Program-made: the position numbers and the translations under genes
Origin: Halorubrum sp. DM2
GTDB taxonomy: Archaea; Halobacteriota; Halobacteria; Halobacteriales; Haloferacaceae
Direction of reading: 5' to 3'
NCBI RefSeq assembly: GCF_901686465.1
Contig: NZ_LR594487.1
Coordinates: forward strand, 1,919,650-1,983,649
DNA: 64,000 bases
Part shown: positions 1-64,000 of the stretch, piece by piece
How the letters are laid out: every line of letters begins with the position of its first letter
Numbering within the stretch: the first letter of the stretch is position 1
Notes under the pieces: generated by a model
Told to the model about the DNA's origin: nothing
Databases searched by the model: none
Seen by the model: the letters and a program-made list of their open reading frames with translations, nothing else

Positions 1-435
1 GACCGGATCGGCCTCTCGAACTTCGAGCCGGACCAGCTCGACGAGGCGATCGACCGCCTCGACCACGACGTGTTCGCCCATCAGGTCGAGTGTCACCCCC
101 TCCTCCAGCAGGAGACGCTCCGCGAGTACGCCGTCGACGACGGCCACTGGCTCGTCGCCTACTCGCCGATCGCGCGCAACCGCGTCGCCGATGTCGACGC
201 GCTCCGGGAGATCGCCGCGAGCCACGACGCGACGCCCGCGCAGGTGAGCCTCGCGTGGCTGCTCTCGAAGGAGCGCGTCGCGCCGATCCCGAAGGCGGCC
301 GACTTCGGGCACGTTGCGGACAACTGGGCCGCCCGCGAGATCGAGCTGACGGCCGACCAGATCGCCCGGATCGACGCGCTCGACCGCGGCGAACGCGTCG
401 TCGACTTCGAGGAGGCCCCGTGGAACCGGGCCTGA
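1..435 (+). CDS. Aldo/keto reductase, C-terminal part (5' end outside window)
   Basis: The first 144 codons visible are open from base 1 and end at TGA 433-435, so the gene starts before the window. The protein shows the C-terminal half of an aldo/keto reductase TIM barrel: a GLSNF strand, the QVECHP segment, an AQVSLAWLL helix and a PIPKA strand that contacts NADP(H) in this family. Such enzymes reduce aldehydes and ketones, or sugars, with NADPH in the cytoplasm. The catalytic Asp, Tyr, Lys and His would lie in the missing part, so activity cannot be judged here. The substrate is unknown. Confidence 0.9.
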   Translation, partial: DRIGLSNFEPDQLDEAIDRLDHDVFAHQVECHPLLQQETLREYAVDDGHWLVAYSPIARNRVADVDALREIAASHDATPAQVSLAWLLSKERVAPIPKAADFGHVADNWAAREIELTADQIARIDALDRGERVVDFEEAPWNRA

Positions 436-508
436 CCTCCGGAGCGCTCAATACCGGTATTGTCCCCTCATAGTCGGTTTAACGGACCTCCCGGCCGAAC
501 GATCGACC

Positions 509-706
509 GTGCCGGACTCGACCCCCGAGACCGACGCAGCTCTCGACTCCGAGAGCGAGTCCGGCTCCCGCGACCGTCCGGCCCTCCTCGCGGCGACGCC
601 GGACGCCGACGCGGTGTTCGAGCGCCTCCGGACGCTCGCCCTCCTCGCCGGTTTCCTCGGTCTCCTCCTGACGCTGATCGGGGTGGAACTGCTCGTCCGG
701 ATCTGA
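509..706 (+). CDS. Small single-span membrane protein, unknown function
   Basis: This is a 65-residue reading frame with a GTG start. A TATA-like element (GGTTTAAC, near 477-484) lies about 25 nt upstream, which fits a leaderless transcript. The first 35 residues are acidic and Ser/Asp-rich. Residues about 40-63 form one hydrophobic helix (LALLAGFLGLLLTLIGVELL) ending in a short basic tail, so the acidic part probably faces one side of a single membrane span. No family is recognised. The amino-acid bias and promoter make it a likely real gene, but homologues would be needed for certainty. Confidence 0.6.
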   Translation: MPDSTPETDAALDSESESGSRDRPALLAATPDADAVFERLRTLALLAGFLGLLLTLIGVELLVRI

Positions 707-860
707 GCTGCCGCCCGGTCCGACTGTCCCGTCGGGGCAGTCGGCGGACCGAAACTGAACGTGGAATTGACCCGATCCGGCGACGAACCCTGTCCTCCCC
801 GTCGGTTTCACTTCCGCTTCCGGGCGCGTTTTTAAAAGGTGCGGGCACGACACTTCGCAC

Positions 861-1262
861 ATGGCCCAGTCCACGTTCGACGACGACGACCTGTTCGGCG
901 AGGCGGCCGAGGAGACCCGCGCCGAGGTCGAGGAACATCTGGCCGCGGCGCGCGAGCAGCTCCCCGACCCGGACGCGGTGTGGGAGACGGACGCGGACAA
1001 CGTGCTCGGCGCGCTCAACGGACTGAAGTCCGCGCTCGACGCCGGCGACGCGATCGACAGCGTGCGCTCGGCGAAGAAGGCGTACGTCCTCGGCGAGCGC
1101 GCCGACGCCTTCGAGGACGCCGACGATCTGGAAGCCGAGATCGAGGAGCTCGAATCGCTCGTCGGCGACATCGAGAGCGCCGCCGACGAGGTGGCCTCCC
1201 TCACCGGTACCATCCCCGCGATCCGCGGGGCACTCCAAGACGCGGCCGACGACGAGGAGTAG
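861..1262 (+). CDS. Conserved haloarchaeal acidic protein (DUF5790-like)
   Basis: This is a 133-residue, very acidic, Ala/Glu-rich protein predicted to be almost wholly alpha-helical, with heptad-like Leu/Val spacing that could support a coiled coil. A TATA-like stretch (GTTTTTAAAAGG, 828-839) lies about 25 nt before the ATG, so transcription is probably leaderless. It resembles a small protein family found only in Halobacteria (DUF5790, from memory). There are no catalytic motifs, signal peptide or membrane segment, and the function is unknown. Confidence 0.75.
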   Translation: MAQSTFDDDDLFGEAAEETRAEVEEHLAAAREQLPDPDAVWETDADNVLGALNGLKSALDAGDAIDSVRSAKKAYVLGERADAFEDADDLEAEIEELESLVGDIESAADEVASLTGTIPAIRGALQDAADDEE

Positions 1263-1296
1263 CGACCGTTCGGAGCGGCCGCCGCTCCGGCCCCTG

Positions 1297-2097
1297 CTAC
1301 TCCGGACCCTCTCGCTCCGCGCTCCGGTCGACGACCGCCGCCGCCAGCTCCGCGAGCCCCGTGCTCGCGCGGTCGAGCAGGATCTCGCCGCGCTCGGCGT
1401 CGCCGTCCCGCGGGTCGCCGACGACGCCGTTGTCGGTGAACTCGTCGGAGTCGTGCGCGAGGTTCACGCCCGAGACCCACTCGCCCCACCGGTCGGCCGC
1501 GCCCGCGCCCGCCTCGTCGACGCGCTCCTCGCGGACCAGTTCCGGGTTCGTCGCGCGCAGCAGCGCCGTCTCCAGCGGTCCCGCGTGGCCCATGTCGCTC
1601 GCGTGGTCGCCGACCGCCTCGAACCACGTGAACGCGACGCCGTAGCCGCCGTGGTCGGGGTCGCGCGAGAACCGGCGGGCGACCTCCGCGAGCGCCTCCA
1701 CGTTCCCGCCGTGCCCGTTGACGAACACGACGCGGTCGACCCCGTGTGCGACCAGCGACTCGGCGGACTCCCGGACGTACGCGCGGAACGTCTCCGGGGA
1801 GACCCACATCGTCCCGTCGAACGCGCGGTGTTCCTCGGCGACCCCGACCGGGATCGGCGGGGCGACCGCGACCTCGCCGCGGTTCGCGGCCGCCCCCTCT
1901 CCCGACTCGTCGGCCTCCTCGATCGGTTCGCCGGTCTCGTACGCGTCGGCCCCGGCGTCGGCGACGGCGACGGCGTTCATCGTGTCCGTGCCGAGCGGGG
2001 CGTGCGGTCCGTGCTGTTCCGTGCTGCCGACCGGGAGGAACGCGACGTCGACATCGGCGTCGCGGGCGTCGGTCCAAGTGACCTCGCTGAGGCGCAT
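1297..2097 (-). CDS. Creatininase-family amidohydrolase
   Basis: This 266-residue protein has the creatininase fold signature. Its N-terminus carries GSTEQHGPH (residues 24-32) and a following GTD, which supply the Glu, His and Asp metal ligands. A conserved NGHGGN segment follows mid-protein, and a MGHAGPLET segment holds further metal ligands. In archaea, relatives include 2-amino-5-formylamino-6-ribosylaminopyrimidin-4-one 5'-monophosphate deformylase (ArfB, riboflavin/F420 pathway) and MftE-like peptidases as well as true creatininases, so the substrate is uncertain. A TATA-like GGGTATACG lies about 25 nt upstream of the ATG. It is monocistronic and ends 32 nt from the preceding + strand gene. 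Confidence 0.88.
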   Translation of the reverse strand: MRLSEVTWTDARDADVDVAFLPVGSTEQHGPHAPLGTDTMNAVAVADAGADAYETGEPIEEADESGEGAAANRGEVAVAPPIPVGVAEEHRAFDGTMWVSPETFRAYVRESAESLVAHGVDRVVFVNGHGGNVEALAEVARRFSRDPDHGGYGVAFTWFEAVGDHASDMGHAGPLETALLRATNPELVREERVDEAGAGAADRWGEWVSGVNLAHDSDEFTDNGVVGDPRDGDAERGEILLDRASTGLAELAAAVVDRSAEREGPE

Positions 2098-2219
2098 ACC
2101 GACACGTCGGCACCCGCCGTCGTATACCCGACGGTCACGGCCCGCCGGCCGCCTTCGGGGGGGTACGACGGTCCCAATCCTCCCGGGGAATTATGCCGGT
2201 CCCCGCGGATCGCGCTCGC

Positions 2220-2531
2220 ATGGGGAGCGACAACGTGGAACACGAAACTGGGGAACGCGGTCCGGGTCCCGACGTGTCGTTCGGCCCGTTGAAGCGGGCG
2301 CTCCGCGAGCATCGGTATCCGGTGACGGCCGCGGAGCTGATAGAGCAGTACGGGGCCGCCGAACTGGAGACGCCGACGGCGACCGAGCGGTTCGGCGGGC
2401 TGCTCGAAGACTGCGAGGAGACGCAGTTCCGCGACCCGTCGGACGTCCGCGGGGCGGTCCTCGACGCGCTCGGCTACGCCGACGCGTCCCCGGAGAGGCC
2501 GTCGGACGACTGGACCTCCCTCCCACGGTAA
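2220..2531 (+). CDS. Conserved haloarchaeal protein (DUF5789-like)
   Basis: This is a 103-residue soluble protein. I chose the ATG at 2220 over an upstream in-frame start at 2193, because an AT-rich GAATTATG element about 25 nt before 2220 would serve as the TATA box of a leaderless transcript. The body reads like a small winged-helix or DUF5789-type fold: a helix (LKRALREHRYPVTAAELIE), a short loop, then EFGG-like turns and a C-terminal helix. There are no catalytic motifs. The function is unknown, and a small nucleic-acid-binding role is only speculation. Confidence 0.7.
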   Translation: MGSDNVEHETGERGPGPDVSFGPLKRALREHRYPVTAAELIEQYGAAELETPTATERFGGLLEDCEETQFRDPSDVRGAVLDALGYADASPERPSDDWTSLPR

Positions 2532-2575
2532 CGGCGCGGTTAGGCCCCCGATGGCCGACTCGGCGGCGCTCCCGA

Positions 2576-4546
2576 TCAGTCGTCGTCGCTCTCGGCGTCC
2601 TCGACGATCCGCGCGGTGCGCTCCTGTGCGCGGTCGATGAACTCCTGCGGGAGCTCGTCGATCTCGCCCGCCTGAACGCCCCAGAGGTGCGCGTACAGCC
2701 CGTCGTTTTCGAGCAGTTCCTCGTGGGTGCCTCGCTCCGCGATCTTTCCGCCCTCCAACACGAGGATGGTGTCCGCGTCCTTGATCGTCGAGAGCCGGTG
2801 GGCGATCGCGAACGTCGTGCGGTCGGCGGTGAGTCGGTCGAGCGAGCGCTGGATCAGCATCTCCGTCTCTGTGTCGACGTCCGAGGTCGCCTCGTCGAGG
2901 ATGAGGATGTCGGGATCCTTTAACACGGCCCGGGCGATGGTGACGCGCTGGCGCTGGCCGCCGGAGAGCTTCACGCCGCGCTCGCCGACCATCGTGTCGT
3001 AGCCGTCGGGGAGGTTCTCGATGAAGTCGTGGGCCTCGGCGGCCTCCGCCGCCTCCTTGACCTCCTCGTCGGTCGCGTCGAAGGTGCCGTAGGTGATGTT
3101 CTCGCGGACGGTGCCGTAGAACAGGTACGAGGACTGCCCGACGTAGCCGATCGACCGGCGGAGCGACTTGAGCGTCACGTCGCGGACGTTCTGTCCGTCG
3201 ATCTCGATCGCTCCCTCGTCGACGTCGTACATGCGGAGCAGGAGCTTGAGGACGGTCGACTTCCCAGCACCGGTCGGCCCGACTAAGGCGAGCGTCTCGC
3301 CGCCCTCGACGGAGAAGTCGACGTCCTCGATTATCGTCTCCTCGTCGTAGCCGAAGGAGACGTCGTCGTAGACCACGTCGCCGTCGCCGACGACCAGATC
3401 CTCGGCGTCCGGCTCCTCGGCGAGCCGCGACGGCTCGTCCATCAGGCCGAATATCCGCGCGGAGGAGGCGCGGGCGCGCTGGTACATGTTGATGATCTGG
3501 CCGAACTGCGCCATCGGCCAGATGAACCGCTGGGTGTAGAGGATGAAGACGACGAACATCCCGACCGAGAGGTCGCCGGTGAACGGTCCCGGCGGCGTGT
3601 CTTGGAACACCCACAGGCCGCCGACGACGAACGTGAGTACGAAGCCGATACCGGCGAGCACGCGGAGCGCCGGGAAGAACTTGATCCGCGTCGTGATCGC
3701 GTCCCAGTTGGCGTCGAAGTAGTCCATCGACACGTCGTCGACGCGGTCGGACTCGTACGGCTCCGTGTTCGACGACTTGATCACCTGGATGCCGCCGAGG
3801 TTGTTCTCCAGCCGGGAGTTCATCTTCCCGACCGACGAGCGCACCTCGGCGTACTTCGGCTGGATGATCCGGATGAACAGGTACGTGAACCCGCCGATGA
3901 TCGGGACGGGAAGCAGCGCGACCAGAGCGAGCTGCCAGTTGATCCAGAAGAGGAGGACGCCGATGCCGACGACCATCACCGACAGCCGGAACAGGGAGTT
4001 CATCCCGTCGTTTAAGAACCGTTCGAGCCGGTTCACGTCGTTCGAGAGGATGGACATCATCTCCCCGGTCTGCTTGTCCGAGAAGAACTCCATGTTGAGC
4101 CGCTGCATCTTGTCGTAGGTGTCCGTCCGCACGTCGTGCTGGATGTTCTGGGCGAAGGCGTTGAACCCCCAGTTGCGGATCCAGTGGAACCCGGCCCCGA
4201 TCCCGAACGCCCCGCCGATGACGGCGATGGTGAACCAGAACTGTCCCGTCTGGGCCGTCGGCAGCCACGCGTCGGGCAGGAGGACGAGCGGGATCTGCTC
4301 GCTGAACGCGGGGACTTCGCCGGCTTCCAACTGCGAGTCGGTGTAGAAGATGGCGTCGACGGCGATCCCGAGCATGAGCGGCGGGAGGAGATCGAGCAGC
4401 CGCGCGAAGACGCTCGCGAAGATTCCCACCGTCACCTGCGGGACGTAGTCGCGGCCGTACTCAACGAACAGCCGCTTCATCGGATTCTCGATCTTGTCCC
4501 GCTGCTCCTCGAAGGGATCGTCTTCTTCCCAGTCGACGCCACTCAT
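2576..4546 (-). CDS. ABC transporter, fused permease and ATPase (exporter type)
   Basis: This 656-residue half-transporter has an N-terminal membrane domain of about six helices (residues ~35-350). The ATPase domain (residues ~385-620) has Walker A GPTGAGKST at 423-431, a Q-loop, the LSGGQRQRV signature, Walker B LILDEATSDVD and the H-loop AIAHRLST. This is the multidrug or lipid exporter (MsbA/MdlB) arrangement, so it most likely works as a homodimer pumping a lipid or hydrophobic compound outward. The substrate cannot be inferred. The ATG at 4546 begins the conserved protein; an upstream open stretch is not protein-like. It stands alone between unrelated small genes. Confidence 0.93.
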   Translation of the reverse strand: MSGVDWEEDDPFEEQRDKIENPMKRLFVEYGRDYVPQVTVGIFASVFARLLDLLPPLMLGIAVDAIFYTDSQLEAGEVPAFSEQIPLVLLPDAWLPTAQTGQFWFTIAVIGGAFGIGAGFHWIRNWGFNAFAQNIQHDVRTDTYDKMQRLNMEFFSDKQTGEMMSILSNDVNRLERFLNDGMNSLFRLSVMVVGIGVLLFWINWQLALVALLPVPIIGGFTYLFIRIIQPKYAEVRSSVGKMNSRLENNLGGIQVIKSSNTEPYESDRVDDVSMDYFDANWDAITTRIKFFPALRVLAGIGFVLTFVVGGLWVFQDTPPGPFTGDLSVGMFVVFILYTQRFIWPMAQFGQIINMYQRARASSARIFGLMDEPSRLAEEPDAEDLVVGDGDVVYDDVSFGYDEETIIEDVDFSVEGGETLALVGPTGAGKSTVLKLLLRMYDVDEGAIEIDGQNVRDVTLKSLRRSIGYVGQSSYLFYGTVRENITYGTFDATDEEVKEAAEAAEAHDFIENLPDGYDTMVGERGVKLSGGQRQRVTIARAVLKDPDILILDEATSDVDTETEMLIQRSLDRLTADRTTFAIAHRLSTIKDADTILVLEGGKIAERGTHEELLENDGLYAHLWGVQAGEIDELPQEFIDRAQERTARIVEDAESDDD

Positions 4547-4668
4547 CACGCGTTCGTATCGGGCAGGCGGGCAAATAGGTTTCCTTCGAACCGAAATACC
4601 TCGGCAGAAAACGCCGGTAACGGGGGTTGCTCGGGCGATCCGCTCCTCGGCCGCCGCTGCCCGCGGCG

Positions 4669-4947
4669 TCAGAGATTGTGCCGCTCGGTCGCGGGGTCGA
4701 CCCCGGCGGCCTCCAGGTCCTCTCGGACGCGACGCCGCAACGGATCGGGGACGCGCTCGCGCGGGACCGGCGCGGCCGTGCCGGACTCCGTCTCCTCGGT
4801 CGGGACGGACCAGTAGAGGACGCGGTCCGTCTCGGCGTAGAACTCCACCGCGAACTGCTCGCGGGCCCCCTCGTAGTGGACGCGGGCGGCCGCGCCCTCG
4901 GCGCGCCACCCCTCCTGTCGGACCAAGGCGGCGATCGGCTCTCGCAT
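4669..4947 (-). CDS. Conserved haloarchaeal hypothetical protein
   Basis: This is a 92-residue soluble protein starting at ATG 4947, where the sequence becomes protein-like; an in-frame extension upstream is low-complexity. It contains a mixed alpha/beta stretch (EQFAVEFYAETDRVLYW) and a C-terminal helix rich in Arg and Glu. There are no Cys pairs, membrane segments or catalytic motifs, and no characterised family is recognised. It lies back-to-back with the ribonuclease Z gene, and the 117-bp gap between them would hold both promoters. Confidence 0.65.
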   Translation of the reverse strand: MREPIAALVRQEGWRAEGAAARVHYEGAREQFAVEFYAETDRVLYWSVPTEETESGTAAPVPRERVPDPLRRRVREDLEAAGVDPATERHNL

Positions 4948-5064
4948 GGCCGCGTTCGGGCCGCCGGCCTCATGTGAGTGTCGCCCGCGGACGGCCCGGA
5001 CGCCACGCATTTCGTCCGCGTCCGCATCGACACCGGTTTACAACCGCCGCCCGGACGGATCGCC

Positions 5065-5994
5065 ATGTCTCTTCGCGTCACCTTCCTCGGGACGGGCGGT
5101 GCCGTCCCGACCGTCGAGCGCGCGGCGAGCGCCGTCTTCGTCAACCGCGAGGGCGACCGCTTCCTCTTCGACTGCGGCGAGGGCACCCAGCGCGAGATGA
5201 TGCGCAGCGGGACCGGCTTCGCCGTCGACCGAATCTTCGTCTCGCACCTCCACGGCGACCACGTCCTCGGGATCCCCGGACTCGTCCAGACACTCGGGTT
5301 CAACGACCGCACCGACCCGCTGACGATCCACTGTCCGCCGGGGACCGCCGACCACCTTCGCGACCTCGTCCGCGCGGTCGGCCACGACCCGGCGTTCCCC
5401 GTCCGGATCGACCCCGTCGCCCCCGGTGAGGTCGCCTACGAGACCGACGAGTACGCCGTGCGCGCCTTCGAGACGGAACACCGGACGAAGTCGCAGGGGT
5501 ACGTCTTGGCGGAGGCCGACCGCCCCGGTCGGTTCGACCGCCCGAAGGCGGAGGAACTCGGCGTTCCCGTCGGCCCGAAGTTCGGCCGCCTCCACGAGGG
5601 CGAGTCGGTCGAAGCCGAGGACGGCACGGTCGTCGACCCGGAGCAGGTGGTCGGGCCGCCGCGTCCGGGGCGTAAACTGGTGTACACCGCGGACACGCGC
5701 CCGCGGGAGTCCACGGTCGAAGCCGCCGAAGACGCCGACCTGCTGATTCACGACGCCACCTTCGCCGACGACATGGCCGACCGCGCCCGCGACACGGCGC
5801 ACTCGACCGGCCGCGAGGCGGGGTCAGTTGCGGATCGTGCCGGCGCGAAGCGGCTCGCTCTGGTCCACATCTCCTCGCGGTACGCCGGGGACCCGCGACC
5901 GATCCGCGAGGAGGCCCGCGAGGCGTTCGACGGCGAGTGCCTGCTCCCCGACGACGGCGACCTGATCGAGGTCCCGTTCCCCGACGCGGACTGA
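5065..5994 (+). CDS. rnz: Ribonuclease Z (tRNA 3' processing endonuclease)
   Basis: This 309-residue metallo-beta-lactamase-fold nuclease cuts the 3' trailer from pre-tRNA. The diagnostic HLHGDH zinc motif is at residues 61-66. Other conserved blocks are FLGTGGAVPT at the N-terminus, DCGEGTQ, TADTRP and LVHISSRYAGD near the C-terminus, where the last zinc ligand lies. Length fits the short archaeal/bacterial form. The ATG at 5065 is preceded by a TATA-like GGTTTACAA about 25 nt upstream, which argues against longer upstream starts. Archaeal tRNA genes often lack an encoded CCA, so this step is normally essential. Confidence 0.95.
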   Translation: MSLRVTFLGTGGAVPTVERAASAVFVNREGDRFLFDCGEGTQREMMRSGTGFAVDRIFVSHLHGDHVLGIPGLVQTLGFNDRTDPLTIHCPPGTADHLRDLVRAVGHDPAFPVRIDPVAPGEVAYETDEYAVRAFETEHRTKSQGYVLAEADRPGRFDRPKAEELGVPVGPKFGRLHEGESVEAEDGTVVDPEQVVGPPRPGRKLVYTADTRPRESTVEAAEDADLLIHDATFADDMADRARDTAHSTGREAGSVADRAGAKRLALVHISSRYAGDPRPIREEAREAFDGECLLPDDGDLIEVPFPDAD

Positions 5995-6051
5995 GACGTT
6001 GACGGTTCGACCGGTCGGTCTTGCGAAGTCGATGCTATGAATGAGACCGCC

Positions 6052-6362
6052 GAAGCCCCAGTCGCTCGGCGATACGCGGTTGCTCACCAGTCAGTGACCG
6101 ACACGGAGACCGCCGAAGCCCCAGCCGGGAGGCGGGCAGACGCTCGCTGTGCTCCTCGCTCGGTCGCTTCGCTCCCTCGCTGCGGTGCTTACGTCGCCTC
6201 TGCCCGCCTCCCGACTGCCCCTTCGAGTCCCTCCCCGCACAGCACCGCACAGCCTCACGCCTCCCCAGCCTCGTCGGTCGCCTCCGCGTTGCTCCGGCGA
6301 CCGACTCCCTCGCGCGTGCTGGCTCGCGGCGCTTCGCGCCGCTCGCAGGCGCGCGCCACCGC
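6052..6362 (+). repeat. Structured dispersed repeat, copy 1
   Basis: The core is 6114-6362, with one extra upstream GAAGCCCCAG unit at 6052. It starts at CGAAGCCCCAGC and ends at GCGCGCCACCGC. It holds three hairpins: stem 1 (15 bp) pairs 6126-6140 with 6199-6213; stem 2 (10 bp) pairs 6273-6282 with 6296-6305; stem 3 (7 bp, TTC loop) pairs 6326-6332 with 6336-6342. The linkers (CTGCCCCTTCGAGTCCC, CTCACGCCTCCCCAGCC, CGACTCCCTCGCGCG) recur in the copy at 37021-37276, while the stems differ but remain paired. Short frames that can be read through it are not considered genes. Confidence 0.85.
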
Positions 6363-6552
6363 TCTGTTTCGGCGGCGCTCGTTAAATCCTCGATCCATGT
6401 GATCGTTCCACTCGAAACGAAGCCCGCGCGTGGCTGACGAGCGTCTGACGCGGTCGGAGTCATTCCGTCGGCCGATCTCCACGAATCGAGAGAAACCCGC
6501 TCAGAAGCCCTCAGAAGCCGTTTCCTGTTCACTTTCACCGCGGTCACGTACG

Positions 6553-6560
6553 TTTTAATA
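6553..6560 (+). promoter_or_regulatory. TATA-like box upstream of rpa3
   Basis: The AT-rich octamer TTTTAATA stands out in GC-rich sequence about 60 nt before the rpa3 ATG. That spacing predicts a 5' leader of roughly 35 nt, unlike most genes here, which look leaderless. It is a sequence-only prediction. Confidence 0.5.
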
Positions 6561-6621
6561 CCATCTGGAACCAACCCTCGTACGCCTCCCACCGAAACAA
6601 GACCGGAGGCGGAGACACCCC

Positions 6622-7548
6622 ATGAGCGAACTGCGACAGGAAGCGGAAGCGATAGCGGAACAGTTCTCGGACCACACGGACGTCAATCCCGACGACGTCG
6701 AGGAACGGCTGGCGACGCTCGTCGACGAGTACCGCGTCCCCCTCGACGAGGCGCGCCGGAGCGTCACCAACAGCTACCTCGAAGACGCCGGGATGGAGCG
6801 CGACGAACTCGGCCGCGGCGGCAGCGAGGAGGTCCTCGTCAACGACATCGACGAGGACGAACAGTGGGTCGACTTACGCGTCGAGCTGGTCGACCTGTGG
6901 GAGCCGCGCAGCGACTCCATCTCGCAGGTCGGCCTCCTCGGCGACGAGTCGGGCACGATCAAGTTCGTCGCCTTCGAGACCTCCGACCTCCCCGAGCTGA
7001 CGGAGGGACAGGCGTACGAGCTGACGAACGTCGTCACCGACGAGTACGAGGGCAGCTACTCGGTGAAGCTCAACCGGACGACCGGCATCACCGAGATCGA
7101 CGAGGAGATCGAGGTCGGCGACAACGCCGACACGGTCGAGGGCGCGCTCGTCGACATCCAGTCCGGTTCCGGGCTGATCAAGCGCTGCCCCGAGGAGGAC
7201 TGTACGCGCGTCCTCCAGAACGGCCGCTGCTCCGAACACGGGCAGGTCGAGGGCGAGTTCGACCTGCGGATCAAGGGCGTCCTCGACGACGGCGAGACGG
7301 TCACCGAGGTCATCTTCGACCGCGAGGCCACCGAGGATCTCACCGGCATGACCCTCGAAGAAGCGAAGGACATGGCGATGGACGCGCTCGACACCACGGT
7401 CGTCGCAGAGGAGATGGGCGAGGACGTGCTCGGGCGCTACTACCGCGTCACCGGTCCCACCTTCGGCCGGTACGTCCTGGTCGACGACATGGAGGACCCG
7501 GGCGCTGTCGACGTTGAAAGTGCGCTGATCGAAGCGAGGTCGATTTAA
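6622..7548 (+). CDS. rpa3: Replication protein A (single-stranded DNA-binding protein), Rpa3 type
   Basis: This 308-residue single-stranded DNA-binding protein is of the short haloarchaeal RPA class. Residues 1-60 form a helical N-terminal region. Residues ~80-160 read as an OB fold (WVDLRVELVDLW...GTIKFVAF). A zinc-finger-like set follows, with Cys189, Cys194, Cys203 and His206, then a second beta-rich domain. It binds ssDNA during replication and repair. The next gene starts directly at its stop codon (TAA then ATG, no gap), matching the known rpa3 and associated-protein operon of Haloferax, where the two products act together in DNA repair. Confidence 0.93.
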   Translation: MSELRQEAEAIAEQFSDHTDVNPDDVEERLATLVDEYRVPLDEARRSVTNSYLEDAGMERDELGRGGSEEVLVNDIDEDEQWVDLRVELVDLWEPRSDSISQVGLLGDESGTIKFVAFETSDLPELTEGQAYELTNVVTDEYEGSYSVKLNRTTGITEIDEEIEVGDNADTVEGALVDIQSGSGLIKRCPEEDCTRVLQNGRCSEHGQVEGEFDLRIKGVLDDGETVTEVIFDREATEDLTGMTLEEAKDMAMDALDTTVVAEEMGEDVLGRYYRVTGPTFGRYVLVDDMEDPGAVDVESALIEARSI

Positions 7549-8217
7549 ATGAGCCAATCCGCACCCACCCGAGAGGTCGCCCGGCGCGTGTTCGCGAGCG
7601 AGTTCAACGACGCCGGCTACACGTTCACCGAGTCCGACGACGAGCGCGCCCCCGTCTACGCGCTGTTACCGACCGGCGAGTCCTCGAACCGCGTGTTCTT
7701 CGTGGGCACGCTCACCGAGAAGGAGGACGTCGGCGACGACAGCGAGTACTGGCGCGGCCGCATCGTCGACCCGACGGGCACGTTCTTCGTGTACGCCGGC
7801 CAGTACCAGCCGGAAGCCGCTTCCAAACTCCGGGACCTGGAGCCCCCGGCCTACGTCGCAGTCGTGGGGAAGCCCCGGACCTACGAGACCGACGACGGCA
7901 CGGTCCGGGTCTCCGTCCGCCCCGAGTCGATCACCGAGGTCGACGCCGCCACTCGCGACCGCTGGGTCGCGGAGACCGCCCGCCGCACCGTCGAGCGCGT
8001 CGCCGCGTTCGACGACGAGGGCAACGAGTACGCGCGGATGGCCCGCGAGGAGTACGACCTCGATCCCGAGACGTACAAGGCCGCCGCGCTGTCGGCGCTC
8101 GAAGACCTCGACGAGAGCGGCGACGAGCTCGCGGGCGACGAGTCCGCCGCCGACGATACCGCGCCCGACGACGCCGCCCCGGACGAGACGGACCCGGCCG
8201 GCACGCCGGAGCCCTGA
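7549..8217 (+). CDS. rpap3: RPA-associated protein (Rpap3 type)
   Basis: This 222-residue protein, encoded immediately after rpa3, has the COG3390-type core: an OB-like fold with RVFFVGTL, YWRGRIVDPTG and FVYAGQYQPEA segments, then a helical region and an acidic Asp/Ala/Pro tail (last ~35 residues). In Haloferax the equivalent protein physically associates with Rpa3, and the pair is needed for normal tolerance of DNA damage. The zero-gap junction predicts translational coupling and fixed stoichiometry. The acidic tail may be a docking arm, but that is inference. Confidence 0.9.
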   Translation: MSQSAPTREVARRVFASEFNDAGYTFTESDDERAPVYALLPTGESSNRVFFVGTLTEKEDVGDDSEYWRGRIVDPTGTFFVYAGQYQPEAASKLRDLEPPAYVAVVGKPRTYETDDGTVRVSVRPESITEVDAATRDRWVAETARRTVERVAAFDDEGNEYARMAREEYDLDPETYKAAALSALEDLDESGDELAGDESAADDTAPDDAAPDETDPAGTPEP

Positions 8218-8361
8218 GATAGTCGGTACGTCGGAGCCCTGAGGCGGTCGGCCCGCCGCGGAGATCCGCGGTAGTCGCCGCGACCGACCGTCGAACGCGA
8301 TTTTTGTTCGTGCGATCGTCTGACAAACGCTTAAGTGAGACGCGAGACCAAATTCCCGGTA

Positions 8362-8766
8362 ATGGGCAACAAGAACAAGACGATCTCGTTCCGCGTCAAC
8401 GAGGGCGCGTTCGAGGCCCTCCGCGACATCGCGGAGGAGCGGGACATCTCGCTGTCGGCGGTCTTCCGGGACTATGTGGACGCGCTCGTTGCCCACGACG
8501 GTCAGGTCCGAGTTGTCCCGGAGTCCGAACTGGAGGGCATGGGCGACGACGGCGAGTCGTTCCCCCCGAAGATCGAGGTCCCGAAGAGCTTCGTCCGCGA
8601 ACACGAACGGCTGGAGTTGGAGGCCGAACACCTCCGCGAGCAGCTCGATGAGCACAAGCGGTACGTCAACTACCTCCGCGAGCAGCTGGAGGAGGGCGAC
8701 GACGAGGTGATCCACTTGGAGGACCTCGACGGCGAGCCGGACGAACCCTCCTTCCGACTCGGCTAA
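8362..8766 (+). CDS. Ribbon-helix-helix transcription regulator with coiled-coil tail
   Basis: This 134-residue protein begins with a ribbon-helix-helix DNA-binding fold (residues ~4-42: a TISFRV beta strand, then two helices EAFEALRDIAEE and SLSAVFRDYVDAL). Residues ~75-110 are Glu/Leu-rich with heptad spacing (LELEAEHLREQLDEH), a likely coiled coil, and the tail is acidic. It would dimerise to insert paired strands in the major groove. The target is unknown. A TATA-like CGCTTAAG lies about 27 nt before the ATG, so the mRNA is probably leaderless. It lies upstream of the dehydrogenase operon but 388 bp away. Confidence 0.85.
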   Translation: MGNKNKTISFRVNEGAFEALRDIAEERDISLSAVFRDYVDALVAHDGQVRVVPESELEGMGDDGESFPPKIEVPKSFVREHERLELEAEHLREQLDEHKRYVNYLREQLEEGDDEVIHLEDLDGEPDEPSFRLG

Positions 8767-9154
8767 CGCCCCCTGTCGCCCGACGACTCCTATCGGCTAC
8801 CGCCTCCCGTCGTCTACCGCCTCTTGTCGGCCGTGACGCACCCCTCCCGTGCGTACGCCTCTCTCGTGCGTACTCTCGTTCCGCGTTCAAACCGTCGAGC
8901 CACGGTGCCTCGACTCGCGGCCTTCCCTTTCGCCGGCGACCGGTCGCGAAAACCTTCCTGTTCGTCCGTTACTGACCCGCGAAACGCACATGTTGGCGAA
9001 AATATTGCCAAATCGCTCGTAGTTTGTTCAGAAACGTCCGGTTCTCTCCCCGTCTGATGGACGGTTTCTCATCCCGAGGCCGCTATTTCTGATTATACTA
9101 AATTATTTACGAAAACGATATTACCCGGGCGGTGGACGTATCGGATATGCGAAG
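8767..9154. other. Intergenic region and promoter of the 2-oxoacid dehydrogenase operon
   Basis: No convincing gene is visible. The first 120 bases hold short imperfect direct repeats (CTACCGCCTC twice, CGTGCGTAC twice). From about 9000 the sequence becomes AT-rich and contains a palindrome (8993-9011) and a TATA-like stretch around 9093-9110 (ATACTAAATTATTTACG). This is the expected control region for the large operon starting at 9155. Confidence 0.6.
8993..9011. promoter_or_regulatory. Palindrome TTGGC-N9-GCCAA, candidate operator
   Basis: Perfect 5-bp arms flank an AT-rich spacer (GAAAATATT), about 160 bp before the E1 alpha start and roughly 90 bp before the presumed TATA box. The spacing and AT core are typical of a dimeric regulator site. 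The cognate protein is unknown. Confidence 0.4.
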
Positions 9155-10270
9155 GTGGGTTCGACCGTGACCGTGTTCGACAGGGCGTACGACGATACGG
9201 TTCGCGTCCTCGACGAGGACGGGGAGGTCGTCGGCGACGTTCCCGACCTCGACGACGACTCGCTCGTCGAGATGTACAGGCACATGCGGTTGGCGCGTCA
9301 CTTCGACGGCCGCGCGGTGAGCCTCCAGCGACAGGGCCGGATGGGGACGTACCCCCCGCTCTCCGGGCAGGAGGGTGCTCAGATCGGCTCGGCGTACGCG
9401 CTCGACGACGACGACTGGATGGTCCCGTCGTACCGCGAACACGGCGCTGCGCTGGTCCACGGGCTCCCGCTGAAACAGACCCTGCTCTACTGGATGGGCC
9501 ACGAGGACGGCAACAACGCGCCGCCGGACGTCAACGTCTTCCCCGTCGCCGTCCCCATCGCGTCGCAGGTGCCCCACGCCACGGGCGCTGCGTGGGCCTC
9601 GAAGCTCCGCGGCGAGAACGACGCGTTCGTCTGCTACTTCGGCGACGGTGCGACGAGCGAGGGCGACTTCCACGAGGGGGTCAACTTCGCGGGCGTGTTC
9701 GACACGCCCACCGTCTTCTTCTGTAACAACAACCAGTGGGCGATCTCCGTCCCCCGCGAGCGACAGACCCGGAGCGCGACGCTGGCACAGAAGGCGGAGG
9801 CGTACGGCATCGACGGCGTTCAGGTCGACGGGATGGACCCGCTCGCGGTGTACAGCGTCACGGCGGCCGCCTTGGAGAAGGCGCGCGACCCCGACACCGA
9901 CCGACCGCGACCGACGCTCATCGAGGCGGTCCAGTACCGCTTCGGCGCGCACACGACCGCCGACGACCCGACGGTGTACCGCGACGACGACGAGGTCGAG
10001 CGCTGGAAGCGGAAGGACCCGATCGACCGGCTGGAGTCGTACCTCCGCGACGAGGGGGTCCTCGACGACGAGCGCGTCGCGGAGATCGAGTCGTTGGTCG
10101 AGGCGCAGGTCGCGGACGCCATCGACGAGGCGGAGTCGATGGCGCGGCCCGACCTGCGAGAGCTGTTCGAACACGCCTACGCGGAGCTTCCGCCCGAATT
10201 GGAGCGGCAGTACGAGTCGCTCGCCGCGCTCCGCGACGACCGCGGCGACGCGGCGTTCCTGGAGGACTGA
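9155..10270 (+). CDS. pdhA: 2-oxoacid (pyruvate) dehydrogenase E1 component, alpha subunit
   Basis: This 371-residue protein is the thiamine-diphosphate subunit that decarboxylates the 2-oxoacid and passes the acyl group to E2. It carries the ThDP/Mg motif GDGATSEG...NNNQWAIS (residues ~163-197), plus RQGRMGTYPPLSGQEG and VPSYREHG, which are typical of E1 alpha. The start is taken as GTG 9155; GTG at 9167 or 9173 is also possible. It is followed by E1 beta (next base), E2 and E3 on the same strand. Haloarchaea mainly oxidise pyruvate with a ferredoxin oxidoreductase, so the true substrate of such complexes (pyruvate or branched-chain acids) is not certain. Confidence 0.92.
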   Translation: MGSTVTVFDRAYDDTVRVLDEDGEVVGDVPDLDDDSLVEMYRHMRLARHFDGRAVSLQRQGRMGTYPPLSGQEGAQIGSAYALDDDDWMVPSYREHGAALVHGLPLKQTLLYWMGHEDGNNAPPDVNVFPVAVPIASQVPHATGAAWASKLRGENDAFVCYFGDGATSEGDFHEGVNFAGVFDTPTVFFCNNNQWAISVPRERQTRSATLAQKAEAYGIDGVQVDGMDPLAVYSVTAAALEKARDPDTDRPRPTLIEAVQYRFGAHTTADDPTVYRDDDEVERWKRKDPIDRLESYLRDEGVLDDERVAEIESLVEAQVADAIDEAESMARPDLRELFEHAYAELPPELERQYESLAALRDDRGDAAFLED

Positions 10271-11257
10271 ATGACCGATACACAGAATCTCACCCTGGTA
10301 CAGGCGGTACGGGACGGACTACACACCGAACTGCGCGAGGACGACGACGTCGTCGTGATGGGCCAAGACGTCGGGAAGAACGGCGGCGTCTTCCGCGCGA
10401 CGGAGGGGCTGTTCGACGAGTTCGGCGGCGACCGCGTGATCGACACGCCGCTCGCCGAGTCGGGAATCGTCGGCACCGCGGTCGGCATGGCCGCGATGGG
10501 GATGCGACCGGTCCCCGAGATCCAGTTCTCGGGGTTCATGTACCCCGGATTCGACCAGATCGTCTCGCACATGGCGCGGTTCCGCACCCGAAGCCGGGGG
10601 CGGTTCACGCTCCCGATGACCTTGCGCGCCCCCTACGGCGGCGGCATCCGCGCGCCGGAACACCACTCCGAGTCGAAGGAGGCGTTCTACGCCCACGAGG
10701 CCGGGCTGAAGGTCGTCGTCCCCTCGACGCCCTACGAGGCGAAGGGGCTGCTCGCGGCGTCGATCCGCGACCCCGACCCGGTGATCTTCCTCGAACCGAA
10801 GCTGATCTACCGGGCGTTCCGCGAGGAGGTGCCGGACGAGCCGTACACGGTGCCGATCGGCGAGGCGAAGACGCGCCGCGAGGGCGACGACGTCGCCGTG
10901 TTCACCTACGGCGCGATGACCCGCCCCACGCTGGAGGCCGCCGAGACGCTCGGCGAGGAGGGGATCGAGTGCGAGGTCGTCGACCTCCGGACGATCTCGC
11001 CGCTCGACCGCGAGGCGATCGTCGAGGCGTTCGAGAAGACCGGCCGCGCGGTCGTCGTCCATGAGGCCCCCAAGACCGGCGGCCTCGGCGGCGAGATAAC
11101 GGCGATCCTTCAGGAGGAGGCGCTGTTACATCAGGAGGCACCGATCGGCCGCGTCGCCGGGTTCGACGTGCCGTACCCGCTGTACGCGTTAGAGGACTAC
11201 TACCTCCCGTCCGCGGCGCGCATCGAGGAGGGAATCCTGGAGGCGGTCGAATTTTAA
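10271..11257 (+). CDS. pdhB: 2-oxoacid (pyruvate) dehydrogenase E1 component, beta subunit
   Basis: This 328-residue transketolase-like beta subunit pairs with the alpha subunit to form the E1 heterotetramer. Visible blocks are VMGQDVGKNGGVFRAT, the DTPLAESGIVG strand with the Glu that protonates the thiamine ring, PEIQFSGFMYPGFDQI, and a C-terminal half with VHEAPKTGGLGGEI. The ATG follows the alpha stop codon (TGA) with no gap, so the two are translationally linked. Length is normal for the family. The domain order matches bacterial-type branched-chain or pyruvate E1. Confidence 0.93.
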   Translation: MTDTQNLTLVQAVRDGLHTELREDDDVVVMGQDVGKNGGVFRATEGLFDEFGGDRVIDTPLAESGIVGTAVGMAAMGMRPVPEIQFSGFMYPGFDQIVSHMARFRTRSRGRFTLPMTLRAPYGGGIRAPEHHSESKEAFYAHEAGLKVVVPSTPYEAKGLLAASIRDPDPVIFLEPKLIYRAFREEVPDEPYTVPIGEAKTRREGDDVAVFTYGAMTRPTLEAAETLGEEGIECEVVDLRTISPLDREAIVEAFEKTGRAVVVHEAPKTGGLGGEITAILQEEALLHQEAPIGRVAGFDVPYPLYALEDYYLPSAARIEEGILEAVEF

Positions 11258-11302
11258 CATGACCGCCGGAGATACATCCATGACCGTCGAGGAGGTCGAC
11301 AG

Positions 11303-12970
11303 ATGACGATCAAGGAGTTCAAGCTACCCGACGTCGGCGAGGGCGTCGCGGAGGGCGAACTGGTCTCGTGGCTGGTCGCGCCCGGCGACCGCGTCGAGGA
11401 GGACCAGCCCGTCGCCGAGGTCGAGACCGACAAGGCGCTCGTCGAGGTCCCGTCGAGCTACGACGGCGTCGTCGAGGAGCTGTTCGTCGAGGAGGGCGAG
11501 ATGGTCCCGGTCGGCGACGTGATCATCTCGTTCCGCGTCGACGAGGAGGGCGGCGAAGCCGTCGACGCGGCGGCGGGCGACGCGGAGGCGGGCGGCGGTG
11601 AATCGGACTCCTCCGCGGGCGAGGAGGCGGAACCGGAACCGAGCGCCGGAGACGAGTCCGACGCCGAGCCGGACGACGACCGAGCCGACCCCGAACCCGA
11701 CACGCCCTCGGGCCGGACGTTCGCGCCGCCGTCGGCGCGGCGGCTCGCCCGCGAACTCGGCGTCGACGTCGCGGCCGTCGACGGGAGCGGTCCCGGCGGT
11801 CGCGTGAGCGAGGCCGACGTGCGGGCACACGCGGCGGGCGACGCCGCCGACGCGGACGACGCCGGCTCGGGACCGCGGCCGACGCCGACCGACGCCGGCT
11901 CGGACGGACGGAAGTCCGCGGTGAGCAAGCGCGACGCCGGCGGATCCGCGGCGTCCTCGGCGGCAGCCGCCGGCGGTCCGGAGCCGGCGAGCCGAGAGAC
12001 GACGCTCGCGACGCCCGCGACGCGGAAGGTCGCGCGCGACCGCGGCGTCGACATCGACGACGTCCCGACCGACGAGACCCGCGACGGCGAGGCGTTCGTC
12101 ACGGCGGAGGCCGTGAACGCGTACGCGGACGCGCTGGAGGCGGCGTCGACGTCGGCGGCCGAATCGGACTCGGCCGAACCCGCCGGAACCGAATCCGAGC
12201 CGAGCGACCCCGAACCGGCCGACCTCGGGGACGCCGGCGTCGCCTCGACCGACGCGCCGAGCGAGACCGCCGCCGGCGACGAGACCGTCCCCTACCGGGG
12301 CGTCAGGCGGACCATCGGCAAGCAGATGGAGCGGTCGAAGTTCACCGCGCCGCACGTCACCCACCACGACACCGCCGAGGTCGACTCCCTCGTCGACGCG
12401 CGCGAGGAGCTGAAGCCGACGGCGGCCGCGGAGGACGTGAAGCTCACCTACATGCCGTTCGTGATGAAGGCCATCGTCGCCGGCCTGAAACGGCACCCGT
12501 ACCTCAACAGCGAGCTCCGCGAGGACGACGAGGAGATCGTCTTGAAAGGCGACTACAACCTCGGCATCGCGGTCGCGACCGACGCCGGACTGATGGTCCC
12601 GGTCGTCGAGAACGTCGACGAGAAGGGGCTCTTCGAGCTTGCCGAGGAGGTCAACGACCTGGCCGCCCGCGCCCGCGAGCGGAAGCTCAAACCCGCGGAG
12701 ATGAAGGGCGGCACGTTCACGATCACCAACTTCGGTGCCATCGGGGGCGAGTACGCCACCCCGATCATCAACTACCCCGAGACCGCAATCTTAGGGCTGG
12801 GAGCCATCGAGGAGCGCCCCGTTGTGCGCGAGGGCGAGGTCGTCCCCGCGCCGACGCTCCCGCTGTCGCTTTCGATCGACCACCGGGTCGTCGACGGCGC
12901 GATCGCGGCCGAGTTCGCGAACACCGTCATGGAACACTTAGAAAACCCGCTGCTGCTACTCAACGAATAA
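11303..12970 (+). CDS. pdhC: 2-oxoacid dehydrogenase E2, dihydrolipoamide acyltransferase
   Basis: This 555-residue E2 core protein has an N-terminal lipoyl domain with the lipoylated Lys44 in ETDKALVEV. A first peripheral-subunit-binding domain lies at ~141-176 (PPSARRLARELGV...GSGPGGRVSEADV). A second, degenerate one at ~236-275 keeps the ATPATRKVARDRGVD helix but lacks the GSGPGGR loop. Long acidic Ala/Asp/Ser linkers separate the domains. The catalytic acyltransferase domain (~325-555) ends with the active-site HRVVDG. It transfers the acyl group to CoA. Its stop codon overlaps the E3 start by one base. An in-frame upstream ATG at 11281 is not used in this call. Confidence 0.94.
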   Translation: MTIKEFKLPDVGEGVAEGELVSWLVAPGDRVEEDQPVAEVETDKALVEVPSSYDGVVEELFVEEGEMVPVGDVIISFRVDEEGGEAVDAAAGDAEAGGGESDSSAGEEAEPEPSAGDESDAEPDDDRADPEPDTPSGRTFAPPSARRLARELGVDVAAVDGSGPGGRVSEADVRAHAAGDAADADDAGSGPRPTPTDAGSDGRKSAVSKRDAGGSAASSAAAAGGPEPASRETTLATPATRKVARDRGVDIDDVPTDETRDGEAFVTAEAVNAYADALEAASTSAAESDSAEPAGTESEPSDPEPADLGDAGVASTDAPSETAAGDETVPYRGVRRTIGKQMERSKFTAPHVTHHDTAEVDSLVDAREELKPTAAAEDVKLTYMPFVMKAIVAGLKRHPYLNSELREDDEEIVLKGDYNLGIAVATDAGLMVPVVENVDEKGLFELAEEVNDLAARARERKLKPAEMKGGTFTITNFGAIGGEYATPIINYPETAILGLGAIEERPVVREGEVVPAPTLPLSLSIDHRVVDGAIAAEFANTVMEHLENPLLLLNE

Positions 12971-14397
12971 TGGTCGTCGGAGATGTCACCACGGGAACGG
13001 AGGTACTGGTCATCGGCGCGGGACCGGGCGGCTACGTCGCCGCCATCCGCGCCGCACAGGAGGGACTCGACACGACCTTGGTCGAGAAGGACGCCTACGG
13101 GGGCGCGTGTCTCAACCGCGGCTGTATCCCCTCGAAGGCGCTCATCACGGGCAGCGGGCTCGCCCACGAGGCGGGCAACGCGGAGTTCATGGGCGTCCAC
13201 GCGGACCCCGCCGTCGACATGGGGAAGATGATCGAGTGGAAAGACGGCGTCGTCGACCGCCTGACGAGCGGCGTCGAGAAGCTGTGCAAGGCGAACGGCG
13301 TGAACCTGATCGAGGGGGAGGCGTCGTTCGTCGACGAGGACACCGTCCGGGTCGCGCACGGCGGCGACGGACAGGGTTCCGAGACGCTCTCGTTCGAGCA
13401 CGCAATAATCGCCACCGGCTCGCGACCGATCCAGATCCCCGGCTTCGACTTTTCCGAGCCCCACGTCTGGAGCTCGGAGGAGGCGCTCGACGCCGAGGTC
13501 GTCCCGGACCGGCTCGGGATCGTCGGCGGCGGCTACATCGGTATGGAGCTGGCGACGACGTACGCCAAGCTCGGTGCCGACGTGACGGTGATCGAGATGC
13601 TCGACGACATCCTCGATCCCTACGAGGACGACGTGAAGCGGATCGTCCGCAAACGCGCCGAGGAGCTGGGCGTCGAGTTCCACTTCGGCGAGGGTGCGAG
13701 CGAGTGGTCGGAGGCACCCGACGGCGGGTACCTCCTTCACACGGAGACCGAGGATGGCGAGGAGTCGTCGTACTCGGTCGACAAGATCCTCGTCGCGGTC
13801 GGTCGCCGACCCGTCACCGACGGGCTCGACGTCGGGAACGCCGGGATCGAGACGGACGACCGCGGCTTCATCGAGACGGACGACCGCACCCGCACCGCGG
13901 TCGAGGGCGTTCACGCCGTCGGCGACGTCGCCGGTGATCCGATGCTCGCGCACGCGGCCTCCAACGAGGGGATCGTCGCTGCCGAGGTGATCGCCGGCGA
14001 GCCGGCGGCGCTCGACCGGCAGGCGGTCCCGGCGGCCGTCTTCACCGACCCCGAGATCGGCACGGTGGGGATGACCGAGGCCGAGGCCGAAGACGACGGC
14101 TTCGAGCCCGTCGTCGGCGAGATGCCCTTTAACGCCTCCGGCCGGGCGATGACGACCGGTCACACCGAGGGGTTCGTTCGGATCGTCGCCGACGACGAGA
14201 CCGGCTTCGTGCTGGGCGCGCAGATCGTCGGTCCCGAGGCCTCCGAGCTGATCGCCGAGGTCGCGCTCGCGGTCGAGATGGGCGCGACCCTCGAAGACGT
14301 GGCCGCGACCGTCCACACCCACCCGACGCTCGCGGAGGCCGTGATGGAGGCGGCCGAGAACGCGCGCGGGCAGGCGATCCACACGCTGAACCGTTGA
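12970..14397 (+). CDS. lpdA: Dihydrolipoyl dehydrogenase (E3)
   Basis: This 475-residue flavoprotein reoxidises the dihydrolipoyl arm of E2 with NAD+. The FAD-binding GAGPGGYVAA is at residues 17-26, the redox disulfide at Cys47 and Cys52 (GGACLNRGCIPSK), an NAD-binding GGGYIGMELA mid-protein, and the C-terminal catalytic dyad in HTHPTLAE. It is the last gene of the four-gene operon, and its ATG shares a base with the E2 stop codon, indicating coupled translation. In Haloferax, loss of such an E3 has been tested without an obvious growth phenotype on sugars, so it may serve other 2-oxoacid or glycine systems. Confidence 0.95.
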   Translation: MVVGDVTTGTEVLVIGAGPGGYVAAIRAAQEGLDTTLVEKDAYGGACLNRGCIPSKALITGSGLAHEAGNAEFMGVHADPAVDMGKMIEWKDGVVDRLTSGVEKLCKANGVNLIEGEASFVDEDTVRVAHGGDGQGSETLSFEHAIIATGSRPIQIPGFDFSEPHVWSSEEALDAEVVPDRLGIVGGGYIGMELATTYAKLGADVTVIEMLDDILDPYEDDVKRIVRKRAEELGVEFHFGEGASEWSEAPDGGYLLHTETEDGEESSYSVDKILVAVGRRPVTDGLDVGNAGIETDDRGFIETDDRTRTAVEGVHAVGDVAGDPMLAHAASNEGIVAAEVIAGEPAALDRQAVPAAVFTDPEIGTVGMTEAEAEDDGFEPVVGEMPFNASGRAMTTGHTEGFVRIVADDETGFVLGAQIVGPEASELIAEVALAVEMGATLEDVAATVHTHPTLAEAVMEAAENARGQAIHTLNR

Positions 14398-16828
<2,431 letters not shown>

Positions 16829-17128
16829 CGCGGTCACTCCCGCAGTCCGGTTTCTTCTCTTTCGAGTCGTCCGAGTCTGGCCCACAGATACCCCTCCGTC
16901 GCTCGTTGCTCACGAGTCTCCCGCCGAGCTTGCTATTCTCGATGGCTTACGGTCCGACTTCAGTCGGTCCCCCAGCAGGCGACCTCAATATTCTATATCG
17001 CGGTATACAATTTATCGAGCTGCCGCGGGGCTGAACTCCTTGTCCGGAACGCCCCGTGTTTTCCCGTCCGTTTCGGCGTCTCGGTGGCGATCGACCCGCT
17101 TTTTTCCCGCCAGACCGTCGCTCGCGAC
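16829..17128. other. Intergenic region between katG and a small acidic protein gene
   Basis: No gene is visible. A T-rich tract (TTTCTTCTCTTTCG, 16851-16864) soon after katG may terminate its transcript. A short hairpin (CCGACT TC AGTCGG) lies near 16953-16966. An AT-rich near-palindrome, TATATCGCGGTATA, lies near 16995-17008 and may belong to an upstream promoter. A pyrimidine-rich CGCTTTTTTCCC lies about 25 nt before the next ATG. Confidence 0.5.
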
Positions 17129-17458
17129 ATGGCCGACGAGTTCGACCCGGAGAAGTTCGAGGACAAGTACGCGCACTACTTCAACGAGCTTCAGCGCGCG
17201 TACAAGAACGCGTTCAACCAGATGAACGACCGGTACGACTCGGAGCTGATCCACGGTATCGACCAGACCGTGCTCAACGAGTCAGAGCCGTTCTACGAGG
17301 ACGGCGAGTTCCGCGTCGAACTCCCGGAGAACCCGCGCGAGCGGATCCGCGGAGCCGTCGCCGTGGACGACGAGACGTTCGAGGAGACGCTCGACGAGTA
17401 CGTCGAGCGGATCGAGTCCGAACTGTACCGGACTCTCGGCGTCGACCGTCCCGAGTGA
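17129..17458 (+). CDS. Conserved haloarchaeal acidic protein (DUF5783-like)
   Basis: This 109-residue soluble protein starts at ATG 17129, with a T-rich promoter-like stretch 25 nt upstream. It is acidic and mostly helical, with conserved-looking aromatic positions (KYAHYFNELQRAYKNAFNQM; SELIHGIDQTVLNESEPFYEDG). I match it from memory to a haloarchaeal DUF (DUF5783). There are no metal ligands or catalytic motifs. It is on the same strand as the following NifU-domain gene (71 nt gap, own promoter), so an operon is not implied. Confidence 0.75.
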   Translation: MADEFDPEKFEDKYAHYFNELQRAYKNAFNQMNDRYDSELIHGIDQTVLNESEPFYEDGEFRVELPENPRERIRGAVAVDDETFEETLDEYVERIESELYRTLGVDRPE

Positions 17459-17529
17459 GCCGGGCGGCGTCCTCCACCCGGATCCGCCCGAACCAAAGGC
17501 ATAAGCACGCCGACCGCCAACTCGCAGGC

Positions 17530-17907
17530 ATGAGCACGGACGCGACTGACGCGGACAACGACCTCCGCGAGCGGATCACGAACTTCCTGCGGCGTAACTT
17601 CCCGCAGATCCAGATGCACGGCGGCAGCGCCGCCATCGCCCACCTCGACCGCGAGAAGGGCGAGGTGACGGTCCAGCTCGGCGGAGCCTGTTCCGGCTGC
17701 GGTATCTCCCCGATGACGATCCAGGCGATCAAGTCCCGGATGGTCAAGGAGATCCCCGAGATCGAGACGGTCCACGCCGACACCGGCGCGGCCGCGGGTG
17801 CCGACGGCGACCTCGGCGGAACGAGCAGCGGCGGGATGTCGCCCTCCTTCCCCGGGGAGACGACCGACGACGGCGGCGACGACGAAGGCCCGCAGGCCCC
17901 GTTCTGA
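17530..17907 (+). CDS. NifU C-terminal domain protein, Fe-S cluster scaffold or carrier
   Basis: This 125-residue protein has a NifU/Nfu domain at residues ~10-85, with the paired cysteines Cys54 and Cys57 in GGACSGCGIS that hold a bridged 4Fe-4S cluster between two monomers. The C-terminal ~40 residues are a Gly/Ser/Asp-rich acidic tail. It probably receives clusters from the SUF machinery encoded at 46.6-50.3 kb and passes them to target proteins. A TATA-like GGCATAAGC about 25-30 nt upstream marks a leaderless promoter. A 109-amino-acid protein gene precedes it on the same strand. Confidence 0.92.
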   Translation: MSTDATDADNDLRERITNFLRRNFPQIQMHGGSAAIAHLDREKGEVTVQLGGACSGCGISPMTIQAIKSRMVKEIPEIETVHADTGAAAGADGDLGGTSSGGMSPSFPGETTDDGGDDEGPQAPF

Positions 17908-18143
17908 GCCGGTCGACCGCGGACGGCCCCTTCTCCGCTTTTCTCAGGCTTTAAGTCACATCTCTACCGGCCGAATATCGGTCTTTTAGTCTGCCTCTCG
18001 GCGATTTTCTGTCGCCGTGGTCGATTCTGACTTGTCGTCGATCGATGACGGAGTAAATCATATTTCGCTATATCGAATGTACGACTCGATCGAGATGTGG
18101 CCGACTGAAGCCTTTTTGCCCCCGGCACTCGTTGAGGCGCTCT

Positions 18144-18563
18144 ATGTACCATCGCGAGGTCGAACCCACGGCGGAGTACGTCGCGCGGTTCGAGACGGGT
18201 GCCGACTGGCGCGAGGAGATCGAGTCGCTGGCCCGCGAGGAGGACGTCGAGGCCGGCTGGTTCACGGCGCTCGGCGCGGTCCAAGACGCGGACGTCTGGT
18301 TCTACGACCAGGAGGACACCGAGTACCGGTCGGTCACCTTCGACGAGCCGCTGGAGGTCGCGGCCTGCGTGGGCAACGTCTCACTTCTGGAGGGCGACGT
18401 GTTCGCGCACACCCACGTCGTGCTCTCGCGGCCGAGCGGGCAGGCGCTCGCGGGGCACCTCGACTCGGCGACGGTCTGGGCCGGCGAGTGTCACCTGCGC
18501 GCGTTCGCCGAGCCGCTCGAACGCTCGCACGACGAAGCCACGGACCTCGACCTGTGGCTGTGA
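18144..18563 (+). CDS. PPC-domain (plant and prokaryote conserved) DNA-binding-like protein
   Basis: This 139-residue protein has the PPC/DUF296 fold: FETGADWREEIESLARE, WFTALGAVQDADVWFYDQ, then a beta-rich core and HTHVVLSRPSG, whose His residues bind a metal in solved relatives. In plants this domain is fused to AT-hooks; stand-alone prokaryotic forms are small trimeric proteins of unclear function. It starts at ATG 18144 and ends 37 nt before the PolD large-subunit gene on the same strand, so co-transcription with polD is possible. A DNA-related role is inferred only from that context. Confidence 0.88.
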   Translation: MYHREVEPTAEYVARFETGADWREEIESLAREEDVEAGWFTALGAVQDADVWFYDQEDTEYRSVTFDEPLEVAACVGNVSLLEGDVFAHTHVVLSRPSGQALAGHLDSATVWAGECHLRAFAEPLERSHDEATDLDLWL

Positions 18564-18600
18564 CCCGGAGCGCGCGCACGGCCTCCGCGGTCGACGCCCG

Positions 18601-21600
18601 ATGAGACCGGACGACGAGCGCTACTTCGCGCAGATCGAGGAGCGCCTCGACGAGGCGTGGGAAGTCGCGGAAACGGCCAAAGAGCAGGGCCACGACCCGG
18701 AGCCGGAGATCGAGATCCCGGTCGCGCGCGACATGGCCGACCGCGTCGAGAACATCCTCGGGATCGACGGGGTCGCCGAGCGCGTCCGCGACTTGGAGGG
18801 AGAGATGTCGCGCGAGGAGGCCGCCCTAGAGCTGGTTACCGACTTCGTCGACGGCAGCGTCGGCGACTACGACTCCCGAGAGGGGAAGATCGAGGGGGCC
18901 GTTCGGACCGCGGTCGCGCTGCTCACCGAGGGTGTCGTCGCCGCGCCGATCGAGGGGATTGACCGCGTCGAGCTGTTGGAGAACGACGACGGCACCGAGT
19001 TCGTCAACGTCTACTACGCCGGCCCGATCCGCTCCGCGGGCGGGACCGCGCAGGCGCTGTCCGTGCTCGTCGCCGACTACGCCCGATCGCTACTCGGCGT
19101 CGACGAGTACAAGCCCCGCGACGCCGAGGTCGAGCGCTACGCCGAGGAGATCGCCCTCTACGACAAGGAGACGGGGCTCCAGTACACGCCGAAGGACAAG
19201 GAGTCGAAGTTCATCGCGAAGCACATCCCGATCATGCTCGACGGGGAGGCGACGAGCGACGAGGAGGTCTCCGGGTTCCGCGACCTGGAACGCGTCGACA
19301 CCAACTCCGCGCGCGGCGGGATGTGCCTCGTCGCCGCCGAGGGGATCGCGCTGAAGGCCCCGAAGATCCAGCGGTATACCCGCGATCTGGAGGAGGTCGA
19401 CTGGCCGTGGCTCCAGGACCTGATCGACGGGACGATCGGGAAGGACGGGGCCGGCGACGGCGACGCGGCGGAAGACGCCGAGGACGAGTCCGCGGAGAGC
19501 GACGGCGACGCCGAGAACGACGCGGAGGGGGACGGCTCGAACGCGGACGAGCCGGCCGGACCGGTCCGGGCCGACCCCTCCCAGAAGTTCCTCCGCGACC
19601 TCATCGCGGGCCGCCCCGTGTTCACACATCCGAGCGAGGCCGGCGGGTTCCGACTGCGGTACGGTCGCGCGCGCAACCACGGGTTCGCGACGGGCGGCGT
19701 CCACCCCGCGACGATGCACATCGTCGACGACTTCTTGGCGGCCGGGACGCAGATCAAGACCGAGCGCCCCGGGAAGGCCCACGGCGTCGTCCCCGTCGAC
19801 TCCATCGAGGGCCCGACCGTTCGGCTCGCGAACGGCGAGGTCCGCCGGATCGACGACCCCGAGGAGGCCAAGGAGGTCCGCAACGGGATCGAGAAGGTGC
19901 TCGACTTGGGCGAGTACCTCGTCAACTACGGGGAGTTCGTCGAGAACAACCACCCGCTCGCGCCCGCGTCGTACGCCCCCGAGTGGTGGGTTCAGGAGTT
20001 CGAGGCGGCCGGCGCGGACGTCCGCGCCATGCGCGACGACCCCCACGTCGACCTCGAACACCCGACCGTCGACCGGGCGCTCGCGTGGGCGGACGAGTAC
20101 GACTGCCCGCTCCACCCCGAGTACACCTACCTCTGGCACGACGTGTCGGTCGACGCGTTCGCGGCACTCGCCGACGCGGTCGCCGCGGGCGACGTCGTCG
20201 GGGGCGTTCTCGCCGTCGAGCGCACCGACCCGGTTCAGGACGCGCTGGAATCGCTGCTGGTCGAACACGCGGCGACCCCGGACGCGCTCCGGATCCCGAC
20301 GTGGCGTCCGCTCGCGCGGTCGCTCGGGGTCGACGACGGACTGCGGAAGGAGTGGGGCGACGAGGATCTCTCGGCTGCGGCCCGCGGCTACGCCGACGGC
20401 GAGAACGCGATCCACGCCGTCAACGAGGTCGCCCCCTTCGAGGTGCGCGAGCGCGCCCCGACCCGGATCGGCAACCGGATGGGTCGCCCCGAGAAGTCGG
20501 AGAGCCGCGACCTCTCGCCCGCGGTCCACACCTTGTTCCCGATCAACGAGGCGGGCGGTCCCCAGCGCGACGTCGCCGAGGCGGCGAACGTGATGGACGA
20601 CACCGGCCACCGCGGGCGGCACGACTTGGAGGTCTCCGACCGGGTCTGTCCCGACTGCGGTGAGCACACCTACGCCGCCCTGTGTCCCGACTGCGAGACG
20701 CACACGGAGCCGCACTACGAGTGCGGCGACTGCGGGACAGTCTGCGAGCCGGACGAGGCCGGCCGGGTCGAGTGCCCGAACTGCGAGTGGGAGGTGACCG
20801 CCGCGACCTACCAGGAGGTCGACGTCAACGACGCGTACCGCTCCGCGTTAGAGACCGTCGGCGAGCGCGAGTCCGCCTTCGAGATCCTCAAAGGGGTTCA
20901 GGGGCTCACCTCGCGGAACAAGACCCCGGAGCCGATCGAGAAGGGCGTCCTCCGGGCGAAGAACGGCGTCACCTCGTTCAAGGACGGGACGGTCCGGTAC
21001 GACATGACCGACCTCCCCGTGACGGCGGTCAAGCCCGAGGAGCTCGACGTCACCGCGGACCACTTCCGCGAACTCGGCTACGAGACGGACATTGACGGCG
21101 AGCCGCTGCGCCACGACGACCAGGTCGTCGAACTGCGCGTTCAGGACATCGTCCTCTCGGACGGCGCGGCCGAACACATGCTGAAGACCGCGGACTTCGT
21201 CGACGACCTCTTGGAGCAGTTCTACGGACTCGACCGCTTCTACGAGGTAAACGAGCGCGACGACCTCGTCGGCGAGCTCGTCTTCGGGATGGCCCCCCAC
21301 ACGAGCGCCGCAACTGTCGGAAGAGTGGTAGGTTTCACCTCGGCGGCGGTGGGATACGCTCATCCGTACTTTCACGCTGCGAAACGTCGGAATTGTGATG
21401 GTGACGAGGACTGCGTGATGCTCCTCATGGACGGACTTCTCAACTTCTCGAAGGAGTTTCTCCCCGACCAGCGCGGCGGGCGGATGGATGCGCCCTTGGT
21501 GATGTCCTCGCGGATCGACCCCTCGGAGATCGACGACGAGGCGCACAACATAGACATCGCGCGGGAGTACCCGCGAGAGTTCTACGAGGCGACGACGGAG

Positions 21601-22146
21601 ATGGCCGACCCGGAGACGGTCGAGGACCTGATCCAACTCGGCGAGGACACGCTCGGCACCGACGAGGAGTACCACGGGTTCAACCACACTCACGACACGA
21701 CCGACATCGCGATGGGACCGGATCTCTCGGCGTACAAGACGCTCGGCGACATGATGGAGAAGATGGACGCGCAGCTGGAGCTGGCACGGAAGCTGCGCGC
21801 GGTCGACGAGACGGACGTGGCCGAGCGCGTGATCGAGTACCACTTCCTGCCGGACATCATCGGGAACCTCCGGGCCTTCTCGCGGCAGGAGACCCGCTGT
21901 CTCGACTGCGGCGAGAAGTACCGCCGGATGCCCCTGACGGGCGAGTGCCGCGAGTGCGGCGGGCGCGTGAACCTCACGGTCCACGAGGGGTCGGTAAGCA
22001 AGTACGTCGACACCGCCATCGAGGTGGCGGAGCGGTTCGGCTGTCGCCCCTACACGAAACAGCGGCTGAAGGTGTTAGACCAGTCGCTCGAATCGATCTT
22101 CGAGGACGACACGAACAAGCAGTCCGGCATCGCGGACTTCATGTGA
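18601..22146 (+). CDS. polC: DNA polymerase D (archaeal Pol II) large subunit
   Basis: This 1181-residue catalytic subunit (DP2) belongs to the archaeal replicative polymerase. It starts at ATG 18601; open sequence upstream belongs to another frame. Residues ~1-280 form the conserved N-terminal region. An acidic Asp/Glu/Ala linker lies near 280-325. A zinc-ribbon cluster begins at Cys683, and the catalytic double-psi-barrel region includes KRRNCDGDED (Asn931/Cys932), whose aspartates bind the catalytic metals. A second zinc element starts at Cys1100. There is no intein: the usual insertion point (Asn931^Cys932) is intact. However, codons around it (about 21307-21460) are unusually AT-rich. 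Confidence 0.96.
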   Translation: MRPDDERYFAQIEERLDEAWEVAETAKEQGHDPEPEIEIPVARDMADRVENILGIDGVAERVRDLEGEMSREEAALELVTDFVDGSVGDYDSREGKIEGAVRTAVALLTEGVVAAPIEGIDRVELLENDDGTEFVNVYYAGPIRSAGGTAQALSVLVADYARSLLGVDEYKPRDAEVERYAEEIALYDKETGLQYTPKDKESKFIAKHIPIMLDGEATSDEEVSGFRDLERVDTNSARGGMCLVAAEGIALKAPKIQRYTRDLEEVDWPWLQDLIDGTIGKDGAGDGDAAEDAEDESAESDGDAENDAEGDGSNADEPAGPVRADPSQKFLRDLIAGRPVFTHPSEAGGFRLRYGRARNHGFATGGVHPATMHIVDDFLAAGTQIKTERPGKAHGVVPVDSIEGPTVRLANGEVRRIDDPEEAKEVRNGIEKVLDLGEYLVNYGEFVENNHPLAPASYAPEWWVQEFEAAGADVRAMRDDPHVDLEHPTVDRALAWADEYDCPLHPEYTYLWHDVSVDAFAALADAVAAGDVVGGVLAVERTDPVQDALESLLVEHAATPDALRIPTWRPLARSLGVDDGLRKEWGDEDLSAAARGYADGENAIHAVNEVAPFEVRERAPTRIGNRMGRPEKSESRDLSPAVHTLFPINEAGGPQRDVAEAANVMDDTGHRGRHDLEVSDRVCPDCGEHTYAALCPDCETHTEPHYECGDCGTVCEPDEAGRVECPNCEWEVTAATYQEVDVNDAYRSALETVGERESAFEILKGVQGLTSRNKTPEPIEKGVLRAKNGVTSFKDGTVRYDMTDLPVTAVKPEELDVTADHFRELGYETDIDGEPLRHDDQVVELRVQDIVLSDGAAEHMLKTADFVDDLLEQFYGLDRFYEVNERDDLVGELVFGMAPHTSAATVGRVVGFTSAAVGYAHPYFHAAKRRNCDGDEDCVMLLMDGLLNFSKEFLPDQRGGRMDAPLVMSSRIDPSEIDDEAHNIDIAREYPREFYEATTEMADPETVEDLIQLGEDTLGTDEEYHGFNHTHDTTDIAMGPDLSAYKTLGDMMEKMDAQLELARKLRAVDETDVAERVIEYHFLPDIIGNLRAFSRQETRCLDCGEKYRRMPLTGECRECGGRVNLTVHEGSVSKYVDTAIEVAERFGCRPYTKQRLKVLDQSLESIFEDDTNKQSGIADFM

Positions 22147-22185
22147 AGACCGGGCGGGTCCGGCCGCGGTCCGCGCGGGCCCGCC

Positions 22186-22491
22186 TTAGAGGTCGAGCTG
22201 TGCGGCCGACTCCACCTCGAACTGCCACACCTCCGGCTCCCCGGCGAGCAGGTCGGGGAGGGCCGCCTCGAACGCCTCGAAGTGGTCCGTCCGCGAGTGC
22301 GACTCGAACGCCTCGGCGTCCTCGTACCGCTCGAAGAAGCGGAGCATCGCCCCGTCTTCGACGTCTCTCGCTGCCCTGTAGTCGATCACGCCGTCCTCGC
22401 GGTTCGACTCCGCGACGAGGGTTTCGGCGTGGTCGAGCGCTTCGTCGATCCGGTCCGGGTCGATCGGGAACGCCGCGTGTACGACGAGCAT
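22186..22491 (-). CDS. Antibiotic biosynthesis monooxygenase (ABM)-domain protein
   Basis: This 101-residue single ABM-domain (dimeric alpha/beta barrel) protein has the typical LVVHAAFPIDPD first strand, a helix with DHAETLVAESNREDG, then the strand MLRFFERYEDAEAFESHSRTDHF. Relatives include cofactor-free monooxygenases that oxidise quinols or aromatic compounds, and proteins of unknown role. It lies 45 nt downstream of the KDPG-type aldolase gene on the same strand, possibly in the same transcript. The substrate cannot be deduced. Confidence 0.85.
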   Translation of the reverse strand: MLVVHAAFPIDPDRIDEALDHAETLVAESNREDGVIDYRAARDVEDGAMLRFFERYEDAEAFESHSRTDHFEAFEAALPDLLAGEPEVWQFEVESAAQLDL

Positions 22492-22536
22492 CGTCGACGG
22501 TACACCGCGCGTTCGGAAAAGGGGACGGGAGCCGTT

Positions 22537-23181
22537 TCAGTCGTCCCCGCGGGCCTCCTCGACCACCCGCGTGAACTCCCGGGCGGTCTCGGTGATCACC
22601 TCGTAGTCGCCGCGCTCGGCGGCGTCGTAGTCGACGAGCGCGCCGCCCGCGCCGACCGCGAACGCGCCCGCGTCGACGTACGCCCCGGCGTTGTCCGGGC
22701 TGACGCCACCGGTCGGCATCATCGGGATCTGTCCGAGCGGCCCCTTCATCGCGCCGAGGTGGTCCGGGCCGACGGTCTTCGCGGGGAACACCTTCACGAA
22801 GTCGGCACCGGCCTCGTAGCCGCGGATCGCTTCCGTCGGCGTCATCACGCCCGGCGCGGTGACGGCACCGTAGCGGTTGCACGTCTCGATCACGTCCTCG
22901 TGGAGGCTCGGCGAGACGACGAACTCCGCGCCCGCCATCAGCGTGGCCCGGGCGGTCTCGCTGTCGAGGACCGTCCCGGTGCCGACGACGACCTCGTCGT
23001 CGAAGGAGCCGGCGACCTCGCCGAGCTTCTCTGCCACGTCCGGCGTGTCGGCGGTGATCTCCACGGCGGTGACCCCGCCCTCGCGTAGCGCCTCGGTGAT
23101 CTCGATGAGCTGGTCGGCCGGGACCCCGCGTAACACCGCGACGACGCCGCTGTCGACGATCTGAGAGAGCGTCTCGTTCAT
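22537..23181 (-). CDS. kdgA: 2-dehydro-3-deoxy-phosphogluconate / 4-hydroxy-2-oxoglutarate aldolase (Eda type)
   Basis: This 214-residue class I aldolase has the Eda fold. It shows Glu41 in VEITADTP, the Schiff-base Lys130 in ADFVKVFPAK, and phosphate-binding PTGGVSPDN near residue 157. It would split KDPG to pyruvate and glyceraldehyde-3-phosphate in the semi-phosphorylated Entner-Doudoroff route that haloarchaea use for glucose. A TATA-like GTTTTAAGTC lies about 25 nt before the ATG. The family also contains 4-hydroxy-2-oxoglutarate aldolases, so specificity is inferred from the known pathway. Confidence 0.92.
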   Translation of the reverse strand: MNETLSQIVDSGVVAVLRGVPADQLIEITEALREGGVTAVEITADTPDVAEKLGEVAGSFDDEVVVGTGTVLDSETARATLMAGAEFVVSPSLHEDVIETCNRYGAVTAPGVMTPTEAIRGYEAGADFVKVFPAKTVGPDHLGAMKGPLGQIPMMPTGGVSPDNAGAYVDAGAFAVGAGGALVDYDAAERGDYEVITETAREFTRVVEEARGDD

Positions 23182-23378
23182 ACCTCCCGTTTCCCGAGTC
23201 GGGACTTAAAACCGCCCCGATGCTTGCGACCGTCCGCTGGCCTCCGGTCGGGACCGCAGAGTCGACGTTCCGTGACACCCGTCGACACGAAATCGGCGGG
23301 GATCGGGGGTGATCCCCGGCGAAACGGCCGCGACGAAACACTACCCTTTTGACCCTGCTTTCGGTAATTGTCGGTATA

Positions 23379-25568
23379 ATGGGCCGACGCAAGAAGATCG
23401 TTCAAGAGTGTGAACGGCTGATGGACACCCCGGAGAACATCCGGAACATCGCCATCGCCGCCCACGTCGACCACGGCAAGACGACGCTCTCCGACAATCT
23501 GCTGGCCGGTGCCGGCATGATCTCGCAGGACACCGCGGGCGAGCAGCTCGCGATGGACACGAAGGAGGACGAGCAGGAGCGCGGTATCACCATCGACGCG
23601 GCGAACGTCTCGATGACCCACGAGTACGAGGATACCAACCACCTCATCAACCTCATCGACACCCCGGGCCACGTGGACTTCGGGGGCGACGTCACCCGCG
23701 CGATGCGCGCGGTCGACGGCGCGCTGGTGGTCGTCGACGCCGTCGAGGGCGCGATGCCGCAGACCGAGACGGTGCTCCGGCAGGCGCTCCGCGAGGGCGT
23801 GAAGCCGGCGCTTTTCATCAACAAGGTCGACCGCCTCATCTCGGAGCTCCAAGAGGGGCCCCAAGAGATGCAAGAGCGGCTGATGTCCGTCATCGCCGAC
23901 GTCAACGAGCTTATCCGCGGGATGGCCGAGAACATGGACGACATCCCCGAGGACTGGACCGTCTCCGTCGAGGACGGCACGGTCGGGTTCGGCTCCGCGC
24001 TGTACAAGTGGGGCGTCTCGATGCCGTCGATGCAGCGGACCGGCATGGACTTCGGCGACATCATGGAGTTAGAGCAGAACGACAAGCGGCAGGAGCTTCA
24101 CGAGCGGACGCCGCTGTCGGACGTCGTGCTCGACATGGTCTGCGAGCACTTCCCGAACCCGGTCGACGCCCAGCCCCGTCGTGTCCCGCGCATCTGGCGT
24201 GGCGACTCCGAGTCCGAGCTGGCAGACACGATGCGGATGGTCAACGAGGACGGCGAGGTCGTCTTCATGGTCACCGACATCTCGATGGACCCGCACGCGG
24301 GCGAGATCGCGACGGGCCGCGTCTTCTCCGGCACGCTGGAGAAGGGTCAGGAGCTGTACGTCTCCGGCACGGCGGGCAAGAACCGCATCCAGAGCGTCGG
24401 CCTCTTCATGGGGTCCGAACGCGAGGAGGTGGACCGCGTCCCGGCGGGGAACATCGCGTCGGTCACGGGGCTGCGTGACGCCATCGCCGGCTCGACCGTC
24501 TCCTCCGTGGAGATGACGCCGTTCGAGTCGATCGAGCACATCTCCGAGCCGGTCATCACGAAGTCCGTCGAGGCCCAGAACATGGACGACCTGCCGAAGC
24601 TCATCGAGACGCTCCAGCAGGTCGCCAAGGAGGACCCGACGATCCAGATCGAGATCAACGAGGACACCGGCGAACACCTCATCAGCGGGCAGGGTGAGCT
24701 TCACCTCGAAGTGATCACCCAGCGGATCCGCGACAACCAGGGGATCCCGGTCATCACCGGCGAACCGATCGTTGTGTTCCGCGAGCAGCCCCAGGAGTCC
24801 TCGCGCGAGGTCGAGGGGCAGTCGCCGAACCGCCACAACAAGTTCTACATCACCGTCGAGCCGATGGACCAGGAGATCGTCGACGCCATCCAGCTCGGCG
24901 AGGTCTCGATGGACATGCCCGAACTGGAGCGCCGCGAGGCGCTGCAGGAGGCCGGCATGGACAAGGACACCTCCCAGAACGTCGAGGACATCCACCGGAC
25001 GAACATCCTCATCGACGACACGAAAGGTATCCAGCACCTCAACGAGACGATGGAGCTGGTCTTAGAGGGGCTTCAGGAAGCGCTCGACGACGGCCCGCTG
25101 GCCGCCGAGCCGGTCCAGGGGTCGCTGTTCCGCCTCCACGACGCGAAGCTCCACGAGGACACCATCCACCGCGGTCCCGCGCAGGTCATCCCCGCGGTCC
25201 GCGACGCTGTCCACCGCGCGCTGATCGACGGCGAGGTCCGCCTGCTGGAGCCGATCCAGGACGTCCGGATCGACGTGCCCTCCGAGCACATGGGCGCGGC
25301 GTCCGGCGAGATTCAGGGTCGTCGCGGCCGCGTCGACGACATGTACCAGGAGGGTGACCTCATGGTCGTCGAGGGCATCGCGCCCGTCGAGGAGATGATC
25401 GGGTTCTCCTCCGACATCCGCTCGGCCACCGAGGGCCGCGCCTCGTGGAACACCGAGAACGCGGGCTTCCGCGTGCTCGTCGACAACCTCCAGCGCGAGA
25501 AGATCATGGAGATCCGCGAGCGCAAGGGCATGAAGCTCGAACTGCCGCAGTCGATCGACTACTTCTAA
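23379..25568 (+). CDS. aef2: Translation elongation factor EF-2
   Basis: This 729-residue translocase GTPase has P-loop AHVDHGKTT near residues 28-36, switch [16 protein letters not shown], and domains III-V. The IHRGPAQ loop holds the histidine that archaea modify to diphthamide. The ATG at 23379 begins the conserved archaeal MGRRKKI N-terminus. It moves tRNAs and mRNA through the ribosome. The neighbouring hom, tuf and rpsJ genes match the usual haloarchaeal order downstream of EF-2, but here a DUF3592 gene on the opposite strand lies between EF-2 and the ACT-hom pair. Confidence 0.97.
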
Positions 25569-25692
25569 GTCGACGACGCGGTTCGTGGTGTGCGGCTTTC
25601 TGCGGTCTTGCTTCTGCGAAGCTCTCGTTTAGCGGCTCTCGCTTCCGACAGCTCTCGCCGTCAGCGACGACCCTGTTCTCTCGCCGGTCTCG

Positions 25693-26187
25693 TCACCCGC
25701 GGACGCGCCGGAGCGTCGACCGCCCGCCGACGAACGCGAACAGCAGACCGATCACGACCGCGACGAGCGGGGCGTTCGACGTCTGGGATCGCAGGAACGC
25801 CCCGTCGGGGTCCGACGGGTCGACGTAGGCGGTGGCGGGCTCGCCGACGGCGTAGCCGTCGAGGACCTCGCGAGCCGCCGACTCGGTGTCGTAGTTCGAC
25901 CTGATCGCCGACGGGAACAGGTTCGTGCCCGCGTACTCGGTGCCACCGTACTCGTAGGTGAACCGGACCGTCGGGCGGTAGTCCACGCCCGGGCTGCTGC
26001 CGCTCGACGTCGACTCCACGTCGAGTTCGGTGATCGTGGCGTCCACCTCGACGGCGTCGTCGACGGCGTTCGACTGCTGGGCGTAGTCGTACGCGCCGTA
26101 GCCGGTCACCGCGAGACCGATGAGCAGCACGGCGACCGCGCCCCTGAGCGTCTTCGGACCGTTTATCGAGAGGCCACCGTCGCTCAC
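25693..26187 (-). CDS. DUF3592-domain membrane protein
   Basis: This 164-residue protein starts at GTG 26187; sequence further upstream in frame is not protein-like. A first transmembrane helix lies at ~16-34 and a second near 140-157. An extracytoplasmic beta-rich domain between them contains VDATITELDV, RPTVRFTYEYGG and VDPSDPDGAFL. That arrangement of two helices flanking a VxYxV-type domain, with the DPSDP motif, is characteristic of DUF3592. The function is unknown. It lies opposite in direction to its neighbours, EF-2 and hom. Confidence 0.85.
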   Translation of the reverse strand: MSDGGLSINGPKTLRGAVAVLLIGLAVTGYGAYDYAQQSNAVDDAVEVDATITELDVESTSSGSSPGVDYRPTVRFTYEYGGTEYAGTNLFPSAIRSNYDTESAAREVLDGYAVGEPATAYVDPSDPDGAFLRSQTSNAPLVAVVIGLLFAFVGGRSTLRRVRG

Positions 26188-26432
26188 GCGGACCGACGAC
26201 CTCGATTTGACGGGCGACGATTCGGTGAACGGCGATTCGACGGACTGCGACGCAGCGCGGCGGATCGCGTGTCGACACTCGGCGGACCGCGTGGAGGGTA
26301 ACGCACGCCCCGCCGTCGGTCCCGGCCCCAAATAACTGTGTGGGTGGCTCCCTCCGTCCGGGGACGGACGCCCGATTCCGTGGTGTACGTTGACAACCGC
26401 GGCGGCGAGGCAACGCCTGCCCCCGCCGAAGG

Positions 26433-26440
26433 CTTATACC
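26433..26440 (+). promoter_or_regulatory. TATA box for the ACT-homoserine dehydrogenase operon
   Basis: The octamer CTTATACC is the clearest TATA-like element in this GC-rich gap. With the usual ~25 bp distance, transcription would start about 26460-26464, right at an ATG (26464). That ATG opens a 46-codon frame ending in an overlap with the ACT gene start. Confidence 0.55.
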
Positions 26441-26463
26441 CGATCGTCCGACTCAGTTCGGGT

Positions 26464-26604
26464 ATGCAGACGGGCACGACTCCCCTCTGGCGCGCCGCGG
26501 CGGAGCCACCGAGCGATCGCTCCACGTCGGGGACAGGAACGTGTCCGCGCACGCCGACCCGCGACCGAACCGTTCGCGCCGGAGTGGCGGGGGTGGCGGC
26601 GTGA
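26464..26604 (+). CDS. Possible threonine-rich upstream peptide of the hom operon
   Basis: This is a 46-codon frame whose ATG lies at the predicted transcript start, so it could be translated leaderless. Nine of 46 residues are threonine (positions 3, 5, 6, 21, 24, 26, 30, 32 and 36), about three times the usual share. Its TGA (26602-26604) overlaps the GTG (26601) taken as the ACT gene start, so ribosomes finishing it could restart on the ACT gene. It may be a chance frame. The interest is its position before a threonine-pathway enzyme gene. Confidence 0.3.
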   Translation: MQTGTTPLWRAAAEPPSDRSTSGTGTCPRTPTRDRTVRAGVAGVAA

Positions 26605-27221
26605 GCGACGGTCGCGACGGGGCTCCCGAGGCCGCGCCCGACGGGGCCGACGGGGTCGACGCCGACGCGGACTCAGATCCCTCCCCCGACGGCGGCCACG
26701 CGGCCGCGACGCCCTCGACCCACACGGTCCGGCTGGAGCTCGTCGACGAGCCGGGCCAGCTGCTCGCCGCGCTCCAGCCGATCGCGGACAACGGCGGGAA
26801 CCTCCTGTCGATCTACCACGAGCGCGGGAACAAGACCCCGCGCGGTCGGATCCCGGTCGAGGTCGACTTCGAGGCGACGCCGGAGCGGTTCGAGGAGATC
26901 GTCGACGCCCTCCGCAGCGAGGGCGTGAACGTGATGCAGGCCGGGACGGAGCGGTACGCCGAGGAGGTGACGATCCTCCTGTTCGGGCACCTCATCGACA
27001 CGGACCTCTCGGACACGCTCTCGCGGATCGAGGCCTGCGAGTCGGCCTCCGTCGCCGACGTCTCGCTGGCAGCGCCGCAGGGGACCGAGGAGGTGTCGAG
27101 CGCGCGCCTCCGGCTCGAAGCCCGGGCGGGCGAGACGGACGCGGCGCTCGCGGCGGTTCGCGACCTCGCCGCGGAGAAGGAACTCCGCGTCGTCGAGCCG
27201 CTCACGGGGGTGGAGGCGTGA
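26601..27221 (+). CDS. ACT-domain amino-acid-sensing protein, partner of homoserine dehydrogenase
   Basis: This 206-residue protein has a Gly/Asp-rich disordered N-terminus (~45 residues). An ACT domain follows (HTVRLELVDEPGQLLAALQPIADNGGNLLSIYHERG), the classic beta-alpha-beta amino-acid-binding unit, then a second half containing SVADVSLAAP. Its stop codon overlaps the GTG of homoserine dehydrogenase (GTGA, 27218-27221), so the two are made together. The dehydrogenase here lacks its own ACT domain, which suggests this protein is its feedback-sensing regulatory subunit. The start is taken as GTG 26601; GTG 26541 in the same frame is possible. Confidence 0.85.
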   Translation: MSDGRDGAPEAAPDGADGVDADADSDPSPDGGHAAATPSTHTVRLELVDEPGQLLAALQPIADNGGNLLSIYHERGNKTPRGRIPVEVDFEATPERFEEIVDALRSEGVNVMQAGTERYAEEVTILLFGHLIDTDLSDTLSRIEACESASVADVSLAAPQGTEEVSSARLRLEARAGETDAALAAVRDLAAEKELRVVEPLTGVEA

Positions 27222-28222
27222 GACTCGCCGTGATCGGCGCGGGCGCGGTCGGGCGCTCGGTCGTCGAACTCGCGGGCGGGTACGGCCACGAGGTCGTCGC
27301 TGTCGCGGACTCGTCGAGCGCGGTCGTCGCGGACAGGGAGGGCGGGGCGGCCGGTACGGGCGGCGATGGCGTCGGTGTCGACGCGGATGCCGTCGTCGCA
27401 CGGAAGGCGGAACGCGGGATCGTCGGCGACGACAACCCCGACGACGCGCTCGCGGCCGACTACGACGTCCTCGTCGAGGCGACGCCGACGACGCTCGACG
27501 ACGCCGAACCCGGCTTCTCGCACGTGACTCGCGCGCTGGAGCGCGACCGCCACGCAGTGCTCGCGAACAAGGGCCCGGTCGCGGAGCGGTTCGGTGACCT
27601 CCGGGCGGCCGTCGACGGCAGCGACGGCGAGATCCGGTTCGAGGCGACGGTCGGCGGCGCGATCCCCGCGGTCTCGACCGTCGAGGACATCGAGCCGGGC
27701 CACGTTACCGCGGTCCGCGGCGTGCTCAACGGGACGGCGAACTTCATCCTCACGCGGATGGCCGCGGAGGGGCTCGACTACGACCACGTGCTCGCGGAGG
27801 CGCAGGACCTCGGTGTCGCCGAGGCGGACCCTTCCTTCGACGTGGACGGCACCGACGCGGCGCTCAAATGCGTCATCCTCGCGAACGTGCTCTCGTTCGG
27901 CGCGGCCGACGACCCGGCGGACGCGCGGGAGTTCACGCTCGACGACGCGGACGTGGAGGGCATCCGCGACGTGCCCGGCTCCGCGCTCCGGCTCGCGGCC
28001 GAGGACGGGCGGACGGTGCGGCTGATCGGCGAGGCGACCGGCGACACGGTTCGGGTCGCACCGCGGCTCGTTCCCGAGAACGGGACGCTCGCGGTCTCTG
28101 GCACCCAGAACATCGTCCAGATCGAGACCTCCCACGCCGGCCGGCTCAACATCTCCGGTCGCGGCGCGGGCGGCCCCGAGACCGCGAGCGCGGTGCTGGG
28201 CGACGTGGGGCGGCTGGAGTAG
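27218..28222 (+). CDS. hom: Homoserine dehydrogenase
   Basis: This 334-residue enzyme reduces aspartate semialdehyde to homoserine, a branch point for threonine and methionine. It has the Rossmann motif IGAGAVGRSVVEL at the N-terminus. ANKGPVA and ATVGGAIPAV, which contribute the catalytic Lys and substrate site, follow, then GTANFILTRM and an EAEADPSFDVDG-like segment typical of the family. There is no C-terminal ACT domain; the ACT protein is encoded immediately upstream with overlapping stop and start codons. The GTG start is fixed by that overlap. It is followed by the tuf promoter. Confidence 0.94.
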   Translation: MRLAVIGAGAVGRSVVELAGGYGHEVVAVADSSSAVVADREGGAAGTGGDGVGVDADAVVARKAERGIVGDDNPDDALAADYDVLVEATPTTLDDAEPGFSHVTRALERDRHAVLANKGPVAERFGDLRAAVDGSDGEIRFEATVGGAIPAVSTVEDIEPGHVTAVRGVLNGTANFILTRMAAEGLDYDHVLAEAQDLGVAEADPSFDVDGTDAALKCVILANVLSFGAADDPADAREFTLDDADVEGIRDVPGSALRLAAEDGRTVRLIGEATGDTVRVAPRLVPENGTLAVSGTQNIVQIETSHAGRLNISGRGAGGPETASAVLGDVGRLE

Positions 28223-28355
28223 TTGGCTCCGGGTCGCGTGCGACGCCCCGTTCGGCCGGTCGTCCGCGTTCCCGACTGTCGCCGTGCGGCTCTGTGCCGT
28301 GCGCCGCGTTGTCGAGAATCGCCGGACGGCGGGGAGATAGTCTGTGGTCCGTATC

Positions 28356-28372
28356 GAAACCGTTTTAGTGGA
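28356..28372 (+). promoter_or_regulatory. Promoter element upstream of EF-1A
   Basis: The stretch CGAAACCGTTTTAGTGG has the BRE-plus-TATA form (purine-rich CGAAA then TTTTAGT). It lies about 50 nt before the EF-1A ATG, predicting a short leader of about 25 nt. Prediction is by eye only. Confidence 0.45.
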
Positions 28373-28418
28373 ATCAACCGAAACTTACTCACAGAGCGCC
28401 TTAGCGCGTGATTACCCC

Positions 28419-29684
28419 ATGAGTGACAAACCGCACCAGAATCTGGCCATCATCGGCCACGTCGACCACGGCAAGAGTACGCTCGTGGGTCGCCTCCTCT
28501 TCGAGACGGGGAGCGTCCCCGAGCACGTAATCGAGCAGCACCGCGAGGAAGCCGAAGAGAAGGGCAAGGGCGGCTTCGAGTTCGCCTACGTGATGGACAA
28601 CCTCGCCGAGGAGCGCGAGCGCGGCGTCACGATCGACATCGCCCATCAGGAGTTCGACACGGACAAGTACTACTTCACCATCGTCGACTGTCCGGGCCAC
28701 CGTGACTTCGTGAAGAACATGATCACGGGTGCCTCGCAGGCCGACAACGCGGTGCTCGTCGTCGCGGCCGACGACGGCGTCGCGCCCCAGACCCGAGAGC
28801 ACGTCTTCCTCGCCCGCACGCTGGGCATCGACGAGCTCATCATCGGCGTCAACAAGATGGATCTCGTCGACCACGACGAGTCCAAGTTCAACGAAGTCGT
28901 CGAGGAGGTCAAGGAGCTCCTCAAGCAGGTCCGCTTCCAGACGGACAACGCGAAGTTCATCCCGATCTCCGCGTTCGACGGCGACAACGTCGCCGAGGAG
29001 TCCGAGAACACGCCCTGGTACGACGGGCCGACCCTGCTGGAGGCCCTCAACGACCTGCCCGAGACGGAGCCGCCGACGGACGCGCCGCTTCGACTCCCCA
29101 TTCAGGACGTTTACACCATCTCCGGTATCGGGACCGTCCCCGTGGGACGCGTCGAGACCGGCATCCTCAACACCGGCGACAACGTCTCCTTCCAGCCGTC
29201 CGACGTGGGCGGCGAGGTGAAGACGGTCGAGATGCACCACGAGGAGGTGCCCAAGGCCGAGCCGGGCGACAACGTCGGGTTCAACGTCCGCGGCATCGGT
29301 AAGGACGACATCCGCCGCGGCGACGTCTGTGGTCCGGCCGACGACCCGCCGAGCGTCGCCGAGACGTTCAAGGCGCAGGTCGTCGTCATGCAGCACCCGT
29401 CGGTCATCACGGCCGGCTACACTCCGGTCTTCCACGCCCACACGGCGCAGGTCGCCTGTACGATCGAGTCCATCGATCAGAAGATCGACCCCTCGTCCGG
29501 TGAGGTCGCCGAGGAGAACCCGGACTTCATCAAGTCCGGCGACGCCGCGGTCGTCACCGTGCGCCCGCAAAAGCCGCTCAGCATCGAGCCGTCCGGCGAG
29601 ATTCCGGAACTCGGCAGCTTCGCCATCCGCGACATGGGCCAGACCATCGCGGCCGGCAAGGTGCTGGAAGTCAACGAGCGATAA
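28419..29684 (+). CDS. tuf: Translation elongation factor EF-1 alpha (EF-Tu homologue)
   Basis: This 421-residue GTPase delivers aminoacyl-tRNA to the ribosome. P-loop GHVDHGKST is close to the N-terminus; RGVTID (switch I), [11 protein letters not shown] (switch II) and NKMD follow, then two beta-barrel domains with [10 protein letters not shown] and [12 protein letters not shown]. The ATG at 28419 gives the normal archaeal N-terminus. The rpsJ gene starts 4 nt after the stop codon, the conserved archaeal tuf-rpsJ pair, which balances factor and ribosomal protein production. Confidence 0.97.
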
Positions 29685-29687
29685 TCG

Positions 29688-29996
29688 ATGCAGCAGGCAC
29701 GCGTCCGCCTCGCCGGCACGAGCCCCGAGGACCTCGACGACATCTGCGACGACGTCCGCGAGATCGCGGACTCGACGGGAGTCGCCCTGTCGGGCCCGAT
29801 CCCGCTGCCGACGAAGACGCTCGAGATCCCGTCGCGAAAGTCCCCGGACGGTGAGGGGACGGCGACGTGGGAGCACTGGGAGATGCGCGTCCACAAGCGT
29901 CTGATCGACATCGACGCCGACGAACGCGCGCTCCGCCAGCTCATGCGCGTCCAAGTGCCGAACGACGTCAGCATCGAGATCGTTCTCGAAGACTGA
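29688..29996 (+). CDS. rpsJ: Small-subunit ribosomal protein uS10
   Basis: This 102-residue protein of the 30S head, of normal length, has the typical [17 protein letters not shown] start, [36 protein letters not shown] and [13 protein letters not shown] end. It is translated from the same mRNA as EF-1A. A T-run (30028-30034) 31 nt past the stop codon probably ends the transcript. Confidence 0.96.
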
Positions 29997-30027
29997 GCGC
30001 TAGGGCGTTTCTCTTTCACCCCTTTCG

Positions 30028-30034
30028 TTTTTTT
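30028..30034 (+). terminator. T-run terminator after tuf-rpsJ
   Basis: Seven consecutive T residues lie in the pyrimidine-rich stretch CCCCTTTCGTTTTTTTC, soon after the rpsJ stop codon. Runs of this type are the usual intrinsic terminators in archaea. Confidence 0.6.
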
Positions 30035-30068
30035 CACGTGCCGAGCAGCGACGCGACTCGTAAACGAC

Positions 30069-30629
30069 TCACCGCGCGTCGAGGAGTCCGACGCGACCGG
30101 CGGCGAGCCCGCAGAACGCGCCGGTCGCGTGTGCGATCAGCGCGACGCCCGGCGCGGCCGTCGTCGCGGTGAGGGCGACGGCGACGAGCCCGAACAGGAG
30201 GAACTGGACCCGCGGCGAGAGCCGCAACCGGTCGAACAGCGTCGCGCTCACGACGTTGCCGGCGAGCAGGTAGCCGCCGAGCGCGAAGACCGCGCCGCTG
30301 ATCCCCAACACGGCGGCCGGGGGACCGAGCAGGCCGCCGACGGTCACCTGTGCGACGCCCGCGAGCGTGCCGGTGGTCACGACGAACGCGTGGAAGCGGG
30401 CGCGGGTCGTCCGGCGTTCGACGAGCGGACCCACGAGCAGCAGCGCGAGGGCGTTCGCCAGCAGGTGGCCGACGGAGCCGTGCGCGTACACGCTGGTGAC
30501 GAGCGTCCACGGGGCGACGGACAGCGGGGTCGACAGCGCGAACAGCCCCGCGAGACCGACGCCGCCGAGCGCGGCCTGTACAGCGCCGACGAGGAGGGTG
30601 ATCCCGAGCGTTTCGAGGGTGGCACGCAT
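30069..30629 (-). CDS. Rhomboid-family intramembrane serine protease
   Basis: This 186-residue hydrophobic protein has about six membrane helices. The rhomboid features are present: YAHGSVGHLLANALAL (residues ~48-63, with Asn59 of the HxxxN-type helix 2), the active-site Ser111 in GISGAVFAL, and the catalytic His167 in HATGAFCG. It would cut membrane proteins within the bilayer. It is shorter than most bacterial homologues and has no soluble extension. It converges on the tuf-rpsJ operon. Targets are unknown. Confidence 0.88.
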   Translation of the reverse strand: MRATLETLGITLLVGAVQAALGGVGLAGLFALSTPLSVAPWTLVTSVYAHGSVGHLLANALALLLVGPLVERRTTRARFHAFVVTTGTLAGVAQVTVGGLLGPPAAVLGISGAVFALGGYLLAGNVVSATLFDRLRLSPRVQFLLFGLVAVALTATTAAPGVALIAHATGAFCGLAAGRVGLLDAR

Positions 30630-30698
30630 CGGGCGGAGGTTGTGGACGGGCGGTGAAAAGGGTGTATGGGTCGCCCGCTAGTCCGCGTCGGCCGTCAG

Positions 30699-30992
30699 TC
30701 AGATGATGTCGTCGGGGTCGTGCGCGTTTGCCATCCGCGTCGCCTCCGCGGCGTACCGCTCGCGGTCGTCGGGGTCGTCGACGCGGCCGACGTTGTCGGG
30801 GGCGGCGTCGACGGCGGCCGTGGTGTCGCGCACGTCGGAGAAGGAGGTGAGCGCCCGCTCCTTGCGGAAGTAGCGCTCGCCGTCCGGCGTCGCGTACGTG
30901 AGGATCACTATGTTCTGCTCGTCGTCGGAGTACGTGCGCTCGACGAGCCACATCCGAACTCCGTCATCGGCGGCCGTTTCGCTCGCGTTCAT
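30699..30992 (-). CDS. Conserved haloarchaeal hypothetical protein
   Basis: This 97-residue soluble acidic protein starts at ATG 30992. The N-terminal half is beta-rich (MWLVERTYSDDEQNIVILTYATPDGERYFRKERAL), resembling a small antiparallel sheet. The C-terminal half is helical and Asp/Ala-rich. No catalytic residues, Cys or membrane segments are seen. It lies 70 nt upstream of the rhomboid-like gene on the same strand and is divergent from the flippase-like gene, so the 115-bp gap holds both promoters. Confidence 0.65.
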   Translation of the reverse strand: MNASETAADDGVRMWLVERTYSDDEQNIVILTYATPDGERYFRKERALTSFSDVRDTTAAVDAAPDNVGRVDDPDDRERYAAEATRMANAHDPDDII

Positions 30993-31088
30993 GACATGTC
31001 GTTCGCCTCCGACCAGCAAACGTGTTACGCCGGGATACCGGCGAAATCGGCCCGACAATCGGCTCTCCGAACCGCCAGCGTTATATTC

Positions 31089-31104
31089 TTTAGGGCGACC
31101 TAAA
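31089..31104. promoter_or_regulatory. Iron-box-like palindrome 1 (flippase gene)
   Basis: TTTAGG-GCGA-CCTAAA, a perfect 6+6 palindrome with a 4-bp spacer. It lies between a TATA-like GTTATATTC (31079-31088) and the ATG at 31108, so a bound protein would cover the transcription start. It is one of five such sites in 9.3 kb, and the half-sites match the DtxR/IdeR core. Confidence 0.8.
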
Positions 31105-31107
31105 CAA

Positions 31108-32244
31108 ATGATGAATCCGCGCGTCGCCCTCGCTCGGCTCCGCGAGCGGCTCTCCGGGACCCGAGAGCGCCTCCCTCGGGGATCGCTGACGGTCGCGGGG
31201 ACGGTCCTCGTCCTCGCCCTCGGCGGCGTGGTGCTGGCGCGGACACTCGACGTCGGGGCCGTCGTCGGGGCCGCGGCCGCCGCGGACCCGCGACTGCTCC
31301 TCGCGGCGCTCGTCGTCTACCTGCTGTCGTGGCCGGTTCGGGGCCGCCGGTATGCCGATGTCCTCGCGCCGATGGGACACCGCTGTCGGACCGGCTTCCT
31401 CACGGCGACCGTGTTCGCGAGCCAGACCGCGAACCTGATCGTCCCTGCGCGGGCGGGCGACGGAGTCCGCGCGTACCTCCTGAAGCGCCGGCGCGAGGTC
31501 CCGTACCCGACCGGCGTCGCGTCGCTGGCGGTCGAGCGCGCCTTCGATCTGGTCGCGCTCGGCGCGCTCGGCGGCACCGCGCTCGCGGTCCTCCTCGTCG
31601 ACGGCCGGGCCGTCGCGGCCGACGGGTCGGGACGGGCGGTCGCGGCCGCCGCCGGCACCGCGCTCGCGGCCGCGGCGCTCTCCGTCGCCGTCGTCGCGGT
31701 CGCTCGCGGCGACCGTCGGTTCGGTCCGGCTCTCCGCGAGCGCGCAATCGGCTCCCGACTCTCGGGAGCCGTCGACGCTGCGGTCCGGTTCGGTGCCGCT
31801 GTCCGGGTCGTTGCCGCCGACGCGGGCGCGGTCGCCCGGGTGTCGCTCGCGAGCGGCGTCGTCTGGGCGGCGGACGCCCTGACCGCGGTGCTCGTCCTCG
31901 CGGCGCTCGTGGGCGGTTTCGGCGGCGGGATCGACCCCGCGACGCTGTTCGTCGTCGGCACGCTCGCCGTCTCGGCCGGGAACCTCGCGAAGGTGTTGCC
32001 GCTCTCGCAGGGCGGGATCGGCCTCTACGAGGCGGCGTTCACCGGGATCGTCGTCGCGACCACGCCGATTCCGGCCGAGACCGCGCTCGCCGCGGCGGCG
32101 CTCGACCACGCGCTGAAAAACGCCGTCACGCTCGCGGGCGGCGGACTCGTCGCGGCCGCGTTCGACCTCTCGGCGCTCCGCGCTCCGGACGAGTCGGAGC
32201 GGGACCCGGACGCGGCCGCGACGCGGCCGGCGGCGGACCGCTAA
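31108..32244 (+). CDS. Flippase-like / lysylphosphatidylglycerol synthase transmembrane-region (UPF0104) protein
   Basis: This 378-residue membrane protein has about eight hydrophobic helices. It carries the two family signatures: FASQTANLIVPARAGDG followed by a Lys/Arg-rich loop (residues ~105-130), and LPLSQGGIGLYEAAF near residue 295. Members (AglD C-terminus, MprF N-terminal region) are thought to move lipid-linked molecules across the membrane; no synthase domain is fused here. The iron-box palindrome ends 3 nt before the ATG. Neighbouring RGP and glycosyltransferase genes suggest it flips a lipid-linked sugar. An ATG one codon later is an equally good start. Confidence 0.85.
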   Translation: MMNPRVALARLRERLSGTRERLPRGSLTVAGTVLVLALGGVVLARTLDVGAVVGAAAAADPRLLLAALVVYLLSWPVRGRRYADVLAPMGHRCRTGFLTATVFASQTANLIVPARAGDGVRAYLLKRRREVPYPTGVASLAVERAFDLVALGALGGTALAVLLVDGRAVAADGSGRAVAAAAGTALAAAALSVAVVAVARGDRRFGPALRERAIGSRLSGAVDAAVRFGAAVRVVAADAGAVARVSLASGVVWAADALTAVLVLAALVGGFGGGIDPATLFVVGTLAVSAGNLAKVLPLSQGGIGLYEAAFTGIVVATTPIPAETALAAAALDHALKNAVTLAGGGLVAAAFDLSALRAPDESERDPDAAATRPAADR

Positions 32245-32247
32245 CTT

Positions 32248-32263
32248 TTTAGGTTGGCCTAAA
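32248..32263. promoter_or_regulatory. Iron-box-like palindrome 2 (RGP-family gene)
   Basis: TTTAGG-TTGG-CCTAAA, a perfect 6+6 palindrome, lies just after the flippase stop codon and 11 nt before the ATG at 32275. The neighbouring T and A runs extend the dyad to 20 bp (TTTTTAGG...CCTAAAAA). Confidence 0.8.
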
Positions 32264-32274
32264 AATCATCGGAC

Positions 32275-33456
32275 ATGGATGCGACCACTTCGGATCGCGA
32301 CGGCCCGGACATCTGCGTGATCGTCCCGACGATCCGGGAGTACGAGTGCCTCCGCGCGTACGTCGAGAACGCCCGCGAACACGGGTTCGACCTCTCGCGG
32401 CTCCACTTCGTCTTAGTCACCGAGGACTTCTGTGATGTCGCGGAGATGCGCGCCATGCTCGACGAGTTGGGCGTCTCCGGCGAGGTGTTCGACGGCACCC
32501 GCCGCGAGGAGTGGTACGAGGCCAACGACGCGGCGGCGTACGGCCACGTCGTCCCGGCCGCGAGCCACGCCGAGACGAGCTTCGGGCTCCTCTACATGTG
32601 GGCCGACGAGTCGTTCGACTACGGGATCTTCATCGACGACGACACGCTCCCGCACGACGACGAGGACTACTTCGGCCGCCACATGGAGAACCTCGCGTTC
32701 GGCGGCGAGGTCGAGCGCGTGCGCTCCGACGAGAACTGGGTCAACGTCCTCTACCAGAACGCCGACGAACACGGGCTCTACCCCCGCGGATACCCGTACT
32801 CCGCGATGGACGAGACGGTCGAGACGGACTCGGTCGCGGTCGAGTCCGGCGAAGTCGTCGCCTCGCAGGGGCTGTGGACGAACGTCCCCGACCTCGACGC
32901 CGTCCGGATCCTGATGGACGGCGACCTGGAGGGACAGGCGCAGACCCGCACGACCGCCGACGACTTCGAGCGCGACTTCGTCGCCGGGCGCGGGGACTAC
33001 CTCACCGTCTGCTCGATGAACCTCGCGTTCCGCCGCGAGGTGATCCCGGCGTTCTACCAGCTGCCGATGGATGACAACGAGTGGGACGTGGGGCGGTTCG
33101 ACGACATTTGGTCGGGGCTGTTCCTGAAGCGCGCCTGCGACGTGCTGGGCGGGCGGATCTACAACGGCGGCCCCCTCTGCGAGCACAACAAGGCTCCGCG
33201 CTCGACGTTCGACGACCTCGCGAACGAGGTGGCGGGGTTAGAGCTGAACGAACACGTTTGGGAGGTGATCGACGAGGTCGGCGACGACGCCGACTCGTAC
33301 GCGGCCGTGTTCGCCGAGATGGCGGACGCACTCGCGGACGGCGACTTCGCCGAGTGGAACAACGGCGCGTTCCTCAACCACTGCGGCGAGTACATGCGCG
33401 ACTGGCTCGACTGCCTCGACGCTGTCAGCCGGACGCCCGCGGTCGCGGACGACTGA
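32275..33456 (+). CDS. Reversibly glycosylated polypeptide (RGP)-family protein, UDP-sugar mutase or transferase
   Basis: This 393-residue soluble protein resembles plant RGP/UDP-arabinopyranose mutase. It has a Rossmann-like sugar-nucleotide site with IVPTIREY near residue 16 and the metal-binding DDD at 121-123 (YGIFIDDDTLP). Later it has CSMNLAFRRE, DDIWSGLFLKRACD and KAPRSTFDDL, which match the family's C-terminal blocks. Plant members interconvert UDP-arabinose ring forms and are themselves glycosylated on Arg; the reaction here is unknown. It is flanked by its own iron-box palindrome and followed by another, inside a putative iron-responsive glycan cluster. Confidence 0.85.
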   Translation: MDATTSDRDGPDICVIVPTIREYECLRAYVENAREHGFDLSRLHFVLVTEDFCDVAEMRAMLDELGVSGEVFDGTRREEWYEANDAAAYGHVVPAASHAETSFGLLYMWADESFDYGIFIDDDTLPHDDEDYFGRHMENLAFGGEVERVRSDENWVNVLYQNADEHGLYPRGYPYSAMDETVETDSVAVESGEVVASQGLWTNVPDLDAVRILMDGDLEGQAQTRTTADDFERDFVAGRGDYLTVCSMNLAFRREVIPAFYQLPMDDNEWDVGRFDDIWSGLFLKRACDVLGGRIYNGGPLCEHNKAPRSTFDDLANEVAGLELNEHVWEVIDEVGDDADSYAAVFAEMADALADGDFAEWNNGAFLNHCGEYMRDWLDCLDAVSRTPAVADD

Positions 33457-33475
33457 ACCGACACGACTAAGACTG

Positions 33476-33491
33476 TTTAGGTAAGCCTAAA
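33476..33491. promoter_or_regulatory. Iron-box-like palindrome 3 (iron-binding protein gene)
   Basis: TTTAGG-TAAG-CCTAAA, a perfect 6+6 palindrome, lies between a TATA-like CGACTAAGA and the ATG at 33496, four bases away. It controls the ferric iron binding-protein gene, which supports an iron reading of the motif. Confidence 0.85.
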
Positions 33492-33495
33492 ACAC

Positions 33496-34626
33496 ATGAC
33501 GAACCACGATCAGGCCGAGACGAAGATGAACCGCAGACGCTACCTCGCGAGCGCCGCCGCGGTCGGCGCGGTCGGGCTCGCGGGCTGTAACGGGACGACC
33601 GACGACTCCGACGGTGACTCACAGTCGAACATCGGACAGATCGGTTCCGGCCGGGAGGGGCGCGGTCTCCCGGGCGGCACGCCAATCTCGGAGATGCCCG
33701 ACCTCTCGGGCGAACTGACGGTGTACTCCGGTCGAAACGAGTTCCTCGTCGGCCCGCTCGTCGGGTACATCGACGACCAGTACCCCGACCTCGACCTGAC
33801 CGTTCGGTACGCCGACTCCACCGACCACGTCAACGCGATCCTCAACGAGGGAGAGGGGTCGCCGGCGGACGTGTTCTACTCCGTCAACGCCGGGTCGCTC
33901 GGCGCGCTCGCCGGTGAGGGCCGCACGCAGGCGATCCCGAGCGATGTCGGCGGACTGGTCCGCGAGGAGTTCCGGACCGACCAGTGGATCGGCACCTCCG
34001 GGCGCGCCCGGACGGTCCCGTACGACAGCAGCGAGTACGACGACGACGACGTGCCCAGTGACGTCATGGACTTCCCCGAGGCGTTCGACGGCGACCTCGC
34101 GTGGGCCCCCTCCTACGGCTCCTGTCAGGCGTTCGTCACCGCCATGCGGATCCTTGAGGGCGACGAGACCACCCGCGAGTGGCTCGAAGCGGTCGTCGAG
34201 TCGGGCGCGACGGCCTACGACGACGAGTTCCGCGTCTGCGAGGAGATCGCGAACGGGACCGTCGACGCGGGCTTCACGAACCACTACTACATCCAGCGCG
34301 TCCTCGACGGAAGCCCGGAGGCGACGATAGACACCGCCTTCACCGAGGGCGACGCCGGCGCGGTGTTCAACGTCGCGGGCGCTGCGATCGTCGACACCGC
34401 CTCGGACGTCGACCTCGCCGGGAACTTCATCCGGCACCTGCTGTCCGCGGAGGCGCAGGACTACTTCGCGCGCTCGACGTTCGAGTACCCGCTCATCCCC
34501 GACGTGGAGCCGATCGGCGGACTCCCGACGATCGACGAACTCGACGTGCCGGACATCGACCTGACGGAGCTGTCCGACCTGGAGGCGACCGTCGACCTCA
34601 TGCGCGAGGCCGGCGTCGACATCTGA
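33496..34626 (+). CDS. Ferric iron ABC transporter substrate-binding lipoprotein
   Basis: This 376-residue exported protein has the Tat-lipoprotein signal RRRYLASAAAVGAVGLAGC, with lipidated Cys31. The body is a two-lobed binding protein of the FbpA/thiamine-iron class: ELTVYSGRNEFLVGPLV at its start, DVFYSVNAGSLGAL, and a C-terminal NHYYIQRVL with the Tyr pair that coordinates Fe3+ in FbpA. It would capture ferric ions outside the membrane for import. A glycosyltransferase gene follows 13 nt later. The permease gene is about 6 kb away, and no ATPase subunit lies in the cluster. Confidence 0.92.
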   Translation: MTNHDQAETKMNRRRYLASAAAVGAVGLAGCNGTTDDSDGDSQSNIGQIGSGREGRGLPGGTPISEMPDLSGELTVYSGRNEFLVGPLVGYIDDQYPDLDLTVRYADSTDHVNAILNEGEGSPADVFYSVNAGSLGALAGEGRTQAIPSDVGGLVREEFRTDQWIGTSGRARTVPYDSSEYDDDDVPSDVMDFPEAFDGDLAWAPSYGSCQAFVTAMRILEGDETTREWLEAVVESGATAYDDEFRVCEEIANGTVDAGFTNHYYIQRVLDGSPEATIDTAFTEGDAGAVFNVAGAAIVDTASDVDLAGNFIRHLLSAEAQDYFARSTFEYPLIPDVEPIGGLPTIDELDVPDIDLTELSDLEATVDLMREAGVDI

Positions 34627-34639
34627 CGCGTCTCGCCCC

Positions 34640-36856
34640 GTGTCGTCCCGCTCCGCCCCGTCTCCGCCCGCGCGGTTCGCGTCCCGGCTCCGCCAGCGGA
34701 TCGCTCATGCTGACCGGGTGACCGCCGCCGCGGTCTGCGTTTCGCTCGCGGCGGGACTCCTCACGTTCGCGGTCGCAGCCACCCTGTTCTCGCATCACTC
34801 CGCGAACCACGACGAGGGCGTCTACCTCACGCAGGCCGCGCTGCTTTTAGGCGGCCAACTGGAGTTCCACGCCGGGCCGCTCGCCGACGCCGTCCACCCG
34901 TGGTTCTTCGTCGAGGACGGCGGGCGACTCTACCCGAAGTACAGCCCGGTCCCGTCGGCGACGTACGCGATTTCCATGGCCCTGTTCGACGAGCCGCGGG
35001 TGACGCTCGCGGCGGTCGCCGCCGGTAACGCCGCGCTCGTCTACCTGCTCGGTGCGACCACCGCCGGTCGGCGGGCCGGACTCGCGGCGGCCGTCCTGTT
35101 CGCGGCGTCGCCGATGGCGGTCCTCACGGGGGCGACGTTCCTCCCGTACGCGCCGACGACGTTCTTCAACCTCCTGTTCGCGGTCGCGTACCTCCGGAGC
35201 GTCCGCGACGGGTCGACCGCGGCCGCCGGGGTCGCGGGCGTCGCGATCGGGATCGCCTTCTTCGCGCGCCCGTTCACCGCGGTGCTGTTCGCGGCCCCGT
35301 TCATCGCCCACGCGCTGTGGCGGGTCGGGTCGGCGGTCGCGGCCGAGGGGCTGTCTCTCCCGTCGCTGCCCGACCCGGTCCGCAGACACGGGCTGACGGC
35401 GATCTTCGGGACGCTGTTCGTCGGCGTCACGCTCGCGTATAACCTCCGCGTGACGGGCGACCCGCTCACCTTCCCGTATCAGGCGTTCGCGCCGATGGAC
35501 GGTCCCGGCTTCGGCGAGCGCCGCATTCTGGGGCACTCGGTCGAGTACACGCCCGCGCTGGCGCTCGAATCGAACGGCTACGCGCTGTGGGAGCTCGCGA
35601 CCAGGTGGGCCGCGGCCGGACCGGTCGGGACGCTGCTCGCGTTCGTCGGCGGCGCGGTCGCGGTCCGCCGGTGGCATGCGGGTGTCGACCTCGCCGCGGA
35701 CGCCGCCCATGGAGACGGCTCGCCCGGCTTGCCCGGATCGCCCGCGTTCCGCCGAACCGCGGCCGTCCTCGTCGCCGGCGTCGCCGCCTCCGTCGTCGTC
35801 GGCAACCTGTTCTTCTGGGGGACGAACAACGCGCTGGCGACGCTGTCGGACCCGACCGACGGGCTCGCGTCGCTGTTCGGCCCGTTCTATCACTTCGACC
35901 TGCTCGTGCCGCTGTCGCTGTTCGGCGGGATCGCCGTCGCGGCCGGAGCCCGGTCGCTGCCGCGGCTTCGGGACCGGATCGCGGCGCGGACCGGCTCCGA
36001 GGGGACCGCTCGCGTCGCGGTCGCGGTCGTCCTCCTCGCCGCGCTGGTCGTCGGGTCCGGGGCTGCGGTCGCGACCGCCGCGGAGCCGGTCGAGCGCAAC
36101 GCGGCGGTCGACACCAAACACGAGGCCGCCTACGCCCCGTTCGACGAGACCGAGTTCACCGACGCGCTGGTGTTTGTCCCGACGCCGTACGGCGAGTGGC
36201 TCGCCCACCCGTTCCAGGGGCTCCGAAACGGCCCGGGACTCGACGGCGACGCGGTGTACGCGCTCGACCGCGACCCGGTCGAGGACTTCGCGGTCCTCGA
36301 CGCCTACCCGAACCGGACCCACTACCGCTACGGCTACCGGGGGGCGTGGACCGCGGACCCGAACAACCGCGTCACGCCGAAACTGGAGCCGATCGAGGTG
36401 CGTTCCGGGTCGCGGGTGGACGCCGAGACGACGGTGGGGATCCCCGAGCGCGTGGACAGCGCTCGGGTTCGGGTCGAGACGCGCCGCGGCGAGGGGCGGG
36501 CGACGTACACGGTGCGCGATCCCGCCGCCGGCGACCCGCTCGCCGTCGAGTGGTCGATAGGCCCCGACGGGATGCGGTTGGCGGGCGCGCCGAACGGCTC
36601 GGCGTCGATCGATCCGGCGGGCGACGTCGCGATTCTCACCGTGACGCTGGTCGCCCCCGACGGCTCGACGTTCACCTACCGGCAGGAGGCGACCGTCCGC
36701 ACGCTCGATTCCGATCGCGTTGAGGTCGTCTGGCCGCCCGAGCGGTCGGTGTGTCGGCTCGTCACGGAGTGTGGGAGCGAGGGGACGTACCTCCCCGACG
36801 AGTCGGGGGTTCACTCCGAGTGGGTCGTCTTCGAGACGGTCGCCGAGACGAACTGA
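34640..36856 (+). CDS. Glycosyltransferase family 39-like polytopic membrane protein
   Basis: This 738-residue protein starts at GTG 34640. The first ~480 residues hold about ten membrane helices. The first large loop has SANHDEGVYLTQAALL, whose Asp-Glu pair matches the catalytic site of ArnT/PMT-type (GT39) transferases. The remaining ~250 residues are a soluble, mostly beta, extracytoplasmic domain. Such enzymes move a sugar from a polyprenyl phosphate to protein or lipid on the outer face. It lies 13 nt after the iron-binding protein gene, so it is probably driven by the same iron-box promoter. Confidence 0.85.
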   Translation: MSSRSAPSPPARFASRLRQRIAHADRVTAAAVCVSLAAGLLTFAVAATLFSHHSANHDEGVYLTQAALLLGGQLEFHAGPLADAVHPWFFVEDGGRLYPKYSPVPSATYAISMALFDEPRVTLAAVAAGNAALVYLLGATTAGRRAGLAAAVLFAASPMAVLTGATFLPYAPTTFFNLLFAVAYLRSVRDGSTAAAGVAGVAIGIAFFARPFTAVLFAAPFIAHALWRVGSAVAAEGLSLPSLPDPVRRHGLTAIFGTLFVGVTLAYNLRVTGDPLTFPYQAFAPMDGPGFGERRILGHSVEYTPALALESNGYALWELATRWAAAGPVGTLLAFVGGAVAVRRWHAGVDLAADAAHGDGSPGLPGSPAFRRTAAVLVAGVAASVVVGNLFFWGTNNALATLSDPTDGLASLFGPFYHFDLLVPLSLFGGIAVAAGARSLPRLRDRIAARTGSEGTARVAVAVVLLAALVVGSGAAVATAAEPVERNAAVDTKHEAAYAPFDETEFTDALVFVPTPYGEWLAHPFQGLRNGPGLDGDAVYALDRDPVEDFAVLDAYPNRTHYRYGYRGAWTADPNNRVTPKLEPIEVRSGSRVDAETTVGIPERVDSARVRVETRRGEGRATYTVRDPAAGDPLAVEWSIGPDGMRLAGAPNGSASIDPAGDVAILTVTLVAPDGSTFTYRQEATVRTLDSDRVEVVWPPERSVCRLVTECGSEGTYLPDESGVHSEWVVFETVAETN

Positions 36857-36910
36857 GACCCGTACGTTAGAGGGGTTTGTCGTGTCGAAGCTGTCGACTC
36901 CGCGATCGCC

Positions 36911-37276
36911 GAAGCCCCAGCCGCTCGATACGAAGCGGCCGGCTCTGTAACTGGTGAAGCGCCAGCGGTTCGCTCCGACACGGTCGCTTTCGCCGGGATT
37001 GCTTCTCCCACGCGGATCGACGAAGCCCCAGCTGTGAGACTGCCAGACGCTCGCTGCGTTCCTCAGTCACTCACTTCGTTCGCTCCTTCCGGTACTTACA
37101 TCGCCTCTGGCAGTCTCACGGCTGCCCCTTCGAGTCCCGCCCCGCACAGCGACCGCGCCTCACGCCTCCCCAGCCTCGTCGCTGGCGGTCATCGCTTCGC
37201 TCCGACCGCCAACGACTCCCTCGCGCGGGCTCCTCGCGGCCGCCGGTGGCGGCCGCTCGCAGGCGCGCGCCACCGC
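36911..37276 (+). repeat. Structured dispersed repeat, copy 2
   Basis: The core is 37021-37276, with extra GAAGCSCCAG units at 36911 and 36956. The order and linkers match the copy at 6114-6362. Stem 1 (14 bp) pairs 37034-37047 with 37106-37119. Stem 2 (12 of 13 bp) pairs 37178-37190 with 37204-37216. Stem 3 (9 bp, GGT loop) pairs 37236-37244 with 37248-37256. Stem sequences differ from copy 1 but pairing is kept. It fills the gap between convergent glycosyltransferase genes. Confidence 0.85.
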
Positions 37277-37308
37277 AGCAGAGCTACCTGAAAAGAGTTC
37301 GCCGCCGC

Positions 37309-38091
37309 TCAGAAGCGTCGCAGCCGCTCTTCGAGACAGACGGTGACGATCGACTTCGCGATGGCGGCCCCGCCGCCGATCGGGTCGAGCTTCGTCTCGC
37401 CGAGGCGCTCGGCGTAGCGGATCGGGCGCTCGCGGACGTCGTAACCGCGCATCAGCGGCCGGATGAGGAGTTCGGCGGAGAGGCCGGTGTTCTCGGTCCA
37501 GCCGATCTCCTCGACCACGTCGCGGCGGTACGCGCGCATTCCGGTGGTGGTGTCGTGGACGCGTTCGCCCATCAGGAGGGAGGCGAGCGCCGCGAACGCG
37601 TGGTTGCCGAACCGGTTGAACGCCGGCATCGCCGCCGCGCCGTGATAGAGCCGGTCGCCGCTCACCACATCCGCGCCGTCGTTGATCTCGGCGAGGAACT
37701 CCGGGAGCGCCTCCATCGGGTAGGTGTCGTCGCAGTCCGTCGTGACGACCACGGGACGGTCGGGCGTCAAGATCGCCTCCTGAACCGCGACGCCGTACCC
37801 CTGCGGCTCCTGCTCGATGACCGTCGCACCGTGTTCGCGGGCGATCTCCGCGGTTCGGTCCGAGGAGCCGTCGACGCAGACGACCTCCGCCTTCCCGTCG
37901 GTGACCTCCTCGATGTCTTCGAGAACCGTTCCGATCGCCTCCTCCTCGTTGTACGTCCCCATCACGACGCTGAGGTCGTCGAAGGTGTACGGCTCGTCGC
38001 GGTCGCCGCTCGTCTCGGCTCCCGATTCGTCCTCGTCTCGCTCCGCTACCGCGGCCGCGGACCCGTTCGTCGCGTGCGCTGAGTCGCTCAT
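37309..38091 (-). CDS. Glycosyltransferase family 2, dolichol-phosphate sugar synthase-like
   Basis: This is a 260-residue GT2 (GT-A fold) protein: a disordered acidic N-terminus (~40 residues), then VVMGTYNEEEAIG, VCVDGSSDRTAEIA and the metal-binding TTDCDDTYPME. A C-terminal part contains TGMRAYRRDVVEEIG, typical of dolichol-phosphate mannose/glucose synthases. No membrane helices follow, so it would act at the inner face. It may charge a polyprenyl phosphate for the GT39-like enzyme. Start: ATG 38091, or GTG 38112, which would lie 11 nt from the upstream iron-box palindrome as in the RGP gene. Confidence 0.9.
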   Translation of the reverse strand: MSDSAHATNGSAAAVAERDEDESGAETSGDRDEPYTFDDLSVVMGTYNEEEAIGTVLEDIEEVTDGKAEVVCVDGSSDRTAEIAREHGATVIEQEPQGYGVAVQEAILTPDRPVVVTTDCDDTYPMEALPEFLAEINDGADVVSGDRLYHGAAAMPAFNRFGNHAFAALASLLMGERVHDTTTGMRAYRRDVVEEIGWTENTGLSAELLIRPLMRGYDVRERPIRYAERLGETKLDPIGGGAAIAKSIVTVCLEERLRRF

Positions 38092-38123
38092 TACCCGGAA
38101 CTCCGCCCGCACGCACTTGACTT

Positions 38124-38139
38124 TTTAGGTTTACCTAAA
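38124..38139. promoter_or_regulatory. Iron-box-like palindrome 4 (glycosyltransferase gene)
   Basis: TTTAGG-TTTA-CCTAAA, a perfect 6+6 palindrome. It lies 11 nt upstream of the possible GTG start (38112) or 32 nt upstream of the ATG (38091) of the minus-strand GT2 gene, and 17 bp past the GMC oxidoreductase stop codon. Confidence 0.8.
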
Positions 38140-38156
38140 CAAATGGCGGCAAGCCG

Positions 38157-39806
38157 TCACGCTTTCTCCGAGAGCCAGCCGGCCACGTCGTCGCCGACGC
38201 GGAGCGCGAGCGCGGCGATGGTGAGCGTGGGGTTCATCGCACCGCTCGTCGGGAAGACGGAACTGGAGGCGATCCAGCAGTTCTCGAGGTCGTGGGTCCG
38301 GCAGTCGGCGTCGACGACGCCCCGATCGGGGTCGTCGCTCATCCGCGTCGTTCCCATGTGGTGGTACGCGGGACCGGTGGCGTCCGGGCCGGCCACCCAC
38401 TCGACGTCGGCCCCGAGCTCCGCTAAGACCTCGACTTGGATCTCGTTGGCCCGTTCGATCGTGTCGAGCGCGCGGTCGCCGACGGTCCACTCGACCCGCG
38501 GCACCGGATTCCCGCGGTCGTCGACCCGGTCGTCGGCGAGCGTGATCCGGCTGTCGGCGTCGGGGAGCTGCTCGACGAGCGCGCCCATCGCGACGTGGTT
38601 CCCGTACTCGCCCCGTAGACGCTCCAGCAGGGGATCGCCCCAGTCGTCGCCCGTCAGCGCCGACTCCACGGGCGAGGGGCCGGCGTAGTTGAAGAACTCC
38701 AGCTTGAACGGGGCCTGCGTCTCGTCGGCCTCGTCGTAGAACTGGTCGCAGGCGCTGGTGTAGAAGCCGACGTGGTTCTGTCGCGTCGGCTCGTCGAGCG
38801 TCCCCCCCGCCCCCGCGAACAGGTGGTCCATGAAGAACTCGCCGACGTGGCCGCTCCCGTTCGCGAGTCCGTCCGGATAGCGGTCGGACGCGGAAAGCAG
38901 GAGGAGCCGCGGCGTCTCCACGCCGCCGGCGGCGACGACGAACGCGTCCGCCTCCTGCCTGTGCGTCTCCCCGTTGGGTGTCGCGTAGACGGCTGCCGTC
39001 ACCCGGTCGTCGCCGTCGTGATCGAGCCGCTCGACCGGCGCGCGGTCGATCACGGTCGCGCCCGCCTCCTCGGCGCGCTCGACGTGGACCGTCGCGTCGT
39101 ACTTCGCGCCCGCGGGACAGACGGGCTGGCAGGTGCCGTAGCCGACGCAGGGCGACCGGCCGTCGTACGCCTCGGAGTTGCGCGCGTTCGGCACCGAGTG
39201 CATGTCGATCCCGACCGCCTCGCAGGCCTCCGCGAACAGCGAGTCGCTGTAGGACGGCTCGAACGCCGGCATCGGGTGCGGCTCCTCGCGGGGCGGCGCG
39301 TAGGGGTTGTCGGACGCGCCCGCGACGCCCAACTCGCGCTCGGCCTCGGCGTAGTAGGGCCGCAGGTCCGCGTAATCTATCGGCCAGTCCGGCCCGACAC
39401 CGCGCTCGGTCCCGGAGTTGAAGTCCCCCTCGTGGAGCCGCATCACCATCCCCTGCCAGTGGAGCGTCGACCCGCCGATCCCCTTCACGCGGGCGTGGTT
39501 CAGCGGGTAGCTCCACTCCGTCGACCCGGCGTTCTCGTAGGCGTCGCGCGCGCCGCCTACGTCCCAGACGTCCGGCCGTTCGTAGGACGGCCGGATCGCC
39601 TTCTCCTGTCGCGCGAGCCGGTCGGCGGGGTCGAACCGCGGCCCGGCGTCGAGGATCACGACCTCGCGGTCGCCCGCGAGCCGGTCGGCGACGAGCGCCC
39701 CGGCGGGGCCCGCGCCGACGACGCAGATGTCCGCGTCGGGGACGGGCGTCCGGTCGATCGCGGCCGCGTTGCCGGCACTTCCCGCCGGCCCGTCTCCCGC
39801 GCTCAT
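38157..39806 (-). CDS. GMC-family oxidoreductase, gluconate 2-dehydrogenase large-subunit type
   Basis: This 549-residue FAD enzyme has dinucleotide-binding CVVGAGPAGALVADRLA near residue 28, IGGSTLHWQGM mid-protein, a cysteine-containing CVGYGTCQPVCP segment, and the C-terminal HHMGTTRMSDDP, which carries the active-site His. These place it with membrane sugar/aldonate dehydrogenases. Its ATG overlaps the stop codon of the Tat-signal-bearing subunit 3 gene (ATGA), so the two subunits are made together and the flavoprotein may be exported by hitch-hiking. No cytochrome c subunit gene is adjacent, so its electron acceptor is unclear. Confidence 0.9.
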   Translation of the reverse strand: MSAGDGPAGSAGNAAAIDRTPVPDADICVVGAGPAGALVADRLAGDREVVILDAGPRFDPADRLARQEKAIRPSYERPDVWDVGGARDAYENAGSTEWSYPLNHARVKGIGGSTLHWQGMVMRLHEGDFNSGTERGVGPDWPIDYADLRPYYAEAERELGVAGASDNPYAPPREEPHPMPAFEPSYSDSLFAEACEAVGIDMHSVPNARNSEAYDGRSPCVGYGTCQPVCPAGAKYDATVHVERAEEAGATVIDRAPVERLDHDGDDRVTAAVYATPNGETHRQEADAFVVAAGGVETPRLLLLSASDRYPDGLANGSGHVGEFFMDHLFAGAGGTLDEPTRQNHVGFYTSACDQFYDEADETQAPFKLEFFNYAGPSPVESALTGDDWGDPLLERLRGEYGNHVAMGALVEQLPDADSRITLADDRVDDRGNPVPRVEWTVGDRALDTIERANEIQVEVLAELGADVEWVAGPDATGPAYHHMGTTRMSDDPDRGVVDADCRTHDLENCWIASSSVFPTSGAMNPTLTIAALALRVGDDVAGWLSEKA

Positions 39807-40372
39807 CGCGGCCCTCGCCGGTAGCTCTCCGCGCCGCCCGGGTGCCCCTGCGGGTTCTCGATTCCGACGAGTTCCCCGCCGGTCGGAGAGGCGTAGAACG
39901 CGAGCAGCAGTTCGTTGACGACGTAGTAGCGGACCCGCTCGGCGATCGTTCCGTCCGGGTCCTCCTCGGCGGTGTCAGCGCCGATCTCCCTGAGGTGCCG
40001 GTCGCGGTCCGCGGGGTCGAGGTCGGCGACCGCGTCGCCGTGCCACGAGCGGGCGAGCCGGTTCAGCTCCGCGACCGCCTCGCGAATCCCCGTCGCGTGC
40101 GCGGTGTCGTCGAGCCGCCCGGCGAGAAACCCGTCGACGAACTCGTCGATCCCGGAGACGTCGGCGGGGTAGACGACCGTCGCGACGGCGGTCAGGGTAT
40201 CGCGGACCGTCTCGTCGTCGGCCGGCGCGCTCTCCGCTGTCTCATCATCTCCGGGGCCACCGGCGTCGGCGTCGTGTCCGCGGTCCGCGGCGAACCTCGC
40301 GCCGAGCGCGACCCCGCCGCTCGCGCCGAGGGCGGCCAGCGCCGCCGCCGCGTCGCGCCGCGTCAGTTCCAT
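39803..40372 (-). CDS. Gluconate 2-dehydrogenase subunit 3-family protein (Tat-exported)
   Basis: This 189-residue protein begins with a Tat signal (TRRDAAAALAALGASGGVALGA), then an acidic linker. A helical domain follows, with VATVVYPADVSGIDEFVDGF and DPDGTIAERVRYYVVNELL, matching the gluconate 2-dehydrogenase subunit 3 family that partners GMC oxidoreductases. It probably carries the large subunit across the membrane and stabilises it. The iron-box palindrome lies 6 nt before its ATG, with a TATA-like ATATAT just upstream. Its stop codon overlaps the start of the GMC gene. Confidence 0.88.
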   Translation of the reverse strand: MELTRRDAAAALAALGASGGVALGARFAADRGHDADAGGPGDDETAESAPADDETVRDTLTAVATVVYPADVSGIDEFVDGFLAGRLDDTAHATGIREAVAELNRLARSWHGDAVADLDPADRDRHLREIGADTAEEDPDGTIAERVRYYVVNELLLAFYASPTGGELVGIENPQGHPGGAESYRRGPR

Positions 40373-40378
40373 GTGGTT

Positions 40379-40394
40379 TTTAGGCAACCCTAAA
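40379..40394. promoter_or_regulatory. Iron-box-like palindrome 5 (divergent promoter region)
   Basis: TTTAGG-CAAC-CCTAAA, a perfect 6+6 palindrome, between the minus-strand subunit 3 gene (ATG 40372) and the plus-strand iron permease (ATG 40566). The adjoining CTAATATATCC (40395-40405) can be read as a TATA box in both directions, so one site may control both units. Confidence 0.8.
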
Positions 40395-40565
40395 CTAATA
40401 TATCCGTCGGAGCGCACCCGGCGGCGGCGCGGTCGCCGCCGTTCGGGCCGCAGCGTCGACCGCTGCCACGTCGACTGCCGCCACGTCAGCCGTCCCCGCG
40501 TCGGGATCGGAACCTCTAACGGCGGTTGCGTCCATCTTCCGACCAAGCGACAGGCGTCCCCGACC

Positions 40566-42176
40566 ATGAGCCCGATAACCCGGATCCGCGACCGGCTGAC
40601 CGACGGGGAGGACCGAGTACCGCTGGGGCTGACGCTGCTGTGTGCGGCGATCGCGGCGACGCTCGTCTTCCCGCTGGCGTGGCTCGTGATCGAGGCGGTC
40701 ACCGTCGACCCCGCGCGCGCCGTCGACCTCACCCTCAGCGTCCGCACCGTCGAGACCGTCGTCAACAGCCTCCTCCTGATGGTCGGCGTCACGGCGCTGT
40801 CGATCGCGATCGGCGTCCCCCTCGCGTACCTCACCGCTCGGACGGATCTCCCGTTCCGGCGGTTCTGGGCGGTGACGGCCGCGCTCCCGCTCGTCGTGCC
40901 CAGCTACGTCGGCGCGTTCTCGTTCGTCTCCGCGTTCGGGCCGCGCGGCGAGTTCCACGAGGTACTCTCGCCGCTCGGGATCGAGCGGATTCCGGAGATA
41001 TACGGGCTCCCCGGATCGATACTCGTCATCACCCTGTACACGTACCCGTACGTCTACCTGACGACGCGGGCCGCGCTGCTCTCGTTCGACACCACCCTCC
41101 TGGAGGCGGCGCGGACGCTGAACCACGGTCGCCTCGCGTCGTTCCGCCGCGTGACGCTGCCCGCGATCCGCCCGGCGATCGCCGCCGGGTCGCTGCTCGC
41201 GGCGCTGTACGCGGTCTCGGACTTCGGAACGCCCTCGATCATGCGGCTGTCGGTGTTCACCCGACAGATCTACGTCGAGTACAACTCCTTCGGAAGCGAC
41301 TACGCCGCGCTGCTCTCCTTACAGCTGCTCGTCGTCGTGCTGTTCGTGCTCGCGCTGGAGTGGCTCGTCCGCTCCGACGCGCCCTCGCACGGGGACGACG
41401 CGGGCCGCACCGACGACCGGGTGTCGCTGGGCCGGCTCCGGTGGCCCGCGACGCTTCTGCCCGCGGGGGTGTCCGCGCTCGCGCTCCTCGTCCCGCTGTG
41501 GATCCTCGGCCTGTGGCTGGTCCGGTCGGAGGCGGGCCGCCGCCCGTCGATGGCGTTCGAGCCGGTTCAGGTGCTCAACTCCCTGTCGGTGTCGCTCGCG
41601 GCGGCGGTCGTCGCCGCGCTGGCGGCGATCCCCATCGCGTACTTCGCCGCGAACCACGACTCGCCGCTCGCCGTCCTCTTCGAGCGCGCGACGTACGTCG
41701 GCTTCGCGGTGCCCGGCATCGTCCTCGCGTTGGCGCTCGTCTACTTCGGCTCCAGTTACCTGCCGTGGATCTACCAGACGCTGCCGCTCCTCGTGTTCGC
41801 GTACGTCGTGCGCTTCCTCCCGCAGGCGGTCGGATCGAGCCGGACCTCGATCCTCCAGGTCGACCCCCGCCTCGTCGAGGCGGGCCGAACGCTCGGCGAG
41901 TCCTCGATGGGGACGTTCAAGCGGGTCACGCTCCCGCTCACCCGGTCGGGTATCGTCGCCGGCGCTGCCCTGGTGTTTCTCACCGCGATGAAGGAACTCC
42001 CCGTCACGCTGATCCTCCGCCCCTCCGGGTTCGAGACCATCGTCACCCAGATCTGGCGCGCACAGGGGTCCGCGCTGTACCAGTACGCGGTGGTGCCGAC
42101 GCTGATCTTACTCGTCATCTCGGGGCTCTCGATGGTCGTCCTCCTCTCGCAGGAGGGCGGCCAAGAGGGACTGTAA
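40566..42176 (+). CDS. Ferric iron ABC transporter permease (fused FbpB type)
   Basis: This 536-residue permease has about twelve membrane helices in two homologous halves, as in FbpB-type iron permeases. Each half has a cytoplasmic EAA loop: LLEAARTLNHGRLASFRRVTLP in the first and LVEAGRTLGESSMGTFKRVTLP in the second, which contact the ATPase. It would form the channel for iron delivered by the lipoprotein encoded at 33496-34626. No ATPase gene follows; the next gene is argS. Its ATG lies about 170 nt from the fifth iron box, implying a long 5' leader if that promoter is used. Confidence 0.92.
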   Translation: MSPITRIRDRLTDGEDRVPLGLTLLCAAIAATLVFPLAWLVIEAVTVDPARAVDLTLSVRTVETVVNSLLLMVGVTALSIAIGVPLAYLTARTDLPFRRFWAVTAALPLVVPSYVGAFSFVSAFGPRGEFHEVLSPLGIERIPEIYGLPGSILVITLYTYPYVYLTTRAALLSFDTTLLEAARTLNHGRLASFRRVTLPAIRPAIAAGSLLAALYAVSDFGTPSIMRLSVFTRQIYVEYNSFGSDYAALLSLQLLVVVLFVLALEWLVRSDAPSHGDDAGRTDDRVSLGRLRWPATLLPAGVSALALLVPLWILGLWLVRSEAGRRPSMAFEPVQVLNSLSVSLAAAVVAALAAIPIAYFAANHDSPLAVLFERATYVGFAVPGIVLALALVYFGSSYLPWIYQTLPLLVFAYVVRFLPQAVGSSRTSILQVDPRLVEAGRTLGESSMGTFKRVTLPLTRSGIVAGAALVFLTAMKELPVTLILRPSGFETIVTQIWRAQGSALYQYAVVPTLILLVISGLSMVVLLSQEGGQEGL

Positions 42177-42222
42177 CACCGGAATTTTTGCATATTGCGT
42201 ACGAACTCGCGATACCCGGCGG

Positions 42223-42258
42223 CGACCACTCACGGGCACGCGCCACCGCAAGTGGTCG
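42223..42258 (+). repeat. Hairpin with a possible fragment of the dispersed repeat end
   Basis: Perfect 8-bp arms, CGACCACT (42223-42230) and AGTGGTCG (42251-42258). The loop contains GGCACGCGCCACCGC, differing by one base from the 3' end of the two larger repeat copies (GGCGCGCGCCACCGC). It could be a remnant of that element, or a hairpin at the end of the permease transcript. Confidence 0.35.
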
Positions 42259-42332
42259 TTCTCGCGTTGCCCCGTCGTTCCGTGCCGAGCCGCTTCGGAA
42301 GGGCCTTTTAACCCGCCCGTCGAACGGACGGT

Positions 42333-44141
42333 ATGTTCAGGCAGTTCCGGTCGGAGGTTGAGACGGCGATGGCGGACGCCCTCGCCTCGCTCGACCTCCC
42401 GACCGACGACCTCGGCATCGAACGCCCGCCGGAGGAGATGGACGCGACGCTCGCCTCCAGCGTCGCCTTCCGACTCGCGGGCGAGGTCGGCGACGCGCCG
42501 CCGAACGTCGCGGAGACGGTCGCCGAGGCCGTCGACGTCTCGGGGACCGACTACGTCGAGTCGGTCGACACCGCCGGCCCGTACGTCAACTTCCACGCGA
42601 ACGAGCGCTACCTCGCCGACACGCTCGACGCGGCCGCCCCCGACGCCGACTACGGCGCGCTCCCCGACAAGGAGACCTCCGTGGTGGTCGAGCACACCAG
42701 CGCGAACCCGACCGGCCCGGTCCACGTCGGCCGCGCGCGTAACCCAATCGTCGGCGACGCGGTCGCGAACCTCCTTGAGTACGCCGGCTACGACGTCGAC
42801 CGCCACTACTACGTCAACGACGCCGGCCGACAGATGGCGGTGTTCACGTGGGCCTACGAACGGTTCGACGAGTCGGACTTGGAGAGCGAACCCGCCCGCG
42901 ACCGCGCTGAGTACGACCTCGTGCGCTACTACCGGAAGGGGAACGCCTTCTTGGACGAGGCTGACGAGGACGCCGTCGAGGCGGCCGAAGGGGAGATCCA
43001 GTCGATCCTTCAGGGGCTCGAATCCGGCGACGAGGAGACCTACGAGCGCGTCGGCGAGGTCGTCGACACCGTCCTCGGCGGCATGAAGGCGTGTCTCGCC
43101 CGCCTGCCCGCCGAGTTCGACGAGTTCGTCAAGGAGACTCGGTTCATGCGCGACGGCTCGACGGACGATATCGCGGATAGGCTCAAGGAGACCGATCAGG
43201 CCGTCTACGAGGAGGACGCCTGGCAGCTCGAACTCGACGACTGGGGGATCGACAAGAACCTCGTCTTCCTCCGGTCGGACGGGACGAGCCTCTATACCAC
43301 CCGCGATCTGGCCCACCACGAGTGGAAGTTCGCGAACTACGACCGCGCCGTCACCGTCCTCGGCGAGGACCACAAGCTCCAGGCCGACCAGCTGGACGCG
43401 ACGCTCGAACTGCTCGGCAACGACACCGACCGCCTCGGCAACGTCATCTACTCGTACGTCAACCTCCCCGACGGGAAGATGTCCACCCGGAAGGGGACCG
43501 GCGTGATGCTCGACGACCTCCTCGACGAGGCGATCGACCGCGCCCGCGACGCCGTCGAGTCCCGGATGGACGACCGCATCCGCGACGACGACCTCTCCGA
43601 GGAAGACGTCGAGCTCATCGCCCATCAGGTCGGGATCGGCGCGGTCCGGTACGACATCGTCTCGAAACAGCCCGCGAAGGCGATCACCTTCGAGTGGGAG
43701 GACGCGCTCGACTTCGAGGCGCAGTCGGCCCCGTTCGTCCAGTACGTCCACGCCCGCTGTGCGGGCATCCTGAGCGAGGCCGCGGCCGCCGGGGTCGACG
43801 TGCCGGGCGTGACGGCGGACGCCGACGGCGCGGTCGACGCCGCCGCCCTCGACGTGGACGCGAGCGACCTCGAAACCGACGCGGCCCGCGACCTCCTCCG
43901 TGAGGTCGCGCGGTTCCCGGCGGCGATCGAGGCCGCCGCGGACGACCTCGAACCCCACACGATCGCGACGTTCACGCGCGAGTTCGCCGACGCGTACAAC
44001 GCGTTCTACCGCGAGTGCCCGGTCGTCACCGCCGAGACCGACGACCTGCGCGCCGCCCGCCTCGCGGTCGTCGCGGCCGCGAAACACACGATGGCGAACG
44101 CGCTCGACGTGCTGGGCGTCGAAGCGCCGGAGTCGATGTAG
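42333..44141 (+). CDS. argS: Arginyl-tRNA synthetase
   Basis: This 602-residue class I enzyme charges tRNA-Arg. The N-terminal ~90 residues form the Add-1 tRNA-binding domain. The HIGH-type motif is HVGR at 131-134 ([14 protein letters not shown]), and the second is KMSTRKG starting at Lys382, both normal for ArgRS. A C-terminal helical anticodon-binding domain ends with the family's conserved [18 protein letters not shown]. It starts at ATG 42333 after a TATA-like TTTTAAC and stands alone. Confidence 0.97.
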
Positions 44142-44240
44142 GCCGGGCCGAGAGACGCGAGCGCCCGTCGTCCCGCTCTGAGCGAACCACCGCTGGACCC
44201 GACCGAGACGGATGTTTCCGGCCGTATCGACAGGTCAAAG

Positions 44241-44250
44241 CTTACTTACA
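44241..44250 (+). promoter_or_regulatory. TATA-like box upstream of the aRF1 gene
   Basis: CTTACTTACA lies about 25 nt before the ATG at 44274, in a gap otherwise rich in G and C, so a leaderless transcript is predicted. Confidence 0.5.
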
Positions 44251-44273
44251 CGCACGCGACCGTATTCGAACCA

Positions 44274-45524
44274 ATGAGTAGCGACGCACAGGAGGCGAAC
44301 GAGGACCGCCGGAAGTACGAGTTCCGCAAGGTCATCGAGGAGCTCAGGGACTTCGAGGGCTCCGGCACCCAGCTCGTCACCATCTACGTCCCCGACGACC
44401 GGCAGGTCTCCGACGTGGTGGCCCACGTCACCCAAGAGCACAGCGAGGCGTCGAACATCAAGTCGAAACAGACGCGGACCGCCGTCCAAGACGCGCTCAC
44501 CTCGATCAAGGACCGGCTGCGCTACTACGACACCTACCCGCCGGAGAACGGGCTCGTGATCTTCTCGGGCGCGATCGACGCCGGCGGCGGCCAGACCGAC
44601 ATGGTCACCCGGACGCTGGAGTCCCCCCCGCAACCGGTGGAGTCGTTCCGGTACCACTGCGACTCCGCGTTCCTCACCGAGCCGCTCGAACACATGCTCG
44701 AAGACACCGGGCTCTTCGGGCTCATCGTCTTGGACCGCCGCGAGGCGAACGTCGGCTGGCTGAAGGGGAAACGCGTCGAGCCGGTCAAGTCCGCCTCCTC
44801 GCTCGTCCCCGGCAAACAGCGGAAAGGAGGACAGTCCGCACAGCGGTTCGCCCGCCTGCGCTTAGAAGCCATCGACAACTTCTATCAGGAGGTCGCGGGG
44901 ATGGCCGACGACCTGTTCGTCGACAAGCGCCACGAGCTCGACGGCATCCTCGTCGGCGGCCCGTCGCCGACGAAAGACGAGTTCCTCGACGGCGACTACC
45001 TCCACCACGAGCTTCAGGACAAGGTCCTCGGCAAGTTCGACGTCGCGTACACCGACGAGTCGGGCCTGAAGGACCTCGTCGACAACGCCAGCGAGGTGCT
45101 CGCCGACCAGGAGATCGTCGAGGACAAACGGAACATGGAGACGTTCTTCGAGAACCTCAACACCGGCGAGGAGGCGACCTACGGGTTCGAACAGACCCGC
45201 CGGAACCTGATCATGGGCTCGGTCGACCGACTGCTCATCTCCGAGGACCTCCGCTCCGACGTCGTCGTCTACGAGTGCCCCAACGGTCACGAGGAGTACG
45301 AGGTGATCGACTCGCGACACTCGACGCCGGACCACGAGTGCGCGGAGTGCGGTGAGGCGGCCGAGGTCGACGAGCGCGAAGACGTCATCGAACACCTGAT
45401 GGCTATCGCCGAGCAGCGCGGGACGGACACAAAATTTATTTCGACGGACTTCGAGAAGGGCGAACAGCTGCTCGACGCCTTCGGTGGTATCGCCGGCATT
45501 CTGCGGTACTCGACCGGCGTCTGA
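44274..45524 (+). CDS. prf1: Peptide chain release factor aRF1
   Basis: This 416-residue archaeal/eukaryotic-type release factor recognises all three stop codons. The codon-reading NIKS motif is at residues 61-64 and the catalytic GGQ at 185-187 (KQRKGGQSAQRF). The third domain, which contacts the recycling factor, contains a four-cysteine zinc-like set (YECPNGHEEYE ... CAECGEAAE). Length is normal. Its own TATA box lies 25 nt upstream. The gene converges on the DtxR-family regulator gene 27 nt downstream. Confidence 0.97.
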   Translation: MSSDAQEANEDRRKYEFRKVIEELRDFEGSGTQLVTIYVPDDRQVSDVVAHVTQEHSEASNIKSKQTRTAVQDALTSIKDRLRYYDTYPPENGLVIFSGAIDAGGGQTDMVTRTLESPPQPVESFRYHCDSAFLTEPLEHMLEDTGLFGLIVLDRREANVGWLKGKRVEPVKSASSLVPGKQRKGGQSAQRFARLRLEAIDNFYQEVAGMADDLFVDKRHELDGILVGGPSPTKDEFLDGDYLHHELQDKVLGKFDVAYTDESGLKDLVDNASEVLADQEIVEDKRNMETFFENLNTGEEATYGFEQTRRNLIMGSVDRLLISEDLRSDVVVYECPNGHEEYEVIDSRHSTPDHECAECGEAAEVDEREDVIEHLMAIAEQRGTDTKFISTDFEKGEQLLDAFGGIAGILRYSTGV

Positions 45525-45551
45525 GTACCAAAAAGCCCGCTTCGGCCGTCG

Positions 45552-45995
45552 CTACTGCTGCTCCGGTTCGACTGGCGTCGGTGCGATCTCCAGACACGCG
45601 CAGGCGTCGGTCTCCGGGTCGAAACAGTCCGGGCACTCCGGCTGGCGATCGATGATCGTGTCGAGCCGCTCCGCGACCGTGTCGTCGATGACCGCCTCAA
45701 GCTCGCGGGCCTCCGCCTGGAAGTCCTCGACCGCGAGGACGTTCGCGAGGAATCGCTCGATGATACAGTAGGTCTGAAGAGCCTTTCTGGCCCGCACGAT
45801 GCCGTCGTCGGTGAGCTTGACGCCCTTGTACTTCTCGTGTTCCGCGAGCCCGCGCTCTTCGAGCTTGCCGATCATCTCGTTGGCGCTGGCCGGGCTGACG
45901 CCGAGCGCGTCGGCTATCGACCCGGTCGACGCGGGGCCGTCTTCGCTGTCCTGTACGACGTATATCGTCTTGAGGTACTGATCTGCGGTGTTCAC
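45552..45995 (-). CDS. DtxR-family metal-dependent transcription regulator
   Basis: This 147-residue protein has an N-terminal winged helix (MNTADQYLKTIYVVQ; STGSIADALGVSPASANEMIGKL recognition region; KGVKLTDDG wing) and a dimerisation/metal domain with TYCIIERFL. The usual HxxxExxH-like metal signature is altered here to QAEARELEAV. The protein ends in a Cys-rich tail (CPDC...CAC) rather than an SH3 domain. It is the best local candidate to bind the TTTAGG-N4-CCTAAA sites at 31-40 kb. A ferritin-like gene lies 40 nt upstream on the same strand, consistent with iron control. Confidence 0.9.
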   Translation of the reverse strand: MNTADQYLKTIYVVQDSEDGPASTGSIADALGVSPASANEMIGKLEERGLAEHEKYKGVKLTDDGIVRARKALQTYCIIERFLANVLAVEDFQAEARELEAVIDDTVAERLDTIIDRQPECPDCFDPETDACACLEIAPTPVEPEQQ

Positions 45996-46035
45996 GGCTG
46001 TCCTCCGTCGCTCGTCGGCGACTCGTCTGCCCGGT

Positions 46036-46521
46036 TCATCGTCGTTCCATGACCTCCGTGACCTCGCGCACTCCCTCGGCCTCGTCGTCGCGGATCGCCG
46101 TCAGGGTCGCGAGCAGCTCCTCGCGGTCGATCGAGAACGCCACGTCGGACCCTTCGATCGCCTCGATGAGGTCGTCGTAGAACTTGTAGGCCGTCTCCTC
46201 GTTACACAGCTGGTCGTACAACACGTCGTCGAAGTCCTCCGGTCGCGTCCGCCCGTAGCGGGCGTCGACCAGCGACTCGATCTCGCCGAACGGGACGCTC
46301 TCCACGCCGAGCCCCTCGATGAGGGCCTCCAGCCGCTCGCGGTGGTCGGCCGACTCCTCGGCCGCGTCCGCGAGCAGCGCCTCCACCTCCGCGTCGAGTT
46401 CGGCGTCCAACTGCTGGTAGTGACGGTGCGTTCGCGCTTCGACGACCTCTTCGAGGACGATTCCGATCTGGAGCAGTCGCGCGAGCTGGTCGTCCGAGGT
46501 GACCCGTTGGCTCACGCTCAC
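46036..46521 (-). CDS. Ferritin-like domain protein
   Basis: This 161-residue four-helix-bundle protein shows ligand-like pairs: LEEVVEARTHRHYQ in helix 1, ESADHRERL in helix 2 and EETAYKFYDDLIEA in helix 3. Helix 4 reads EAEGVREVTEV, so the second ExxH lacks its usual His and the diiron site may be altered. It could store or detoxify iron or act in peroxide defence. Several in-frame GTG codons exist (46530, 46521, 46515); 46521 gives the most protein-like start. It is probably co-transcribed with the DtxR-family gene. Confidence 0.8.
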   Translation of the reverse strand: MSVSQRVTSDDQLARLLQIGIVLEEVVEARTHRHYQQLDAELDAEVEALLADAAEESADHRERLEALIEGLGVESVPFGEIESLVDARYGRTRPEDFDDVLYDQLCNEETAYKFYDDLIEAIEGSDVAFSIDREELLATLTAIRDDEAEGVREVTEVMERR

Positions 46522-46655
46522 CGCGACCACCCGAGACGGTGCGATACGCGGGTTCGCATATCTCCGTCTCGGGCGTCGCCGGTCTTAAGCGATTCCCCTC
46601 GCGGGCCGCGAACGCGTTGGAAAAACCGAGTCCGGGATCGAATGATTCCGACAGC

Positions 46656-47870
46656 CTACTGGAGACGCTCGACGACCAGTTCCTCGACGTCGTCGCGGAA
46701 CTCGTCGACCGCGATCTCCTCTAACACGGGCACGAAGAAGCCCTCGACGAGCATGTTCCGGGCCGTCCGCGAGTCGATCGAGCGGCTCTCCAAGTAGAAC
46801 AGGTCCTCGGCGTCGACCTGTCCGACCGTCGCCGAGTGCGAGGCCTCGGTGTCGTGGTTGTGGATGATCAGCTTCGGCGACGCGTCCGCCTCGGCGTCGT
46901 CCGACAGCATCAGCGTGTTCTCGCGCTGGTAGCTGGAGGTGTTCCACGCGTCCTCGCCGACGTCTTGAACGCCCTCGTACACCGAGCGGGCGACGTCGTC
47001 GAGCACGCCGCGCGTCACCAAGTCCGCGGTCGTCTGTTCCGCCTGGTGCCAGACGCGGGCGTTGATGTCGAAGTGCTGGTCGTCGGTGCCGAAGAAGGTC
47101 CCGACGATCTGGCTCTCGGAGCCGTCGCCGTTGAGTTCGGTCTCGATATCGGAGCGAGTGAGCTTCGAGCCGAAGTTGCTCTCGATCCAGTCGACCGTCG
47201 CGTACGTGTCGGTCACGCCGCGCTTCAGCGAGTAGGTGTACGAGTCGGTGTCGAGGTTCTGGAGCGAGCCGAACTGGACGTTCGCGTTCTCGCCCGCGAC
47301 GACCTCGACGAGGTTCGAGAAGTACCGGTCGTCGCCGACCTCGCTTTCACCCGTCTCGATCGATTCGAGGATCGTCACCGACGACGACTCCTCGGCGACG
47401 ACGAGCGTCTGGCTGAACAGCGAGCGGGAGTTCATCTCCGCGCGCACCGTCACGTCCTCGACGTCGACGCCCTCGGGGACGTAGACGAACGTGCCGGTGG
47501 TAAAGAGCGCGACCGAAAGCGCCGTGAGGTAGTTGTGGTCGGGGTCGAGGACGGAGCCGAAGTTCGCCTCGATGACGTCGCCGTACTCGGCGAGCGCCTC
47601 GGTAAAGGGGAGGACGACGGCCTCGTCGTCTCCCGCGGTCCGTTCGGTCGTGTCCGCCTGATTCAGCGGGTCGACGAGCGCCTCGAAGTCCAGCGCCTCC
47701 AGGTCGGTCCAGCGGCGGCCGGGCGTCTGGATGACGTCCGGCAGCTCCGCCGTCTCCAGCGCGGTGAGCGCGTCCAGACGGGTCTCTAAGAGCCACTCGG
47801 GCTCGTCGCGTTCGTCGGCGATGCGTCGTACCGTGTCCTCCGAGAGGCTCTCGATTGCTTGCGTGCTCAT
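46656..47870 (-). CDS. sufD: SUF iron-sulfur assembly protein SufD
   Basis: This 404-residue member of the SufB/SufD family has the right-handed beta-helix core with repeated short strands (e.g. VTVRAEMNSRSLFSQTLVVAEESS, FGSLQNLDTDSYTY). The conserved C-terminal part has HNHDTEASHSATVGQVDAEDLFYLESR, whose His is at the SufB-SufD interface. It pairs with SufB to form the scaffold for Fe-S cluster building. The ATG at 47870 follows the sufB stop codon by one base. It is the last gene of sufC-sufB-sufD. Confidence 0.95.
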   Translation of the reverse strand: MSTQAIESLSEDTVRRIADERDEPEWLLETRLDALTALETAELPDVIQTPGRRWTDLEALDFEALVDPLNQADTTERTAGDDEAVVLPFTEALAEYGDVIEANFGSVLDPDHNYLTALSVALFTTGTFVYVPEGVDVEDVTVRAEMNSRSLFSQTLVVAEESSSVTILESIETGESEVGDDRYFSNLVEVVAGENANVQFGSLQNLDTDSYTYSLKRGVTDTYATVDWIESNFGSKLTRSDIETELNGDGSESQIVGTFFGTDDQHFDINARVWHQAEQTTADLVTRGVLDDVARSVYEGVQDVGEDAWNTSSYQRENTLMLSDDAEADASPKLIIHNHDTEASHSATVGQVDAEDLFYLESRSIDSRTARNMLVEGFFVPVLEEIAVDEFRDDVEELVVERLQ

Positions 47871-47871
47871 G

Positions 47872-49302
47872 TTATCCGAGCGAACCCTCCATCTCAAGCT
47901 CGACGAGCCGGTTCAGCTCGACGGCGTACTCGATCGGCAGCTCCTCCGTGATCGGCTCGATGAACCCCGAGACGATCATCTGTTTCGCGTCGTCGTCGTC
48001 GAGACCGCGTGACTGGAGGTAGAAGATGTCCTCGTCGCCGATCTTGCCGACGGTCGCCTCGTGGGCGACGTCGACCTTCGACTCGTTGATCTCCATGTAC
48101 GGCATCGTGTCCGACGTCGACTCGTTGTCGAACATCAGCGCGTCGCACTCGACGGCCGTCGAGGAGTTCTCGGCACCGTCCGCGATGTGGACAAGGCCGC
48201 GGTAGTTCGTGCGGCCGCCGTCCTTCGCGATCGACTTCGACTCCACGGTGGACTTCGTGTTCGGCGCGTTGTGGTACACCTTTGCGCCGGTGTCGATGTC
48301 CTGCCCCTCGCCGGCCATCGCGATGGTGATGTGGTTGTCGGACGCGCCGCGGCCCTTCAGGATCGTCGACGGGTACAGCATCGTCGCCTTCGACCCCATC
48401 GAGCCGGAGATCCACTCCATGCGCCCGCCCTTCTCGGCGATGGCGCGTTTCGTGTTCAGGTTGTACGTGTTCTTCGACCAGTTCTGGACGGTCGAGTACT
48501 GGACGTGGGCGTCCTCGCCGACGAACACTTCGACGCCGCCGGAGTGGAGGTTAAAGGCCGAGTACTTCGGAGCCGAACAGCCCTCGATGTAGTGGACCTC
48601 GGAGCCCTCCTCGGCGATGATGAGCGTGTGTTCGAACTGGCCCATCCCCTCGCTGTTCATCCGGAAGTACGCCTGAATCGGCATCTCAACGGTGGTGTCC
48701 TCCGGGATGTAGACGAACGAGCCGCCGGACCAGATCGCGCCGTGAAGCGCGGCGAACTTGTTGTCGCTCGGGGGAACGCACTTCGTCATGAAGTGCTCGC
48801 GGACGATCTCCTCGTGGTCACGGACGGCCTTGTCCATGTCACAGAAGATGACGCCCTTTTCTTCCCACTGTTCTTGCATGTTCTGGTAGACGATCTCGGA
48901 CTCGTACTGCGCGCCGACGCCCGAGAGCGCGTTCTTCTCGGCCTCCGGAATGCCGAGCTTGTCGAACGTGTCCTGAATCTCCTCGGGGAGGTCCTCCCAG
49001 TTTTCCGCGCCGCCGCGGACATCGATGTCGGGACGGATGTACGGAACAATCTCGTCGATGTCGATCTCCGAGAGGTCCGGCTGGCCGGGCCAGTCGGTCG
49101 GCATCGGCATCTCTTGGAACTGTTCGAGCGCGCGCAGGCGGCGCTCCAACATCCACTCCGGTTCGTCCTTGTCCTCCGAGATGACGCGGACCGTCTCCTC
49201 GGTGAGGCCCTTCTCGGTCTGGAAGGCGGACTTCTCCTCCTTTTTGAACTCGAAGCGGGCCTCGGTGTCCGTCTCTTGTAGGTCGTCCTGTTGTGAACTC
49301 AT
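47872..49302 (-). CDS. sufB: SUF iron-sulfur assembly protein SufB
   Basis: This 476-residue scaffold subunit carries the nascent cluster in the SufBC2D complex. Recognisable blocks are KWSKNTYNLNTKRA-like (NWSKNTYNLNTKRAI), WISGSMGSKATMLYPS, and the C-terminal SKVDVAHEATVGKIGDEDIFYLQSRGL. There is a Cys in EGCSAPKYSAFNLHSG and another in ECDALMFDNES, typical of SufB. It begins at ATG 49302, 52 nt after sufC. No cysteine desulfurase (SufS) or SufU gene is adjacent, so sulfur supply must be encoded elsewhere. Confidence 0.96.
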   Translation of the reverse strand: MSSQQDDLQETDTEARFEFKKEEKSAFQTEKGLTEETVRVISEDKDEPEWMLERRLRALEQFQEMPMPTDWPGQPDLSEIDIDEIVPYIRPDIDVRGGAENWEDLPEEIQDTFDKLGIPEAEKNALSGVGAQYESEIVYQNMQEQWEEKGVIFCDMDKAVRDHEEIVREHFMTKCVPPSDNKFAALHGAIWSGGSFVYIPEDTTVEMPIQAYFRMNSEGMGQFEHTLIIAEEGSEVHYIEGCSAPKYSAFNLHSGGVEVFVGEDAHVQYSTVQNWSKNTYNLNTKRAIAEKGGRMEWISGSMGSKATMLYPSTILKGRGASDNHITIAMAGEGQDIDTGAKVYHNAPNTKSTVESKSIAKDGGRTNYRGLVHIADGAENSSTAVECDALMFDNESTSDTMPYMEINESKVDVAHEATVGKIGDEDIFYLQSRGLDDDDAKQMIVSGFIEPITEELPIEYAVELNRLVELEMEGSLG

Positions 49303-49354
49303 GGTGTATTGTTACTGTTTTCCGCGTTTAGGTGTGTCGCGTGCCCACATTCGG

Positions 49355-50278
49355 TTACGCCGCCTCGAAGACTTCCTCGCGGACCCAGTCGTATCCCTCG
49401 TCTTCGAGCTTCTCCGCGAGATCCGCGCCGCCGCTCTTGACGACCTCGCCGTCTAACATTACGTGAACGTGGTCCGGCTCGACGTAGTCGAGGACGCGCT
49501 GGTAGTGCGTGATCTGGAGGATGCCCGTGCCCTGCTCGTCGCGGAGCGCGTTGATCCCCTTCGAGACGTCCTCTAGGCGGTCGATGTCCAGCCCGGAGTC
49601 GATCTCGTCGAGCACGGCGACGCTCGGCTCTAACATTGCGGCCTGGAGGACCTCGTTCTGCTTCTTCTCGCCCCCGGAGAAGCCGGCGTTGAGGTAGCGC
49701 TGCATGAACTTCTCGTCCATGTCGAGCAGCTCCATCTTCTCCGAGAGGATCTCTTGGAACTCGGCGACGCCGATCTCGCCCTCGTCGGCGGCACCCTCCA
49801 TGGGCGAGGTATCGTACCCCTCGTCGTCCTCCTCGTCGGCCTCCGCCTCCGCTTCGTCCTCGTCTTCGAACAGCTCCTCGCGTTCGTCCGCCTTCGCGTT
49901 GAGCGCCTGTCGGAGGAAGTTCGTCATGGTGACGCCCTCGATCTCGGCGGGGTACTGGAAGCCGAGGAAGATGCCGAGCGCGGCGCGCTCGTTCGGTTCT
50001 AGGTCTAAGAGTTCCCAGTGGTAGTCCTCGTCGTCGAGGTCGGCGTCGATGTCCGCGACGTCCTCCTCGCTGAGGTGGAGCAGGATCTCGCCGCCGGTGA
50101 CCTCGTACGCCGGGTGGCCGGCGATCACCTTCGCGAGCGTCGACTTCCCCGACCCGTTCGGCCCCATCAGCGCGTGGATGTCGCCGGACTCGACGGTCAG
50201 GTCGACCCCGAGAAGGATGCGTTCGCCGCCCTCTTCCGCCACTCGTGCGTGAAGATCGTTGATTTCGAGAGTAGCCAT
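49355..50278 (-). CDS. sufC: SUF system ATPase SufC
   Basis: This 307-residue soluble ABC ATPase energises the SufB-SufD scaffold. Walker [10 protein letters not shown] is at 39-47, and an [16 protein letters not shown] signature and [11 protein letters not shown] Walker B follow. It is about 50 residues longer than bacterial SufC because of an acidic insert ([17 protein letters not shown] region, near residue 140), a halophilic decoration. It is the first gene of the suf operon; the ATG is preceded by an AT-rich stretch with no iron-box palindrome. Confidence 0.96.
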
Positions 50279-50424
50279 ATGTATTCTCGTGCCTCGTACC
50301 CTAACAGTAGGAGTTGAGGGGGTTAATGGTTACGCATCTCCCCGTCAAAACTCGCATATCGACCAAGAAATTTTCTAACGATCGAAAACTGCTTTCGATA
50401 GACGGCGTTCTCGCTCGTCCACGG

Positions 50425-53235
50425 TCACATGAACGAGCCGAGTCCGGTCTGTTCTTGGCCCGTCTTGACCTCCTCCCACGACATGCCGAGCGCCTCTATC
50501 ACGCGCTCTATCGGGCCTTTCAGCGTCTTGTCGAGCATCTTCTCCCAGTCGACCTCGAACTCCTCGGGGACCTGGTCGGCGTACTCGAAGCAGATCACGT
50601 CGGGATCACGTTTGAACTCCCCGTACAGGCGGTCGCGCTGCGGGTCGAGACCGACTTCCTCTTCCATCCGCGCCCAGAAGTCGGGGTGTACCTTCTTGAT
50701 GTACAGTCGCTTCGGCTTCGACCCGCTCCCGAAGTTCGTCCCCAGCATGAGGTTGGCGTACTTCGCCCCGCGGACCTGTGCGGTCGGCGTCTCGTAGGCG
50801 TCGAGCTTCTTGCCGATCCCGCCCGGGATCCCGATCTCCTCGACGCTTATCTCCCCGTCGAGCACCTCCGCGATCACGTCCACGAGATACGACTTCACCT
50901 CCTCCATGTCCTCGTCGATGTCGTCGCCCGTGACGATCGTCTCGATGACGTTCTGCTGGACCTCCTTTGTGATGCCCGCGATGTCCGACCGCTTGTACTC
51001 GAACCCCGTGATGTCGATGTCGTCGACGTCTTTCCCCTCCTTCCAGACGATGTGGCCGGCGTACCGCTTCTTCTTGCCCGCCTGGAAGAAGCGTCGGTAG
51101 AGCTTCTCGAACTCGATCTCGAAGCGGTGTGAGTCGGCGTTCAGTTCCTCGCGCGCGAAGTCGTCGTAGCGGTCGTTGATGTGGTCCGCTATCTCGAAGG
51201 AGGTCTCGATCGCGTTTTCTTTCGATAAATCTCCGAGAGAAAGCATGACGCTGTCGGTATCTCCATATGTAACTTTTCGGTCAAGTTCGCCGGTCACGTC
51301 GGCGGTGAAGGCGATCACCTCGCGGTTGGTAGAAGTGACGCCAGCGCTCATTTCACGGTCGTACAGGCGGAATCGATCCCATCCGAAAACGCCGTATAAA
51401 CTGTTCATCAAAACCTTGACAGCTCCCTGCTGACGGTCGTACTGCTCGTACGCCTCGGTCCCCGGATCGTGTTCGTTCCGGAGCGCCTTCTTCTCCTCGC
51501 GTTCGTCGAGCAGTTCGTTCACCATCTCCCGGATGATCCCGTCGGGCTCCTTCCGGAAGTGGACGCCCGTCGGGGTCCGGTACGTCTCGCCGTCGTACTC
51601 CTCGGGGTCGACCTTCGTCTCCGGCGACGCGTTGATCGTCACCATCGACATCGGGTAGAGGCTCTTTAAGTCGAGCACGCTCACCATCTCGCGGACGCCG
51701 GAGATCGGCTCGAACACTGCGCCGCCCTCGAACTCCTCGGCCTCCTGTTGCCCCTTCGAGGGGAGCGCGAAGTTCCCGTAGGCCATGTGGAGCACGTACA
51801 TGTCGACCGCGTCGCCCGGCGTCGTCGCGTCCTCCAGCTTACAGCCGACGATCTTCCGGGCGTCGTCCCAGAAGGCGATCACGTCCTGCGTCCGGTCGAT
51901 CTCGACGCACAGTTCCACGTCGCGGATGCTGTACTCCAAGAGTCGTTCGGGGTCCTGCTCCCAGAGGTCGCCGATGTCGCCCGTGTATCGCTCCTTGCCG
52001 ACGCCGAGTTCGCGCTCGCCGACCGCGTCGAGCCGGTACGACTCCAGTTCGGTGAACATCGTGCGCTTGTAGGCGTACAGCAGGTCGAAGACGACTCTCC
52101 CCTTGATGTCCGGGCCGCCCCAGCCGGAGCGCCACACCTCGCCGATCCGGGAGAGCCGGTCGACGGAGAGGTCGTACTGGCTCCCGTCGTCGAGCACCTC
52201 CAGCCGGTCGAGGACGTACGGCGCGTCGAAGTCTTCGAAGTTCCACCCGGTCAGCACGTCGGGGTCCGTCTCGTCGATGTACGCGACGAACGCGTCGAGC
52301 ATCGCGGCCTCCTCCTCGAAGGTGCGGACCTCGAAGTCCAGCGCCTCGTCGCCGTCCTCGCCGTCGACGATCCCCTCGTAGTCGGGGAGGTCCTCGGGGG
52401 ACGGCACCTCGGCCTCGGGGGCGTCGTACAGCCAGACGACGTACTCGTCGTCGTAGGAATCGTGGCTGGTGAGACAGATGATCGGCTCCTCGCCGTCCTC
52501 GGGGAAGCCGCGGCGGTCGTCTACCTCGATGTCGAAGGTGTTCACGCGGAGGTCGGCGTCGACGTCGGCGGGTTCGAGGTGGCCCTGATGGACCTGGATC
52601 GTCCCCTCGCCGTCGTCGAGCCGCCGCTCCTCGACCCGGATCCCGCCGTTGATCCCGTTGTCGATCAGAAAGCGATTCGGGAAGAGGATGTCCGCCTCGA
52701 ACGTCGTCCGGAAGTCGTCGCGGATGTTCCCCACGTCGCGGGGCGTACGTGTGACGATCCGAGTGAGCGGCTCGCCGCGGATGCTCTCGTACGGCTCGCC
52801 GTCGGGGTCCTCCTCTCGCGTCCCGATCACCACGTCGTACTCCTCGACCGGGTCGCGATCGAGGTCGGCGGTCGGGACGTAGAAGTACGGCTCCACGCCG
52901 AGCACGCGGAGGTGTTCGACGGCGTCGCGTTCGGCGTCCCCGTCGGTGTTCTCCGCGGGCCGCCGGCCGAACACGTGGACGACCGGGTATTCGTCGCTGC
53001 CGTACCCTTCGACGGCGTAGTCGATCTGGGTGATCATCAGCTCGACGGTCCCCGTCGACTCCGGAAACTTCGCCTCGTCGACGTCGACGACGTCGCTGAC
53101 GCGCCCTCGCCCGCCGCCGGCGACGACGGCCGCCTCCTGTGCGGCCAGGTCCTCCCGTTCTGTCTGCGTGCCGTCGTCCGCCCCGTCGTCCGCCGCCCCG
53201 GTCGACGAGAAGTCCGACAGCCCCGACTGAGTCAT
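50425..53235 (-). CDS. polB: DNA polymerase B (family B, replicative)
   Basis: This 936-residue polymerase has a 3'-5' exonuclease domain (NTFDIEVDD near residue 227, ENPxxxL-like WNFEDFDAP, Exo III-type YSIRDVELC), then the polymerase motifs SVLDLKSLYPMSM, KVLMNSLYG (Ser612) and YGDTDS (Thr660/Asp661). The N-terminal ~50 residues are a Gly/Asp-rich tail. A TATA-like GTTTTTTAG lies about 25 nt before the ATG, so the mRNA is leaderless. It has no inteins, although motifs KVLMNSLYG and YGDTDS are favoured intein sites. Both sit in unusual AT-rich codon patches (about 51205-51420). Confidence 0.96.
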   Translation of the reverse strand: MTQSGLSDFSSTGAADDGADDGTQTEREDLAAQEAAVVAGGGRGRVSDVVDVDEAKFPESTGTVELMITQIDYAVEGYGSDEYPVVHVFGRRPAENTDGDAERDAVEHLRVLGVEPYFYVPTADLDRDPVEEYDVVIGTREEDPDGEPYESIRGEPLTRIVTRTPRDVGNIRDDFRTTFEADILFPNRFLIDNGINGGIRVEERRLDDGEGTIQVHQGHLEPADVDADLRVNTFDIEVDDRRGFPEDGEEPIICLTSHDSYDDEYVVWLYDAPEAEVPSPEDLPDYEGIVDGEDGDEALDFEVRTFEEEAAMLDAFVAYIDETDPDVLTGWNFEDFDAPYVLDRLEVLDDGSQYDLSVDRLSRIGEVWRSGWGGPDIKGRVVFDLLYAYKRTMFTELESYRLDAVGERELGVGKERYTGDIGDLWEQDPERLLEYSIRDVELCVEIDRTQDVIAFWDDARKIVGCKLEDATTPGDAVDMYVLHMAYGNFALPSKGQQEAEEFEGGAVFEPISGVREMVSVLDLKSLYPMSMVTINASPETKVDPEEYDGETYRTPTGVHFRKEPDGIIREMVNELLDEREEKKALRNEHDPGTEAYEQYDRQQGAVKVLMNSLYGVFGWDRFRLYDREMSAGVTSTNREVIAFTADVTGELDRKVTYGDTDSVMLSLGDLSKENAIETSFEIADHINDRYDDFAREELNADSHRFEIEFEKLYRRFFQAGKKKRYAGHIVWKEGKDVDDIDITGFEYKRSDIAGITKEVQQNVIETIVTGDDIDEDMEEVKSYLVDVIAEVLDGEISVEEIGIPGGIGKKLDAYETPTAQVRGAKYANLMLGTNFGSGSKPKRLYIKKVHPDFWARMEEEVGLDPQRDRLYGEFKRDPDVICFEYADQVPEEFEVDWEKMLDKTLKGPIERVIEALGMSWEEVKTGQEQTGLGSFM

Positions 53236-53337
53236 ACCCGTGCTTCGGCGTCACCCGGCTAAAAAACTCGGCTTTCGGGTCCGGCGAGGTCTCCCGCCAC
53301 GGAAAGGCATTTAATGTGTGACGGCTTACCAAGGTCT

Positions 53338-53511
53338 ATGTCTTCGGACCCACGTTCCGAATCTCAGGCGGCTCGCCCGGCCGATCTCGACGCGGTCGAC
53401 GACGAGGTGGAGGTGTACGAGGACGACGGGAACGTGGTGATATTCGACGCGACGAACCCTCTCGCGTGGGTTGAGGCGAGCCGAACAGTGCGGCTCGCCG
53501 ACGCGGTCTGA
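53338..53511 (+). CDS. Small acidic haloarchaeal protein (DUF7331-like)
   Basis: This 57-residue acidic protein starts at ATG 53338, with AT-rich AAGGCATTTAATG about 25-30 nt before it as a TATA region. The core EVYEDDGNVVIFDATNPLAWVEA reads as a beta hairpin with a conserved-looking Trp, matching from memory a small haloarchaeal family (DUF7331). No function is known. It is divergent from polB, sharing a 102-bp promoter gap. Confidence 0.7.
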   Translation: MSSDPRSESQAARPADLDAVDDEVEVYEDDGNVVIFDATNPLAWVEASRTVRLADAV

Positions 53512-53562
53512 CGGTCGCATCCGGGCGGAACCCCTTTCTCCCGGCACGTCGTAGCCTCGGGC

Positions 53563-54039
53563 GTGTTCAGCCTCGACGAGGACGACGAGGGCGAGATCTC
53601 CGTCGGCGAGAGCTCCGACGCCGAGCGGAAGATGACGCCCGACATCCCCGAGGCCCCGTCGGTGAAGACGTTCGACGACGCCGGGGACTTCGAGGGCGCG
53701 AGGGATGTCGACTCCGGTACGCTCCGCGCGTTCGTCGTCGCCGTCATCTACGCCAACGCCGCCGTCCTCCTCGTCGCGCTCGGCCCGATGGTGTGGTTCT
53801 TCGAGGGTTGGTCCCGGCTCGGCCCCGCCCTGATCGTCGCCGGCCTCTTGGCCGGCGTCCGGACGTACCAGACGTACCGCTCGTGGAGCCGAGCCCGGGA
53901 CGGAGACGCGGACTCCGGCGAGTCCGGCTCCGGCGAAAAGGCGGACGTGGATAGCGACGCCGACCCCGACGACGAGACCGCTACCGACGACGACGACCGC
54001 ACGGGCGCCGACCCAGAGCCTGCCTCCCCGGAAGCGTAA
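53563..54039 (+). CDS. Haloarchaeal two-span membrane protein
   Basis: This 158-residue protein has an acidic N-terminus (~50 residues). Two hydrophobic helices follow, at ~55-78 (FVVAVIYANAAVLLVALGPMVWF) and ~85-103 (GPALIVAGLLAGVRTY), then a very acidic Asp/Glu/Ser tail. The start is taken as GTG 53563. Its stop codon overlaps the next gene's ATG (AATG, base 54039), so the two are translationally coupled. It resembles membrane proteins found next to the winged-helix gene and Rad50-Mre11 in haloarchaea, but the role is unknown. Confidence 0.7.
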   Translation: MFSLDEDDEGEISVGESSDAERKMTPDIPEAPSVKTFDDAGDFEGARDVDSGTLRAFVVAVIYANAAVLLVALGPMVWFFEGWSRLGPALIVAGLLAGVRTYQTYRSWSRARDGDADSGESGSGEKADVDSDADPDDETATDDDDRTGADPEPASPEA

Positions 54040-54551
54040 TGTCCGACGACCACGCCCGTTCAGCCATGCAGACGGTTCGCGACGACGACGGCGAGACGTA
54101 CCTCCTCGTGAAACGCTCCGCCGAGTCGAGCCGCGTGCGGGACCCGGCCACCGGCGCGGAGCGGTACGTCGACAACGACGATCTTCGAGTCGTCGAGGGC
54201 GAGTCGCCGCTCGCGACCGCCGCGTCGGGCGTTCCCGAGCCGGTCCGGCAGACGCTCGGAGCGGTCCGCAACGACCGGTCGCTCGGCCTGCTCGCGGTGA
54301 TCGTCGACGAGGGGCCGATCGCCGCGGTCGACCTCCTCGACGCGGCTGACATGTGCGAGTCCGACCTCCACGGCGCGCTCACCGAGTTCCGTGCGGCCGG
54401 GCTGGTCGGCGAGACCGAAGTCGCGGGCCGGCGCGGCTACGAGGCGACCGCGGTCGCGGTCGAGGCGTTGGCCCTGTTGCGGGCCGAAGCGGGTGGCGAG
54501 CGCGACGACCGCGAGCAGTGTGACGACGCCGTCGACTCGGACGACGAGTAG
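54039..54551 (+). CDS. Winged-helix-like haloarchaeal protein
   Basis: This 170-residue soluble protein has an N-terminal beta-rich piece (TYLLVKRSAESSRVRDPATG; VVEGESPL) and a middle helical region. A likely winged-helix segment (SLGLLAVIVDEGPIAAVDLLDAADMCESDLHGALTEFRAAGLV ... RRGYEATAVAVEAL) follows, with an acidic tail. It could bind DNA as a regulator. It overlaps the preceding membrane-protein gene by one base and converges on rad50. Conservation beside Mre11-Rad50 hints at a DNA-related job, but this is only context. Confidence 0.7.
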   Translation: MSDDHARSAMQTVRDDDGETYLLVKRSAESSRVRDPATGAERYVDNDDLRVVEGESPLATAASGVPEPVRQTLGAVRNDRSLGLLAVIVDEGPIAAVDLLDAADMCESDLHGALTEFRAAGLVGETEVAGRRGYEATAVAVEALALLRAEAGGERDDREQCDDAVDSDDE

Positions 54552-54618
54552 CGCGTCCCCGCTCCGTTTCGAGTCAGACCGCGGCGCACTCCGCCGACCG
54601 GTCGAGTACGCGCCACGC

Positions 54619-57306
54619 TCAGTCGTCGGTGAGTTCCACGACGCCGAGTTCCCCCGCGTCCTCCCGACGGACGGTCGAGCGATTCGAGCGGGGATCCTTC
54701 TCGACGGTGACCAGTTCGTCGGCCGCGCCCACTAGCTCGTCGTCGTGGCTCACGATGATGATCTGCGCCACGCCGAAGCCCCGCATCTCCTCGACGAGCC
54801 GGACGAGCCGCGAGACGTGACCGGAGTCGAGGAAGACGGTCGGCTCGTCGAGGATGAGCGGCGGCGTCGGTGCCGCCCCCTCGATGCCCTCCGAGAGCAG
54901 CCGGTAGATCGCACAGCGCAGCGAGAGGTTGAACAGGGCGCGCTCGCCGCCCGAGAGCTGCTCCGGGTCGAGTGGCTCGCCGTCCTTCTGGTAGACGGTG
55001 AGGACGTACTCGCCGTCGAGCTCGATGTGCGAGTAGGCGTCGTTGCCGTACACCAGTTCGAACGTCTCGTTCAGGGTGCGTTCTAACTCGCTGACGTTGC
55101 GCTGGCGAAGCTCCGCGCGCAGGTCGCCGTACATCGACTCTAGCCCGTTCGTCTCGTCGTGGAGGGCTTCGAGCGCCTCGACCCTCTCGGTGAACCTGTC
55201 ACGCTCCGCCCGGAGCTCTTCCAGCGCCTCAATCTTGGTGCGAGTACTCTGGATACTCCCGACGAGTTCGTCGCGCTGGTCGGCAAGTCGATCAAGCTCT
55301 TCGGTGACCTTCTCGATGTAGTCCTCCGCTTTCTGCTTCTCCTCGCGGGCCGTCTCGACGGTGTCCTCGTCGACCGCCTCGCGTAGTTCGTCTCGGCGCT
55401 CCCGCTTGTCGGCGAGCCGCTCCCGCCGCTCGTCGTTGAGGTCCGCGACGTTCTCGCGCTTCTCGCGGACCCGCTCGGTCCGGTCCTCCAGCTCGTCGAT
55501 CGCCTCCAGCCGTTCCTCGATGGCGTCGACGCGTTTGCGCGCGGTCTCGACCTCGTCGAGCGCGTCCTCTAACTCCGCGACGCGTTCGTCCGTGTCAGCC
55601 GCCTCCCCGCGCTTTGCTTCGGCAACTTCGCGGGTTTCCGCCGCCTTCTCGCGGAGCTGCTCCGCCTCGTCGCGCTTCGCTTCTGCTTCGTCGCGTCTGG
55701 CCTCGGCCTCCTCGCGCTTCTCCGCGGCCCGCTCTTCCAGCATCTCGGCCGCGTCGTCGATCTCCGCGAGCCGTTCCTCGGCCTCGACCATCGGGTCGAG
55801 CACCTCGATCCGGCCTTCGAGATCGCCCTCGCGCTCGCGGGCCGCTTCGAGCCCGTCCTCGAGTTCCGTGACCCGCTCGCGGTCCTCCTCGATCCGGTGC
55901 GCGTGCGGCGAGTCCTCGACCGGCTGACCGCATTCGGGACACTTCCCCGCGTCGAGGAGCTCTTCGGCCTCGGCGACGCGCTCACGGGCGTTCTTCAGCT
56001 CCGCCTCCAGCTCCGCGATCCGCTCGCGGACCTCGCCGCGCTCCTCGCGGAGATCGTCGCGCCGGTCGGCGGCCTCACCGCGGTCGACATCGGCGTCGTC
56101 GAACCGCTCCCGGAGTTCGTCCGCCTCTGTCTGTAAGTCGGTGAGGCTCGCCTCGCGCTCGTCGGCCTCAGTCTCCGCGTCGTCGGCCGTCGCCTCCAGT
56201 TCGTCGGCGCGCTTCTCGGCCTCGTCGGCGCGCTCTGTGAGGTCCTCGGCCTTCTCTGCGAGGTTCTCCGCCTGCTTGCGGAACCCCTCGGCCTCAACGC
56301 GGACGTCGCTCAGATCGCCTTGGAGGTCGTCCTCGCGGATGTCGAGCTCCTCTCGCCGTTCGGCGACCGTGTCCGCCGTGGCAGCGTCGAGTCCGGCATC
56401 GGCGAGCCGGTCGCTGATCTCGCCGCGGAGTTCTTCGATCCGTTCACGCGCCTCCTGTGCTTCCGAACGGAGTTCGTCGCGCTCCCGCTCGGCCTCGCGG
56501 ATCTCGGTCTCCAGCTCCTTGACCTCCGCCTCAACTTCATCGAGGGCCTCGCGTTTCTCCTCGTACGCCGCCAGTGTCTCTGCCGCCTCGTCGCGGGTCG
56601 TCTCGGCCTTCTCGCGTTGAGCCTCGTAGTTTTCGACCTGCTCGTCCAGCTCCGTCAGTTCGGTCTTGAGCCCGTTGAGCTGCTCGTGGAGATCTTGATC
56701 CTCCTTTTCTCGGATCTTTTGCTCCCTATCCTCGAGAACGGCCCGCTTTGCGCTGAGTACGTCTTCGACGCCGAGGCGGGCGTCGCCGGCGCGCTCGCGG
56801 TACTCCTCTAGCTTCCCCAGTTGGAGCAGGTCGTCGATCGTGTCCTGTCGCTCTCGCGGGGTGGCGTTGATGAGCTTGTTCACCTCCCCCTGCCGGACGT
56901 ACGCGCAGTTGACGAACGCCTCGGCGTCCATCCGCAACAGCTCCGTGACGAACTCGCGGACCGCCCGCGCCCCGTCGCGAGTCACGTCGCTCCCGTCGGT
57001 CGCTTCGAGCGTACACTGGTGGTCGATCCGACCGTCGTAGGACTTGAGCCGTCGCTCGACGCGGTAGGAGACGCCGTCGTGGGTGAACCACAGTTCGACC
57101 TCGGTCTCCTCCTCGCCGTTCGTGATGACATCTCCGAGGGTGCCGTCGAGCGCCTTCGACCCGTACAGCGCGAAGAAGCAGGCTTCGAGCAGCGAGGACT
57201 TCCCGCTGCCGTTGAGTCCGTGGACGACGGTGACGCCCTCGGTCAGCCGCAGGTCTGCGTCGCCGTACGGCTTGAAGTTCACGAGACGGACGCGGTCGAA
57301 CTTCAC
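54619..57306 (-). CDS. rad50: DNA double-strand break repair ATPase Rad50
   Basis: This 895-residue SMC-like ATPase has Walker [10 protein letters not shown] at 30-38, followed by a Q-loop. Two very long coiled-coil arms (about residues 170-730, dominated by Glu, Arg, Ala and Leu heptads) are split by the zinc hook CPECGQP at 456-462. The C-terminal lobe has [11 protein letters not shown] and [11 protein letters not shown]. It bridges DNA ends together with Mre11, whose stop codon overlaps its start by 4 bp (57303-57306). In Haloferax the Mre11-Rad50 pair restrains homologous recombination. Confidence 0.97.
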
Positions 57307-58634
57307 AGGTAGTCCTCCATGGAGACCTGTCCGTCGGTCGACGCCGCCCCGTCGTCCGCGGGTTCCTCGGGGTCGGACCCGGCTTCCGGTTCACCATTAT
57401 TGTCGGAATCGTCGGTGTCGCCGTCGTCGGAATCGCCGGTTTCAGCGTCCGAACCGACGGTCTCCGCCTCCGAGTCGACCGGCTCCGAATCCGACCCGGC
57501 GGGGTCGAACGCACCGAGTTCCTCCTCCTCGTCGAGGCGCTCCTCGACCCTGCGTTTCACCGTCCCGCGGACGTTGGCGTCGGGGACGGTGTCCGAGCGC
57601 ACCGCCGATTCGACGTCGCGCGCGACGGTCGAGAGCGACATCTCGTCGAGGCGCTCGCGGACGGCGTCCTCGGGGTCCGCGAAGCTCACGTCAACCTCGC
57701 CGTCGGTCTCGACGTCGCGGCGGTCCGCGACACGCGGGACGAGGGCTCCCTCCTCGGTCGCGAACTCCTCGACTGCCGCCGGCGTTACCGGCTCGCCCTC
57801 ACCGGTGATCTCGACGTGGACGACCGCGTCCGTGAGGTCGTACTCCCGCACGCGCTCGCGGACTCGGGACTCGCCTTCCCCCTCGCGGAGCTCGACCTCG
57901 ACGAAGACGAACGGGCGCGTGTCGAGCGCGCGACGCCGGATCTCGACCCGGTCGTCGCCGCCCGCGGCGTCGGCGTCGAAGGTGACGAGGTTGTAGCCGC
58001 GCCCCTCGCGCTCGCTCGCGCTCGCGCGCTCTGTCGACCCGGGGTACGTGACCCACGTGTCGGCGACCTCGGCGGTGTCGGGCGTGTGGTTGTCGCCGAG
58101 CAGCATGGCGTCGAACGCGACGTCGCTCTCGGTCAGGACGGTCTCGGTGTCCCAGTCGGCGTAGCCGAACGGCTCGAAGAGACCGTGCGCGACGAGGGCG
58201 GCGTACTCGGCGTCGTGGTCGGCGAACGCGTAGTCTAGGTCGTCGCGCCGCGAGACCGGGACGTGGTCGAGCCCGTAGAAGGCGGTGTCGCCCACGACGA
58301 CCGGCTCGTCGCCGAGCCGGGTGGCGAGCCCCAGCCGCTCGAAGAGGTCGAGCCACTGTCCGCCCCGCGTCGACTCGTGGTTGCCGACGACCGCGAGGAA
58401 GGGGATCCCGGCGTCGTCGAGCCGGCGGAGGACGGAGATGGTCCCCATCAGGTCGCGGAGTTCGGGGCGGCGGTCGTGGAAGAGGTCGCCCGCGTGGACG
58501 ACGGCGTCGACGCCGTCGTCGACCGCGTCGTCGACCACGGCCTCGAACGCGTCGAGGAAGTCCTGGCGTCTGACCGGCGAGTGGTACTGCGAGTACCCGA
58601 TGTGGGTGTCGCCGGTGTGAATCACCCGTGTCAT
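57303..58634 (-). CDS. mre11: DNA double-strand break repair nuclease Mre11
   Basis: This 443-residue calcineurin-like nuclease has [12 protein letters not shown] (Asp9, His11), [11 protein letters not shown] (Asp50), VVGNHES (Asn85, His86) and later [10 protein letters not shown], the metal-binding set for manganese. A C-terminal ~80-residue Asp/Ser/Glu tail follows the capping domain. It trims DNA ends with Rad50. It lies between two overlaps: its ATG shares 4 bp with the upstream small gene, and its TGA shares 4 bp with the rad50 start, so three genes are made as one unit. Confidence 0.96.
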
Positions 58635-58999
58635 CTGTCCGCGTGTTGGCCGGTGTCCGGCTTAGGGATTCCGGGGCCGGAGCGGAAGTGGTCGCCGTCG
58701 CCCCCGACCGTGGTCCTTCCGTCGCCGGTTCCCTTCGCGGCGGCCCGACGAAACGCTCGGTACGCGTCGAGCGCCTCTCGGCCCCGGTCGACGGCGTCGT
58801 CGTCGCCCGCGCGCTCGGCGGCGTCGACCGCGTCCGCAAGCCGGTCGAGACCGACGGCGTCGACGAACCCCGCCGCGCGCCGCAGGTCGGTTCGCGCGGC
58901 GTCTGCCTCCTCGATCACGGCGGCGTACGGCTGTTTCGCGGTGTCGGTGCGCGTCGCGAGCGCGGCCAGGGCGCGCTTGACGGCGGTAGTCGAGACCAC
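58631..58999 (-). CDS. Small helical protein in the mre11-rad50 operon
   Basis: This 122-residue protein, predicted mostly helical (residues 1-95: AVKRALAALATRTDTAKQP; ADAARTDLRRAAGFVD; DRGREALDAYRAFRRAA), has a Gly/Asp-rich tail. Its stop codon overlaps the mre11 start (58631-58634), so it is the first gene of the mre11-rad50 operon and may act with them. I recognise no family beyond haloarchaeal conservation. The GTG at 58999 is the longest start; later GTG or ATG starts cannot be excluded. Confidence 0.65.
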   Translation of the reverse strand: MVSTTAVKRALAALATRTDTAKQPYAAVIEEADAARTDLRRAAGFVDAVGLDRLADAVDAAERAGDDDAVDRGREALDAYRAFRRAAAKGTGDGRTTVGGDGDHFRSGPGIPKPDTGQHADR

Positions 59000-59056
59000 G
59001 GGGAGACTGGCGCGGTATCGGATATAAGCGGTCGGCGACTCGATACGTCCGGCCGC

Positions 59057-59320
59057 TCAGATGCCCAGCGAGTACAGCCGCTTGCGCGCGTCGGTGAACG
59101 AGAACCGGGAGTCGACGACGCCCTCGTCTTCGAGCCGCGACAGCGCGTACCGAACGGTTCGCGGCGGGAGCAGCGTCTCCTCCGCCAGTTCGCTCTGGGT
59201 GAGCGTGTCGTTGTAGTCCAAGACCTTCGCGACTAACTTCGCGCTCGGCGGCAGGTCGCGAACGGCGGCCCAGCGGTCCGCGGTCCCGTCGTCGGCGGTG
59301 ACGGCATCGGTCGTGCTCAT
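59057..59320 (-). CDS. MarR-like winged helix-turn-helix protein
   Basis: This 87-residue protein consists almost entirely of a winged-helix domain: DLPPSAKLVAKVLDYNDTLTQSELAEETLLPPRTVRYALSRLEDEGVV, then a wing of SRFSFTDARKRLYSLG. That is the MarR/TrmB-type DNA-binding core without an effector domain. It may autoregulate or act with a partner. It lies 57 nt upstream of the mre11 operon on the same strand. The AT-rich region before it (59330-59375) is its likely promoter. Small regulators of this type are common in Halobacteria. Confidence 0.8.
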   Translation of the reverse strand: MSTTDAVTADDGTADRWAAVRDLPPSAKLVAKVLDYNDTLTQSELAEETLLPPRTVRYALSRLEDEGVVDSRFSFTDARKRLYSLGI

Positions 59321-59515
59321 GCGTGTCTCGATCGTTGGGATGCTGTATGATAATATTTACTATCCATTTTAATTACTACAGGGAATTTATCGCGCCGGGG
59401 CGCACGGGCACGTCGGTGGTGCGCTCCGGCGCAGTCCGCCGTCGAGGCCGGCGAAACGGGCGGTGTCGTTCCCCCACCCGAAGCCTCTTATCCGCGAGAC
59501 GCCTTCATAAACACA

Positions 59516-60733
59516 ATGAGCGACATGGTCGATGACGTCGACATGCCCTACGACGAGGGCTCGGCGTCAAAACAGGAGAAGATCGACTCCTTACAGGAGC
59601 GGCTCGACGTCCTCGAGTCGCAGAACGAGGAGATGCGCGACAAGCTCCTCGACGCCAACGCGGAGAACAACAAGTACCAGCAGAAGCTCGAACGGCTCAC
59701 CCACGAGAACAAGAAGCTGAAACAGTCTCCGCTGTTCGTGGCGACAGTCCAAGAGATAACGCCCGACGGCGCGGTGATCAAACAGCACGGGAACAATCAG
59801 GAGGCGCTCACCGAGATCACCGACGAGCTGCGCGAGAAGCTCGACCCCGACGACCGCGTCGCGGTCAACAACTCCCTGTCGGTGGTCAAGAAGCTGGAGA
59901 AGGAGACGGACGTCCGGGCCCGCGTGATGCAGGTCGAGCACTCCCCGGACGTCACCTACGCCGACATCGGCGGCCTCGAAGACCAGATGCAGGAGGTCCG
60001 CGAGACGGTCGAGATGCCCCTCGAACACCCCGACATGTTCGAGGATGTCGGGATCCAGCCCCCGAGCGGCGTGCTCCTGTACGGCCCGCCCGGTACGGGC
60101 AAAACGATGCTCGCGAAGGCCGTCGCCAACGAGACGGATGCGACGTTCATCAAGATGGCCGGCTCGGAGCTGGTCCACAAGTTCATCGGCGAGGGCGCGA
60201 AGCTCGTCCGCGACCTGTTCGAGGTCGCCCGCGAGAACCAGCCCGCCGTCCTCTTCATCGACGAGATCGACGCGATCGCCTCGAAGCGGACCGACTCGAA
60301 GACCTCCGGCGACGCCGAGGTCCAGCGGACGATGATGCAGCTCCTCTCGGAGATGGACGGCTTCGACGAGCGCGGCGAGGTCCGGATCATCGCCGCGACC
60401 AACCGCTTCGACATGCTCGACCCCGCCATCCTCCGGCCGGGCCGCTTCGACCGCCTCATCGAGGTGCCAAAGCCGGAGACCGCGGGCCGCGAGATCATCT
60501 TCCAGATCCACACGCGAAACATGAACCTCGCCGACGGGGTCGACTTCGCGGAACTGGCCGAGCTGACTCCCGACGCCTCCGGGGCCGACATCAAGGCGAT
60601 CTGTACGGAAGCCGGGATGTTCGCCATCCGCGACGACCGGACGGAGGTCACGCTCGACGACTTCCTCGAAGCCCACGAGAAGCTCCGGCAGGACGAGGAG
60701 ACGAACGCCGACGACTCGCTGGCGTTCGCCTGA
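59516..60733 (+). CDS. pan: Proteasome-activating nucleotidase PAN
   Basis: This 405-residue AAA+ unfoldase feeds proteins to the 20S proteasome. Residues ~16-70 are a coiled coil (SLQERLDVLESQNEEMRDKLLDA), followed by an OB domain (~70-140). The AAA domain has Walker A GPPGTGKT at 190-197, Walker B LFIDEIDAIA and the second region ATNRFDMLDPAILRPGRFDR. The C-terminus ends AFA; PAN normally docks by a Hb-Tyr-X tail, so here Phe replaces the Tyr. A TATA-like CCTCTTATCC lies about 25 nt before the ATG. Confidence 0.95.
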   Translation: MSDMVDDVDMPYDEGSASKQEKIDSLQERLDVLESQNEEMRDKLLDANAENNKYQQKLERLTHENKKLKQSPLFVATVQEITPDGAVIKQHGNNQEALTEITDELREKLDPDDRVAVNNSLSVVKKLEKETDVRARVMQVEHSPDVTYADIGGLEDQMQEVRETVEMPLEHPDMFEDVGIQPPSGVLLYGPPGTGKTMLAKAVANETDATFIKMAGSELVHKFIGEGAKLVRDLFEVARENQPAVLFIDEIDAIASKRTDSKTSGDAEVQRTMMQLLSEMDGFDERGEVRIIAATNRFDMLDPAILRPGRFDRLIEVPKPETAGREIIFQIHTRNMNLADGVDFAELAELTPDASGADIKAICTEAGMFAIRDDRTEVTLDDFLEAHEKLRQDEETNADDSLAFA

Positions 60734-60846
60734 TCGGGTCCGACCGTTCGTCTGATCGACCTCGGTAGTCCGACGGCGTCGCCGCCGCGACCGAGTCGCC
60801 CGCCTTTTGGACGCCCCGTTGTCGTGACGATTCCGCTATAGCGCCG

Positions 60847-60978
60847 CTACAGCGCCGCGACCGCCAGGTACGGCGCGACGAAGAATAGGAGAAACACCAG
60901 TCCGACCGCGAGCGCGTAGCCGCCCCCCACGCCGACGAGCGCCAGCCAGCCGCCGTCGACCGCGTCAGCGAAGCTCAT
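60847..60978 (-). CDS. 43-residue membrane peptide, unknown
   Basis: This short frame, MSFADAVDGGWLALVGVGGG... to TAG, is one hydrophobic protein of 43 residues. A short polar start leads to a Gly-rich stretch, then a membrane span (YALAVGLVFLLFFVAPYLAV, residues ~21-40). ATG at 60978 and TAG at 60847. It lies 36 nt upstream of the PAN gene's other neighbour region and before the DHH gene (which is also minus strand, stop at 61015), so it may share that transcript. The residue pattern is protein-like, but no family is known. Confidence 0.5.
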   Translation of the reverse strand: MSFADAVDGGWLALVGVGGGYALAVGLVFLLFFVAPYLAVAAL

Positions 60979-61014
60979 GGCTCACCGTCCGCGGCCCGAG
61001 ACTTAAATCCGCGC

Positions 61015-62190
61015 TCACACGTCGCCGGCCATCGCCCGGAACAGGCCGTCGGCGAGCGCGTCGCGGTCGACGGTCGTCGACTCGCCCTCCCCCGTGGGAT
61101 CGATCTCCGGCTCGATCGTTCCGCCACCCATCCGGGAGTGTCCGCCGCCGTTCCCGTTGTCGACATCGTCCAAGACCGCCGCTATCGCGTTGCCCATGTG
61201 GACCCTGTCGTCGCGCGACCGCCCCGAGATGTGAACGGTCCCGTCCCGTTCGCCGATCACCACGACTGCGCTGACCCCCTCCAGCTGGATCAGCTCGTCC
61301 GCGGCCTGCGGGATCGCGTCGACGTTGTTGACGCCGCCGACGTCGGCGACTCCGAACGATCCCTCGACGCGTCGTCCCGCGATCGCCCGTGCCTTCACCT
61401 CCAGCACCTCCGCGTCGACCGCGGGGTTCGCGATCCGGTCGAGCCGGTCCTGGTCGACGCCGGGGTAGAGGTACGCGGCCGCCGCGAAGTCCGGTTCGCT
61501 GGCCCCGACGGTGAGGTGTTTCGTGTCGGCTAATATTCCGTACAGCAGTCCCGTCGCGGTGTCGGTCGACAGCGTCAGGTTGCTCGCCGTCTCGCTCGCG
61601 TGTTTGTCGGGGGGCACGGGGACCGCGTCGTTGTCCTGAAAGTACTCGGCGATGACCGACGCGCTCGCCCCGTAGTCGGTCCGCACGTCGGTGAACGACT
61701 CGCCCGCGCCGTCTCCCGGGTGGTGGTCGACGACCGCCATCGGCAACACGCCGTCGGCCCCTGCGAACCCCCGCGGCTCGTTGTGATCGACTAAGACGAC
61801 CGACTCGGCCGCGAGGTCGCTCACGTGTTCGATCGGCTCCAGTTCGAGGTCGAGAACGGTCTGAAACGCGCGATTCTCTTGGTGACGAATCTGGCCGGGG
61901 TACTGGACGGTCGCGTCGACGTCGACCTGGTCGGCGAGGGAGGCCACCCCGACGGCCGCCGACATCGCATCGGGGTCCGGGTTCGGGTGCATCAGCACCG
62001 TGATCTCTTCCTGATCGGCCAACAGCCGTCGGAACCTGACGCCCGGCGTCCGACGCGCGCGGAGTACGACGACGACGGCCGCGACGGTAACCAGGGCGAC
62101 GAGCGCTACGCCGACGGCGATCTCCGGGTTCTCCCGGAGCACGGCTTGCGCCTGCGAGAGTCCGTCATCGGCCGCGCTCATCGGTCGCAT
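61015..62190 (-). CDS. Membrane-anchored DHH-family phosphoesterase
   Basis: This 391-residue protein has one membrane helix near residues 25-43, then a DHH domain: HPNPDPDAMSAA (68-79), VVLVDHNEPRG and the signature VVDHHPGD. A DHHA1 part with GGGHSRMGGG at the C-terminus binds RNA or nucleotide substrates. Related enzymes (NrnA, GdpP) cut nanoRNAs or cyclic dinucleotides; the substrate is not known here. The start is ATG 62190 or 62181. The membrane anchor, with the catalytic part on the cytoplasmic side, is reminiscent of GdpP. Confidence 0.88.
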   Translation of the reverse strand: MRPMSAADDGLSQAQAVLRENPEIAVGVALVALVTVAAVVVVLRARRTPGVRFRRLLADQEEITVLMHPNPDPDAMSAAVGVASLADQVDVDATVQYPGQIRHQENRAFQTVLDLELEPIEHVSDLAAESVVLVDHNEPRGFAGADGVLPMAVVDHHPGDGAGESFTDVRTDYGASASVIAEYFQDNDAVPVPPDKHASETASNLTLSTDTATGLLYGILADTKHLTVGASEPDFAAAAYLYPGVDQDRLDRIANPAVDAEVLEVKARAIAGRRVEGSFGVADVGGVNNVDAIPQAADELIQLEGVSAVVVIGERDGTVHISGRSRDDRVHMGNAIAAVLDDVDNGNGGGHSRMGGGTIEPEIDPTGEGESTTVDRDALADGLFRAMAGDV

Positions 62191-62312
62191 GGATTGTAGC
62201 CACTCGTCCCCGACACATGAAGCTTCGTTGCCGTTCCGACCGACTGAGACCGACGGAATCGAACGCAGTCAGGCGGTCTCGTGTTGATACGGGTCCTTTC
62301 CTCCGATTTGGG

Positions 62313-63215
62313 CTACTCGGCCGCGGCCCGGTACGCGCGCACTGCCTCCCGGTACCCAGACCGGAACGTCGGATGGACGAACTCGTAGCCGAGGTCGCGG
62401 AGCAGCGCGTTCGAACACCGCTTGCTCGTCCGGATCCGGCGCTCCGCGGCGGCGGAGAGATCTCCGGCCGCGATCCGTTCGTCCTTCGACAGTTTCTCCG
62501 GGCGGGCCACGCCGCAGGCGTCCGCGAGCCAGTCGGCGAACGCGTGTTTATCGACCGGTTCGTCGTCGACGACGAGGACGACGCGGTCGCGCGCGCGGTC
62601 CGTCTCTAACAGGTGCCGGATCGATCCCGCCGCGTCGTCGCGGTGGACCATGTTCAGGTAGCCGGCGGTCACCGGTCCCTCCACGTACCGTTTCAGCCGG
62701 TACCGGTCCGGCCCGTACAGTCCCGCGAATCGAACGACCGTCCCGTCGATCCCCGCGTCGGCCGCGCGCTCCGCCGCGATCCGTTCGGCCTCGGCGAGGA
62801 CGCGCGTCTTCTCCGTGGTGGGTTCGACCGGCGTCTCCTCGTCGACCCACCCGCCGTCGTGGTCTCCGTACACGCCGGTCGAGGACGTGTACACCAGCCT
62901 GTCCGGCGGGGACGCCCGCGACCCGTACTCGTCGACGACGTTCGCCAGCCCGTCGACGTACACCTCGCGCGCCGCGTCCGCGCCGCGACCGCCGGAGCTG
63001 GCCGCGAAGACGACGGCGTCCGCGTCCGGCAGCACCTCCAGCGACTCCGGCTCGGTCGCGTCCGCACGCACGGCCTCGACGTCGGGGCCGACGGCAGAGA
63101 CCGCGTCGAGTCCGGCGTCGGACCGCCGGACGCCGGTCACCGCGTGGCCGCGAGCGTCGAGCCCTTCCGCCAGCGCCAGCCCGACGTAGCCGCAGCCGAC
63201 GACGACGACCCTCAT
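62313..63215 (-). CDS. NAD-dependent epimerase/dehydratase-family (SDR) protein
   Basis: This 300-residue Rossmann-fold protein has VVGCGYVGLALAEGL at residues 5-19 (NAD(P)-binding). VYTSSTGVYGD follows, where the Ser and Tyr of the SDR triad would be expected, then FAGLYGPDRY. The family includes sugar-nucleotide epimerases and YeeZ-type atypical SDRs; the GxGYVG rather than GxxGxxG form favours the atypical group. Its start overlaps the next upstream gene's stop by 4 bp (63212-63215), so the two are coupled. The substrate is unknown. Confidence 0.85.
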   Translation of the reverse strand: MRVVVVGCGYVGLALAEGLDARGHAVTGVRRSDAGLDAVSAVGPDVEAVRADATEPESLEVLPDADAVVFAASSGGRGADAAREVYVDGLANVVDEYGSRASPPDRLVYTSSTGVYGDHDGGWVDEETPVEPTTEKTRVLAEAERIAAERAADAGIDGTVVRFAGLYGPDRYRLKRYVEGPVTAGYLNMVHRDDAAGSIRHLLETDRARDRVVLVVDDEPVDKHAFADWLADACGVARPEKLSKDERIAAGDLSAAAERRIRTSKRCSNALLRDLGYEFVHPTFRSGYREAVRAYRAAAE

Positions 63216-63664
63216 CGCTTCCGCCGTTCGATGACCGCGAGTATCTCCGCGAGCTGTCCGAGCGTCATCGGGGCCCGCCCCTCCAGCGCCTGCTGGACCT
63301 CCTGGCCGGTGAGGTCGGCGTCGATCTTCGCTGCGATCGCGTCGACGTCGAGGACGGCGGTCGCCATCCCCATCAGCAGGTGGTCACGGACTTCCGCGAC
63401 CATCGCGTCGGCGTTGCGGGCCGCGTCGGCCGCCGCGAGGACGGCTGCGGCGTCCTCGACTGCCATCCCGCCGACGCCGCCGTCGCGGGCGGCGGTCGCG
63501 TCCGCCTCGGTCAGTCCGATCTCATCGACGAGTCGATCGACTTCCACGCTCGCCGCCGCCTCTGTCACCATCGCCTCGAACGCGTCGAGCAGATCCGCCG
63601 CCGCCGGCTCGTCGGCGTCGACGGCGGCGAACTCAGACCCGCCCTCGACGACTTCGTGGAACAT
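63212..63664 (-). CDS. Conserved haloarchaeal protein (DUF5791-like)
   Basis: This 150-residue acidic, helical protein starts at ATG 63664. It has a long Ala/Asp/Glu-rich middle and a conserved-looking C-terminal helical part (DLTGQEVQQALEGRAPMTLGQLAEILAVIERRKR). The last part resembles a small helix-turn-helix, but no wing or recognition motif is clear. It matches from memory a haloarchaeal family (DUF5791). It is the first gene of a pair with the SDR protein, sharing a 4-bp overlap. Confidence 0.75.
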   Translation of the reverse strand: MFHEVVEGGSEFAAVDADEPAAADLLDAFEAMVTEAAASVEVDRLVDEIGLTEADATAARDGGVGGMAVEDAAAVLAAADAARNADAMVAEVRDHLLMGMATAVLDVDAIAAKIDADLTGQEVQQALEGRAPMTLGQLAEILAVIERRKR

Positions 63665-63753
63665 GGTCTCACTCCGTCGCGGCGTCTCAAAACGCCTGCG
63701 GTCGGACGCGTCCCGACCGTTCCGCGTCCCGACCTTCCGATCGGCTCCGACGT

Positions 63754-64000
63754 TCACCTCCCCGCACACTCGTCGGTCGCGGCGGCCGACGCGGTCAGCG
63801 GCCCCGGACACGGCCAGCCGCCGGACGTTTCCTCGCGCGTCCCGTCGACGTCGCCGACGCCCGGCGGCCCGGCGGGGACCGCCACGACGACGACTGTCCG
63901 CGTCTCGAACGCGACCGGTTCCGTGCTGCCGAGCGCGACCGACTCGCCGTCCACGTCGATACGGACCTCGCCGGATTCCCTGACGTACTCGAACGGACGC
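63754..64000 (-). CDS. Partial haloarchaeal protein, 5' end outside window
   Basis: Only the final 81 codons and the stop codon (63754-63756) are in the window; the reading frame is open to base 64000. The visible part has a beta-rich segment (FEYVRESGEVRIDVDGESVALG; FETRTVVVVAVPAG) and a Gly/Asp/Pro-rich end with a CPGP and a later Cys. The pattern suggests a beta domain of a surface or exported protein, but the N-terminus, where a signal or membrane anchor would be, is missing. No family is claimed. Confidence 0.6.
   Translation of the reverse strand, partial: RPFEYVRESGEVRIDVDGESVALGSTEPVAFETRTVVVVAVPAGPPGVGDVDGTREETSGGWPCPGPLTASAAATDECAGR

Follow-up and report, generated by a model that had tools for sequence, protein, structure and literature searches.

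A coupled upstream ORF with conserved threonine codons before the ACT-domain and homoserine dehydrogenase genes of haloarchaea: a candidate ribosome-mediated leader

Threonine operons of bacteria are controlled by leader-peptide attenuators of the thrL type, leaders of the ermC type act by translational attenuation, and those of the TnaC or arginine attenuator type act by arrest of the nascent peptide. To our knowledge, control by amino acids that are sensed through the ribosome is known only from bacteria and, in other forms, from eukaryotes, and we know of no case in archaea. In haloarchaea, translation is initiated mostly on leaderless mRNAs, and Shine-Dalgarno (SD) motifs serve mainly for reinitiation. 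Here we describe a short upstream ORF (uORF) that lies before, and overlaps the start of, the genes for an ACT-domain protein (ACT) and homoserine dehydrogenase (hom) in Halorubrum sp. DM2 and its relatives, and compare this hom leader with the systems described so far.

The hom leader resembles the thrL type in that a short ORF with Thr codons, together with RNA stems, precedes genes of the threonine pathway. It differs by its leaderless-looking start, its archaeal host, a stop placed over the start of the next gene, which should link the translation of the two, and the absence of a T-tract: across 78 loci, the longest T run between the ATG and a point 60 nt past the uORF stop, where an intrinsic terminator would need one, is 1-4 nt. 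Transcription termination of the bacterial type is therefore unsupported at this leader. With the ermC type it shares a leader ORF placed to act on the downstream gene, possibly through an alternative RNA structure, and with the Corynebacterium ilvB uORF, as far as the available part of that report goes (PMC10272879), a leader ORF acting on the downstream gene. A difference is that freeing an SD reportedly does not allow de novo initiation in haloarchaea, and the competing pairing of the 5′ strand of the hom leader with the ACT SD (P0) is marginal (p 0.033 among 16 short uORFs). Nor does the hom leader resemble a nascent-peptide arrest leader, as conserved C-terminal arrest residues are lacking and the peptide tail varies in length and sequence except for its SD-coding end. 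Finally, a short ORF by the gene start has been proposed to boost translation by reinitiation, with stalling at regulatory codons lowering reinitiation (Korolev 2016, PMC4833913, in the part available); the hom leader shares that arrangement, the difference being that the proposal concerns bacteria and comes from genome statistics.

In Haloferax volcanii, an amino-acid-binding-protein gene and hom form a pair that is strictly coupled by termination-reinitiation: according to the part of the report available, translation of the downstream ORF is lost after an early stop in the upstream one, and the downstream SD gives no fresh initiation (PMC6728339). The hom leader is like this pair in its 4-nt overlap and internal SD, and unlike it in that the upstream partner there is the amino-acid-binding gene, before which no uORF is described in that part of the text. 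Haloarchaeal uORFs in long 5′-UTRs are on record for the same species (Babski 2016, PMC4983044; UTRs of 150-250 nt, ORFs of 15-31 aa, 16 uORFs listed); hom is not in Table 2 of that paper, whose available part gives no codon content or mechanism. Full-text searching of part of the literature gave, among the matches listed, no report of a uORF before a haloarchaeal hom and none of amino-acid attenuation in archaea.

In the window, i.e. the whole 64,000-nt stretch of Halorubrum sp. DM2 DNA that was analysed, the sequence-only reading had described a TATA box, an ATG at 26464, a frame of 46 codons with nine Thr and an overlap between its stop and the GTG start of the ACT gene, and these facts were right (Table 1). 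The Thr codons are numbers 3, 5, 6, 21, 24, 26, 30, 32 and 36. Nine Thr in one 46-codon ORF are by themselves unremarkable and make weak evidence: in a sample of 409 ATG ORFs of 40-52 codons from 464 kb of the Halorubrum sp. DM2 genome (nested starts counted, the target ORF included), 15 (3.7%) reach at least nine Thr, with a mean of 3.7. The layout, on the other hand, is uncommon in this genome, where only one other ORF of 7-70 codons in 464 kb combines the TATA spacing with an overlap with the start of a frame of at least 120 codons. This other ORF, at window positions 11280-11306, has eight codons (MTVEEVDR), a TATA-like element and an internal SD, and it overlaps (ATGA) the gene for a lipoyl-dependent 2-oxoacid dehydrogenase E2.

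Table 1. Features of the hom leader and the genes behind it in the Halorubrum sp. DM2 window
Feature	Position	Strand	Remarks
Palindrome GGCAACGCCTGCC, GGCA-N5-TGCC	26409..26421	+	Candidate transcription-factor site/operator, 55 nt upstream of uORF ATG
TATA box TTATA	26434..26438	+	30 nt 5′ of uORF ATG 26464
uORF	26464..26604	+	46 codons, frame MQTGTTPLWRAAAEPPSDRSTSGTGTCPRTPTRDRTVRAGVAGVAA
P1 stem, 5′ strand	26471..26483	+	CGGGCACG and TCC; holds Thr codon 5; from duplex and strand-swap test
P2 hairpin core	26502..26523	+	GGAGC (26502-26506) / GCTCC (26519-26523)
Rare Thr codon ACA, codon 24	26533..26535	+	At P2/P1 junction
P1 stem, 3′ strand	26536..26547	+	GGA and CGTGTCCG; from strand-swap test
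SD-like GGGGGTG of ACT gene	26589..26595	+	Within last uORF codons
GTGA overlap	26601..26604	+	uORF stop TGA 26602-26604 / ACT start GTG 26601-26603
ACT-domain protein gene (PF01842)	26601..27221	+	206 aa
hom, homoserine dehydrogenase (PF00742)	27218..28222	+	334 aa; GTGA overlap with ACT gene, 27218-27221

The ACT protein was matched in every genome searched (52 of 52 in the genus, 119 of 119 in the family and 155 of 155 in the class). The first set of loci comprised 85 distinct upstream regions, nearly all from the own family (Halorubrum, Haloferax, Halogranum, Salinigranum and others). An ATG at a fixed spacing from the TATA box is found in 79 of them, and 78 of these 79 ORFs, whose frame was not preselected, end in a GTGA or ATGA overlap with the ACT start (L046 being taken on its own in-frame ATG; later counts use the 78 in-frame uORFs). 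A leaderless transcript is marked by a TATA box about 25-30 nt before the start codon, and here the spacing, counted after TTATA or TTTAT, is 30 nt in 75 of 79 loci and 28-31 nt overall. The uORF transcript is thus most likely leaderless, and from the two conserved ends we infer that the uORF is translated from its ATG to its stop. The 78 uORFs have 26 different lengths, the shortest being 12 and the longest 67 codons, and parsimony on the ACT-gene tree gives 41 changes in length, a number that tree error could inflate. Mean column identity among 18 diverse loci is 90% for the TATA box and 75% for the first six codons vs 55% for the stretch between the TATA box and these codons. The last uORF codons carry an SD pattern, loosely defined, at 77 of 78 loci.

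The one exception, L014 (a Halorubrum), has one C fewer in a C run and its uORF is out of frame, which is either an assembly error or a real loss. No ATG at the TATA spacing was found at L048, L098-L100, L103 and L122 among the 85 loci; at L048 there is none within 900 nt either, and the genome of L122 yielded only a 59%-identical paralog. A second batch from the own family, which partly duplicates the first, comprised 21 loci, two of them without a readable core, and a coupled uORF is present at 15 of the 19 readable ones, among them L176 and L190, whose overlap is 8 nt, and L183, which starts with GTG. L188 shares the start of the peptide and is out of frame, L184 is ambiguous, and no coupled uORF was seen at L177 and L185. 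With its frame, its distance from the TATA box, its stop overlap and its Thr positions all retained across relatives, the uORF is far beyond what chance would give.

Thr is the commonest residue of the 78 uORFs, with 17.4% in the uORF frame vs 5.0% and 5.1% in the other two. In the set of 18 diverse loci, Thr takes up 106 of 610 codons in the uORF frame vs 32 of 592 and 34 of 592 in the others, the uORF frame being strictly the highest at 15 of the 18. This excess is positional, being placed at codons 3 and 5 and at an ACA near codon 24: in 83 long uORFs, codon 3 is Thr in 66, codon 5 is Thr in 70 and codon 4 is Gly in 80, and the Thr codon used is ACG in 66 of 66 and 66 of 70 cases at codons 3 and 5, respectively. 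The rare codon ACA stands in frame between codons 20 and 28 in 88 of 93 long uORFs, compared to 2 and 3 in the other frames (no hand-picking, duplicates between batches included), and is absent in frame at L014, L050, L184, L190 and L134, the last of which is the ACT gene itself. ACA makes up 113 of 551 Thr codons in the uORFs, whereas the ACT genes at these loci use it for 18 of 713. The P2 hairpin described below does not fit into five uORFs of 17-22 codons, which still have 3-5 Thr. Enrichment along the whole uORF was rejected for the own clade, where Thr after codon 32 is 6.9% vs 12.1% and 0.7%; over 39 uORFs of at least 41 codons the tail has 11.6% vs 7.8% and 3.5% in the other frames, and the variable tail is not convincingly enriched, with no enrichment whatever in the own clade. 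A coding substitution pattern was not found in codons 2-20 of 59 leaders (mean changes 2.8, 4.7 and 4.3 at positions 1, 2 and 3), as expected if this segment also forms RNA stems. Selection at the RNA level would likewise give the prevailing ACG at codons 3 and 5 and the near-fixed ACA, which counts against Thr sensing. The sequence-only reading had made its proposal depend on whether the relatives keep the overlap and the Thr enrichment: the overlap is kept (78 of 79 ORFs), the enrichment is kept in close and fairly distant relatives (17.4% vs about 5%), and loss of the frame or of its Thr content in close relatives did not occur.

Two RNA stems were recognized in the leader. P2 is a hairpin that ends at or just 5′ of the ACA, and in P1 codons 3-8 pair with bases 3′ of the ACA, enclosing P2; in Halorubrum sp. 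DM2 only the inner stem of P2 is well formed. Both were assessed by swapping strands among 19 leaders that are less than 80% identical, 10 hand-picked later loci being among those used. Cognate strands pair better than swapped ones for P1 (−16.9 vs −12.3 kcal/mol, 0 of 5000 permutations) and for P2 (−14.6 vs −12.35 kcal/mol, p 0.0014), and four control pairings showed no cognate advantage (p 0.20-0.91). The signal comes from the short-uORF genera: for the diverse set's three long uORFs, which are of the type found in Halorubrum sp. DM2, P1 gave −13.6 vs −13.75 (p 0.495), and the Halorubrum sp. DM2 leader itself has z-scores of −1.5 (P1) and −1.3 (P2). Some nucleotides of P2 and the ACA are nearly invariant. 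Folding energies of 13 leaders compared to shuffles gave no signal across the set (z −2.4 to +1.1), and RNAalifold on a plain MAFFT alignment returned a mixed structure. With 12 leaders placed in one register, two pairs had changes on both sides, a number equalled by 199 of 500 shuffles, and the covariation score was equalled by 1 of 500.

When the first 75 nt were cast as a covariance model, 32 of 60 family genomes gave matches and the other 28 gave none. The 19 strongest, several of which are the model's own sequences, all lie directly upstream of ACT, and 10 weak ones (E 5e-4 to 0.01) lie elsewhere. In the own genome the hom leader scores E 7e-11 and the next match 0.08, i.e. there is one copy. 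Searching positions 26200-27000 against Rfam gave one match at E≤1, which was below the gathering threshold and on the opposite strand.

Outside the own family, a coupled uORF behind a TATA-like element occurs in 38 of 46 readable loci from eight other families, picked by eye with a loose TATA pattern, so that a few may be chance. These uORFs have 7-70 codons (7-18 in 31 of the 38) and overlaps of 4, 8 or 11 nt; Thr ranges from 0 to 13% by family, and 9 of the 38 have no Thr at all. One family (f2) has the P2 hairpin and an in-frame ACA at 3 of 5 loci (ACAACA at two), with no Thr at codons 3 and 5. At L134, L167 and L168, among others, the ACT gene is apparently leaderless and without a uORF. 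Another family (f4, L151-L166) has a mini-uORF before ACT that often reads MTTxGRPxxGGDxDG; its overlap is 8 nt, and its TATA element is mostly TTTTAC. Because these families keep a coupled uORF with few or no Thr, the coupled uORF seems to predate the Thr codons. Judged from these comparisons, ribosome loading appears to be the ancestral role, and the structured leader with its Thr codons a later elaboration. Control by Thr is likely, though unproven, to have been added onto an older loading uORF.

Leaders that may belong to the same category were seen at other genes. At 10 of 14 pheS loci (L247-L252, L256-L259) there is an upstream ORF of 24-29 codons that ends in a Phe run, as in MALERATAGIARRADGDAFGFFFN from a Halorubrum and MASEPHSRCPARKQQDGPGFGFFFAA from another family (runs AFGFFF and FGFFFA). 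Between this ORF and the pheS ATG lie 89-178 nt in which no T run exceeds 3, a GC-rich stretch adjoins the ORF on its 3′ side, and judging by this layout it looks more classical as an amino-acid leader than the hom leader does. As a background, at least four Phe occur in 149 of 6246 ORFs of 8-60 codons. Such a Phe leader is absent before pheS in Halorubrum sp. DM2 and three other genomes among the 14 loci. For H. volcanii, the available part of Babski 2016 (PMC4983044) lists uORFs upstream of pheS (26 aa) and of the gene for a tryptophan-tRNA ligase (23 aa). An accessory, bacterial-like trpS is preceded by small ORFs with WRW at 3 of 3 loci, from three families (relative to the trpS match, L281 at −437, MRAAPATRRWRWHPPG...; L282 at −469, MIAVRWRWRVPS...; L283 at −551, MKPAPAWRWQPPS...), two of the three with a TATA-like element; no WRW leader was seen at archaeal-type trpS loci. 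Phe runs before pheS and WRW before the accessory trpS make amino-acid-specific leaders in haloarchaea more credible. No leader of the hom kind was found at 13 thrC loci, and 12 thrS loci gave no convincing Thr-rich ORF, the one Thr-rich small ORF there having no TATA. A different element, a conserved ORF of 70-72 codons behind a TATA box, lies 514-600 nt upstream of the thrC match at L261-L269; with its paired CxxC motifs (CDxCGxPTT, CPxCF), it likely encodes a small zinc-finger protein.

On balance, we lean towards a mechanism in which the uORF starts the ACT-hom transcript and feeds a coupled cascade, and in which the speed of ribosomes at its Thr codons sets the loading. It builds on the observed frame, Thr positions, overlap, strand covariation and single own-genome copy. 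A ribosome would start at the 5′-terminal AUG of the uORF, terminate at the TGA, within the overlap with the ACT start, and begin anew there, as reinitiation at ACT is suggested by the published Haloferax work, and ACT would feed hom by the same kind of overlap. On its way the uORF would thread the two-stem RNA (P1 around P2) predicted for the own family and 3 of 5 loci of one other family; the ACA lies at the P2/P1 junction, and in the own family the 5′ strand of P1 contains or adjoins Thr codons 3 and 5. The supply of threonyl-tRNA would determine how fast ribosomes move at the Thr codons, hence how open the 5′ end is and how many ribosomes are loaded: after a fast ribosome has passed, P1 would close, while one slowed at the ACA would prevent both stems from forming until the next ribosome has started. 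With about 8 nt between the AUG and P1, a closed P1 should impede leaderless initiation.

By extension from the strict coupling of the Haloferax pair, the uORF should be the main entry to the operon. Strict coupling also implies that, when Thr is short, simple stalling of ribosomes at its codons would yield less hom, opposite to the bacterial logic; a slowed ribosome that holds the stems open like a wedge, which we propose as one possible arrangement, would restore the expected sign. The dependence of loading on Thr, and its direction, are what we infer. Thr-dependent ribosome control of loading is the most likely role of the leader beyond coupling, with the chances for and against about balanced and the direction unproven. 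The sequence-only reading had proposed an archaeal uORF sensor of threonine supply; of this, a leaderless-looking uORF, coupled by its layout, with Thr codons kept in relatives stands, whereas the lack of a poly-T tract, a coupled uORF that seems older than its Thr codons and the unenriched tail in the own clade speak against it.

The same locus could be read with less. As leaderless mRNAs account for most initiation in haloarchaea, with SD serving mainly in reinitiation, the uORF could simply deliver ribosomes to ACT, its Thr codons having no part in sensing. This would suit the 7-70 codon coupled uORFs at 38 of 46 loci of the other families, 9 of 38 being Thr-free, as well as the SD-like motif inside the uORF end (77 of 78) and the strict coupling published for the Haloferax pair (PMC6728339, part available). 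We nevertheless find such plain loading rather unlikely, as it explains neither the in-frame ACA (88 of 93), nor the excess of Thr in a single frame, nor the two covarying stems. The stems could in turn be the functional part, P1 and P2 with the conserved CGACAACA forming an aptamer, or a site for a protein, through which the start is opened or closed; the ACT protein itself would perhaps be the binder, and the uORF would only pass through. Strand covariation, near-invariant nucleotides in P2 and the ACA, the missing coding substitution pattern and the single own-genome copy are all compatible with an RNA element, but the ACA keeps to the uORF frame (88 of 93 vs 2 and 3), uORFs too short for P2 still have Thr codons, and no Rfam family scored above threshold, and we regard this as quite improbable. 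Both alternatives are made slightly less favoured by the Phe and WRW leaders.

The threonine response could also lie upstream of the transcript, in transcriptional control at the palindrome, with a constitutive leader. GGCA-N5-TGCC is placed exactly 55 nt before the uORF ATG at 54 of 78 loci, and the looser pattern GGCAACGNMTGCC occurs twice in the own genome vs three times for a reversed-pattern control; still, 24 of the 78 leader-bearing loci lack the palindrome and the conservation of the leader would go unexplained, making this very improbable. That the selected product is a functional microprotein, as the N-terminal MQTGT or MRTGT of 56 of 83 long uORFs could suggest, is hardly credible for a peptide whose length runs from 12 to 67 codons and whose codons 2-20 have no coding pattern.

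At hom, the slowed ribosome in the leaderless Thr-codon uORF would control loading of the cascade atop an older uORF. That haloarchaea have ribosome-mediated amino-acid leaders of this kind (Thr for hom, Phe for pheS, WRW for the accessory trpS) is a tentative proposal, to which we give somewhat less than an even chance. The same leader, with 35 codons, is present in several Haloferax species (e.g. L045, L091, L096), a genus that is tractable for testing. If true, the hom leader would be the first such attenuator in archaea, and if its Thr codons set the expression of homoserine dehydrogenase, an archaeal amino-acid pathway would be controlled with the translating ribosome as its sensor. Even without sensing, the locus shows how leaderless initiation and SD-dependent reinitiation can be combined, with the uORF as the entry point of the operon in most haloarchaeal families examined.
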